Assembly (NCBI GenBank): GCA_003224085.1
Contig: QHYK01000083.1
Span: 1-44,323, forward strand
Direction of reading: 5' to 3'
Length of the DNA: 44,323 bases
DNA from: Acidobacteriota bacterium
GTDB lineage: Bacteria; Acidobacteriota; Terriglobia; Acidiferrales; UBA7541
The notes under the pieces are model-generated. The model made no database searches. It saw only the letters and a list, made by a program, of their open reading frames with translations, and was not told where the DNA came from. Both the position numbers and the translations under genes were made by a program. This document shows positions 1 through 44,323 of the stretch, in pieces. Numbering within the stretch: position 1 is the first letter of the stretch; each line of letters begins with the position of its first letter.

Positions 1-1
1 G

Positions 2-172
2 ACCGTGCATGAATGGGCGCGGTCCGGTTCGCTGCGGCGAATCGATTGCTATACACATGGCAATTCTCTCTATGAACCACTCCGAGGTACCACGATTATC
101 AAAGGACGGGGCGGACGCAGGGCGCTCCAGCCAACCTTCACCGCTACCAATTCCGAACAGGGTGCAATATGA
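2..172 (+). pseudogene. C-terminal end of a HTH/recombinase-like protein (cut by window edge)
   Basis: An open frame enters from the window edge and stops with TGA at 170-172. It reads as plausible protein, with segments HEWARSGSLRR, NSLYEPLRG and KGRGGRRALQ. This resembles the tail of HTH-bearing recombinase or transposon-associated proteins, where a recognition-helix segment (W-x-R-x-G-x-L-R-R) precedes an LYEP motif. Only 56 codons are visible, so the family is tentative. The IS21 remnant on the other strand begins within about 15 bp of its stop, so the IS21 truncation point lies next to this gene's end. It could equally be an intact gene whose 5' part is outside the window. Confidence 0.35.
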
Positions 173-184
173 AGCGTAAGCCTT

Positions 185-927
185 GCGATCCGGATCTTGA
201 TCCGGCAAGGCAGCGCCACCACACCGTAGTGAGCGAGAACATCACGAAACAACGGGTTGACCGTGGGATCGTAGATGTCGGGAGCCGCCACACCTTCTCC
301 CAGGTTGTCGAGAACGACCACTCTCGGACATGCACCTAAACGACGAAACGCCTTCTCGTGGAGTTCTGCCCAGATGCGGGTACTCGAACGCCACACCAGC
401 AGGCGCACGGACTTGCGGCTGTATCCCAGAGTCAACACGAACAGCCTGGTCCTGCGGTACTTGCCCGTTTGCGGGTCGCGAACCCGAGGGCCGCTGCCGT
501 AATCGACCTGGGCTTCTTCCCCTGGCTCGGTGAGGATGATCCCCGCTGCCTGGGGTAGCTTGGAACCGCCAAGCCTGCGTACGAAACGCTTTACCGTTTG
601 GTAGTCGCCGGGATACCCGTGGTCGGTAACCAGATCCTGCCAGATGGCCTTGGCATTCCGTCCACGGCTCAGTTTCTCCTCGATGAGGTCACGGTAGGGT
701 TCGCAGGCACTGACCCTGCCCGCGGGGGAGCTTGGGGGTTGCGATAAAAGGCCTACAAAGTCGGGGGTCACTTCGTTGGCCGGTTTTGCCTCCGATAGGT
801 CGGGGGTCACTTCGCTGGCCGGTTTTGCCTCCGATAGGTCGGGGGTCACTTCGTTGGCCGGTTTTGCCGGCGCCCGCCTTCCCCAGGCACGCGGGATCCG
901 TACCGCAATCCCGGCCGCCTTTAGGTA
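185..927 (-). pseudogene. istA: IS21-family transposase istA, 3' portion (disrupted and truncated)
   Basis: The minus-strand frame from 927 downwards continues the IstA HTH region (YLKAAGIAVRIPRAWGRR) into a linker and then the DDE core, including GEEAQVDYGSG, CPRVVVLDNL and ALPCR. After CR the frame breaks near 205 (DPDRK is read in another frame) and similarity ends near 185, so the C-terminus and the partner ATPase gene istB are missing. The first 38 or so residues lie beyond the inserted IS110 element at 2475-2589. The linker repeats KPANEVTPDLSEA three times (see the repeat entry). The gene cannot make functional IstA, being interrupted, frameshifted and truncated. Confidence 0.85.
761..870. 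repeat. 39-bp tandem repeat inside istA
   Basis: The unit starting tcgggggtcacttcg recurs at 761, 800 and 839, a period of exactly 39 bp. The third copy runs into unique sequence after about 32 bp. Each unit contains the 12-mer tggccggttttg (777-788, 816-827, 855-866). The same 12-mer occurs twice in the IS21 terminus at 2645 and 2670. On the minus strand the array codes for three in-frame copies of a 13-residue linker in IstA. It is a contiguous tandem repeat with no spacers, so it is not CRISPR. Confidence 0.9.
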
Positions 928-959
928 AGACGTCATGCGCCTTGGGCGCACCACCAATC

Positions 960-981
960 ATGAAAATAGGGTTCAGCGGGC
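960..981. repeat. subterminal inverted repeat of the IS110 element, left copy
   Basis: The 22 bp starting atgaaaatagggttc are a perfect inverted match to 2445-2466. The left copy lies about 32 bp inside the element and the right copy about 6 bp inside. Long perfect subterminal inverted repeats are better known from the IS1111 subgroup than from IS110 proper. Confidence 0.9.
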
Positions 982-984
982 TGG

Positions 985-1165
985 TCCGAGGGCGGGTCAG
1001 TCTGTGGTACAAGCATCCGAGGATGGCGGTTGCTTGGAGGTCGGGAAAGGCTGTGTGGACATCGATCCCGTAGGTAAGACTGACCCGCGCCGGTAAAGGT
1101 ACCACCATTTGTCGCACCCGGAAACGGGAAGGACGTATAGCAGTGTCTGTAACAGACCTGCGGCG
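985..1165 (+). ncRNA. candidate bridge RNA of the IS110 element
   Basis: The left non-coding end contains a perfect 12-bp closing stem, gcgggtcagtct at 992-1003 pairing with agactgacccgc at 1077-1088. It encloses two smaller stems, caagca/tgcttg and cggga/tcccg, giving a multi-branched fold. A further hairpin, gtctg-taa-cagac, lies at 1145-1157. Two short identities look like guides: taggtaagac at 1071-1080 equals the left flank-core-LE junction at 922-931, and atagcag at 1137-1143 equals the right end at 2465-2471. IS110-family elements are known to express such bridge RNAs from a non-coding end. RNA ends and guide pairings here are inferred by eye. Confidence 0.5.
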
Positions 1166-1194
1166 CAGCAATCGCCTCCGCTAAAGGAGGTGCT

Positions 1195-2430
1195 ATGCAA
1201 ACTTTGGTGGAACGTGGCTGTGGAATGGATGTGCATCAGGCCACGGTCGTGGCCTGCTTGTTGATTGTTTTGCAGAACGGAAAAATCCGCCAGAAGCAGA
1301 TACGGACGTTTGGTACCACCACGCGAGAGCTGCTGAGCTTGCGCGAGTGGTTGCTCTCAGAAGGCTGCACTCATACAGCTATGGAGAGCACGGGAGTGTA
1401 TTGGAAGCCGATCTACGCCATCCTTGAGGGAGCTTTCGAGATCGTGGTCGCCAACGCGCAACACGTCAAGAAGGTTCCGGGGCGCAAGACCGACGTGAAG
1501 GACGCGGAATGGATTGCGGACTTGCTCTGCCACGGGCTGCTGCGCTCCAGCTTTGTTCCCCCGAAACCCATTCGCGAACTCCGCGACTTGACGCGCTACC
1601 GCCGCAAGCTGGTGGAAAGCCAGTCGGCGGAGCGCAACCGTCTGCTGAAGCTGCTAGAGACCGCCAACATCAAGTTGGCCAGCGTGGCCACGGACGTATT
1701 TGGAGTCTCCGGCCGACTCATGCTCGAAGCTCTCGTGGAAGGAAGAGCGACCCTCCACGAAATGGCCGAGTTGGCGAAAGGAGCGCTGCGCAAGAAGATC
1801 CCTGAACTGGAGTTGTCGCTCGAAGGAAAGGTAGAAGAACACCATCGTTTCCTGTTGAAGTTGCAACTCGATCGGCTGCAGGCGGTGGAAAAAGATTTGG
1901 TCCTCCTCGAGCAACGCATCCAAGAGAAGCTGCAGCCGTATGAGGCCCAAGTCACCTTGTTGGATGAGATCCCGGGCGTGGATTGGACGCTAGCGGCAGC
2001 GATCATCGCTGAACTGGGTGTGGACATGAATGTCTTCGGGAATGTTTCTCAGCTGGCATCCTGGGCTGGCATTTGTCCTGGCAATAACGAATCTGGCGGC
2101 AAGCGCAAGAGCGGTCGCATCCCAAAAGGCAATGTGTACTTGAAGGCGGCTCTAGTGGAGGCGGCCAACGCAGCGGCGAAAGCTAAGGGCACTTACTTGA
2201 GGGACAAATTTTACCGTCTCAAAGCCCGGCGGGGGTACAAGCGCGCGGCGATAGCGGTGGCCCATAAGATCTTGGTGGCCATCTTTCACATGTTTTCCCA
2301 CCGAGTCTGCTACAACGAATTGGGTGATCTCTACCTCGACAAGCTGAACAAACACCACCTGACTCGAAACTTGGTTCATCGCTTGGAGCGTCTCGGCTAT
2401 ACTGTGACACTAGAACACAAAGCCGCATGA
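1195..2430 (+). CDS. IS110-family transposase (DEDD recombinase)
   Basis: This intact 411-residue protein has the typical IS110 order. An N-terminal DEDD RuvC-like domain contains GMDVHQ (first Asp), MESTGVYWKP (Glu) and GRKTDVKDAEWIADL (paired acidic residues). A middle coiled segment follows, and then the C-terminal transposase_20 domain with IPGVDWTLAAAIIAELG, ASWAGICPGNNESGGKRKSG and a conserved Ser-containing region. The start is well supported: an ideal aaaggagg ribosome-binding site lies at about 1183-1190, 4 nt before ATG. That site is itself in a small hairpin (cctcc/ggagg), so translation may be limited by structure. The enzyme catalyses RNA-guided recombination of the element. It is full-length and may be active. 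Confidence 0.95.
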   Translation: MQTLVERGCGMDVHQATVVACLLIVLQNGKIRQKQIRTFGTTTRELLSLREWLLSEGCTHTAMESTGVYWKPIYAILEGAFEIVVANAQHVKKVPGRKTDVKDAEWIADLLCHGLLRSSFVPPKPIRELRDLTRYRRKLVESQSAERNRLLKLLETANIKLASVATDVFGVSGRLMLEALVEGRATLHEMAELAKGALRKKIPELELSLEGKVEEHHRFLLKLQLDRLQAVEKDLVLLEQRIQEKLQPYEAQVTLLDEIPGVDWTLAAAIIAELGVDMNVFGNVSQLASWAGICPGNNESGGKRKSGRIPKGNVYLKAALVEAANAAAKAKGTYLRDKFYRLKARRGYKRAAIAVAHKILVAIFHMFSHRVCYNELGDLYLDKLNKHHLTRNLVHRLERLGYTVTLEHKAA

Positions 2431-2444
2431 TGCCCAACTCCTCC

Positions 2445-2466
2445 GCCCGCTGAACCCTATTTTCAT
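2445..2466. repeat. subterminal inverted repeat of the IS110 element, right copy
   Basis: A perfect 22-bp inverted match to 960-981, ending about 6 bp before the deduced right end of the element. Confidence 0.9.
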
Positions 2467-2474
2467 AGCAGCAG

Positions 2475-2589
2475 CGCCTGCGGTTTCACGCCGTACACCG
2501 GTTTCTCGCTCGATCTTTCGTAAAGACCATCCGAGCGTTCCCAGTGCGATGACTTGTTGTTTCTTTTCTTCGCTCAAGGCATTGCTCAT
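2475..2589 (-). pseudogene. istA: IS21-family transposase istA, 5' portion
   Basis: From ATG at 2589 the minus strand reads MSNALSEEKKQQVIALG, then GWSLRKIERETG and VRRETAGA, the N-terminal helix-turn-helix of IstA. The frame then enters the IS110 element. The reading continues at 927 (YLKAAGI). Splicing the two pieces gives the spacing normal for this HTH (T, three residues, YL), which fixes the IS110 insertion point. Confidence 0.85.
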
Positions 2590-2643
2590 ACCAAGAGAGC
2601 CTATAAAGGCTCCCGTCGGAGTCAATGTCCCGAGCCTTCACCG

Positions 2644-2693
2644 TTGGCCGGTTTTGAAGTGACCCTGACTGGCCGGTTTTGAGTGATCCCTGA
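2644..2693. repeat. IS21-type terminus with two direct repeats
   Basis: Two copies of tggccggttttg (2645-2656 and 2670-2681), 25 bp apart, are followed by gagtgatccctga. Multiple direct repeats of this kind are the transposase-binding sites at the ends of IS21 elements, and this one lies upstream of istA. The partner terminus is not in the window because the other side of the element was lost near position 185. Confidence 0.7.
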
Positions 2694-2891
2694 GGGGCGC
2701 GCTCGGCAATTCAACTACTTTGCGACGCAGATGACAACGTTCGGGACTGTTCGAAATCAGAGGGTTATAACCGGAGCATGAAATCTGTGACATAGAGTTC
2801 GTCGATCATTTGATCCCACATTTTCTTTTTGAGGTCAGTGTATGTAGCAGTATGATCTAGCCCAACGCCGGTAATCAACTAAGGAGAATTC

Positions 2892-3593
2892 GTGGGTCTC
2901 TTCCGCCGACTCGCTGCGTACGTCACCAGGAAGCACCCCGAATGGGTGCGGCCCGACGTTGGTGACCTGCTGGATTCGGCGCCGGATGGGATGGTGATCG
3001 TCAACGCTGACGGAAAGATCGTTGTCGTCAATGCGCAAACTGAGATCCTGTTCGGCTACAGCCGGCAGGAGTTAATCGGGCAGCCTGTCGAGATCCTCAT
3101 CCCGGCACGCCTTGAGCGCTTGCACGTAAAGCATCGCGCGTCATTTCTCGCCGAGCCGCACGTTCGTCCGATGGGTGCCGGGCAGGAGCTTCTCGGCAAA
3201 CGTAAGAATGGGACGGAGTTTTCCGTTGAAATCAGTCTCAGCCCTTTGCGGACCCCACAAGGACTTTTCGTCACCAGCGCCGTCCGCGACATCACTGAGC
3301 GCAAGCACGCGGAGGAGCAGATCAAGAAACTCAATGCGGAGCTCGGGGAAGCGCTGCGCCGGGCCGAACGCCTAGGAGCGACTGGCGAACTGGCGACAAA
3401 TATGGCTCGCGAGATCGAAAACGTGCTGGACACCTTGGCAAGGTTGCTCTCGCAGCTTGAGCGCCACCCTGGCGCCGACCCCGACACTAAGGAGTTGGTT
3501 GGCAAAGCACAGGAGGAAGTCACCGACATTAGACGCATCACGGGCAACACGCTCGCCCTGCAACGGGAACACGACTCTTGGAAGAGAGGATGA
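2892..3593 (+). CDS. PAS-domain protein with degenerate histidine-kinase dimerization region
   Basis: The 233-residue protein starts at GTG 2892 with aaggag 5 nt upstream. Residues about 22-140 form a PAS domain (LLDSAPDGMVIVNADGKIVVVN, GYSRQELIGQPVEILIP, KNGTEFSVEISLSPL, VRDITERK). A coiled segment then leads to a HisKA-like region, LGATGELATNMAREIENVLDTLARLL, ending at DIRRITGNTLALQRE. In active kinases of this type the motif is AHEINNPL. Here the phosphoacceptor His is Arg, and the protein stops where the ATPase domain would begin. It therefore cannot autophosphorylate and is more likely a sensor or dimerization partner, or a decayed kinase. The PAS ligand is not evident. Confidence 0.75.
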   Translation: MGLFRRLAAYVTRKHPEWVRPDVGDLLDSAPDGMVIVNADGKIVVVNAQTEILFGYSRQELIGQPVEILIPARLERLHVKHRASFLAEPHVRPMGAGQELLGKRKNGTEFSVEISLSPLRTPQGLFVTSAVRDITERKHAEEQIKKLNAELGEALRRAERLGATGELATNMAREIENVLDTLARLLSQLERHPGADPDTKELVGKAQEEVTDIRRITGNTLALQREHDSWKRG

Positions 3594-3986
3594 TGGCGCT
3601 GCGGTTACGACTCGCTAGCCCGCGATGCGCATTGAAATGGAGCGCCGACCAGGACTGCATTCCGCGGCCGGCCTTGGACTTGGTGGCAGTAGACGGACTC
3701 AATTGCCAAAGTAAGGCGCGTTTTTCCCCCATGTCTCGGGCGATCCGTTCGGAATCCTCGTGCGTCGCCCCTTTCTGCTACAGATATAGAGAGTCAACCA
3801 GGGCGGGCAGCAGATCGTACCAATGGCTCTCCGCGATTCCCTTCGCTACCGAAGTGTTTCCCCGTCGATCCTCCCGCGCTAGGGGGCAGATCGGAGTCCG
3901 AGAATAGCGGTTCGTTTGTGGTGGTTATTGTAGCCTCCCCGCTGGTGCAGTCAACGATCGCTGATCAATTTGGTGCCGCAAATTTG
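3594..3986. other. intergenic region without a convincing gene
   Basis: About 390 bp between the PAS gene and the end of the osmC-like gene. Short open frames on both strands show no recognisable motif, ribosome-binding site or protein-like composition. No tRNA or clear terminator was seen. It may be decayed coding sequence. Confidence 0.4.
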
Positions 3987-4448
3987 TCAAACTGTTGCCG
4001 GCACGGACAACTCCTCTTCGATCTTCACAGTAGGGAAGAGGACGACTTTGAATTGAAGAGACCGCGCGATGAGGCACGATTTTTCGGCTTTCTCAAGCAA
4101 GCGAATGACCCGGCCACGATCCTCTTCCTTCAAGATGCTAACGACAGGCCGCAGTTTGATTTCCGTAAAGCGCCAGATACCATCCTCGTTGCCGAGCACG
4201 CCTTCCGCGTCCAGGTTGAAGGACGCAAATCCCAGGCGGGACTTCTCCGCAATACCGGAAAAGGTGCTGACAAAGCAGCTTGCCACAGCGGCGACGAGGA
4301 AGTGTTCCGGTGTCCAGCGCCCTGGCTCCCCCAAGAACTCCGGTGGGGCGCTGAACGATATGCAAGACAGGACTCCTTCCGCGTGGACGACGCCATTGCG
4401 TCCGCCCGCGCCGAATGCGTTGACTCGATATTCATGGTGAGCTTCCAT
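3987..4448 (-). CDS. OsmC/Ohr-family peroxiredoxin-like protein
   Basis: The 153-residue protein has the OsmC fold signature: an N-terminal beta region, GRWTPEHFLVAAVASCFVSTF with the first redox Cys, and EKSCLIARSLQFKV with the second, followed by the final strand. OsmC-family enzymes reduce organic hydroperoxides with these two cysteines in the cytoplasm. The start is supported by gaaaggagaaggaa just before ATG. It is transcribed divergently from the universal stress protein gene. The shared 179-bp intergenic region carries a tandem Crp-type operator (4541-4578), so both may respond to the regulator at 10850. The exact subfamily (OsmC, Ohr or YhfA-like) was not resolved. Confidence 0.85.
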   Translation of the reverse strand: MEAHHEYRVNAFGAGGRNGVVHAEGVLSCISFSAPPEFLGEPGRWTPEHFLVAAVASCFVSTFSGIAEKSRLGFASFNLDAEGVLGNEDGIWRFTEIKLRPVVSILKEEDRGRVIRLLEKAEKSCLIARSLQFKVVLFPTVKIEEELSVPATV

Positions 4449-4540
4449 TTCCTTCTCCTTTCATCTTTACGGCGGGAAATTGCTTCCGATTCTGGCCCCG
4501 CGTTAGCAATTCAAACCTAACAAGGGAGCCCGTACGACGC

Positions 4541-4578
4541 TGTGACCTGAGTCACGATCAAGAGTGATGGCCGTCACG
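4541..4578. promoter_or_regulatory. tandem Crp/Fnr-type operator module, usp promoter
   Basis: TGTGA-CCTGAG-TCACG (4541-4556), a 6-bp gap, then AGTGA-TGGCCG-TCACG (4563-4578). The centres are 22 bp apart, two helical turns. The module ends 49 bp before the usp start codon. The same arrangement occurs at 10686 and 11614. The binding protein is inferred to be the Crp/Fnr product of 10850-11566. Confidence 0.7.
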
Positions 4579-4627
4579 GCCAAACGGACTTGTCTGGGCG
4601 TATTCGTGGTACGCAGGGAGGTGACCC

Positions 4628-5512
4628 ATGCAAGCGGTTCAAGCAAGAACGAGAATTACACTGAAGAATATTCTGCTTACCACTGACTTTTCTCCAGCCG
4701 CAGAAGCGGCCGCGCCATTCGCGATCCAGATCGCCAGAAATTACGGAGCGAAAGTGTACGGCGTCCACGTGAATCCATTCGACAATTACGCAGCCGCGGC
4801 GCCCGAGGCCTGGGCAGCGATGGCTGAGGCCGCGGACAAGGAAACCAAGGAACATGCCCAGCGTCTTAATGACCAGCTCAAGGGCATCGAACACGAAGTG
4901 ATGATTGGTGAAGGCAATATCTGGGAAGTGATATCTAATCTGATCAAAGAGAAGGAAATTGACCTGATCGTCCTTGGGACGCGCGGGCGCACCGGGCTTG
5001 GAAAGGTCCTGCTCGGCTCAGTTGCTGAAGAGATTCTGCGGCAATCACCGTGCCCGGTGCTGACCGTGGGGCCGCACGTCACAGTGCAGCCCGAGAAGGC
5101 AGCGGAGATGAGTGAAATCCTCTACGCCACGGATCTGACGGCGGACTTTCCGGCAGCTGCACCCTACGCCATCTCGCTGGCGCAGGAAAACCAAGCTCAT
5201 TTGGGCCTCCTATACGTCATCGAAAACCCGAAGACCGGGGAACTTGTTCGGCCTGCCCAGGTCGCGGAGGCTAAAGTGCGCAAGCTACGTCAACTGGTTT
5301 CAGAGCAAGCTGAGCTGTGGTGCGAGCCCAAGTACTTCGTGGAGCAAGGAATCCCGGCAGAGAAGATCCTAGAACTGGCGGAAATGCGGCACGCCAGTCT
5401 AATCGTGATGGGAGCACGGCCGGTAATGGGCTTTACGAGCCATCTAAACGCTGGGACGGTGCACAAGGTTGTGTCGCAGGCAAAGTGCCCAGTCCTTACC
5501 GTCCGTGCATGA
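4628..5512 (+). CDS. universal stress protein, two UspA domains
   Basis: The 294-residue protein is a tandem of two Usp domains (about 12-150 and 160-294). Domain 1 keeps the ATP-binding motif G-x2-G-x9-G-S (GTRGRTGLGKVLLGS) followed by CPVLTV. Domain 2 has MGARPVMGFTSHLNAGT, with the second glycine replaced by Pro, so nucleotide binding there is probably weakened. A gggaggtgacc ribosome-binding site precedes ATG. Usp proteins help cells survive starvation and respiratory arrest. The tandem operator immediately upstream and the neighbouring phosphoketolase, acetate kinase and Crp/Fnr genes point to expression when respiration is limited. Confidence 0.92.
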   Translation: MQAVQARTRITLKNILLTTDFSPAAEAAAPFAIQIARNYGAKVYGVHVNPFDNYAAAAPEAWAAMAEAADKETKEHAQRLNDQLKGIEHEVMIGEGNIWEVISNLIKEKEIDLIVLGTRGRTGLGKVLLGSVAEEILRQSPCPVLTVGPHVTVQPEKAAEMSEILYATDLTADFPAAAPYAISLAQENQAHLGLLYVIENPKTGELVRPAQVAEAKVRKLRQLVSEQAELWCEPKYFVEQGIPAEKILELAEMRHASLIVMGARPVMGFTSHLNAGTVHKVVSQAKCPVLTVRA

Positions 5513-5557
5513 AGTGCGCCGCGGTATCACACTGAAGTCAGCGGCGGTGAAACAAAC

Positions 5558-5611
5558 CGGGGTTGAGGTTCCGGCGAGCGGCTCTCTGCAAGTTCGTTGG
5601 CCTCAACCCCG
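5558..5611. other. long stem-loop between usp and a membrane-protein gene
   Basis: cggggttgagg (5558-5568) pairs perfectly with cctcaaccccg (5601-5611) across a 32-nt loop. There is no T-run after it, so it is not a standard terminator. It ends 18 bp before ATG 5630 and could act on mRNA stability or translation. Confidence 0.45.
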
Positions 5612-5629
5612 CTCTACTGGGAAGCCGTA

Positions 5630-6019
5630 ATGCGGAGTCTGAAAGCTGGCGTGCGCTATTTCGCGGTCGTTTTCGGAGCCGGGTTCATGCTTGGCCCCAT
5701 CCGCATTCTGTGGGTCGCTCCGCGACTCGGCACGAGAATGGGCGAACTCTTGGAAGCGCCTATCATGCTCGTGATTACAATTGTGGCAGCGCCGCAGATC
5801 GTCCGGAGACTTGCTGTGCCACTCACGCCGTCGAGTCGACTCGGCATGGGTGGCATTGCGCTCGGCCTAATGCTCATTGCGGAGTTTACGGTTGTGTTCT
5901 GGCTTAGAGGCCTCTCGATCAGGGAGTACCTTGCAGGGCGAGACCCCGTAGCGGCGACAGTCTACTATGTGATGCTTGGGGTGTTTGGCGTGATGCCGCT
6001 TCTGGTGGCGCGAAGATGA
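5630..6019 (+). CDS. small integral membrane protein of unknown function
   Basis: The 129-residue product (MRSLKAGVRYFAVVFGAGF) has about four hydrophobic helices: FAVVFGAGFMLGPIRILWV, APIMLVITIVAAPQIV, GMGGIALGLMLIAEFTVVFWL and VYYVMLGVFGVMPLLV. I recognise it only as a conserved hypothetical inner-membrane family, without a known activity. The frame is open to an earlier TTG at 5597, but that would put the start inside the upstream hairpin, so ATG 5630 is preferred. It is convergent with ackA, the two stops being about 35 bp apart. Confidence 0.7.
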   Translation: MRSLKAGVRYFAVVFGAGFMLGPIRILWVAPRLGTRMGELLEAPIMLVITIVAAPQIVRRLAVPLTPSSRLGMGGIALGLMLIAEFTVVFWLRGLSIREYLAGRDPVAATVYYVMLGVFGVMPLLVARR

Positions 6020-6055
6020 GGTCGATCCCAGGAATGTGGCTACACGGCATTTTGA

Positions 6056-7291
6056 TTAGTTCGCGCTTGCCCGGCCATGAGTCCTTGCGGACATAAGGCG
6101 CCAACAGTCTCTGGCAATAGCCCAATCCTCTTGAGCGCGTACGACTAAGACGCGTACGGCAGAATCGGAGAGGGAAATATCCTGGTCGGCAGATGGTCGC
6201 GCATTCTTCGCGGCGTCGAGTATTAGGCCAAGAAATCCGAAGTTGGCACAAGCTGCGACTCGCACCTCAGGTGAATTCTCTCCGATCCCAGCCGTGAAGA
6301 CCAACGCATCTATCCCGCCCAACACTGCAGTCATCGCACCGATACCAGCCTGAAGGCGATGCACGAAGATCTCAAAGGCCAGCGTAGCCCGTGGATTGCC
6401 GTCTTTCATCGCAGCCACGATCTGCCGCATGTCGCCCGAGATCCCAGAAATTCCCAGCAGGCCTGATTTGGTGTTCAGCAAGTCGTCGAGCTGCTCCCCC
6501 GTAGACTTTCCTTCTCGCAGCAAGTAATTGAGGATTCCGGGGTCCACAGAACCTGATCGTGTACCCATCATCAGTCCTTCCAGGGGGGTAAAGCCCATAG
6601 TCGTATCCACGCTTTGGCCGTCGCGAATCGCTGCCAGAGAGCAACCGCTCCCAAGATGGCAGGTCACGAGTTTCAATGATCTTAAGTCCTTTCCCAGGAG
6701 CAGCGCGGTACGCTCCGCGCAATACTGATGATTGATTCCGTGAAATCCATAGCGACGAATACCCTGTGCGAGCCATTCATAAGGGCCAGGGTATACGGCG
6801 GCAGGCTCCGGCAGTCGGCTGTGAAAGCCAGTGTCGAACACGGCCACCTGGAGAACCTGGCCAACGCGTTTCTCGATGATCTCGATCCCGTCGAGCTCGG
6901 CGCGATTATGGAGTGGTGCAAAGACGGACATGCGCGCTATCGCAGATTTCACTTCTGGTGTGATTGCTGTTGCTTTGTCGAAGTCTTTACCACCGTGCAC
7001 GATACGATGACCTACCGCGTTGATTTCTGAAGGCGCGGAAACGACGCGCAGCTTTCCGTTCCATAAAGTATCCAGCAGTTGGCTGGTAGCATGAGAGCGC
7101 GATGCAACCTGGACGCGATCTTTCAGCTGCGCTCCCTGTGAATTCCGCACCTGGACGTCGGCTTGACTGCCGTCCCATTCGACCTTGCCTTCCCAGACTG
7201 GAGCAGGTGGATGTTCCGGTAGGGTTTTTCCGATGTCGTAAAGGCAGCTCTTCTGGCTGCTGGAACCCGAATTGAGTACAAGGATTTTCAT
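6056..7291 (-). CDS. ackA: acetate kinase
   Basis: The 411-residue protein begins MKILVLNSGSSSQK and has the family signatures GHRIVHGG, VFDTGFH, RRYGFHGINHQY, HLGSGCSLAA (usually HLGNGCS) and GFTPLEGLMMGTRSG, followed by the C-terminal TAGIGENSPEVR. It converts acetyl phosphate and ADP to acetate and ATP in the cytosol. It starts only 3 nt after the phosphoketolase stop, so the two are co-transcribed. In the fermentative route, phosphoketolase makes acetyl phosphate and this enzyme turns it into ATP. The Asn-to-Ser change in HLGSGCS is mild. The catalytic His and Arg context is kept. Confidence 0.95.
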   Translation of the reverse strand: MKILVLNSGSSSQKSCLYDIGKTLPEHPPAPVWEGKVEWDGSQADVQVRNSQGAQLKDRVQVASRSHATSQLLDTLWNGKLRVVSAPSEINAVGHRIVHGGKDFDKATAITPEVKSAIARMSVFAPLHNRAELDGIEIIEKRVGQVLQVAVFDTGFHSRLPEPAAVYPGPYEWLAQGIRRYGFHGINHQYCAERTALLLGKDLRSLKLVTCHLGSGCSLAAIRDGQSVDTTMGFTPLEGLMMGTRSGSVDPGILNYLLREGKSTGEQLDDLLNTKSGLLGISGISGDMRQIVAAMKDGNPRATLAFEIFVHRLQAGIGAMTAVLGGIDALVFTAGIGENSPEVRVAACANFGFLGLILDAAKNARPSADQDISLSDSAVRVLVVRAQEDWAIARDCWRLMSARTHGRASAN

Positions 7292-7294
7292 GGC

Positions 7295-9697
7295 CTAATA
7301 GGGCCATTTCCAATCCCGGACTTCCGGCAAGTCGTCTCCATGTTCGCGGATGTATTGTTTATGCTCGACGAGCTTGTTGCGTAGGAACTGCTTGAAATGC
7401 GCGCCCACGCGTTGCAAGCGAGGGACGCGGTCCACCACGTCGCCCGCGAGATGAAATCGATCCAAATCGTTCAGGACGGTCATATCGAAGGGAGTAGTCG
7501 TTGTTCCTTCCTCTTTATATCCGCGGACGTGAAAGTTGTCATGATTGGTGCGCCGATAAGTCAGGCGGTGAATCAGCCAGGGATAGCCGTGATAGGCAAA
7601 GATGACGGGCTTGTCGATTGTGAAGATTGAGTCGAACTCGCGGTCCGGTAGGCCGTGGGGATGTTCGGTTGATGGCTGGATGGTCATCAGGTCAACCACG
7701 TTGACGATGCGGACCTTGATATCTGGAAAATGCTGGCGCAGCAGATCGACGGCCGCGAGCGTCTCCAATGTTGGGACATCTCCGGCACAGGCCATCACCA
7801 CGTCCGGATCGCTTCCCTGGTCGTTCGAAGCCCACTGCCAGATTCCGATTCCATTCGTGCAATGCTCGATGGCCGATTCCATGTCGAGCCACTGTAGCGC
7901 CGGTTGCTTTCCGGCAACGATAACGTTGACGTAGTTTCGGCTGCGGAGGCAGTGATCAGCCACCGAAAGCAGCGTGTTAGCATCCGGAGGAAGATACACG
8001 CGTACAACGTCTGCCTTCTTGTTCACGACATGGTCAATGAAGCCTGGGTCTTGGTGCGTGAAGCCGTTATGGTCTTGGCGCCAAACGTGTGACGTGAGGA
8101 GGTAATTCAATGAGGCGATTGGGCGTCGCCAAGGAATATTTCTCGTCACCTTGAGCCACTTTGCGTGTTGATTGAACATGGAGTCCACGATATGAATGAA
8201 GGCTTCGTAACAGGAGAAGAAGCCGTGACGGCCGGTGAGCAAATAACCTTCGAGCCAGCCCTGGCACATATGCTCGCTCAGTACCTCCATCACCCGGCCA
8301 TCTCTTGAGAGGTGCTCGTCCGTAGGAAGAACCGGCCCCATGAAAACTTTGTTGGTGACTTCGAACACAGCATCTAGACGGTTTGAAGCGGTCTCGTCAG
8401 GACCGAATACCCGGAAGTTCTTTGAGTCCGCGTTGCATTTCATAACATCGCGCAAAAGACTTCCTAAGACCCGAGTGGCTTCCGCAATCTCAGCGCCCGG
8501 CTTTGACACCTTCACTGCGTATTCGCGGAAGTCCGGCATCACAAGGTCCTTAAGCAACATCCCGCCATTCGTGTGCGGATTGTCGCCCATCCTGCGTGTG
8601 CCACTCGGCGCGAGTTCCGCTAGTTCTGGAATCAGCTTGCCGTTTCGGTCGAACAGTTCTTCTGGCCTGTAGCTCTTCAGCCATTCTTCCAATATTTTTA
8701 CGTGGTCGGGGTGTGACACAAAATTCGTAACTGGGACCTGGTGCGCCCGCCAGGTGTCTTCGACCGGCTTGCCATCCACTATCTTTGGTCCTGTCCAGCC
8801 CTTCGGCGTTCGTAGGATGATCATTGGCCACGCAGGAAGTTCGGTAGACCGTCCAGCGCGGGCGCCATTCTGGATGGTGTGAATTTCCTCGATGATCGTG
8901 TCGAGCGTGTGTGCCATGAGTTGATGCATGGTCTCCGGCTCATGGCCTTCCACAAAATGCGGCTTGTAACCATATCCAATGAAAAGTTGAGTCAAGTCCG
9001 CATCAGTGAGACGACTGAGTATGGTTGGATTCGCGATCTTGTATCCATTCAAATGCAGTATGGGAACAACGGCGCCGTCGCGGGAGGGATTCAGAAACTT
9101 GTTCGAATGCCAACTGGCCGCGAGTGGACCAGTTTCGGCTTCGCCGTCACCGACGACGCAGCACACCAACAAATCAGGATTGTCGAAAGCGGCGCCGTAA
9201 GCGTGAACAATGGAGTATCCCAGTTCCCCGCCTTCATGAATTGAGCCTGGCGTCTCCGGTGCAACATGGCTCGGAATACCTCCGGGGAATGAGAACTGTT
9301 TGAACAGATTCTTCAGGCCCTCTTCAGTTTGTGAAATGTGGGGATAGTGTTCGCTGTATGTGCCCTCCAAATAGGTGTTGGCGACCAAACCTGGTCCTCC
9401 ATGACCGGGGCCCGCAACGTAGATGACGTTCAGGTTGTGCTTCTTGATCAGCCGATTGAAATGAACATAAATGAAGTTTAGCCCGGGCGTCGTCCCCCAA
9501 TGACCCAGTAAGCGAGGCTTGATGTGCTCGATCTTTAGGGGCTCATGCAGCAGTGGGTTCGCGTACAGGTATATCTGCCCCGCGGAGAGGTAGTTCGCCG
9601 CACGCCAGTAGGCGTGCATCTTGCGCAGCTCTTCTTCGGATAGAGGCTGTTTGGATTCATGAAGCCTCGCTGAACCTCTGGACGCCGGTGAAGCCAT
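7295..9697 (-). CDS. xfp: xylulose-5-phosphate/fructose-6-phosphate phosphoketolase
   Basis: The 800-residue length is normal for the family. Thiamine diphosphate-enzyme motifs are visible: [42 protein letters not shown], and the TPP/Mg site [16 protein letters not shown]. Later come [31 protein letters not shown] and [14 protein letters not shown]. The enzyme splits xylulose-5-P or fructose-6-P with phosphate to give acetyl phosphate plus a shorter sugar phosphate. A gggagg site lies about 10 nt before the ATG. It leads the two-gene operon with ackA. Substrate preference cannot be told from sequence alone. No tandem Crp-type module was found in its 224-bp upstream gap. Confidence 0.95.
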
Positions 9698-9921
9698 AGC
9701 AGTACCCTCCCGGTGTGGGATCGAAGTCGATGATTCCTAGGCGGACAAGACATGGACCTCTCATCGTAGAGGCCGCAATCCAATCTTATCCCTACACATT
9801 TGAACAGGCCATTACAACTAGTGGGTGATCAGGTTGTGAACTCTGAGCGAGCAGTATGCATTGGACTGGAGCAACGAGTGGAGTGCCGGTTCACACGAGC
9901 AGTCGCAAAGCGCCACACGCG

Positions 9922-10638
9922 CTAGGCGGCTGACAACTCCTTGTGAGCTTCGCCGGCTGCGAGTTCTGGCCACAGCGTCTTAAGTACGACTCCGTATGCT
10001 TCCTCGTACACCAGAGTGAAAACATGTGAGCAACGTTCGCACAGCCAATAATGCCTCACGCCGTGGATTCCGCCTGGGGCCTCAGCTGCTGGATTATGCC
10101 CACTTGCTGAAACCGGATCGGGCCGAAATCGGAAGAATTTGCCGCCCCCGGTCCAATGAAATGCAGTCGGACACGCCGGGTTTGCACACTTGGGATGCTG
10201 CTTCTGGTACAGAGGGGTTCCTCTCAACGTTCCACCGTCGACGGGCGGGTGTTTGCTTTGGGCTTGTCGAGCCACTGCCCGTTCTTCTTCCAGACGTTGA
10301 ATAGTGGCCTTCAGCCAGGCTCCAACCGTTTCTTCAGTCTCTTGTTGGTTGCCGTACCGGTACAGGGAATCCAATGTCTCCCCCAATGTGTTGAACGGAA
10401 TGTGACGGCAGGGAATCTTTTCGGAGCGGCGCTCAGGTGGCACTAACTGCATTAGAACACAATCACTGCACGGGCTTGGGTTCACTTTGGAATCGAAGTT
10501 CATGCAAGTAAGAGAATCTTCGAAAATATATTGAGGTCTCCATGGCGTCCTCGGCGAACGCCCATATCCCCCCTGTTCGAGGAATTCAAGTTCGAATTTC
10601 AGAACTTCCAAGAGGTCGCGCTCATCTTTTTGCATCAT
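9922..10638 (-). CDS. Cys-rich protein of unknown function, Crp/Fnr neighbour
   Basis: The 238-residue protein starts at ATG 10638 after gtgggaggtgc. The longer frame to 10965 would overlap the regulator gene and the operator, so it is rejected. The N-terminus is acidic and helical (MMQKDERDLLEVLKFELEFLE). Then comes a Cys cluster, C-x11-C-x2-C (CMNFD...PCSDC) followed by IPCRHI, a helical middle with LKATIQRLEEERA, and a C-terminal paired-Cys module (CANPAC ... CERCSHVF) that looks like a zinc ribbon. I do not recognise a named family. It is divergent from the crp-like gene across a tandem operator, so it is probably part of the same redox-responsive circuit. Confidence 0.75.
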   Translation of the reverse strand: MMQKDERDLLEVLKFELEFLEQGGYGRSPRTPWRPQYIFEDSLTCMNFDSKVNPSPCSDCVLMQLVPPERRSEKIPCRHIPFNTLGETLDSLYRYGNQQETEETVGAWLKATIQRLEEERAVARQAQSKHPPVDGGTLRGTPLYQKQHPKCANPACPTAFHWTGGGKFFRFRPDPVSASGHNPAAEAPGGIHGVRHYWLCERCSHVFTLVYEEAYGVVLKTLWPELAAGEAHKELSAA

Positions 10639-10685
10639 GCACCTCCCACTCAACTCAAAATATGGACCCAGACCAAAGGGGGTGC

Positions 10686-10723
10686 TGTAACCTGCATCAC
10701 ATTGCAGCGTGACGGCCATCACA
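10686..10723. promoter_or_regulatory. tandem Crp/Fnr-type operator module between the Cys-rich gene and crp
   Basis: TGTAA-CCTGCA-TCACA (10686-10701), a 6-bp gap, then CGTGA-CGGCCA-TCACA (10708-10723). The centres are 22 bp apart, as in the modules at 4541 and 11614. It lies 47 bp upstream of the minus-strand gene and 126 bp upstream of the regulator's preferred start. It could therefore serve the first gene and give autoregulation of the second. Confidence 0.7.
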
Positions 10724-10849
10724 GCTAGGGACCATCGATTCCAGTAGAAAAGTAAGAATTCGTTCTTATCTAGCGGACGGCTGCGTATGCCAAGCGGGTT
10801 TCGTTTTGTGTCGCGTAGGGAGGGAGGTATACTCCGGGGCGGTGAACTC

Positions 10850-11566
10850 ATGCGCGCCCCGTACGGCTTAGAAATCATTGAGAGCTGTTTGTCCTGTCCC
10901 CACCGCGAGGACCGGCTTTTCTGCAACCTCCCTCCTCCTGCGGTGCAGAAGTTGGCAGCCATCACCTCGGCTGCAGCCTATCCGAAAGGGGCGACTCTCT
11001 TCGTAGAAGGGCAGTCACCGCGTGGGGTATTCATTTTATGCAGTGGCAAGGTCAAATTGTCGACCTCGTCTGCCGATGGGAGAAGTCTCATTCTTAGGAT
11101 CTCGGAACCGGGAGAGGTTCTGGGCTTGCCCGCGACAGTCACCGGGAAACCTTATGAGCTAACAGCCGATGTGATCGAACCTACGCAGGCCAATTTCATC
11201 TCTCGGACGGATTTCCTGCTCTTTCTCCGCGAGCACGGCGAGGCAGCATTGCGTGTGGCGCAGCAGCTCGGTGAAACCTACCATTCCGCAATATCGGAAA
11301 TGAGAACCATTGGTCTCTCTCATTCCGCAGCTGAGAAGTTGGCTCGCTTCTTGTTAGATCTCTCTGCAAATCATGACGAAGGAAAGGGCGAGGTAAAGCT
11401 CACGCTTACCCTCACACACGAAGAAATCGCTCAGATGATCGGAGCTTCCCGAGAGACCGTAACGCGCCTGTTCGCCGATTTCAAGAAGAAACAGCTTTTG
11501 CAAGTAAGAGGTTCGACGCTTATCATTAAGAGTAAAGCGGGGCTCGAAAGCGTTCTGAGTTCTTAG
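10850..11566 (+). CDS. Crp/Fnr-family transcription regulator with N-terminal Cys cluster
   Basis: The preferred start is ATG 10850 (238 residues). Open frame to 10787 exists but lacks similarity. Residues 13, 16 and 25 are Cys (ESCLSC...LFC) and Cys64 lies in the effector domain (FILCSGK), a possible four-Cys set for an FNR-like Fe-S cluster, though the spacing differs from E. coli FNR. The cNMP-binding fold spans about 25-130 (YPKGATLFVEGQSPRGVF, GEVLGL). A dimerization helix follows, then the winged HTH (LTLTHEEIAQMIGASRETVTRLFADF). The recognition helix R201-E202-x3-R206 matches CRP, whose half-site is TGTGA. Three operators of that kind occur nearby. The signal sensed (oxygen, NO or other) is inferred, not shown. 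Confidence 0.9.
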   Translation: MRAPYGLEIIESCLSCPHREDRLFCNLPPPAVQKLAAITSAAAYPKGATLFVEGQSPRGVFILCSGKVKLSTSSADGRSLILRISEPGEVLGLPATVTGKPYELTADVIEPTQANFISRTDFLLFLREHGEAALRVAQQLGETYHSAISEMRTIGLSHSAAEKLARFLLDLSANHDEGKGEVKLTLTLTHEEIAQMIGASRETVTRLFADFKKKQLLQVRGSTLIIKSKAGLESVLSS

Positions 11567-11613
11567 CTCCCTGTTTCCCCTTCCCGGAAGTTGTCTCCCT
11601 TCAAAGTAGGTCT

Positions 11614-11651
11614 TGTGATGTGCGTCACATCAATTGGTGACGTGCGTCACG
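11614..11651. promoter_or_regulatory. tandem Crp/Fnr-type operator module, respiratory operon promoter
   Basis: TGTGA-TGTGCG-TCACA (11614-11629), a 6-bp gap, then GGTGA-CGTGCG-TCACG (11636-11651). This is the best-conserved of the three modules, with identical GTGCG centres in both sites and 22 bp between centres. It lies about 107 bp before the start of the monohaem barrel protein and so would control the whole downstream train. Confidence 0.75.
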
Positions 11652-11757
11652 GTAGAGCAATTGGAACTACAAGCACAATGCACACCAGTGAAGTCGAGCC
11701 AGCGAGTTCGGAAACTTGGCCCACGGTTCGGCGGGCAAGCTTTGGAGGGTATTCGAA

Positions 11758-13218
11758 ATGAAAAGGCATGTCGTTAACAGCAGCATTATGGCGAGTCTGA
11801 CTGGGTTCGTGGTTGTTATGTGGGTCATGCTTGCTTCGGTGCCGAAGACTTCCGCGATCCCCGCGTTTTCGCGGAAGTACCAAACGTCGTGCACCACCTG
11901 CCACAATAACTATCCGGAATTGAATGACTTCGGAGAGGCATTCAAGAAAAACGGATTCAAGTTCCCAAAGGACGACGAAGTCTTTGTGAAAGAGCCTCCT
12001 GTCTTGCTGGGGTCGAAGGCACAGAAGGAAGCGTTCCCCGGCGCGGTCTATCCTGGTGAGATTCCTGGATACCTGCCGATCGCGTTCAGGTACGAGGGGA
12101 ACTTTACTCTCAACCGCAAGCAGCCTCCGGAGATCATCGCTCAGAACGGATTCGCGCCGCATACGGACCTTTTTGCTCCGAACACGTTCACGATCATCAG
12201 CGCAGGAAGTTTCGGGCAGAATTTGTCGTTCTGGATCGACGATGACATCTCTGTCGGAGCGGCCAATGCTGATGGCGGCATGGGTGACGGTTGGTTGAAA
12301 TACAGCGATTTGGGCCACGGCATCGGGCTGCCGAAGAATGCGCTGAACGTCCGGTTCGGACAATTCGAACTGGACCTGCCCTTTACACAGGCAAAGACCA
12401 TCTATCTCTCCCCCTTTGACATTTATGGCGAAGCGAACGTCGCGGGCTCTTTGGGTACGGCGAACAACCCCGTGATTTTCGGGGCACCCCAGCGAGGCAT
12501 CGAGTTCGGCGGCACTCCAAACAATGGAAACTTCAATTGGTCCGTCGCCGTCACGAACGGAAGCAACGTCGGAACAACGACGCGGAGTTCGAAGGACGTT
12601 TACGTTCGTCTATCTCAGAAATTCAACCTGGAGCGCGATTCGGAAAGCCGCAATGCGATCCAGGCAGCGGGGCCAACCGGCCCCCGTGACCATACGTCGA
12701 TCCGCCTCGGGTTCTACTACTACTACGGGAAGAATCAACAAAATCAGGACGGCAAACTATTCCCTGGCTTGGCAACTGTCGAGGAACCGTTCTATCGCGT
12801 GGGCGGCGATCTCCGCTTCAAATATCGCAAATTGGAACTATTCGGACTCGGAATGTTTGGCCATGACGACAACCATGTGGTCACTGCCGGAGCGCCTTCT
12901 ACCATCGCTGGCGCTCCTGCCGTGAAATTCTCTGGCGGGTTCGCTGGAGCCAACTACTGGTTCTATCCGTGGCTGATCGGGACCTTTCACTACGACGCCG
13001 TGAACTCTCACTCCGACTTCGTGAACGGCACGCCTGCATCGCAGTACCACACGCGGAACCGCTTCAGTCCGGGTTTCCAGGTGCTGGTGCGCGCCAACAT
13101 CAAGGTCGTCGGCGAATATCAATACACCTTCGGGCAGCCCTACACCGATTCGGTGACGGGGAACATTCTCTTTTTCCGCCCGAACACGTTCCAGACGGGC
13201 ATCGACTACGTGTTTTAG
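11758..13218 (+). CDS. secreted monohaem c-type protein with outer-membrane barrel-like body
   Basis: ATG 11758 is preferred, with ggaggg about 8 nt upstream (486 residues). A signal peptide (about 1-33, hydrophobic core IMASLTGFVVVMWVMLA) is followed at once by one haem c motif, C45-TTC-H49 (SRKYQTSCTTCHNNYPELNDFGEAF). The rest is rich in Gly, Asn and aromatic residues in alternating strands and ends FQTGIDYVF, with a terminal Phe typical of outer-membrane barrels. A haem-bearing porin-like protein at the cell surface could pass electrons or exchange solutes. It heads the respiratory operon behind a tandem operator. The barrel is inferred from composition only. Confidence 0.75.
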   Translation: MKRHVVNSSIMASLTGFVVVMWVMLASVPKTSAIPAFSRKYQTSCTTCHNNYPELNDFGEAFKKNGFKFPKDDEVFVKEPPVLLGSKAQKEAFPGAVYPGEIPGYLPIAFRYEGNFTLNRKQPPEIIAQNGFAPHTDLFAPNTFTIISAGSFGQNLSFWIDDDISVGAANADGGMGDGWLKYSDLGHGIGLPKNALNVRFGQFELDLPFTQAKTIYLSPFDIYGEANVAGSLGTANNPVIFGAPQRGIEFGGTPNNGNFNWSVAVTNGSNVGTTTRSSKDVYVRLSQKFNLERDSESRNAIQAAGPTGPRDHTSIRLGFYYYYGKNQQNQDGKLFPGLATVEEPFYRVGGDLRFKYRKLELFGLGMFGHDDNHVVTAGAPSTIAGAPAVKFSGGFAGANYWFYPWLIGTFHYDAVNSHSDFVNGTPASQYHTRNRFSPGFQVLVRANIKVVGEYQYTFGQPYTDSVTGNILFFRPNTFQTGIDYVF

Positions 13219-13272
13219 AAATATCGGGCTCAGAAGTTGAATCGCACGCACATCAAATACGAGGGGAATGTC

Positions 13273-13884
13273 ATGAGTCTAGCGGGAATCGTAGCAAAGG
13301 CAGTAATCGCAGCAAGTGTCACGCTGGCCCTGGCTGGGGCGAGTTGGGCCAATGAAATCAAAGGCAAGGTCAGCGTGCAGGGGATCAAGTCCGCAGAAAA
13401 CATCGCCGTATACGTCGACGTGATTGCGGACAAGAAGTTCGATCCGCCAAAAGATCACATCGTGGTTGACCAACGGAAAATGGCGTTCCTTCCGCACGTC
13501 GTTGCCGTAGAGCAGGGCACCACGGTGGATTTTCTGAACAGCGACCCTGTCGGCCACAACGTCTACTGGCCTTCCATTAGCGGCAACAAAAAGCTGTCGC
13601 ACAATCTCGGCACTTGGCCGAAGGGCGATAAGAAACCGTTCCAATTCAATGATCTCGGCACGGCCTCTCTCCTTTGCAACGTCCATCCCGAAATGTCCGG
13701 CTATGTCGTCGTTGTTCCGACACCTTATTTTGCCGTAACCGACAAGGACGGCAATTTCGAAATCAAGAATATTCCCGCGGGAAAGTACACGTTGAAGGCT
13801 TGGAGCGAAGATGGTAAACCAACCACGCAAGCTGTGGATGTCAGCGCCGCAACAGCGACGGTGGAATTGACGGTCAAGAAGTAA
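13273..13884 (+). CDS. secreted cupredoxin with C-terminal regulatory-like beta domain
   Basis: ATG 13273 follows gagggga. The 203-residue product has a signal peptide ending near ASWA (residue 26). The middle is a plastocyanin-like domain with type 1 copper ligands in order: H95 (VGHNVYW), C135, H138 and M141 (LLCNVHPEMSGY). After about residue 150 a carboxypeptidase-regulatory-like domain follows (DKDGNFEIKNIPAGKYTLKAWSEDG). Such fusions are often labelled methylamine utilization protein in databases without evidence for that role. Placed between a haem protein and a cytochrome b complex, it is most likely a periplasmic one-electron carrier. Confidence 0.85.
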   Translation: MSLAGIVAKAVIAASVTLALAGASWANEIKGKVSVQGIKSAENIAVYVDVIADKKFDPPKDHIVVDQRKMAFLPHVVAVEQGTTVDFLNSDPVGHNVYWPSISGNKKLSHNLGTWPKGDKKPFQFNDLGTASLLCNVHPEMSGYVVVVPTPYFAVTDKDGNFEIKNIPAGKYTLKAWSEDGKPTTQAVDVSAATATVELTVKK

Positions 13885-13911
13885 GCGAGAAAGGGACCCG
13901 GGACGCACCTC

Positions 13912-15864
13912 GTGACCAGCCGAACAAAACTAGTCGATCTCGAATGGCTCGAATCGAACTTCCCCTGCATGCAGGCCTGTCCCGTCCACACGCAGGCCGG
14001 GCGGTACGTCACCCTCATTGCGCAGGGGAGGTACGAGGAAGCTTACCGCTACGCTCGGGTCCCCAATCCCTTCGCCTCCATCTGTGGCCGCGTGTGCGGG
14101 CATCCTTGCGAGCCCGCCTGCCGCCGGGGGCAGTTTGACTTGCCTATCTCCATTCGCGCCTTGAAGCGCTTCGTCACCGAGCGCCATGGACCGGAATCGC
14201 GCAATCCCATCGATGTCTTTCCCGAAAGGCCACGCTCCCTACGACCAGAGAAAATCGCAATCATCGGTTCCGGTCCGGCCGGCATGTCGGCCGCGCATGA
14301 TCTGGCGCTGCTCGGCTATCCCGTGACTGTTTTTGAGGCTGCGCCGGTGCCGGGTGGAATGATGCATCTCGGCATTCCGGAATATCGTCTGCCGCGCGAT
14401 GTTTTACAGGCCCAGATTCGAGAAATTCTCGATCTTGGCCCGGAACTTCGCCTGAATATGCGGCTCGGTCGTGACTTTTCGCTAGAAAACCTCCGCCGTC
14501 AGGGCTACAAAGCAGTGCTGCTCGCGTTTGGCCTGCACCGGAGCCGCGAACTCAATCTTCCGGGACATGAGTTGGATGGAGTCGTGAAGGGCATCGATTT
14601 CCTCCTCAACGTCAATCTTGGCTACCGCTTTTCTATCGGCAAGCAAGTTGTGGTCATCGGCGGGGGTAACGTAGCGATTGACGTGGCGCGTTCCGCCATG
14701 CGTGAACAGGAAAAGCTCACGGCTGGCACAGAATCCAGCGCGGGCCTACCAGACCAACTGACTTCCAGCGAGATGGACGTCGCCATGAAGGAATTCATGG
14801 ACGTTTCACGCCAAGCGCTACGCATGGGCGCTCGTGAAGTGCACCTGGTGTGTCTCGAATCGCGCCAAGAAATGCCCGCTTCTGAAGAAGAGATTGAAGA
14901 GGGCGTGATCGAGGGGATCAGGATTCATCCCTCGCTCGGCCCGAAGCAGTTCGTCGGTCTGAATGGCAAGGTAACTGGCCTCGAAGTGATCAGGTGCACG
15001 TCTGTATTCGACGCTCAACGGCGGTTTAGCCCCACCTTCGCTCCCGGCACGGAAACAATCATTCCATGCGACACAATAATCCTGGCCATCGGGCAAGCTT
15101 CCGATCTTTCCTTTCTCAACGCTGCCGATGGCCTCGAAACGACGCGGCAAGGCACCCTGAAGATCGATCCCGCGACGCTTATGACCACGGCGCCGGGAAT
15201 TTTCGCAGCTGGTGATATCGCTTTTGGTCCGCGCCTGATCATCAATGCCGTTGCGGATGGCAAAAAAGCCGCGGAAGAAATCGACAAGTTCATTCGGGGA
15301 CCCGAGTGGCAGGCCAAGCCCAAATATGTACAGATCACGCTCCTCGATCACCATAAGATGGCTGAGCAGTACGACGAATATTCCCGTCTGGCTGTACCTG
15401 TCATCCCTCTCGAACGCCGCACCGGCATAGCCGAGGTCGAAACTGGCTTTACGGAAGAGCAGGCCAGGCAAGAAGCTTCCCGTTGTCTTCAGTGCTGGAT
15501 CAACACCATCTTTGAAGGGACCGAGGCGAATGGCAGTGAGTGCATCCTCTGCGGCGGCTGCGTCGATGTCTGTCCGGAAAACTGCCTGCAGCTTGTCCCA
15601 CTCAGCCAATTCGAATTTTCTGAGGAGACCACACAACAGTTGTCCGCCACATCCGACTCTCGGGCTCACGAACTTCTCCACCTCTCGCTCGAAGAGCTTT
15701 CTACCGCGAAAGGTTCGGTGATGGTCAAAGACGAAACCATCTGTATCCGCTGCGGTCTCTGCGCCGAGCGCTGCCCTGTGAACACCATCACCATGGAAGC
15801 TTTTGAAGTTTTCGATCGCGACCCGAACTTAGTCCAAATTGAGGAGATGGTTCTCCATTCATGA
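13912..15864 (+). CDS. GltD-like FAD/NAD(P) oxidoreductase fused to ferredoxin domains
   Basis: The 650-residue protein starts at GTG 13912. Residues about 1-90 form the GltD-type Fe-S entry domain (CMQACPVHTQAG, ICGRVCGHPCEPACRRG). Next come the FAD dinucleotide fold (AIIGSGPAGMSAAHDLA, GGMMHLGIPEYRLPRDV), the NAD(P) fold (QVVVIGGGNVAIDVARSAMR) and the second FAD motif (GIFAAGDIAFG). The C-terminal 140 residues add CILCGGCVDVCPENCL and CIRCGLCAERCPVNTI, two [4Fe-4S] ferredoxin motifs. It has no signal peptide, so it is cytoplasmic. It overlaps the Rieske gene by 4 nt. It would link NAD(P)H or ferredoxin to the adjoining Rieske/cytochrome b complex. It is not a standard glutamate synthase subunit, because no gltB is near. 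Confidence 0.88.
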   Translation: MTSRTKLVDLEWLESNFPCMQACPVHTQAGRYVTLIAQGRYEEAYRYARVPNPFASICGRVCGHPCEPACRRGQFDLPISIRALKRFVTERHGPESRNPIDVFPERPRSLRPEKIAIIGSGPAGMSAAHDLALLGYPVTVFEAAPVPGGMMHLGIPEYRLPRDVLQAQIREILDLGPELRLNMRLGRDFSLENLRRQGYKAVLLAFGLHRSRELNLPGHELDGVVKGIDFLLNVNLGYRFSIGKQVVVIGGGNVAIDVARSAMREQEKLTAGTESSAGLPDQLTSSEMDVAMKEFMDVSRQALRMGAREVHLVCLESRQEMPASEEEIEEGVIEGIRIHPSLGPKQFVGLNGKVTGLEVIRCTSVFDAQRRFSPTFAPGTETIIPCDTIILAIGQASDLSFLNAADGLETTRQGTLKIDPATLMTTAPGIFAAGDIAFGPRLIINAVADGKKAAEEIDKFIRGPEWQAKPKYVQITLLDHHKMAEQYDEYSRLAVPVIPLERRTGIAEVETGFTEEQARQEASRCLQCWINTIFEGTEANGSECILCGGCVDVCPENCLQLVPLSQFEFSEETTQQLSATSDSRAHELLHLSLEELSTAKGSVMVKDETICIRCGLCAERCPVNTITMEAFEVFDRDPNLVQIEEMVLHS

Positions 15865-16370
15865 GTGAAACCAAACACTCTTCGCTTCCTGGAGTGCCCC
15901 TCTCCGGGGATGCTGCTAATGAGATCACCCGGCGCAATTTCTTGAACGAAATCACCCTAGGCGCTCTCGGCATCGCCGGTCTAGGCTCCGTTGCCGTGAC
16001 CTATCAATTTTTTTCGCCCAACGTCTTGTTTGAGCCCCCGACGACCTTTCGCGCTGGCAATCCCGATCTTTATCCCATGCATTCAGTGACCTTTCTTCAG
16101 GACCAGCAGGTTTACATCGTGCGCATGCCGGAAGGGTTCTATGCGGTCTCCGCCGTCTGCACCCATCTTGGCTGCGTTACGCAATGGAAGCCCGATGCCG
16201 AAATAATTGCGTGCCCATGCCATGGCAGTAAGTTCAAATCCGATGGCACGAAAATCGAAGGTCCCGCCCCGCGGCCCCTTCCGCACTTCGCTATCTCGCT
16301 AACAGCGGACGGCGAGCTGCTCATTGACAAGCTGCAAAACATTAAGTCGGAACAGATTCTAAAAGTCTAA
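15861..16370 (+). CDS. Rieske [2Fe-2S] protein
   Basis: The 169-residue protein has a twin-arginine type anchor ([25 protein letters not shown]) and a Rieske fold. Cluster ligands are C100 and H102 in CTHLGC and C118 and H121 in CPCHGSKF. C105 and C120 can form the usual disulfide. The N-terminal hydrophobic stretch probably keeps it anchored in the cytoplasmic membrane with the cluster outside. Its start overlaps the flavoprotein stop (ATGA). It takes electrons from quinol and hands them to cytochrome c in the complex encoded by the next genes. Confidence 0.95.
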
Positions 16371-16378
16371 GGGAAACA

Positions 16379-17131
16379 ATGGCTACGACTCTTCACTCCG
16401 TGCTGCACAGTCTTCGCGAAACGAAAGTCTGGAAGTCCATCTTCCGCCGCGGCCTCGCGAATACGAATCGCACACGCAGTCTCGCTGTCTTCGGCAATCT
16501 CTTCCTCCACTGGCTGCCAGTCAAAGTTCGAGAGAAGTCGCTCCGCGTGCGAGCCTCGTACTATCTCGGCTCGCTCTCGTTTATCCTTTTCATCGTTCTT
16601 TTTGTCACGGGTATCTTGCTGATGTTCTATTACCACCCGGCGACGCCCCATGCCTATCGGGACATGAAAGATCTTCAATTCGTCGTTTCGAACGGCGTCT
16701 TCCTTCGAAATCTTCACCGGCTGGCCGCACATTTAATGGTCTTCGCCGTGTTCTGGCACATGTTTCACGTGTTCTACCGCGGGGGCTACAAACCGCCGCA
16801 CCAGTTCAACTGGGTGGTTGGTGTCATGCTTCTTCTGGTCACGCTGTTCCTCAGCTACACGGGCTATCTTTTGCCGTGGGACCAACTCGCTTTTTGGGCC
16901 GTGACCGTTGGCACTAACATCATTTCTGCGATGCCACTCATTGGCGACAAAATTCGCTTCCTGCTGCTTGGTGGGAACATCGTAGGAGAAAACGCGTTGC
17001 TGCGTTTCTACGTGCTTCACGTCGTGATTCTCCCGCTCGTCGCGTTCTTGCTCATCGGAATTCATTTCTGGCGGGTGCAAAAGGACGGCGGGCTGACCGT
17101 AAAGCCGAGGAACGACGATGGAAAAGAATAA
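16379..17131 (+). CDS. cytochrome b, N-terminal (b6-like) subunit
   Basis: The 250-residue protein has four hydrophobic helices and the haem-ligand histidines of cytochrome b6: [19 protein letters not shown] on one helix and [21 protein letters not shown] on another. The Qo-region helix contains [21 protein letters not shown]. The ligand spacing in the second bihistidine helix cannot be judged further by eye. The length matches the b6-like half of a split cytochrome b. It overlaps the next gene by 14 nt. Confidence 0.92.
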
Positions 17132-17825
17132 AATCGAGACCGGTATTAGCTCGGACGCGAAGAAGGAGCCACGCCGCGTCGTTTTTGTCACGAAGAAGAC
17201 CTCTGCCAAGGTAGTTGGCGACCCCGGTCCTCAGTTGATGACTTACCCCCATCTCTTGATACGCGAGGCGATTGCATTTCAGGTGCTCGTGATTGCTATG
17301 GTGCTCACTGCGCTTCTCTGGGACGCACCGCTCGAGCAACTCGCGAATCCGCTGCTTACCCCGAATCCCGCCAAAGCCCCGTGGTATTTTCTCGGCCTCC
17401 AGGAACTGCTGCACTTTTTCCCGCCATTCGTGGCGGGAATATTGATTCCGACATTGGTGGTGATCGCGCTCGTGGTCATTCCTTACTTCAACGTGAATAT
17501 CGAAGGCGAGGCGATCTGGGCTCGGCGGCCGTCGCAAAATCTGAGGACCATTCTCGTCACTGTGATCATCCTCCTCGCGTTTCTTGCGGTATTCCATGCT
17601 TGGACGATTTTTGCTCCGACGGCGCTCGTTGCGGCTCTCTTGCTTTTTTCTTATACCGTCAGGCAGGGACGGGAGGGCTGGCTGAATGCGCTCGCTACGA
17701 AGCCACTCTCTTGGTGGGTTATGACGTGGTTCATTGCTGTTGCTATCTGTTTGACCGTCGTGGGGACGTTTTTCAGGGGCCCGGGTTGGTCTTGGTACTG
17801 GCCGTGGAGAACTCATGCCGGCTGA
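17118..17825 (+). CDS. cytochrome b, C-terminal (subunit IV-like) subunit
   Basis: The 235-residue protein carries the C-terminal cytochrome b signature: [29 protein letters not shown], with the PEWY-like Qo motif in the form APWY. Two or more further helices follow, ending [13 protein letters not shown] soluble basic N-terminus of about 35 residues precedes it. In ordinary bc1 complexes the motif is PEWYFLP. The Glu is replaced by Ala-Pro here, a change seen in several atypical Rieske/b complexes and relevant to how quinol protons leave. Overlap with both neighbours supports co-translation. Confidence 0.88.
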
Positions 17826-19953
17826 AGAGATGGGCAAACTAACGAACCGCACGCGCTTGATCTTTGCGGTTTCGAGTGTCGTTTTCTTGGCCGTCCTCGC
17901 GATCTCGCCATTCAAGGACTTTCGCCGTGAGTGGAAGCAATACAAGCGCTCCTATCTGCGATTTGCGCAGAGCCGTCCCGACACAAAGAAATTGTTGGCC
18001 GATTACCGTCCCGACATCGATCAGATCTGGCTGCCCGGAATGAACGTTGTCGACCGGTGCACGACCTGCCACCAGGGAATCACGCAGGCGAGCCTTGCGG
18101 ATAAAGCGGTGCCCCAGCCTTTCCGCGCACACCCGCTCATTCCGCACAACGTTCGCGACTGGGGCTGTACTGTCTGTCATCGGGGTCAGGGGCCCGCCAC
18201 GGAAGTGGCTGAAGCCCACGAATCGACGCTCGCCTGGGAACAGCCGATATTGCCGATCCGGTACATTCAAGCGTCTTGTGGCACCTGTCACTACGACGAC
18301 CTGCCCCAGACCCCACAGCTGACACGGGGCCGCGATCTTCTAGCCGAACTGAATTGTCAAGGCTGTCATCGGTTGCCGGGAATCGAGCGTCCCGCAATGC
18401 TCGGTCCCGACCTCACGAACGTCGGCGTCAAGGTCAGCCGCGAATGGATTTACAAGTGGCTGAAGGAACCGCGCACGATTGTCGACAAAGACGGCAATGT
18501 CACGGTGAATGGCTACGAGACGGAAGAAGAGCCGCGCATGCCGAAGTTCCCCCTAACCGAGACCGAACTCCGCGGGCTTTCCGGTTATCTCAGCGTTCAA
18601 AAGGCCAAGGCTGTCGCGCCAAATAAGATCGACGCCCGAGTCGTTACAGCCTGGAGTAGGAATCCGGAATTAATCTCGCAGGGTGAATTACGTTTCCGAC
18701 AAATGTTCTGCTCGACGTGCCACTCACTGGCAGTCACTCGTGCCGGTGAGACGAAGCTGATCGGCGGCGACATTGGTCCGGAGCTCACCAAAGTCGGCAG
18801 CAAAGTGAATCCCGATTGGCTCATCGCCTGGCTTCGCAACCCGCAGGGGTACTTACCGCATACTCGTATGCCACGCTATGGCTGGTCGGATGAAGATCTC
18901 TACAAGGTCACGCAATACATCACCACCAAGCTAACCGATTCCGACCTGCTCACTAGCGTCCCACAGCTCGGACAACCAACGGAGCAGGAAATTCAGCTTG
19001 GGCATCGCCTCTTTCTGGAAAAGGGGTGCGCGAGCTGCCATTCGATTGATGGTCTGAATCCGCAGAAAGATTTTGGCCCAGACTTGAGCACAATTGCCGG
19101 AAAAAACGCCTCGGATTTGGAATTCGGCGCCGCGAAGGTTCCGCACAATCTTGTGGCCTACATCCAGGCCAAACTCCAAGACCCCACGTCAGTGAATCCT
19201 GCGGCGCGCATGCCGCAGTACAACTGGAATCAATCTGATTTGGATGCTATCACTACCGCTCTCCTCAGCATGAAGGGTCCGCCCGCGACGAGCGCCTCGC
19301 AAAATCTGGTTGTGCCTCGCAAGGAAGTTGCTTTCCATCCGACGGGTTCGTTTGGCGAAGTCTACGAGCGCTACAAATGCTATACCTGCCACAAGTTCGA
19401 CGGTTACGGTGGCGACCTCGCGCCCGATCTGACCTTCGAAGGTAGCCGCGCCCAGCGGCAGTGGCTCGTGGACTTCCTGAAGAATCCGCAGACGCTGCGA
19501 CCGACGCTCATCTTGCGCATGCCGCAATTCAATATGAGCGACAGGGACGCCGCGACACTCGCTGACTATATGACCATGGTGCTCCAGCATCCCGCAGCGA
19601 ATCCCACGGCTGTCGACGCCAAGCAATTCACGCCGGCGATGGTTGCCCTCGGCAAGCAGCTCTACGAAGTGAAGTATCAATGCCAGTCGTGCCACACGAT
19701 CGGCGGTACCGGCGGATACGTCGGGCCCAACCTGAGCAATGCGGGCGGCTGGTTGACACCCGCATGGATCGAGGCCTGGCTGAGAAATCCTCAGGCACTC
19801 GTTTCGGATACCATCGAGCCGCGACGAAATTTTACTGAAGATGAGGTCAGGGCTTTGACGGCTTACCTGAGGACCTTGCGACAGAGCATCAAACCACAAA
19901 AAACCGCAAGTACCACTGCAAAGCACGCTGCAACTCAAGGGGCCGGTCGATGA
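17815..19953 (+). CDS. membrane-anchored octahaem cytochrome c
   Basis: The 712-residue protein has an N-terminal anchor (TRLIFAVSSVVFLAVLAISPF) and eight CXXCH motifs: CTTCH (82), CTVCH (118), CGTCH (155), CQGCH (181), CSTCH, CASCH, CYTCH and CQSCH. After the first three, the body is built of repeated class I-like cytochrome c modules, each with a later Met-Pro segment (RMPKFPL, RMPRYGW, RMPQYNW, RMPQFNM) that can supply the sixth ligand. It starts 11 nt inside the cytochrome b gene. It most likely replaces cytochrome c1 and forms an electron wire from the Rieske protein to outer acceptors. Confidence 0.9.
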   Translation: MPAEEMGKLTNRTRLIFAVSSVVFLAVLAISPFKDFRREWKQYKRSYLRFAQSRPDTKKLLADYRPDIDQIWLPGMNVVDRCTTCHQGITQASLADKAVPQPFRAHPLIPHNVRDWGCTVCHRGQGPATEVAEAHESTLAWEQPILPIRYIQASCGTCHYDDLPQTPQLTRGRDLLAELNCQGCHRLPGIERPAMLGPDLTNVGVKVSREWIYKWLKEPRTIVDKDGNVTVNGYETEEEPRMPKFPLTETELRGLSGYLSVQKAKAVAPNKIDARVVTAWSRNPELISQGELRFRQMFCSTCHSLAVTRAGETKLIGGDIGPELTKVGSKVNPDWLIAWLRNPQGYLPHTRMPRYGWSDEDLYKVTQYITTKLTDSDLLTSVPQLGQPTEQEIQLGHRLFLEKGCASCHSIDGLNPQKDFGPDLSTIAGKNASDLEFGAAKVPHNLVAYIQAKLQDPTSVNPAARMPQYNWNQSDLDAITTALLSMKGPPATSASQNLVVPRKEVAFHPTGSFGEVYERYKCYTCHKFDGYGGDLAPDLTFEGSRAQRQWLVDFLKNPQTLRPTLILRMPQFNMSDRDAATLADYMTMVLQHPAANPTAVDAKQFTPAMVALGKQLYEVKYQCQSCHTIGGTGGYVGPNLSNAGGWLTPAWIEAWLRNPQALVSDTIEPRRNFTEDEVRALTAYLRTLRQSIKPQKTASTTAKHAATQGAGR

Positions 19954-20441
19954 AATTCCATGTCTGGATCGGTGTCCTCCTATTGATGACTCTCGCCGGC
20001 GCCGCAGGGTGCCGCAAACGTGGCGAGACTGCCAAAGCCGATCCGCTTCTAGCGGCGTACGATACGGAGGTCGACTGGACCGATGCGCAACACGTCATTC
20101 CTCTGAGCTATCAGCAAGCGCAAGGGAAGCGTATTTTTTACCAACAGTGTGTCTGGTGCCATGCAGACGCTACGCCAGCAGGTCCATCCAACCGTTCAAA
20201 CCTGACGCCTGTTCCACCGTTGTTGAATGACGGTGCAACGTTGAATGCCGAGAGCGATGAATATATACAAAACATCATCACGCTAGGTGGCACCGCGATG
20301 GGCAAATCGGCGATGATGCCGCCATACGGGCGTATGCTTTCGACGGAGGAAATCCGCTCTGTGATTGCGTTCACGCGCGCCATCGCCCAGCCGCCGTACC
20401 AGCTCCCGGCACGAGCCGGATCGCAATATTCCGGAAAATAG
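19950..20441 (+). CDS. monohaem cytochrome c lipoprotein
   Basis: The 163-residue protein has a lipoprotein signal ending in LAGAAGC (lipid-modified Cys near residue 21) and one haem motif, CVWCH, in GKRIFYQQCVWCHADAT. A downstream MMPPYGRMLSTEEI segment can supply the axial Met. It starts in a 4-nt overlap with the octahaem gene. The expected place is a membrane-tethered periplasmic carrier passing electrons from the octahaem subunit. Confidence 0.9.
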   Translation: MKFHVWIGVLLLMTLAGAAGCRKRGETAKADPLLAAYDTEVDWTDAQHVIPLSYQQAQGKRIFYQQCVWCHADATPAGPSNRSNLTPVPPLLNDGATLNAESDEYIQNIITLGGTAMGKSAMMPPYGRMLSTEEIRSVIAFTRAIAQPPYQLPARAGSQYSGK

Positions 20442-20452
20442 GAGGTGCTCTC

Positions 20453-21823
20453 GTGCGACCTATGAAACTCCGACTTTCTTTTCGGTTCAGTCGCCGACCA
20501 CTTTTCTTGGCAATTGCACTGGCGATGAGTTTTTCCGTGCCACGCGCGTCCGCACAGGTAAGCCCTTCTGAAATCCTGAATCCCGATCTCAAGGCACTCG
20601 AAGAGTCTTATTTCCAGCAGTTGAAGACTCTCAATCAATCGATCGCCAAAGCGAAATTCTCCTTTCCTTTCTATCTGAGCCGGTTTGTTGGCCTCGACCC
20701 TGCGCAGCAAGCGGAGGCCGATTCACGCGGCTTGGAGTTCGTCCGTTTTCAAGATCGCGTGATTCTGAAAGTGACCGGAAATTACAATGCGGCGTATGAC
20801 ACCGCTCGTCTCACGCAGAACGAACGTGCTGCAGCTACGTTTCGCACCGTAGTCCTTCCGATCCTGAATTTAGTGACAGCCTCTCTGCCGCAAGACTTGG
20901 CTTGTGATGGCATCGGTTTCGAAATCTCTCATCACGCCCACACTCGGGAGCGCAGCTACGACTACGAAGGAAAAGAAATCCTTGTCGTGGTGCTCGACCG
21001 CAATGATGCCTGGGCCCTCTCCAGCGCCACCACGGATTCCGCGCGCCAGGATATTCTGAATCGCAATAAAATCTACGTCAGCGGCACCGACTTCGGCCTC
21101 TCCCTCACGGAACGCGATCCCCTTAACGTTCAAGCCCTCCCTCGGTCCATCCCGGCCAAGCCCGACGCCACTTCCACAGCGCGCTCTTCGACCCTGGTAG
21201 CCCGCTCCCCCTTGTTGAAATCCAATCAATCGGCGCCAACCGTCTCTCCCCCTGCGCTTGTGGCCCTGGCAGATCCCGCTCCCACAAGCGCTAATCCCGC
21301 CTCACTTGCGCCCACGGCCGCTGATGCGCCGCCCGCAGCTCCACATTTGGCGCCCGCGGACGCCGATCGTCTGAACGAGAAGTACCAGGCGCAGTTAGCT
21401 TCCATGGCCAAAGAGGGAGCGGCCAAATTTCATTTCCTCGATTACTCTCCCCCCACCTTCATGATCTTCCGCGATCAGATCGCGCTTCAAATGACACTGC
21501 GAAACTCCATTCAATTCGGACCTGCGAAGGGCTCCATATACAAGCGTGCCGCGCAGAGCTTCGATCTGTTTCTGGCTCCTCAGCTCAAGGATTTATCAGA
21601 CAGGATTTCACCAGAGCTTGATTTTCAACTCTTTGACTTTTCCGTCCTGAACAAGCTTTCTCCCGGCGCGAAAGGCACTTCTGAAGCGATTGAATTCATT
21701 TGTCCGCGAACCGCTCTCAAACAATTCGTGAACGCCGAGATTACGAACCAGCAGCTTCTGGATCAAAGCGCCATCCTTGTCAACGGTGTGCGCATCGCCT
21801 TGAACCTGCAACTCGTTGAGTAG
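20453..21823 (+). CDS. secreted protein of unknown function, last gene of the respiratory operon
   Basis: The 456-residue protein starts at GTG 20453, preceded by aggaggtg, 12 nt after the previous stop. A signal peptide (about 1-35, LFLAIALAMSFSVPRASA) is followed by two similar globular halves (about 40-230 and 300-456) joined by an Ala/Pro/Thr-rich linker. Both halves contain a hydrophobic-acidic block ending in a phrase like LNRNKIYVSGTDFGLSLTE and LLDQSAILVNGVRIALNLQ. No haem or metal motif is visible. I do not recognise the family. Its place suggests an assembly or stabilising partner of the complex. Confidence 0.65.
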   Translation: MRPMKLRLSFRFSRRPLFLAIALAMSFSVPRASAQVSPSEILNPDLKALEESYFQQLKTLNQSIAKAKFSFPFYLSRFVGLDPAQQAEADSRGLEFVRFQDRVILKVTGNYNAAYDTARLTQNERAAATFRTVVLPILNLVTASLPQDLACDGIGFEISHHAHTRERSYDYEGKEILVVVLDRNDAWALSSATTDSARQDILNRNKIYVSGTDFGLSLTERDPLNVQALPRSIPAKPDATSTARSSTLVARSPLLKSNQSAPTVSPPALVALADPAPTSANPASLAPTAADAPPAAPHLAPADADRLNEKYQAQLASMAKEGAAKFHFLDYSPPTFMIFRDQIALQMTLRNSIQFGPAKGSIYKRAAQSFDLFLAPQLKDLSDRISPELDFQLFDFSVLNKLSPGAKGTSEAIEFICPRTALKQFVNAEITNQQLLDQSAILVNGVRIALNLQLVE

Positions 21824-22395
21824 CGGAATCTAATTCCAGACCCTTCGCCCGTGAGCCATTAGAAAACGAGAAGTCTCTAACGTTATTCCGTGTACCGCGC
21901 GCGTACCTTCATTCGGCGTTTTCGCGGTTTTTCTCTCCTTTGCAGCTTCGTAGAATCAATAAGTTGCGCGTCTTCGACGCCCTTACTAGGTCGATCCCCA
22001 CCGCCCCTACCAACCATCCCATTTGCTAAGAATGACTTAGCGATTTCGCGAGGCGGCAAAAGGCGGCAATAAGCCTCAAGGGTGGCACCGAGAGCTCAAG
22101 GTTTTTGAGCCATTGCGCTGGGGACGCCCTACAAGCCGGTGGGCCGCGCAGATTGACCAACGGAGTGTACCGCGATGCAGCCCACTACCGAAGGCAGGAA
22201 TGGCGCGCAGCCTACGCCGATGCCTCTGGGCCTTTGCAACCCTTCGGTTAACAGCCGGGGGTGAAAATCTCTAAGTCGTTGCTTTGGCGTCATTTACGAA
22301 TTTCGGATCGCCGCTGAATTGGCCAATTGGCCAACCGCACTCACCTCAAAAGGAGGGTTGGAAGGCGGTGAGGGGCAAACCCTTTGCGCCACAGA
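21824..22395. other. intergenic region between the respiratory operon and accessory genes
   Basis: About 570 bp without a convincing gene. It contains a small stem (gctcaa/ttgagc near 22093-22110) and a perfect 16-bp palindrome, ttggccaattggccaa, at 22319-22334. No tRNA or CRISPR was found. The boundary between conserved chromosome and accessory DNA may fall here, but no direct-repeat attachment site could be identified. Confidence 0.35.
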
Positions 22396-23118
22396 CTAGA
22401 CTCTGTCAAACCACTCCAGTCCTTGAGGCAGTTCATCACCGACAAATTCCAAATGGATTACTCTTCTCGACTTGGGAGCCACGCAGGCAGACGATGCATG
22501 AAGCAGTAGCGGTCGCATGAGAAGTGCACCACCCCGAGGAACTGTGCAGACAATGCTGTCCGCCTTGGGCCATGCTGTCACCCTCTCCGCAGATAAGCGA
22601 CCGTGTTTGTGAGAGCCGGGAATCACTCGGAGTGGCCCGTTGTCCGGCCCACTGTCATCGAGATGGAGCCTGATGGCAAGGATGTGACTCAGGATGTGCG
22701 CTGGCGGCTGGACGTGATTGATGCCCGCCTTGATTGTCCACGGGCCAAATCCGGGAAGTTCCCTCCGTTCACGAACCACGATGGTCAAGTCTTGGTGCCA
22801 GACAACCTTCCAGTTGGCCTCTTGGGTCTTGTTGAAGAACGTTGCTTTGACCGCGAAGCAATTCTTTCCGAGAACGGTCTCGGCTAGGACACGAACGGGA
22901 GCCGACCCAGCTAACTCTCGGACAATCGGGACGGAGAGCAGATTTCTCGCTGCATACGTGGTCGCGTTGAGGTAGGAGGAAAGCCGCACTTTCATCGCTC
23001 CTTGAAGGCATTGAGGAACTACGACGAATCCGCTTTTCTCGACCCGCTGAGCCAAATCAATGCAAGATACGCCGTCATCTGGTACGGCTAGGTTCTGCAG
23101 GAGCGCCTCCTTCATCAT
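22396..23118 (-). CDS. PhyH-like Fe(II)/2-oxoglutarate dioxygenase
   Basis: The product from ATG 23118 is 240 residues. It has the double-stranded beta-helix iron triad: HxD in VVWHQDLTIVV and a distal His in LMRPLLLHASSA, followed by SRRVIHLEFVG with the Arg that normally binds 2-oxoglutarate. GPLRVIPGSHKHG is typical of phytanoyl-CoA dioxygenase-like proteins. The substrate cannot be predicted. The start codon overlaps the stop of the upstream membrane-protein gene (ATGATG containing TGA), so the two are translationally coupled. The frame is open further upstream to 23187, but the coupled start is more likely. Confidence 0.8.
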   Translation of the reverse strand: MMKEALLQNLAVPDDGVSCIDLAQRVEKSGFVVVPQCLQGAMKVRLSSYLNATTYAARNLLSVPIVRELAGSAPVRVLAETVLGKNCFAVKATFFNKTQEANWKVVWHQDLTIVVRERRELPGFGPWTIKAGINHVQPPAHILSHILAIRLHLDDSGPDNGPLRVIPGSHKHGRLSAERVTAWPKADSIVCTVPRGGALLMRPLLLHASSACVAPKSRRVIHLEFVGDELPQGLEWFDRV

Positions 23119-23639
23119 CGAAGCAAAAGAACCAGCAAGAGCACTAGGCCGACCACAACGCAGAACCACATGACCCTGTCGGCCCATGTGAGATTGGATT
23201 CGAATTCCTCCATCATCTTGCGGATGAGTGCTTCTTCAACGTCGTCATCCCACTGGGGCCCTGAAATCCTGCGGTGTATGAACCACAGACTGATTACTCC
23301 GAGGAGGACAAGTGCAGCCACAGGGTACAGAAGCGAGCGCCCAGTGAATCGGATCCACGCCAAATTGACGGAGTAAGGCAGAGTCAAGGTGAGAACAACA
23401 CCAAAAACTCCGAAGCTCCATCGGTCGTGATAGTAAGCCACGAACAGTGTCAGGGCTGTGAGGAAGGCTGCCACCGAGCCTGACACAGGCGCTAAAGTCT
23501 GTCGGTAAATCGCCGGTACGGCTCCGGCAGCCTGCAAGGCTCCGACAAAGACGAATCCTGCAATTCCAATCGCAAGAGACCTTCTTTCGACCTCTTCCCA
23601 CGCTTGCGACGGTGGCAGCATTTTGAGGGCCGTGTCCAT
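23115..23639 (-). CDS. multi-pass membrane protein of unknown function
   Basis: The preferred start is ATG 23639 (174 residues, MDTALKMLPPSQAWEE). The longer frame to 24110 overlaps the opposite-strand gene and is unlikely. About five hydrophobic helices are visible: SLAIGIAGFVFVGALQAAG, VAAFLTALTLFVAYY, FGVFGVVLTLTLPYSV, LLYPVAALVLLGVISLWFI and a C-terminal MWFCVVVGLVLLLVLLLR. A soluble acidic loop (WDDDVEEALIRKMMEEFE) separates the last two. No family is recognised. It is coupled to the PhyH-like gene. Confidence 0.7.
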   Translation of the reverse strand: MDTALKMLPPSQAWEEVERRSLAIGIAGFVFVGALQAAGAVPAIYRQTLAPVSGSVAAFLTALTLFVAYYHDRWSFGVFGVVLTLTLPYSVNLAWIRFTGRSLLYPVAALVLLGVISLWFIHRRISGPQWDDDVEEALIRKMMEEFESNLTWADRVMWFCVVVGLVLLLVLLLR

Positions 23640-23747
23640 GTTCACCCCCAAAACTTTATCATGACCGCAACTCGTTTGGTCTTCTAGCGGAACTACACAC
23701 ACATTACGCTTCTGCTTGCACCCCTTTTCTGCGATATTTCTTTTCCG

Positions 23748-24758
23748 ATGATTTCCGGAAATCCATTCGGCTGGACTAACCCGAGCAGTTGGCCGTGGTT
23801 CGTTTATGTGTGGCTGGCGCTCATTTTTGCAGGGTGGCTCAAACCCGTCTGGCGATGGTACTTGCGGCAGCGAGCAAGCGGTTGGCCGACCGCATCGGGG
23901 CAAATCGAATACGCCTCGGTCAGCGAAGCCAAACGATTCTTCATTTCGACGGCACCACGGGGCAGTTCCCCCACATACGTTGGGGAGCTCGGCTATTCGT
24001 ATTTCGTCGCGGGAAGCACGTACGCCGGGCGCTACAAGCGGGAATTCGGAAGCGAAGAGGAAGCATTGGAGTTCGTCAGGGACTCGAAGGGAAAACCGGT
24101 CGCGGTTCAATACTACCCGAGCAAGCCCTCGACTTCAACCTTGCTGGAATCCTCTGTCGAGACTCTGCTGAACACTCGTCCGCCAAAGCCGCAAGCTGAG
24201 GTTGAACTGTTCAAGTCCGCCCTCGCGGATGATTCACTGTCATGGCCCAAGCCGGTTCTCTGGGCTTGCGTTGGGCTGTCGGCGGTCGGGCTGGTGCTCA
24301 GCCTGTGGGTGCATCTAGGGGCGGTCATGGGTCGCCGTGTCGCACCCGAGGCGTTTTTCTGGATTCTGCATATGGGTATCTTCGTCGTTTGGCTTCCTAC
24401 AGTCTTGGTGGCAAGAAAGCGTGTCGGCAATCGGAGAAGCAAGGACTACTGGAGGCTCGTGTTGCGAGGCTCTCCTGAGTGGATGCGCTACATGGTGTAC
24501 GGATTTTTTGGATACGCTTTTGTGAACTTCGCTCTCTTCATCTCCAAGGCTCCAACCGGGGGTGGTGGTGCAAATCCACCTGCGATAGTTTGGCGAGGAT
24601 TCTCAGGTCACTGGATGCTGTTCTATTCCGCTGCGCTGGCGACTCTGTATTCAGCAGCGAAAGCAAGTGTGAGTGTCCGGCGCTGCCTGAATGGACACGC
24701 GGTGCCCGCGACCGCGAACTTCTGCTCACGCTGCGGCCAGTCCGTTATGCACACCTGA
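23748..24758 (+). CDS. DUF3592-like membrane protein with C-terminal zinc ribbon
   Basis: The 336-residue protein has an N-terminal membrane helix (WFVYVWLALIFAGWL), then a DUF3592-like extracytoplasmic beta region (SGQIEYASVSEAKRF, YVGELGYSYFVAGSTYAGRY, GKPVAVQYYPSKPSTSTLL). Several further helices follow between about 165 and 300, and a C-terminal zinc-ribbon ends it (CLNGHAVPATANFCSRCGQS). No ribosome-binding site is obvious before ATG 23748, so the start is uncertain. Function is unknown. It is divergent from the membrane/PhyH pair. Confidence 0.7.
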   Translation: MISGNPFGWTNPSSWPWFVYVWLALIFAGWLKPVWRWYLRQRASGWPTASGQIEYASVSEAKRFFISTAPRGSSPTYVGELGYSYFVAGSTYAGRYKREFGSEEEALEFVRDSKGKPVAVQYYPSKPSTSTLLESSVETLLNTRPPKPQAEVELFKSALADDSLSWPKPVLWACVGLSAVGLVLSLWVHLGAVMGRRVAPEAFFWILHMGIFVVWLPTVLVARKRVGNRRSKDYWRLVLRGSPEWMRYMVYGFFGYAFVNFALFISKAPTGGGGANPPAIVWRGFSGHWMLFYSAALATLYSAAKASVSVRRCLNGHAVPATANFCSRCGQSVMHT

Positions 24759-24822
24759 CAGGAACACGGACTATCATTTTGGCGTCTAACAATCGAGAGC
24801 GTGCAGCAGGGATAGAGCCGTC

Positions 24823-25794
24823 GTGCGACTTGCATTCACCATTCTGTTTCTGAATCTCTTGGCCGGGCTTTCTGCGTGGGCGCAGGAGGCGCTTGCCATC
24901 GGGCTAAAGGGACCAGTGCATTCGGTCCTGACCGAAGAGTTCACGAGCGAGGGCGGAGTGCATCGTGAGCCGTCTGGCTCGGTTCTGGAAATCTACGACC
25001 GAGAGGGTTATCAGCTAGATGTCTATCGATATAAGCCTGATGGCTCCATCTGGGTGCACACAGTCATTGACCGCAAAGGACCGCTGGTGTCGAGAATGCA
25101 GGTGACAGGCACCCCGCCCTTCGAGAGCAGTTCCACTCAGAACGTCTTCGACGCACGGGGACGGGTCATCGAAACGGATAGATACGACGCTAATGGAGTT
25201 CTCGTCTCAAAGTCCAAAGGCGAGTTCGTGGACGATCAACCCAATTCAAGCAGCTACAGCCACACAGAGAGTAATGCCGATGGGATCGAAAGCATGGAGG
25301 AAATCAGCGAGACTACAGACCCCAAGACCGGGATAACGTATCAGGTCGAAACAAGGAACGGGAAACCCCAGACTGACTGGGTCATTCAGCGGAATCCAGA
25401 CGGAACAGCTAAGGACAAGATTGTTTACGCCGATGGCTCTTACAATGAGCGCGAGCAGAGGTCGGACGGAACGACGGTTGAAGACAGGTACTCTGCCCTG
25501 ACAAAAAGCCACACCTACCAGAAGAGCGATGCTCAGGGTCACCTGATCGAAGTGATCGAGGAGTCCGATACGCAGTACATCCGCTGCACTTATTCCTTCG
25601 ACAAGGATGGCCGTTCAACCGGGCAGATCAACTACGACGCCGCTGGCAACGTCCTTGACAAATCGACCGCCGAATACCGGAACGACTCGCATGGGAATTG
25701 GGTCGAGAAGAAAACCATCGTTTGGGAGACGAAAGCCGAACCCATGCAGCCGAAGATCGTTCTGGCAACGCTGCGCACGATAAATTACTACTAG
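24823..25794 (+). CDS. secreted YD-repeat-like protein
   Basis: The 323-residue protein starts at GTG 24823. A signal peptide (about 1-21, LAFTILFLNLLAGLSAWA) precedes a body of beta hairpins with repeats like YDREGYQLDVYRYKPDG, FDARGRVIETDRYDANG and FDKDGRSTGQINYDAAGN. These resemble RHS/YD repeats but lack a toxin tip. Such short secreted repeat proteins are common in Acidobacteria and have no assigned role. It stands alone between the DUF3592 gene and the AbiE pair. Confidence 0.7.
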   Translation: MRLAFTILFLNLLAGLSAWAQEALAIGLKGPVHSVLTEEFTSEGGVHREPSGSVLEIYDREGYQLDVYRYKPDGSIWVHTVIDRKGPLVSRMQVTGTPPFESSSTQNVFDARGRVIETDRYDANGVLVSKSKGEFVDDQPNSSSYSHTESNADGIESMEEISETTDPKTGITYQVETRNGKPQTDWVIQRNPDGTAKDKIVYADGSYNEREQRSDGTTVEDRYSALTKSHTYQKSDAQGHLIEVIEESDTQYIRCTYSFDKDGRSTGQINYDAAGNVLDKSTAEYRNDSHGNWVEKKTIVWETKAEPMQPKIVLATLRTINYY

Positions 25795-25962
25795 GCGGCA
25801 CAAACCAACGCAGCAGGGGAAGGAATGCATTGGCGTTGCCTCGCTTTATTTTTCCGCAGCGGTTTCAGGTACAGGTATATAGCTTAAGGGAATTCGGCAC
25901 ACGTTGATAGGCACCTATCCTGTCGCGACCGCTTTAGAGAGGTGGGCCAATCTTTACAATAT

Positions 25963-25988
25963 GTCGGTAGTTGTATATAATTGCCGAC
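25963..25988. promoter_or_regulatory. palindrome upstream of abiE, candidate operator
   Basis: A 26-bp imperfect palindrome with arms gtcgg and ccgac around an AT-rich centre (gtatata), 17 bp before the start of the antitoxin gene. AbiEi antitoxins are known to repress their own operon by binding inverted repeats in the promoter, and this is the best candidate. The AT-rich core also resembles a -10 element. Confidence 0.5.
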
Positions 25989-26005
25989 GTTTAGTAAACA
26001 CTCTC

Positions 26006-26608
26006 ATGGCTAATGACCGTATCGGCGATGTGGTTAGGCTCGTCAAGAAAGCGGGAATACTCCGTCCACGAGACCTCCGCTCGCACGGTATTCCTAGACA
26101 GTATCTTCGCATGGCTGCTGACAAAGACCTGGTCATGCGAGTGGGACGTGGCCTCTACATCGCTCGCGGTTCGCGCCCAACCCAGCATCACAGTCTTGCA
26201 CAAGCCTCCAAGCGCGTCCCTCACGGGATCGTTTGTCTGCTATCGGCGCTCCGGTTTCACGACCTCACAACGCAGTCGCCTTACCAAGTGTGGCTCGCAA
26301 TCAGTGACAAGGCTCGACTTCCGAAGGCCGACAGCCCGCCGCTGCGCATAGTTCGATTCTCACAAAAAACACTCGCCTACGGAGTTCAAGAACACCGCAT
26401 CGAAGGCGTCATTGTCCGCATCTTCTCCCCGGCAAAAACAGTGGCGGATTGCTTCAGATATCGAAACAAGATCGGGCTCGACGTTGCACTTGAAGCCCTT
26501 CGCGAATGCAGACGCAAGCGCCGAGCGACTTCGGACCAACTCTGGCAAGCCGCCAAGGTGTGTCGTGTGGCAAATGTAATGCGCCCGTATCTGGAGTCGC
26601 TTTCGTGA
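26006..26608 (+). CDS. abiEi: AbiEi-type antitoxin (type IV toxin-antitoxin)
   Basis: ATG 26006 gives 200 residues. The longer frame to 25904 includes the operator and is rejected. The N-terminal winged HTH (residues about 1-50, VKKAGILRPRDLRSHGIPRQYLRMAADKDLVMRVGRGLYIA) is the AbiEi_4 pattern. The C-terminal antitoxin domain contains VCLLSALRFHDLTTQ, VRIFSPAKTVADCFRYRNKIGLDVALEAL. It represses transcription and counteracts the AbiEii toxin. The toxin start overlaps its stop by 4 nt (GTGA), a typical coupled pair. Confidence 0.88.
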   Translation: MANDRIGDVVRLVKKAGILRPRDLRSHGIPRQYLRMAADKDLVMRVGRGLYIARGSRPTQHHSLAQASKRVPHGIVCLLSALRFHDLTTQSPYQVWLAISDKARLPKADSPPLRIVRFSQKTLAYGVQEHRIEGVIVRIFSPAKTVADCFRYRNKIGLDVALEALRECRRKRRATSDQLWQAAKVCRVANVMRPYLESLS

Positions 26609-27540
26609 GCCGGGAGAAACCCAGAAATCTTGCCGCCTCGGTTCGTCAACGGCTCTTTAATCTCGCCCAGGAAAGACACGAGGACTTTGGCTTGGTTCTA
26701 ACGCGGTACGGCCTGGAACGCTTTCTGTATCGTCTGGCACAGTCACAATATCGCGACCAATTCATCCTGAAAGGCGCACTACTGTTCGAGCTTTGGACCC
26801 ATCACCCGTATCGCCCAACTCGCGATCTTGACCTCGAAGGGCAGGGCGAAAATAGCATCGCGCGAATCAAACGGCTATTTATTGAAATCATGGGCCAAGC
26901 CGTCGAGGACGACGGACTGGTTTTCGATCATAAATCCCTCCGAGTTGCGAGGATTAAGGAAGAGCAAGAATACGAGGGCCTCCGCGCCAATCTTGTGGCT
27001 CGCTTGGAACGCGCCAAAATCACCATGCAGGTTGATATCGGCTTCGGCGATGTGATCGTGCCCGCTCCAAAAGAAATTCAATATCCCGCGCTGCTGAATT
27101 TTCCGAGCCCGCGTCTACGAGCATACCCACGTGAAGCAGTTGTTGCGGAAAAACTCGAAGCTCTTGTCAAATTGGGAATGGCCAACACCCGTATGAAAGA
27201 TTTTTATGACCTCTGGAAACTATCGCAAGACTTCGATTTTGACGGCTCGCTATTGACGGACGCGATCGAGGCAACTTTTGCGCGGAGAGGAACTGAACTG
27301 CCAACAGGCACACCCCTGGCCCTAACGGATGAGTTCGCGCGAGACGCGCAGAAGGCCAGACAGTGGCAAGGCTTTCTCAACAAGAGCGGTCTTGACCACG
27401 AGCAAGCTACCCTTCATTCCGTAGCTTCCGAGCTCGCTACATTTCTTGTAGCGCCTTTGCAAGCAGCGCAAGCCGCACTGCCGTTCGCATTCAATTGGCC
27501 CAAAGGCGGTCCGTGGCATCGCGGGGCCGCGTCCGCATAG
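26605..27540 (+). CDS. abiEii: AbiEii-type nucleotidyltransferase toxin
   Basis: GTG 26605 overlaps the antitoxin stop and gives 311 residues. The nucleotidyltransferase core is clear: DQFILKGALLFELW, then TRDLDLEG with the catalytic Asp pair, and later a third acidic region around MQVDIGFGD. Further conserved segments are AYPREAVVAEKLEALVKLG and RMKDFYDLWKLS. AbiEii-family enzymes transfer nucleotides to a cellular target and stop growth, aborting phage infection. An earlier in-frame start at 26506 would overlap the antitoxin by 100 bp and is unlikely. Confidence 0.9.
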   Translation: MSREKPRNLAASVRQRLFNLAQERHEDFGLVLTRYGLERFLYRLAQSQYRDQFILKGALLFELWTHHPYRPTRDLDLEGQGENSIARIKRLFIEIMGQAVEDDGLVFDHKSLRVARIKEEQEYEGLRANLVARLERAKITMQVDIGFGDVIVPAPKEIQYPALLNFPSPRLRAYPREAVVAEKLEALVKLGMANTRMKDFYDLWKLSQDFDFDGSLLTDAIEATFARRGTELPTGTPLALTDEFARDAQKARQWQGFLNKSGLDHEQATLHSVASELATFLVAPLQAAQAALPFAFNWPKGGPWHRGAASA

Positions 27541-27678
27541 AACTTCAAGCGAGCGTGGTCCTGTGTCTAAGGTCGTGGGGCAAGCAAACATCTGCCCTCT
27601 GGTAGTGCCCGACTCGCGACCGTTGCTTTCGGGTTACCAAGCCAGGCGAAGGTGATGTGTTATCGTTTTCTCAATCCC

Positions 27679-30372
27679 ATGAGCACAGCCTTGCCTAGAG
27701 ACTCGGAGTGGCTTACGCGGAAACGCCTGATCGACCCAAAGCTCAAAGCTGCGGGCTGGCGGGTGGTTCGTTTCAGCGACGGCAAGCCCCTTTCTGCGTA
27801 CGACCGCTGCGCAATTGAGGAGTTCCCTACCGACAATGGTCCAGCCGACTACGCCCTGTGCGATTCGGGCAAGCTTCTCGGTATCGTTGAGGCCAAGAAG
27901 CTGACCCTCGGTCCACAGAATGTCTTGACACAGGCGGAGCGGTACGCGAAGGGCGCAGCCAGCAACCCAATGAGCTTTCGGGGCTATCGAGTCCCTTTCC
28001 TTTACTCCACTAACGGCGAGATCATCTGGCACCACGACATCCGCCATCAATTGAGCAGATCACACGCGATCAGTCGCTTTCACACGCCTGAGGCCCTCGC
28101 CGAGAAGCTTGAAAGTGATTTTGATGGAAGCTGCCAGTGCCTCATTCAGACGGCGAATGAACATCCCAAACTGCGCCCGTATCAGCGGGACGCAAACACC
28201 GCCATTGAGAAGGCAATCGGCGACCAAAAGCGGCAAATGCTTGTAGCAATGGCAACGGGCACGGGTAAGACCTTTACGATGGTCAATCAGGTCTACCGCC
28301 TTATGAAGTCAAGTGTTGCCAAACGCATTCTCTTCTTGGTGGATCGCCGTGCGCTCGCAGCACAGGCTGTTCTTGCCTTCGCATCCTTCGAACCGGAGCC
28401 GGGCCTGAAGTTCGATAACATTTACGAGGTGTACAGCCAGCGGTTTCACCGCGAGGATTTTGGGGAGGAGGAGAAATACGACCCGAAGGTCCTTCCCAGT
28501 TCCTACCTGACCAATCCGCAACCATCCCACGCCTTCGTCTATGTCAGCACCATCCAGCGGATGACAATAAACCTCTTTGGCCGGGATGCGATCTTCGCAG
28601 CCGGAGATGAGGAACTCGACGAAGACGCCAACAAACTGGACATCCCCATTCACGCTTTTGATCTGGTAATCGCCGACGAGTGCCACCGTGGTTACACGGC
28701 TCAGGAGCAAGCCATCTGGCGCAAGACACTCGATCACTTTGACGCCATCAAGGTGGGTCTGACGGCCACGCCTGCGGCACACACGATGGCTGCCTTCAAA
28801 GAGATTGTCTACCGTTATGAGTACGAACGCGCCGTCCGCGAAGGGTTCCTCGTCGATTATGACGTAGTGGCTGTCAAATCAAACGTGAGGATGAACGGCA
28901 TTTTTCTCAAAGAAGGCGAGCAGGTGGGCGTCGTAAACCCGGAATCGGGCGCGGAGCAGCTTGACCTGATCGAGGATCAGCGCGAGTTCCCGACCACAGA
29001 GATCGAAGAGAAGGTCACCTCTCCAGACTCGAATCGCAAAATTCTGGAAGAGGTGAAGAAATGGGCGCTGGATCATGAGCAGGAAACTGGGCGTTTCCCC
29101 AAGACCCTGATTTTCGGGGCTAACGATCTTCCCCACACGTCCCACGCTGACCAGTTAGTGGATACGGCTCGTGATATTTTTGGCCGAGGAGATTCGTTTG
29201 TTCAGAAAATAACCGGGCGTGTAGACCGTCCGCTCCAACGCATCCGCGAATTCCGAAATCGCCCTGCTCCGGGTATTGCGGTGACAGTGGATATGCTCTC
29301 GACCGGCGTGGATATTCCTGACCTCGAAGGTATCGTCTTTTTGCGCCCCGTAAAATCCCGCATTCTGTTCGAGCAGATGCTCGGGCGCGGCACCCGCAAG
29401 GGCGAACATTTTCCGCACAAAGATCACTTCACGGTCTTTGACTGTTTCGGGGGTTCACTGTTGGAGTATTTCCGCAAAGCGACAGCGATCACGGCGGAGA
29501 TGCCAACGACGGAATTCAAGACCATCGCTGAAATCATTGAAGACATCTGGGCTAACCGGGACCGAGACTACAACATCCGGCGGCTCGTCAAGCGGCTCCA
29601 GCGGATCAATAAGGCAATGTCCGCCGAAGGGCGGGAACTGTTCGCCGCCTATGTGCCCAATGGCGACATTGGCGAATATGCCGCCGATCTTCCGGGGAAG
29701 CTCCGTCAAGATTTTACTGGCACGATGGCGCTGCTGCGCGACAAGAACTTCCAAGACCTGCTGGTGAATTACCCGCGTGCTCCACGCATCTTCATCAGAG
29801 CTTACGAGACCGAAGATACCGTTACATCGGAGTGGCTCGTGCGCGGGGCGGACGGCAGGGAGTACCGCACCGAGGACTACCTCAGCGCCTTTGGCCGATT
29901 CGTACAGGAAAACCCCAACAAGATAGAAGCGATTCGCATTCTGCTGGGCCGTCCCAAGGATTGGAACACAGCGGTACTGGGGGAGCTTCGGACCAAACTG
30001 GCCGCTACGACTGAGCGATTTAGCGAAGAGCACCTACGCAAAGCACACGAAATCCAATATCGCAAGGCGCTGGTGGACATCATTTCGATGGTCAAACACG
30101 CGGCTGATGATCAGAGGCCACTGCTCACGGCGGAAGAACGGGTTAAACTGGCATTTGCTCACGTCACGACAGGCAGAACGTTCACACCAGAACAGCAGCA
30201 ATGGCTCAACCTCATCGAGGCGCATCTGATTGAGAATCTCACGATTGACCTCGGCGACTTTGATCTGCTTCCGGTGTTCGCCCGAAAGGGCGGATTGAGC
30301 CAAGCGACTCGGGTCTTCGCGGGCCAACTTCAGGATTTGATCGTTCAGTTTAATGAGGCGGTGGCGGCATGA
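27679..30372 (+). CDS. hsdR: type I restriction enzyme, R subunit
   Basis: The product from ATG 27679 is 897 residues. The frame is open to another ATG at 27652 and neither start has a good ribosome-binding site. The nuclease domain shows D57 (PADYAL) and E71-x-K73 (IVEAKK). The translocase has Walker A ATGTGKT (192-198), DECH box (333-336), LTATP and the SF2 motif VI region MLGRGTRKG. A C-terminal helical domain follows, for docking on the methylase. It moves DNA with ATP and cuts it when the target is unmethylated. It leads the operon and overlaps the next gene by 4 nt. Confidence 0.93.
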   Translation: MSTALPRDSEWLTRKRLIDPKLKAAGWRVVRFSDGKPLSAYDRCAIEEFPTDNGPADYALCDSGKLLGIVEAKKLTLGPQNVLTQAERYAKGAASNPMSFRGYRVPFLYSTNGEIIWHHDIRHQLSRSHAISRFHTPEALAEKLESDFDGSCQCLIQTANEHPKLRPYQRDANTAIEKAIGDQKRQMLVAMATGTGKTFTMVNQVYRLMKSSVAKRILFLVDRRALAAQAVLAFASFEPEPGLKFDNIYEVYSQRFHREDFGEEEKYDPKVLPSSYLTNPQPSHAFVYVSTIQRMTINLFGRDAIFAAGDEELDEDANKLDIPIHAFDLVIADECHRGYTAQEQAIWRKTLDHFDAIKVGLTATPAAHTMAAFKEIVYRYEYERAVREGFLVDYDVVAVKSNVRMNGIFLKEGEQVGVVNPESGAEQLDLIEDQREFPTTEIEEKVTSPDSNRKILEEVKKWALDHEQETGRFPKTLIFGANDLPHTSHADQLVDTARDIFGRGDSFVQKITGRVDRPLQRIREFRNRPAPGIAVTVDMLSTGVDIPDLEGIVFLRPVKSRILFEQMLGRGTRKGEHFPHKDHFTVFDCFGGSLLEYFRKATAITAEMPTTEFKTIAEIIEDIWANRDRDYNIRRLVKRLQRINKAMSAEGRELFAAYVPNGDIGEYAADLPGKLRQDFTGTMALLRDKNFQDLLVNYPRAPRIFIRAYETEDTVTSEWLVRGADGREYRTEDYLSAFGRFVQENPNKIEAIRILLGRPKDWNTAVLGELRTKLAATTERFSEEHLRKAHEIQYRKALVDIISMVKHAADDQRPLLTAEERVKLAFAHVTTGRTFTPEQQQWLNLIEAHLIENLTIDLGDFDLLPVFARKGGLSQATRVFAGQLQDLIVQFNEAVAA

Positions 30373-31205
30373 ACCAAACAGAACCTCAGACATCTACAGG
30401 CAATGGTGAACTTGCTGTTGCTGTGTCAGACGAGTTGTCCTTTTCTGACTCAGCCACGGCCTTGGTGACGACAGACCCCACTCATCGCGTGGTGCAACTC
30501 AACTCTGCAAGAAAGAAACCTGTTTCCGTTAAGCCCACAGCCTCGATCTCCGAAGCAATCACGTTGATGATGACTCATAACTTTTCCCAACTCCCAGTCA
30601 TGAGCAGCAGTCGGGCAGTCAAAGGGATTTTCAGCTGGAGGTCACTGGCGCAAAAGGTTGCGTTTGCCAAGAACCCAGGTTTTGTTCAAGACGCCATGGA
30701 AGAAGCAGTTGTCATCGATTCGAACCGCTCGCTGTTCGAGGCTGCCCGGCTGGTCGCCGAGTCGGACTGCGTACTAATCAAAGACCCCGATGCGACGATT
30801 TCGGGAATCCTCACTTCCTACGACTTGAGCGTCAGTTTTGCAGAACGATCAGAGCCTTTCCTCCTACTGGAACAAATTGAAAAGCACATCAGGAATCACA
30901 TGGGCGGGAAGATTTCCCTGTCGGAAATGCGCGAGGTCCGTGATTCTCTGGATGCTGGTAAGAAGGTTTCGGGTGCCGCCAACTTGAGTTTTGGGGATTA
31001 CGTGAGGATTCTGCAAAAACAAGAATGCTGGAGGAAAATTGGCCTCCCATTGGACCAAAAACTTTTCATCAAAAAGCTCGATGAGGTTCGAGATATCCGC
31101 AACAAGGTTATGCATTTCAACCCGAATGGTCTGGCACCCGAAGACATGGGCAAGCTCCGTGAGTTTGCTGGGCTGCTCAGGCAAATTCAAGAAGTCATCA
31201 AGTAA
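30369..31205 (+). CDS. CBS-pair protein with HEPN-like C-terminal domain inside the hsd operon
   Basis: The 278-residue protein has a disordered N-terminus (1-45), then two CBS motifs (about 48-160: PVSVKPTASISEAITLMM, FSQLPVMSSSRAVKGIFSW, and VVIDSNRSLFEAARLVAES, GILTSYDLS). The C-terminal 110 residues are helical and contain RDIRNKVMHFNP, giving R244-x4-H249, the HEPN ribonuclease signature. CBS pairs bind adenosyl ligands, and HEPN domains are often RNases or tRNases. Its place between hsdR and hsdM, with 4-nt overlap to hsdR and 17 nt to hsdM, suggests a backup effector that acts when restriction fails, like PrrC. That role is inferred. A purely regulatory or inactive HEPN is possible. 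Confidence 0.75.
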   Translation: MNQTEPQTSTGNGELAVAVSDELSFSDSATALVTTDPTHRVVQLNSARKKPVSVKPTASISEAITLMMTHNFSQLPVMSSSRAVKGIFSWRSLAQKVAFAKNPGFVQDAMEEAVVIDSNRSLFEAARLVAESDCVLIKDPDATISGILTSYDLSVSFAERSEPFLLLEQIEKHIRNHMGGKISLSEMREVRDSLDAGKKVSGAANLSFGDYVRILQKQECWRKIGLPLDQKLFIKKLDEVRDIRNKVMHFNPNGLAPEDMGKLREFAGLLRQIQEVIK

Positions 31206-31222
31206 TCCGGGGGCCTGACACT

Positions 31223-32695
31223 ATGAGCGATGTTGTCCAGAAACTGTGGGGTTTTTGCCATACGCTGCGCCATGAAGGGATTGATTATGGCGATTACATC
31301 GAGCAACTCACTTATCTACTTTTCCTGAAGATGGCTGATGAGCGCGGCATTGATCTCAGCGAAAAGAAATTCAAAATCGAAAAGAAAGGCAGAGTGGAAG
31401 AAATCGAAGTGGACTGCTCGTGGCCGACCCTCGTGGGGAAGTCGGGAACATCCCTGCGTGACCACTATTCGGACGTACTGCGTGCCCTTGGCCAGCAACG
31501 CGGCATTCTTGGGGACATTTTTGCTGGTGCCCAGTCCAGATTCAATGAGCCTGTTAGCCTCAAGAAGCTACTGGGTCTTATCGATGAAACGGAATGGACC
31601 TCGCTCGATGTTGATGTGAAGGCTGCCGCTTTCGAGGGTCTTCTCGAAAAAGCAGCAAGCGAAGGCAAGAAGGGTGCCGGACAGTATTTCACCCCACGGA
31701 TCCTAATCCAGTCTCTCGTCCGCTGCATGAAGCCCGATCCACGCGCCCACAAAGAGTTCACAGTATGCGATCCGGCGTGTGGTACAGGCGGATTTCTAGT
31801 CTGTGCCTACGAGTGGCTGATCGAGCAGACGGGCGCTGCAATGCCTCGGGAACTGGCGAAGCGTCTGAAATCGGAGACTTACTTTGGGCAGGACTTGGTG
31901 GAGCGGCCCCGACGCCTTGCCCTCATGAATATGTACCTGCACGGGCTGGAACCGCACATTGAGCGGAAGGACTCGATTTACCAGATTCAGGACGGACGCC
32001 ACTTTGATGTTGTAATGACCAATCCCCCTTTCGGGACGAAAGGCGCAAACCAAGCGCCCACACGGGACGACTTCACAGTCGAGACGAGCAACAAACAGCT
32101 TAATTTCATCCAGCATGTAATGACGATCCTGAAGCCCGGTGGACGCGCAGCAGTGGTGGTGCCGGACAACTGCCTGTTCGCTGATCAAGCAGGCGAGGTG
32201 TTCAAAATTCTTACCGAGGATTGCAACCTGCACACCGTGCTGCGGCTGCCGAATGGCACGTTTGTCCCGTACAGCCCTGGCACCAAAACTAATGTGATTT
32301 TCCTCACTAAAGGCTATCCGACCGAGACCGTTTGGGTCTATGACAGCCGCACAAACGTTCCGCATATCACGAAGAAGGATCGCCCCCTCGCTCCCAACCA
32401 ATTTGCCGAGTTCGAGAGTTGCTACGGCAGCGATCCCAATGGCCGCGCTAAACGCAAGGTAGCCGATTCGAAGGAAAACCGCTGGCGTTCATTCTCCATG
32501 GCAGAAATCAAGGAGCGCGACTTCAAGATAGATAACCTGAAGTGGCTCAAGGACGAGTCTCTTGATGATGGCGACGACTCCATGGAGCCCGAGGAATTAG
32601 TCACAGACGCCATCGCCGAGCTTGAAGCCGCAGTTGAGGGACTAAATGCCGTGGTCGCTGCGCTTGAGAACGGGAACGCCAAGGCAAAGGCATAG
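31223..32695 (+). CDS. hsdM: type I DNA methyltransferase, M subunit
   Basis: The 490-residue protein has the N-terminal HsdM helical domain and an N6-adenine methyltransferase fold: GQYFTPR (153-159), motif I DPACGTGG (183-190) for S-adenosylmethionine and the catalytic NPPF (267-270). The C-terminus is acidic and helical (EPEELVTDAIAELEAAVEGL). With HsdS it forms the methylase that protects host DNA. Confidence 0.95.
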   Translation: MSDVVQKLWGFCHTLRHEGIDYGDYIEQLTYLLFLKMADERGIDLSEKKFKIEKKGRVEEIEVDCSWPTLVGKSGTSLRDHYSDVLRALGQQRGILGDIFAGAQSRFNEPVSLKKLLGLIDETEWTSLDVDVKAAAFEGLLEKAASEGKKGAGQYFTPRILIQSLVRCMKPDPRAHKEFTVCDPACGTGGFLVCAYEWLIEQTGAAMPRELAKRLKSETYFGQDLVERPRRLALMNMYLHGLEPHIERKDSIYQIQDGRHFDVVMTNPPFGTKGANQAPTRDDFTVETSNKQLNFIQHVMTILKPGGRAAVVVPDNCLFADQAGEVFKILTEDCNLHTVLRLPNGTFVPYSPGTKTNVIFLTKGYPTETVWVYDSRTNVPHITKKDRPLAPNQFAEFESCYGSDPNGRAKRKVADSKENRWRSFSMAEIKERDFKIDNLKWLKDESLDDGDDSMEPEELVTDAIAELEAAVEGLNAVVAALENGNAKAKA

Positions 32696-32723
32696 ACCAA
32701 CCTGAGAAACTCGCGGAGAAAGC

Positions 32724-34280
32724 ATGAGGGCAAAGGCAACAACGCAAACCGTGCGCGAGGACGAGACCCCCGGCGATCTGCCGGAGGGCTGGGCGCTCGC
32801 CCCCGCAGGCGACGTATTTACATTCGTGACAAGCGGTTCGCGGGGCTGGGCGCAATACTATGCCGAAACGGGTGCACTATTCCTCAGAATCGCCAATCTG
32901 AATCACGACGACATTGCCATTGATCTTTCACAGAAGAAGTACGTTAATCCCCCAAGGTCCGCAGAAGGCACACGAACGCGGGTGAAGCTCCGAGATCTAC
33001 TTATCTCGATTACAGCTGATGTGGGAATGGTCGGCTTGGTAAAACATGATTTGGGCGAGGCTTACATCAATCAGCATATCGCGCTGGCACGACTGGCCGA
33101 AGGGCTGGATGATGCGTATGTCAGCTGGTACATTGCTTCGACGGGCGGACAAAAACAGCTGGGGGATCTCCAGAGAGGAGCAACGAAGGTAGGGCTTGGC
33201 CTTGACGACATTCGCTCAATCAACTTGCCTTTCGCACCATTAGTCGAGCAGCGCCGCATCGTTGCAAAAATCGACGAACTCCTCGAAAAAGTAAATGTTT
33301 CTCGTGAGCGCCTCGCCAAAGTTCCCAAAATCCTGAGGGCGTTCCGCCAAGCCGTACTAGCATCGGCTTGCTCCGGACGTCTCACTGAAGACTGGCGCAC
33401 AGAAGAGGCAAACACGAAGGATATTGCGCCAATCATTTCGTCAATTCAAAAAAGACGCGAGTCCGAAGCCAACTCTCCCAAGGAAAAGGAAAGAATCAGA
33501 CAAATCTATACGCAGTCAGAGGAAGGGGATTCGGGTGAACTGCCGGAAGGCTGGGGCTTTGTCAGATTGAATAAGCTCTGCTCTTCGTTCGAGTACGGAA
33601 CGTCGGCCAAATCACAGCCCTCAGGGAAAGTGCCTGTTCTCCGCATGGGAAATATTCAAGGTGGCAAGATCAACTGGACTGATCTTGCGTACAGTTCGGA
33701 TAGAGATGAGATTCGCCAATATGAATTGACGCCGCAAACGGTGCTGTTTAATCGAACCAACAGTCCCGAACTAGTCGGCAAAACCGCAATCTACCTTGGT
33801 GAGCATCCTGCGATCTTCGCGGGCTACCTCATCAAAATCAATCGTCTTCCCGAAATCGACGCTCGCTATCTTAACTTTTGCCTGAACACCAACTATGCGA
33901 GGGATTTCTGCTCCCGCGTTAAGACGGACGCCGTGGGACAGTCGAATATCAACGCACAAAAACTGGGAACCTTCGAGGTGCCCTTTTGCACGCTGGGTGA
34001 ACAACACGAGATCGCCCGCCGTGTCGAGGCTCTATTCAAGCTAGCCGACGCGATTGAAATGCGCGTTGCCACTGCAACTTGGCGGACTGAAAAGTTGACG
34101 CAAGCAATTCTCGCCAAAGCCTTCCGAGGCGAACTCGTTCCCACCGAAGCCGAACTCGCTCGCCGCGAAAGACGCACCTATGAACCCGCCTCCGCCCTCC
34201 TCGCCAGAATCCGTACTGCCACCAACGAAGATTCGAACAATGGCGCTCCGTCGAAACAAGAGAAACGGACAGCTAAATGA
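32724..34280 (+). CDS. hsdS: type I specificity subunit
   Basis: The 518-residue protein has two target-recognition domains, each introduced by LPEGW (about 15-195 and 270-430). Each is followed by a conserved helical spacer: LVEQRRIVAKIDELLEKVNVSRERL and LGEQHEIARRVEALFKLADAIEMRV, then a motif KAFRGELVPTEAELARRE. The two domains differ, so the recognised site should be bipartite and asymmetric. The stop overlaps the start of the next gene (ATGA), which is unusual for hsdS at the end of the set. Confidence 0.95.
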   Translation: MRAKATTQTVREDETPGDLPEGWALAPAGDVFTFVTSGSRGWAQYYAETGALFLRIANLNHDDIAIDLSQKKYVNPPRSAEGTRTRVKLRDLLISITADVGMVGLVKHDLGEAYINQHIALARLAEGLDDAYVSWYIASTGGQKQLGDLQRGATKVGLGLDDIRSINLPFAPLVEQRRIVAKIDELLEKVNVSRERLAKVPKILRAFRQAVLASACSGRLTEDWRTEEANTKDIAPIISSIQKRRESEANSPKEKERIRQIYTQSEEGDSGELPEGWGFVRLNKLCSSFEYGTSAKSQPSGKVPVLRMGNIQGGKINWTDLAYSSDRDEIRQYELTPQTVLFNRTNSPELVGKTAIYLGEHPAIFAGYLIKINRLPEIDARYLNFCLNTNYARDFCSRVKTDAVGQSNINAQKLGTFEVPFCTLGEQHEIARRVEALFKLADAIEMRVATATWRTEKLTQAILAKAFRGELVPTEAELARRERRTYEPASALLARIRTATNEDSNNGAPSKQEKRTAK

Positions 34281-35005
34281 CTTTGCGGCCTGGCACTATT
34301 CGTCGCATCGAAGATAGGGTTACCGAACTGATCGAGGATTTTGACGGCTGCTGTGATGCTTTTGATCAAGCTAATCTCTTCACCGGGCCGAGTGCATATT
34401 TCCATTCCAAGACGCTCGCTCTACTTCGGCAGCACAAGTCAGCCGGAGACGCCATTCTGGACACCCCTTTCCTTGAGTCGCTGTATGCGACTCTAACTGC
34501 ATGGGGTATGCACCGCATGGGACCGGGCGGTGCTAAGTTAGTTGAGTTTCCCGTGCTTGCCGATAGCTTTCGAAGGCTAGAAAAGCCGATTCGGAAGCTG
34601 TCGGTTCTCGTGCTTGCGGACCTGCGCATCCAAGATGTCACCAGTGTAAGCGAACAGGTATGGTCAATGATTTCTGCATTGAACATCGGGTGCGGACTGA
34701 CCAAAATCGTTGCTGGATCAAAGGCGCTTCACCACGTCCTGCCTGAACTCGTGCCGCCGATGGATCGAGAATACACGATCCGATTTTTCTTTCATCACAA
34801 GAATCTGAGCCAAGGGGATGAAGTCGCGTTCCGGGAAATTTATCCGCGCTTCCATAGAATTGCGGTCGAGTGTCGTAGAAAAATCCAAGCGCGGATTGGA
34901 CAGGGAATGAACACGAGTGCCACCAAGGTAATCGACAATGCAATTGTCGGGTTCGTCCGAGCCAAGCTAAAGAATATGCCCGATGGGGCGGAAGCCGATA
35001 GCTGA
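34277..35005 (+). CDS. unknown protein coupled to hsdS
   Basis: The 242-residue protein begins inside the hsdS stop (ATGA). It is mostly alpha-helical, with no signal peptide or membrane helix. Distinct phrases are WGMHRMGPGGAKLVEF, SALNIGCGLTKIVAGSKALHHVLPELVPPMDREYTIRFFF and YPRFHRIAVECRRK. I do not recognise the family. Translational coupling to hsdS suggests it works with the restriction system, as a modifier, anti-restriction guard or additional effector. Confidence 0.7.
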   Translation: MTLRPGTIRRIEDRVTELIEDFDGCCDAFDQANLFTGPSAYFHSKTLALLRQHKSAGDAILDTPFLESLYATLTAWGMHRMGPGGAKLVEFPVLADSFRRLEKPIRKLSVLVLADLRIQDVTSVSEQVWSMISALNIGCGLTKIVAGSKALHHVLPELVPPMDREYTIRFFFHHKNLSQGDEVAFREIYPRFHRIAVECRRKIQARIGQGMNTSATKVIDNAIVGFVRAKLKNMPDGAEADS

Positions 35006-35085
35006 AGAAAGGAAAACAGGAAGTCATCCGGCCCAACACTTGACGGCAATGGAGTAGCGGAGCGACAAAAGGCCACTTCCATCAA

Positions 35086-35970
35086 TCACTTCGAAGTTGC
35101 CGTAGTCACGGACTTGGGAAACTGTAGTTGTCTCGGGGACACGATAAACAAACTCGCTTTTTCTCGATACATTGTGCGGGCCGTTTGCATGTCGTGCTGG
35201 CCAAAGATTCTGGTTTCCTCGTGAAAGAACTGCCGACTTCCGACTAGACACGCCTGCCAACACAAAGGGAAGAACAGCAGTGTCTCGGCATCCCTCAACA
35301 TTTCAGCCAAATCGCTATGTTGTTTGCCCCAAGCCATAAGGGGCATCTCACAAATAACGAACGGTTCGACACTGGACTCGCAATATCGCAATGCCCAATT
35401 GAAATCATTCAGCCACGTCGCGCCTTGTTGTATTTGTGTACGCATCTGAGTGATCGTCCAATTCCGAATGAATTTAGGAGGGAGCGGTTCCGGCGTCATG
35501 GAGCGAACTTTGACGCTCTTTCGGTCAGGACTGACTTCTTCGATTACCCAAGCCCGAAGATTCTGTCCTTCAATTTGCATCTGGTCAAAAAATAAGAGAG
35601 AACGCGCTCGTATCATCTGGATGTATCGCAGTAGGAAGCTGAGGTGCTCCTTCCAATTCCCGAATCTGTTGGAGATCATTCCCGAGAGAACATTTGGATA
35701 GGTGCGTTCGAGTTCAGCGAAGGAGTCATCGGCGGTTCCCACGCCCGCTTCTGATGAGGCATAGTCATAAAAACCGTGTCGATACCCAATCTCTCGTGGG
35801 CTCCGTTCAGACCAACTGTCATTGGGAACATCGAAATACCAAAGCGGTCGCTGATGATTCCCACGTACAGGATCGATGAAACCCCGCAGGTAGCTTTGAG
35901 GAAGATAGTGATCGCGCCTGTTTCTTTTCGGGCTCGACGTTTCTGTTTGTCCCGGCAATTCTGTCAACAT
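35086..35970 (-). CDS. DUF4238-domain protein
   Basis: The 294-residue protein shows the DUF4238 start RRDHYLPQSYLRGFIDP, then LWYFDVPNDSW, and a later helical part with YIQMIRARSLLFFDQM. The biochemical activity of DUF4238 proteins is unknown, though they are often found among defence and mobile genes. It is convergent with the hsd operon and divergent from the gene at 36056. Confidence 0.8.
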   Translation of the reverse strand: MLTELPGQTETSSPKRNRRDHYLPQSYLRGFIDPVRGNHQRPLWYFDVPNDSWSERSPREIGYRHGFYDYASSEAGVGTADDSFAELERTYPNVLSGMISNRFGNWKEHLSFLLRYIQMIRARSLLFFDQMQIEGQNLRAWVIEEVSPDRKSVKVRSMTPEPLPPKFIRNWTITQMRTQIQQGATWLNDFNWALRYCESSVEPFVICEMPLMAWGKQHSDLAEMLRDAETLLFFPLCWQACLVGSRQFFHEETRIFGQHDMQTARTMYREKASLFIVSPRQLQFPKSVTTATSK

Positions 35971-36055
35971 CCACCTCGCAGGAAACAGCTTTTACCGAAA
36001 TTACAGCACGGCCAGCGGTCACAGTCCAGCCAAGCATCTTCGCTTTTTCTTTGCT

Positions 36056-36697
36056 ATGATACTACGGACGGGGGAATGCGTGGTCGAACGAGGTTCAGCA
36101 AGAGAATGCGACATGATAGCAGCCTTTCTTCAGGCAGAAATATCTTCGCATCGATATTCCCAGTTCATACTCCCAAACCTTGAACGCAATCGATTGGCGC
36201 GAGCCGATCTAATTGATCGGCCTGACCTTGAGAACGAAGTCCACAACCAAATCAGACGATTGCTACTGCAATATCGAGGATATGGAACGAATAGCTGTCT
36301 ATTCACAGGGTTTCCGACGGACGTGGTCTGGCGCTTCGTTGATATCGAGCCGCACGATCACCATATGCTCTATTGCGCAAACGACAAGAGCCAAAAAAGT
36401 TGGGTAGAGGTGTCCGAGGGCACGCGCTCGATTCAACATATAGCGGCAAGACTATGCAGCATGGAGGCAGCAAGCAAAACAGAACGAGAAACAGCGACTC
36501 GCGTTCGCTGCATCCAGAAAGACTTGAATAGCGGCAAGATGATGCCTCCACTTATCGCAATTGAGGCTGGAAATGAAAGGTTGGTCCTTGTCGAAGGTCA
36601 CAGTCGAGCAACTGCGTACGTCGATCTCAAGTGGCCATCTAATATCCCGGTTGTGCTTGGATGCTCGACCAAAATGAGGGAATGGCTCTATTACTGA
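36056..36697 (+). CDS. ParB-like protein of unknown function
   Basis: The 213-residue frame has an uncertain start. ATG 36113 (MIAAFLQAEISSHRY) is an alternative. The C-terminal third contains MMPPLIAIEAGNERLVLVEGHSRATAYVDL, resembling the ParB/sulfiredoxin-type core (V-E-G-x-x-R-x-x-A). The N-terminal half is helical with a segment RRLLLQYRGYGTNSCLFTGFP. Neither a partition partner parA nor a HTH is visible, so it is more likely an accessory enzyme of the island than a partition protein. Confidence 0.55.
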   Translation: MILRTGECVVERGSARECDMIAAFLQAEISSHRYSQFILPNLERNRLARADLIDRPDLENEVHNQIRRLLLQYRGYGTNSCLFTGFPTDVVWRFVDIEPHDHHMLYCANDKSQKSWVEVSEGTRSIQHIAARLCSMEAASKTERETATRVRCIQKDLNSGKMMPPLIAIEAGNERLVLVEGHSRATAYVDLKWPSNIPVVLGCSTKMREWLYY

Positions 36698-36734
36698 GAA
36701 CGATTGAGCCATCTCCTCCGAATCTGATTCGAAG

Positions 36735-38069
36735 GTGACTCTTGAGCTGTGGCGGAGGGTGAATTTGCTAAGTGAACGGGACATCCGTGAACTGCTGGCG
36801 GTTAGGTCGGAGACCAAGAATCTCGATTACAAGCAGTCCATGAATTGGAGAACGGCAACAGCAGAGCAAAAGGCAGCACTGGTCAAAGACACACTGGCGA
36901 TGGCCAATACGCAAGACGGCGGGAAAATTATCTTCGGCATGCGTGATAGCGACTTTGAGCCAACTGGGCTGACGGACGAAGAGTTTGAATCCTTCGACAC
37001 AACACGTTTTGCTGATTTGTTGAATCGCTACGCTGATCCTTCTTTCCCTTGTGCGGTCCACAAGCTCACCATCGACAACAAGAGATTCGCGGTAATCGAG
37101 GTTCCAGAATTCGGCGTCGTACCGATCATCTGCAAAGCCGACGCCAATGATTCACAAGGACATCAGATGTTGAAGCGCGGTGCTACTTACATCCGCACCA
37201 ACCGGGCAGCGTCCGAGGTCGTTCCGGATGCGGAGACAATGCGCGACCTTCTGAACCGGGCGATGGTAAAACGAGGTGACGAGCTTTTACGAATGGTGGA
37301 GCGGCTAATCAAGGGGAAGCCAGTTGGGTTCGACGAGCATGCGGCAACTGAGATCAACACCGAGGTCGCTGACGCTGACCACTTCATTAGGGAGCACCTC
37401 CCGGACGAATTCCGTCGAGTCGGTCATTGGGAAGTAGAGTTTTCTGTCCTGCCTTATTTGCGTGACCGAATGCCTAATCTGGCTTCTATTTCCACACTCT
37501 TGGAGAAAAGTCAGGTAACTCTAAGAGGTTGGTATTTCCCCCATTTTGACCGACGCAACACCTCGAACTTCGCCCGAGGCGTCCAGTCCTATATGGGTGG
37601 AAGTTCTTCCGGGCATCTGGAAGCCTACCGTGCGTATCAGAGTGGTGCTTTCGTGTGGAGATCAGCCCTCTGGGAGGAAACCGTCGCCAGCATGAGGGAA
37701 AGAGGGAAAGCCCTGTCGTTCGTTGGGGTGATCCTAGACATAACGGAGCACTTCCTTTTCGCAAAGCGATATTACGAAACGCTCGCGCCTGAAGGGACGG
37801 TGAATCTGACTATCCGCCTGACAGACACGCAAGACAGGGTGCTAAAGTCTTTTGGAGATTTGCGCGAAGGGGTGCTGTTCGCAGAATACGTCTGCCGGGA
37901 ACCGCAAGTCGAAATACAAACTAAGTGCACGGTTGCCGAACTGGCAGCGGCCTATGACGAGCTTGCTCGAAAGGCCGTCCGTCGTGTCTACGAACTGTTC
38001 AACTGGAACAAGAGCGACGAGGACATGATCCGGTCTTGGCAGGAGCGATTGTTGAATCGTCGGCTATAG
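36735..38069 (+). CDS. AlbA_2/Schlafen-type putative DNA-binding protein
   Basis: The 444-residue protein starts at GTG 36735. The N-terminal domain (about 10-170) matches the AlbA_2 pattern: ETKNLDYKQSMNW, LVKDTLAMANTQDGGKIIFGMRD, then GATYIRTNRAASEV. This fold is shared with the Schlafen core and is found in transcription regulators, helicase fusions and defence proteins. The C-terminal 260 residues (helical, with GRSSSGHLEAYRAYQSGAFVW-like segments) are unassigned. No ATPase motif is present. Confidence 0.7.
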   Translation: MTLELWRRVNLLSERDIRELLAVRSETKNLDYKQSMNWRTATAEQKAALVKDTLAMANTQDGGKIIFGMRDSDFEPTGLTDEEFESFDTTRFADLLNRYADPSFPCAVHKLTIDNKRFAVIEVPEFGVVPIICKADANDSQGHQMLKRGATYIRTNRAASEVVPDAETMRDLLNRAMVKRGDELLRMVERLIKGKPVGFDEHAATEINTEVADADHFIREHLPDEFRRVGHWEVEFSVLPYLRDRMPNLASISTLLEKSQVTLRGWYFPHFDRRNTSNFARGVQSYMGGSSSGHLEAYRAYQSGAFVWRSALWEETVASMRERGKALSFVGVILDITEHFLFAKRYYETLAPEGTVNLTIRLTDTQDRVLKSFGDLREGVLFAEYVCREPQVEIQTKCTVAELAAAYDELARKAVRRVYELFNWNKSDEDMIRSWQERLLNRRL

Positions 38070-38079
38070 AACGCAGAAA

Positions 38080-39554
38080 CTAACGTGGTTGAGAAGAAGT
38101 CGTCAGTCCAAGTGTGGGGTTCGCCAAAAATTGGAAGAAGCGACTTTCTTGGCCTGACCTGAGAAATTCAAGCAAGATTCCGATACTATCTGCGTCCACC
38201 ACTGGAACCCAATCAAAATGATCTTCGGATTGAAAGTACGAGGGACCGCCCATCGACGATGTAAACAGTATGGGGATGACGCGAACTCCAGTTCCGGCAA
38301 AAATTCCGCGTGCGAGAATTTCACGAGCATAGCGAAGATTACTGACATCCTCGGGTTTCGGCGGATTAAGAGTGCAGGAGACTAGAAGCAGCAGTTTGCT
38401 TCGCTGACTGGCTGCCAGAATATCTACCGAAGCTCTTTGCACTGGCGTATCCGGCGCAAGGATACGTTCATAGTTGCCCAAAACCACGGTCGAAAGACCA
38501 AACATTCCTAGAAGCCAAGATACGTGAAGCTCAAACGCTGCACTTGGTTTCAGTTTTGCCGTTTGCACGTTGTAAGCACGAGTCAGCAGGTCATCAAGCG
38601 TTGTGCCTTTGCAAAATTGCTGGACGACGGCTTCTAACAAAATGTTGCGTTCGCTGGGCGGAATGAACATCCGAGCGTAATTCGAGTCTTTCTTGACCTC
38701 TCCAAGGCGTGGATGGACGAGCCGGACTTCGAGCCAATCGTTATCAGGGTCTAAGTCTTGAATTTGTACAGAGCCCTGCGTCGAAACAATTTCGACGCAG
38801 GCGTCATCTGCGTTATGAGTCGAAGGGAAATCTGTTCTCGAAACGGGGCGTCCGCGAGAACGGTTTGCCCACGCACGCAGGCTATAGCTCGGAGGCCTGA
38901 GAAACTCCGATGTCGCTGAACCTCAACATCGATCCGCTTTTTGGGTGCGTTGACACGAATCTGTGAGATGTTCACAAACACGGGAAAGCAAAAGGAGAGA
39001 TCGCAGCCGAAGTCCTGCTGCGATACGTTCAGTTCACATAGCGCATTGACCGCCTCCAACGCATCGCCATAGCCAAGCAAATGAGCTTCTCGATTATACT
39101 GTCCTTCGAACAAAGGGCTCATCCCGCCAATATCGAAATTGATGGTTAGTCCGGGCCACGCTCGCCCATCGAAAGAGCGAAGCCGAGAGTATCCCCACTG
39201 GATATAGCCACTGGCCGCTGGCAAATCCGGCTTTTGACGTAGCTGGAATTCAACTTCGCCCATTTGAAGCGCGCCTTTGAGCTTGATTTCCAAACAAAAG
39301 TCAGGCCAGTCCTTGAACGGACGCACGCAGGAATCGATTCTCAGCAATTCGGTGCGGACAGGCGGAAAACGGTGCGCGAGCTTGGCTAGTCGGGCGTTGG
39401 CCGTCTCCACGTCTTCGTAAGTCAGGCGAACCGCCGCCATAACGTTTACCCACGACTCTTGTTTAAGAATGGCGACGGAGCGGATGTCGATTGCTCGATA
39501 CGTGGCTCCCACCGCCGCAATCAGTTCGTCCACCGTGTGCGCTACGTTGCCCAT
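38080..39554 (-). pseudogene. unknown gene with nuclease-like C-terminus, split by a -1 frameshift
   Basis: Two open frames, 39554-38751 (267 residues) and one ending at 38080 (196 residues from ATG 38670), fit as one gene. The second frame stays open and protein-like upstream of its first ATG (VEIVSTQGSVQIQDLDPDNDW, LEVRLVHPRLGEVKKDSN). The first frame turns unlike protein after REQISLRLI. Joining them near 38815-38830 gives a product of about 490 residues. The C-terminal part looks like a PD-(D/E)XK nuclease (AFELHVSWLLGMFG, SVDILAASQ, LLLLVSCTLNPPK), but with Ser where the Glu or Gln of the last motif is expected. It may be a pseudogene, programmed frameshift or assembly error. Confidence 0.6.
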
Positions 39555-39756
39555 CCCTAGTACATTACCGCAGTTAGCTCACGCTATACTGCGGAGCAAG
39601 TATGCCGAGACGGGCCGTGGAACCGCACGCCAGCTCTAAATCGTTCCTTCTTTGAGGTTTGCCCCCCCAAGAAGTCTCCGAAGGCAGAGGGAAGGTTTCC
39701 GTGCTTCGGCGATGAAACCTTTTGCCCGTGGCCGCCGTCTAAAAAAGAAGTCATAG

Positions 39757-39927
39757 TCTCATCACCACCCACCTGCCTTAGCCACATTCTTTAGTTCCCA
39801 AACGCTTCGTATTGCACAAGCGGGTTCCTTCCACTTCGCAGAATCCACTCCAAATCTTCCGATTGAGGTGAATCTGTGAACATCTTTCGTTTTCGCGACC
39901 GCGTCGGAGTTCTCGACGAGCGGTCGC
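39757..39927 (+). repeat. duplicated leader, truncated copy A
   Basis: This segment matches 40140-40310 without indels at a constant offset of 383 bp, with scattered substitutions. It includes the upstream leader, a gaggtgaatct ribosome site, the GTG start and 17 codons of the downstream winged-helix gene, then diverges. Both copies keep a gcgaccg...cggtcgc inverted repeat (39895-39927 and 40278-40310). Confidence 0.85.
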
Positions 39928-40055
39928 AGCGATCCCGATCGGAAGCGCCACGTATGATCAATCACTACTGGAAAACCCGTCTTTTCCACAGGGGAGAAAC
40001 TGTATTTTGCATTTTGACGCGAACATTTTTCTCGAGTCGCTGTGCATTAGTATAG
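39876..40055 (+). pseudogene. truncated copy of the winged-helix gene start
   Basis: From GTG 39876 the frame encodes VNIFRFRDRVGVLDERS, nearly identical to the start of the gene at 40259, then unrelated sequence to a stop at 40053. It is 59 codons long and probably not functional as a protein. Confidence 0.6.
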
Positions 40056-40139
40056 TAAAGGGTTGCTCGCCTGCGTGGCTTGATGGGCGTTCGGTACCGG
40101 CACTGAGGCGCCCGGCAACCGTGCCGAACCAATCCAAAG

Positions 40140-40310
40140 TCTCACCAACCACAGAATGTCTTAGCCACACCGTTTAGCGCCATCCGTTTCTGAACTGCAC
40201 AACCGGCTCCTTCCACCTCGCGGAATCCACTCCAAATTTTCCGTTCAGAGGTGAATCTGTGAACATTTTTCGGTTTCGCGACCGCCTGGGTATCCTCGAC
40301 GAACGGTCGC
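40140..40310 (+). repeat. duplicated leader, copy B (intact gene start)
   Basis: The partner of 39757-39927. Here the leader leads into the full-length gene at 40259. The conserved 33-nt inverted-repeat segment at 40278-40310 lies within the coding start and may be a protein-binding site. Confidence 0.85.
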
Positions 40311-41155
40311 GGCATTTCCTGAAGACTGTGGCTTGGCTCGGTGGCTACGTCACCCCGGAACAGGCGCAAGAGCTTGGAATCAGGAACTCAGTAACCAGGG
40401 TCCATGTCCAGTTAAAGGATTTGGAGTCCTGGCGCTTTATCAAACCCGTCAGTGCGTACCCGTCGATTTACCAGGTCACGAAATCCGTGACCCGGCTCAT
40501 GGGCGCTGACTTGTCGGCCCGGCGTCAGCACACCCTTGAGACCATTCAAACCCGCCTTCTGACGGTGAACTTTTACCTGGAGGCGATCCACTGGCCAGTT
40601 GAATTCGTGTTCGACCATAAGCAGAAGATCTCTAAGATTTGCGAGCTGATTCACGAACCCTTCTTGCTGCCGCATCGCAGCAGTAAGCCGTATCTCTGGC
40701 AGGACATCGTCCTTCAGCGTCCGTCCGGAGAAGTCGTCCTCACGATGGTTGACCACTTCGGTCGGCATCCCTATCGCCAGTTGTACCGGCACTTGAAACG
40801 ATTTGCCCCGACCCTCGGCCCACATGATCTGGGGTTGATGATCGTGGTCAGCTCCGAGCGCCGTGAACAGCTATTTCGCCGTCAGCTCAACCGCACGGGG
40901 CTACAGCGGCTCTTGGAGAGCCAAGGCGTATACCTGCCGTTGCGGGACATGGTGACGATCTACCGTGTCCGACGGGCGGTGCCCGTCGTCCGCCCGGTCA
41001 TCACGAACAGGCAACAACTTCGCGAGCTGCGAGCCCGGAAGCTCGCCAACCAAGGGCTGAGCGACGCGCAGCAGCAGACCAGACATGTCATCCACAACAA
41101 GGGCACCCATACGAAAACCGCAATTTCGAACGAAGAAGGAGGCACGTCATGGTGA
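40259..41155 (+). CDS. winged-helix DNA-binding protein of a mobilizable element
   Basis: The 298-residue protein starts at GTG 40259 after gaggtgaatct. The N-terminal winged helix (FLKTVAWLGGYVTPEQAQELGIRNSVTRVHVQLKDLESWRFIKPV) resembles replication-relaxation family proteins found beside relaxases. The middle has Trp/Gln-rich beta segments (YLWQDIVLQRPSGEVVLTMVDHFGRHPYRQLYRHL). The C-terminus is basic and low in complexity. It overlaps the relaxase gene by 7 nt. It probably acts as an auxiliary or regulator for the relaxase. Confidence 0.7.
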   Translation: MNIFRFRDRLGILDERSRHFLKTVAWLGGYVTPEQAQELGIRNSVTRVHVQLKDLESWRFIKPVSAYPSIYQVTKSVTRLMGADLSARRQHTLETIQTRLLTVNFYLEAIHWPVEFVFDHKQKISKICELIHEPFLLPHRSSKPYLWQDIVLQRPSGEVVLTMVDHFGRHPYRQLYRHLKRFAPTLGPHDLGLMIVVSSERREQLFRRQLNRTGLQRLLESQGVYLPLRDMVTIYRVRRAVPVVRPVITNRQQLRELRARKLANQGLSDAQQQTRHVIHNKGTHTKTAISNEEGGTSW

Positions 41156-42420
41156 AAACCGCAACGGCTGTGGCGCGGAAAATCTGGCGACAGATTTCTC
41201 GGCAGATTTTCCGCCAAAATGGAACCCTTACCCTTCCTGTACCGGAACACCCCCGGGGGCAAGAATCGGGGGCGGTCCTGGGGACGTTCGAACCGCCCCC
41301 GGAATCGCAGCGAGTCTTGCTCGATGATCTGACCCAGAGCATCCTGTCTCGGCTGCCGGAAGAGATGGGCTGCCGTGCACGCGGTGCGCGTGTCATGGCA
41401 AAGCTACGCGACCTGGTCGGCGACCTGCCGGCCAGCGCCGACCATCACCACAGCAGCCGCTTTGGGCTTCTACAGCACTCGCTCGAAGTCGCCCTCAAGA
41501 TGCTGGAGGAGTTTGAAAAGACGCTTCTCCCCGATGCCCCTCCCGACGTGGCCCTTTTCAATACCGAGGCAGACCCTCTGCAAACGCAGTACCTCTGCTT
41601 CCTCGCTGGCCTGGGACACGACCTCGGTAAGCTGTTTGACATTGAGTTGGTGGTAGGAGAGCAGCGTTGGTCTCCCCTGAACCAGACCTACGCCGAGTTT
41701 CTGAGAGAAGTCAAAAGGGAGCCGGTGCTGGAATGGAATAAGAAGCGGGTACGCGGTGGTCATGCTCAGTTCTCGCCCTGGCTTATGCACCATCTTTTGA
41801 GTCCCGCCGATATCCGATTCATCGGTTTGGAAAGGTTGCCTGAACTCACGGGCGCACTTACCGGTACTCATGCCGACGACGACTCAACCCCTCTGGCGCG
41901 TCTCGTGAGCAAGCTCGATCAGCAGAGCGTCGAGCAAGCGGCGCCCGAGTGGATGATCAAGCGACCCGACAGCAAGGTCAATCAGTTCATCCGTGCCCTT
42001 AGGCAGCTGATCTCAGACGGTCGGCTGAGCGTCAATACTCTCGGCGCGCCGGTCTTTGTCACGGGCGACAAAGCCGCTGTAGTCATACCGCGCTCGCTCT
42101 CCGCGGCCCGCGATTTCCTGAAGCAGGAGGATCGTATCAGGCTGCCTTCCAACCACCACCTCTATGACCTCCTGGCGCAAGCAGAAGTTGTGGAAGCGGA
42201 TGAACACCGTCAATGCGTGAAGAGGATCAGTGTACCGGGGAAGCGTGGCCCGGTCGAACTCTATGCCTTGATCTTCGCGACAAACACGATCATCCCGCAG
42301 GCGATTCTGCCGACGTTGCCCAAAGTCACGTTTGAGCTCGTGCCCGAACCGAAACAAACAAGCAAGTCTGCCCACACTAGGGAGGAGACGCCGACAGTTG
42401 CAGTACAGCCGCTCGGTTAG
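41149..42420 (+). CDS. MobH/TraI_2-type relaxase-like protein
   Basis: The 423-residue protein has a ribosome site gaaggaggcacgtc before ATG 41149. The TraI_2/MobH signature is visible: a His-rich motif ADHHHSSRFGLLQHSLEVALKML, followed by the HD pair in FLAGLGHDLGKLFDIELV and a later RWSPLNQTYAEFLRE. This family cuts and joins DNA at an origin of transfer for ICE-type elements. The length is shorter than large MobH relaxases, and helicase domains are absent. Together with the integrase at the right edge it suggests an integrative mobilizable element. No type IV secretion genes are in the window. Confidence 0.8.
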   Translation: MVKTATAVARKIWRQISRQIFRQNGTLTLPVPEHPRGQESGAVLGTFEPPPESQRVLLDDLTQSILSRLPEEMGCRARGARVMAKLRDLVGDLPASADHHHSSRFGLLQHSLEVALKMLEEFEKTLLPDAPPDVALFNTEADPLQTQYLCFLAGLGHDLGKLFDIELVVGEQRWSPLNQTYAEFLREVKREPVLEWNKKRVRGGHAQFSPWLMHHLLSPADIRFIGLERLPELTGALTGTHADDDSTPLARLVSKLDQQSVEQAAPEWMIKRPDSKVNQFIRALRQLISDGRLSVNTLGAPVFVTGDKAAVVIPRSLSAARDFLKQEDRIRLPSNHHLYDLLAQAEVVEADEHRQCVKRISVPGKRGPVELYALIFATNTIIPQAILPTLPKVTFELVPEPKQTSKSAHTREETPTVAVQPLG

Positions 42421-42606
42421 ATGGCGCCAAAGTCCACAATCGCAAAGACGGCGGCCACAAACGCAGAAGGCACTGCCAGCGGCGGGCGATGGCCCGCCGC
42501 TGGCGCTGGACACGTGGGGGACACCAGCAGGTGCTAGGCCCCAACAATGCGGGAGTTCGGTCAAGCAGAGGGAGGGTAAAATCGTCCCGAGGATTTGGAG
42601 TCATTT

Positions 42607-43467
42607 ATGATGACCTCAACCGCTACGCCGTTGAGCAGCCTTGCAGAGATAGACAAGCTGCTACACAAATTCGAGATTGAGAATATTCCGGACCAGTATC
42701 GCGCCTATTACGGCATCAAACGGAACAATTTCTTCGCGAGCATCCAAGGCTTCCCCGAGATGTGGCAATACTATCTCCGCCTCGATGCCATCTGGATGCG
42801 CGAATTCGCCGATCTCCAGAATGCGCGCGATGCTATGCGCATGTTTCCGCTCCTGCTGTACTTCAATGCGCATGCCAAGATGCGCGCCGCGATGGAACTA
42901 GCCTTCTCGGGCTGCATGGGGGAAGCAAAGTCAATTCTGCGCGATGCCATTGAATTCGTGGCGCACGCCCACACGATGATCAGCGATCCCGAATTGCAAA
43001 AGACGTGGCTCAGCAAGAATGACGGCAACACTGCTTTGGAGGAATTCAAAAACGCGTTCGAGCGTCAGAAGAAGGCCGGTATGTTCAAAGGCCTCGACGA
43101 GTTGCACAAGACATGGGGTGAATTGTCCGAAACGGGTTCGCACGCCAATATCAGCGCTATAGTGGACCGATTCGTGCAAAACACGGCTGATGATCACATC
43201 GAATTTCGCCTGAATTACACCGGGCCGGAAGACCACAAATTATGGACGCTGAGCCAGTTCGCCATGCTGCTTACATGCTCCATGATGGAGCAAACTCTCT
43301 TTAGCGACTATGAAGGCCGTCTCAAGCTCGATAACGAGTTGATGCGTATGCGTGGTGAGTTCGACAAGTACAAAGAGCAATTGCGGCACGTGTTGATAAA
43401 ACGCTACAAAGTCGAACCGCCGAGCGGGATTTATCCACCACCAGCGGCGAGAATTTACAGGCCGTAG
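42607..43467 (+). CDS. unknown alpha-helical protein
   Basis: ATG 42607 has ggag 7 nt upstream (286 residues). The whole sequence is helical and acidic, for example LLLYFNAHAKMRAAMELAFSG, MGEAKSILRDAIEFVAHAHTMI and FERQKKAGMFKGLDEL. A HAHTM motif and SETGSHANIS are noticeable. A repeated hydrophobic pattern suggests a helical bundle. The last 20 residues are Pro-rich. I do not recognise the family. It is followed by a strong hairpin and lies between the relaxase and integrase, so it is probably cargo of the element. Confidence 0.65.
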   Translation: MMTSTATPLSSLAEIDKLLHKFEIENIPDQYRAYYGIKRNNFFASIQGFPEMWQYYLRLDAIWMREFADLQNARDAMRMFPLLLYFNAHAKMRAAMELAFSGCMGEAKSILRDAIEFVAHAHTMISDPELQKTWLSKNDGNTALEEFKNAFERQKKAGMFKGLDELHKTWGELSETGSHANISAIVDRFVQNTADDHIEFRLNYTGPEDHKLWTLSQFAMLLTCSMMEQTLFSDYEGRLKLDNELMRMRGEFDKYKEQLRHVLIKRYKVEPPSGIYPPPAARIYRP

Positions 43468-43564
43468 GGATTACGCGGGGACCGTTCGGAGGACACTCCT
43501 CTCCTCGCGCGAGTTCCTACAGCAAACAAAAGAAACAGCGCCCACAAAGACGAGAGCCATCAGC

Positions 43565-43611
43565 GCCGGAACGCGGCGGCCAACTGACCGCCGCGTTCCG
43601 GCCTTCTTTCC
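43565..43611 (+). terminator. strong hairpin, terminator-like
   Basis: A perfect 15-bp GC-rich stem (43565-43579 with 43588-43602, arms gccggaacgcggcgg and ccgccgcgttccggc) closes an 8-nt loop and is followed by a pyrimidine run (cttctttcc). It lies about 100 bp after the unknown helical gene and before the integrase. The run after the stem is not a pure U tract, so an intrinsic terminator is likely but not certain. Confidence 0.6.
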
Positions 43612-43704
43612 GGGATCCACAGGGCGGACCCCATTCCCCTTAACCCATTCCCCTTACCCATTCTCCTTTTCCACTCCAATCCCTTGTCCCTTGGAGTTCA
43701 GAGA

Positions 43705-44323
43705 ATGTCGAGCAAACGCAAGAAATTCGACACGCTGGCAGCGGAAAGCCAAAACGTCTGCTTGCACACCACATCGCTTCTCGAATACTCGGCCAGTCTA
43801 CCGTCGCCAGGACTCTCCATCACAAGTTCTTCCCCAACTGTTTCCGAGCCGTTGCGCGCGGATGTCGAACATGGCATCCTCCCTGATGCGCAACCGAAGC
43901 GACGACGGAAAGGACAGAAGTGCATGAGTCGTCGCAGCGGTCAGAATGGCACCGTCGTCATCGCAGGAAAGTGGTATCGGGTCAGATGGCGTATGGATGT
44001 CGAAAGTCAAGAAAAACGCATCAACATGAATGAGAAGGTCGCACCTGTGGTTTTCGACAAGAGCGGTAACCCAAAGCCGCCATCGATAGATGTGCTACGT
44101 AAGGCCCGTGAAATTGTCGAGAAGTCGGGAGCAAATTCGGAAGACCGGTTTAACCGTGTGGTTCTCGGTGAGACCACCTTCCGCGATCAAGCGAAAACAT
44201 ACCTTCGGTGGGTCCAAACTCGGGATCGGGAGCCAATTAAGGACACTTCGAGCATCGAAGCGGCCCTAAATAAGTGGATTCTCCCCGAGATCGGCGATGT
44301 GCCATTGGGGAATGTCCACAACA
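43705..44323 (+). CDS. site-specific tyrosine integrase, N-terminal part (cut by window edge)
   Basis: The frame is open from ATG 43705 to the window end. A second in-frame ATG at 43924 (MSRRSGQNGTVVIAGKWYRVRW) has aaagga upstream and matches the usual start of this integrase type, so the first 73 residues may not be translated. The visible part covers the arm-type DNA-binding region and the start of the core-binding domain (TFRDQAKTYLRWVQ, SIEAALNKWILPEIGDVPLGNV). The catalytic domain is beyond the edge. It is the likely integrase of the element that carries the relaxase and the defence genes. Confidence 0.75.
   Translation, partial: MSSKRKKFDTLAAESQNVCLHTTSLLEYSASLPSPGLSITSSSPTVSEPLRADVEHGILPDAQPKRRRKGQKCMSRRSGQNGTVVIAGKWYRVRWRMDVESQEKRINMNEKVAPVVFDKSGNPKPPSIDVLRKAREIVEKSGANSEDRFNRVVLGETTFRDQAKTYLRWVQTRDREPIKDTSSIEAALNKWILPEIGDVPLGNVHN

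Follow-up and report, generated by a model that had tools for sequence, protein, structure and literature searches.

A left-end bridge RNA predicted in an IS110-family element with IS1111-type features

An istA gene of an Acidobacteriota bacterium is interrupted by an IS110-family mobile element whose own bridge RNA, predicted at about positions 1025-1176 in the stretch from the left end of the element to the recombinase gene, would guide its DEDD recombinase; we put the probability of this reading at roughly 0.87. Judged by its sequence and those of its relatives, this is a real, probably functional RNA-guided element, and it belongs to a subfamily in which features of the IS110 and IS1111 groups are mixed. 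Positions refer to the window, the whole stretch of 44,323 nt that was analyzed (contig QHYK01000083.1).

The element and its host gene

928-2471, + strand: IS110-family element, AG core at each end (left, 928-929; right, 2470-2471 by the guide or 2473-2474 by the host gene)
1195-2430, + strand: DEDD recombinase, 411 aa; NF033542 "IS110 family RNA-guided transposase," 287.2 bits (cutoff 140)
70-927, - strand: 3' part of the interrupted istA; IS21 family transposase, 137 bits, below the cutoff of 160
2473-2589, - strand: 5' part of the interrupted istA, 39 codons
923-931, + strand: left junction read by the RNA (target AGGTA, 923-927; core AG, 928-929; element AC, 930-931)
2465-2471, + strand: right end ATAGC plus core AG, identical to RNA 1137-1143

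The minus-strand istA of an IS21 element is split between ..RRETAGA, which is encoded in the right flank, and YLKAAG.., which is encoded in the left. An earlier note on this DNA, made from its letters alone, had described an intact IS110 element nested in istA, and this description holds: the reading frame 1195-2430 is intact, IS110-family profiles match it, and istA is broken. Pfam DEDD_Tnp_IS110 (105.5 bits) and Transposase_20 (76.1 bits) both score over their cut-offs, and the protein carries the motifs MDVHQ (11), MESTG (63), TDVKDAE (99), and NESGG (298). The IS621 recombinase (8wt6) is the sole solved structure matched by sequence (E 1.8e-10), and the regions of the E, D..D, and S motifs align to it. 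A recombinase tree of 31 rows, with long branches, a deep fork (64/71), only a partial IS621, and no IS1111 reference that was verified, did not assign the element to either group. About 39 nt separate the stop codon from the right core.

The ends had also been called exact, with AG at both junctions. AG is indeed found at both, and the left core is fixed at 928-929, but the right end is ambiguous by 3 bp. The RNA guide, ATAGC-AG on 2465-2471, places the right core at 2470-2471, as in relatives, whereas three uninterrupted istA homologues (L108, L109, and L110), which align with no extra residue, place it at 2473-2474. The junction reads AGCAGCAGC, with AGC three times, one of which is unaccounted for; slippage as its source is a guess. 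This surplus AGC aside, the homologues fit an insertion site free of duplication, with AG at both junctions.

Several observations concern the surroundings of the element. A related istA elsewhere in the same genome (L112:1400-1700, contig C155) lacks 4 bp and is frameshifted exactly at the insertion site; the gap, 7 bp if the other right junction is assumed, could be due to chance or could be the scar of an excision. A 39-bp tandem repeat in istA (760-868; 2.8 copies, length a multiple of three) has GGCCGGTTTTG in common with the pair of 25-bp repeats at 2645-2693, which looks like a spread of end-repeat sequence into the istA coding region. Farther away, at 27652-34280 and 41149-42420, lie HsdR-, HsdM-, and HsdS-like type I restriction-modification genes and a MobH-like relaxase, all under curated cut-offs, hinting at a mobile or integrated region.

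Relatives of the element

The genome holds one full copy of the element and two partial matches of 68% and 78% DNA identity, one of them a cut-off relative on contig C136 (55% amino acid identity). With a single full copy there, mobility of the window's copy is putative. Relatives were taken mainly from the best 80 of 504 in a scan of one genome per species, among which none exceeds 89% amino acid identity (best segment, L005). Further relatives came from a phylum scan, in which 13 of 396 genomes matched at E<=1e-100 (the element's own genome counted), and from three viral contigs.

From 102 sources, 84 were given to the covariance search described below, the 18 omitted being copies of the window itself, near-identical copies, fragments, and loci in which little sequence precedes the gene. 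The resulting 85 RNA matches were reduced to 64 for the left-guide test by dropping 18 that were more than 93% alike and three without a left repeat or flank. Removal of six without a readable right end left 58 for the right-end test, where some ends are perhaps misplaced (the core reads AC in L047 and GG in L018). Smaller subsets served for the handshake (59 of the 64), the right target guide (53 of the 58), segment R3 and the within-cluster tests (57 of the 64), and the covariation map (41 of the 57). L013 and L085 have the same RNA.

One relative, L016:875-1254, is a 379-bp mini-element that lacks a recombinase gene but is equipped with the left-end hairpin, the repeat, the bridge RNA, and a right end; it is non-autonomous and brings its own guide RNA. 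A full element sits exactly at its right end. More widely, the left flank resembles the right end of a sibling element in seven of the 64 elements (L011, L013, L016, L022 (2938), L023, L032, and L063; ten pattern matches, three discarded by eye), and in six of these seven the target guide matches at 7 or 8 of 8 positions. On sequence, such guides appear to be aimed at the ends of siblings, giving tandem rows of elements.

The predicted bridge RNA

1025-1176, + strand: bridge RNA, predicted extent, closed by stem P1 (1025-1034/1167-1176)
1039-1085, + strand: target-binding loop, closed by P2 (1039-1042/1082-1085)
1087-1166, + strand: donor-binding domain, closed by P3 (1087-1092/1161-1166), with hairpin P4 (1110-1135) inside
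992-1003, + strand: upstream arm complementary to 1077-1088, in the window-like group only

The proposal of a bridge RNA at the left end has been strengthened by a covariance-model search. The model, R1, built from 37 aligned RNAs, detected the RNA at E<=9.1e-6 in 82 of the 84 sources, of which 45 lay outside the training set; L069 and L100 gave no match. The stems covary in two subgroups, on whose alignments P1 and P3 were tested with pairs placed by hand from one row, so that the following paired-cell figures lean towards the structure: 87.6% of stem cells are paired in nine close elements, compared with 34-47% when the pairing is slid, and 97.6% in 22 Firmicutes-type elements, compared with 35.5-40.8%. 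In the close elements, the covariation score is higher than in all 500 shuffles and seven of the ten P1 pairs have changes on both sides; further pair types, one of five covariation measures, did not exceed shuffles (110/500). G-U occurs on the RNA strand in 62 of 638 cells of the Firmicutes-type elements, and because these cells would not pair on the opposite strand, the RNA has the same orientation as the recombinase gene. Folded alone, window positions 1020-1180 adopt the bridge RNA structure (MFE -70.1, z -3.55).

P1 and P3 were not recovered when RNAalifold was run on the full alignment of 37 RNAs, which we attribute to a loss of register at the 3' end of that alignment. The window had no match in Rfam at gathering thresholds, and a promoter scan of 900-1250 returned no promoter-like site. 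An apical 3-bp stem considered for the window's target loop was set aside as unsupported, only 59% of its cells being paired in the close group.

The earlier note had closed the RNA with a different stem, 12 bp long, between 992-1003 and 1077-1088. This stem exists and is perfect in the window; as the closing stem, it gives way to the covarying P1. That the bridge RNA is closed by it is highly unlikely. The predicted fold of 930-1190 does form it instead of the bridge RNA stem, and it is kept with altered sequences in several members of the window-like group (L007, L008, L009, L091, L093, and L099). However, its downstream arm takes in the core and handshake along with part of P2 and of P3, so that it is incompatible with P2 and part of P3, both of which covary across the family, and it would pair the core and handshake bases needed for reading DNA. 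Nor does it give any signal in the 48 other elements (5.94 own versus 5.80 swapped, 2,628/20,000), and L006, among the two closest relatives, keeps 8 of the 12 pairs, without a run of at least 7 nt.

Within the window-like group, a set of 13 elements assembled from their RNA rather than by phylogeny, the 12-bp stem scores 9.15/12 own versus 8.13 swapped (2/20,000), and nine of the 13 have a run of at least 7 nt. In a longer transcript, the 992-1003 arm would, by base pairing, mask the core, the handshake, and P2. The stem could then act as a switch in some elements, transcripts from the joined ends including 992-1003 and having a masked target loop and those starting downstream folding into the active form. 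Two mutually exclusive stems, each kept with changed sequences, and the folding of 1020-1180 as the bridge RNA but of 930-1190 with the other stem fit such a switch. Against it stand the empty promoter scan, its dependence on 13 elements grouped by RNA in which swapped arms also pair well, and the lack of a run of at least 7 nt in four of the 13 (L006, L010, L012, and L086), and we regard it as improbable.

Guides, core, and handshake

1072-1080, + strand: left target guide AGGTA, core AG, and 2-nt handshake AC, on the 3' side of the target loop
1044-1053, + strand: position of the right target guide, in the 5' part of the target loop; the window's own guide matches weakly, at 4/7
1137-1143, + strand: donor guide ATAGC plus core AG, on the 3' side of the donor loop

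Two identities between the RNA region and the ends of the element had been pointed out, and both are present: TAGGTAAGAC occurs at 922-931 and 1071-1080, and ATAGCAG at 1137-1143 is the same as 2465-2471 (7/7). By our arithmetic, a 10-nt direct repeat is expected by chance about once per 1.67 kb (another, D9, is listed), and a 7-nt identity alone is meaningless; it is only through comparison with relatives that both become significant. There, own guides outperform swapped ones. The left guide plus core matches the left junction at 6.83/8 own versus 4.82 swapped (0 of 20,000 permutations, n = 64), with 7 or 8 of 8 in 49 of the 64 and 8/8 in the window. The donor guide matches the right end at 7/7 in 48 of 58 elements (0/20,000), the window included. 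These two are the fair tests of the guides, as swapped guides were searched identically.

Position by position, the left match takes in five bases of the flank, the core, and the first two bases of the element, and goes no farther; here and in the covariation map the flank positions, and in the map also the right-end cells, are inflated by the choice of the 59, 57, and 53 subsets by guide match. The handshake and R3 positions played no part in that choice. The two handshake bases are matched in 88% (+1) and 98% (+2) of 59 elements, compared with 43% and 51% swapped (0/20,000 each), and occupy the same position relative to the 3'-side guide as the handshake guides described for IS621 (PMC11208158). 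On the 5' side of the loop, the right target guide is complementary to the right flank across the family (0/20,000, n = 53); the window's own, at 4/7 versus a swapped mean of 3.7, is no better than chance. When permutation was confined to clusters of similar RNAs, the left guide, right end, right target guide, and handshake each still gave 0/20,000, the left- and right-guide values being likewise inflated by guide-based selection.

A donor-loop handshake is weak in the family. When donor-loop bases beyond the core are compared with the right flank, the counts out of 20,000 are 72 (+1), 262 (+2), 20,000 (+3), 53 (+4), and 6,576 (+5), and within clusters 14 and 523; we offer no reading of the +4 signal. 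The window's TG at this place does not match its right flank. The core is AG in both loops in 79 of the 85 RNA matches, is AA in both in five (L037, L079, L094, L095, and L096, with AA also at the right end in L037 and L079), and is masked in one.

Sibling insertions, to which the earlier note had looked for agreement between flanks and guides, provide it on the left. In Paenibacillus sp. HW567, the guide-matching left flank ATATA-AG is found in all five identical or near-identical copies fetched, and in P. brasilensis GTATT-AG is found in all five fetched, several of which have longer common flanks and are perhaps not independent.

Taken across the subfamily, sequence comparison thus documents an RNA with its stems, its target, donor, and handshake matches, a core, and a common layout. 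The window's copy could still be the dead relic of an old insertion that has no present function, as the single full copy, the surplus AGC at the right junction, and the weak right target guide might suggest; an intact 411-aa reading frame with catalytic motifs, intact ends, and guides at 8/8 and 7/7 make this unlikely.

The left end and segment R3

936-950, + strand: left-end hairpin TGCGCC-TTG-GGCGCA; a hairpin of variable sequence lies at the same place in most relatives
950-956, + strand: left-end segment ACCACCA, identical to RNA 1101-1107 (R3)
1101-1108, + strand: distal donor segment R3, on the 5' side of the donor loop
960-981, + strand: left subterminal inverted repeat, 22 bp, of which relatives mirror only a ATGAAAAT-like core
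2445-2466, + strand: right subterminal inverted repeat, 22 bp, perfect mate of 960-981

Most relatives share a left-end layout in which flank and core are followed by a short run of bases, frequently with CAT at its end, and then by a hairpin of variable sequence, CACC-like bases, a ATGAAAAT-like repeat, the RNA, and the gene. The longest perfect stem of the hairpin averages 5.2 bp, compared with 3.5 in letter shuffles, and reaches at least 5 bp in 41 of 57 elements. The segment 950-956, to which R3 is identical, lies past the hairpin and just outside the repeat, and in the window 20 nt separate it from the core.

This identity recurs in the family, at 5.37/7 own versus 4.32 swapped (0/20,000, n = 57), and persists within clusters (0/20,000). 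Of seven column windows, six give 0-3/20,000 for it, and the remaining one (columns 0-8) gives 13,439. In the covariation map of 41 elements, a diagonal of sT-6..-3 against RNA columns 88-91 holds the strongest cells outside the flank, right end, and handshake. Complementarity, which symmetry with the target loop predicts, was also considered and was rejected as the weaker signal: the 5' side of the donor loop gave 3,989-12,600/20,000 in four of the seven column windows and 193-883 in the other three, and within clusters 21 and 117 of 20,000. Our reading of these patterns is that the R3 RNA would pair with the bottom strand of the left-end DNA.

A competing explanation, which we find somewhat less than even in probability, is that R3 and the left end are sites for the same protein surface that drift together, with no pairing of RNA and DNA. 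It would fit the placement of the identity on the same strand as the right-end guide, opposite to that expected from symmetry with the target loop, the contribution of a conserved CACCA to the match, and the weak signal that the complement likewise has. The strongest covarying cells outside the flank, right end, and handshake nevertheless form a diagonal, long private matches exist (e.g. CACGTATGAA in L037), and the identity stands at 0/20,000 even within clusters, all of which speak for pairing of R3 with the DNA.

The 22-bp perfect repeat 960-981/2445-2466 had been noted as unusual beside a guide RNA on the left. The repeat is there, but a short one is normal in this subfamily: its length is 6-10 bp in 44 of 46 elements, two in one, and 22 in the window alone. 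In L004 and L006, just 8 bp of the left arm are mirrored at the right end, and the additional 14 bp in the window are, on sequence, beyond chance. The 22-bp repeat is a private extension of the short repeat found in most of the subfamily, for which templated copying of the left arm into the right end is the likeliest origin and which implies no function. The distance from the start of the core to the left repeat is 30-44 in 61 of 64 elements; in the window, core and repeat are 30 bp apart.

Comparison with the IS110 and IS1111 groups

The comparisons that follow are with IS621 (PMC11208160, PMC11208158), ISEc21, and the IS1111 group (PMC11187229) as portrayed in these papers. With IS621 and ISEc21 the element shares a DEDD/RuvC-Tnp recombinase, and with the IS110 group an RNA upstream of the recombinase gene and two loops, with a core in each and a 2-nt handshake 3' of the 3'-side guide. 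The guide order of that group, the bottom-strand guide 5' of the top-strand one, is however reversed across the present family (the window's right target guide being weak): in the target loop, pairing is with the top strand of the right flank for the 5' side and with the bottom strand of the left flank for the 3' side. The core is AG rather than the CT of IS621 and ISEc21, and the subterminal repeats measure 22 bp in the window and 6-10 bp in 44 of the 46 elements, compared with 2-3 bp in the IS110 group. The left-end hairpin and the extra matched segment further set the subfamily apart from IS621 and ISEc21.

Elements of the IS1111 group (e.g. ISEc11, ISKpn4, and ISPa11), whose RNA is termed seekRNA, have subterminal inverted repeats as here, and their guides are in the same order, the top-strand complement lying 5' of the bottom-strand match (PMC11187229). 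Their repeats are of 7-17 bp, a published range that the 6-10 bp of 44 of 46 elements overlaps and the window's 22 bp exceeds. Unlike here, their RNA lies downstream of the gene, and the left extension of ISEc11 is reported as 7 bp (PMC11187229), whereas the window's left core lies 30 bp from its left repeat. The subfamily is therefore mixed as far as sequence can tell, its left RNA being IS110-like and its guide order and terminal repeats IS1111-like.

Judging from the same source, the combination of a left-end RNA with IS1111-type features is not unprecedented, given that IS1111 relatives with upstream regions are described: ISMtsp17 has an upstream non-coding region, and ISHvo10 and ISAcp5 have long regions on both sides (PMC11187229). 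By this description, they have an upstream non-coding region in common with the present element, and they may belong to its subfamily. In searches of open-licence journal papers, no description was found of guide order or donor reading in IS1111 relatives with upstream regions.

Proposed mode of operation

The features above would be accounted for as follows. The first loop would read the target, its 3' side AGGTA-AG-AC corresponding to the left flank, core, and first two bases of the element, and its 5' side, in the family, pairing with the right flank on the opposite strand. The donor, the joined ends of a circle, would be read by the second loop, whose 3' side ATAGC-AG corresponds to the right end and whose 5' side corresponds to the left-end DNA adjoining the inverted repeat. 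The RNA-bound recombinase would then bring circle and target together at the AG core for a strand exchange that leaves no target duplication, and the copy in istA may have arisen in this way. We infer transcription, RNA-protein binding, a circular intermediate, strand exchange, and present activity. The weak right target guide, the unmatched donor handshake TG, the surplus AGC, the single full copy in the genome, the empty promoter scan and Rfam search, the fold of 930-1190, and the one covariation measure that did not exceed shuffles all count against this account.

A bolder version, which we hold only tentatively and think doubtful, sees a mirror-image bridge RNA system. It would combine a left-end RNA with IS1111-type order, a third segment in the donor loop that reads the left end behind a conserved hairpin that is skipped or folded out, a first exchanged strand opposite to that of IS621, and, in some elements including the window's, an upstream mask of the target loop.

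Concluding remarks

A common ancestor of the IS110 and IS1111 groups has been proposed, with the RNA having moved between ends and repeat length having changed (PMC11208160). The mixed subfamily offers a concrete test case for that history. It also constitutes a set of recombinases of a type other than IS621 and gives natural evidence, beyond the close kin of IS621, of handshake matching at two bases past the core, and it predicts an extra donor-reading segment. If the mirror-image arrangement were true, the strand exchanged first would be the opposite of that in IS621, and in some elements, the window's included, only RNAs that start downstream of the masking strand may be active.
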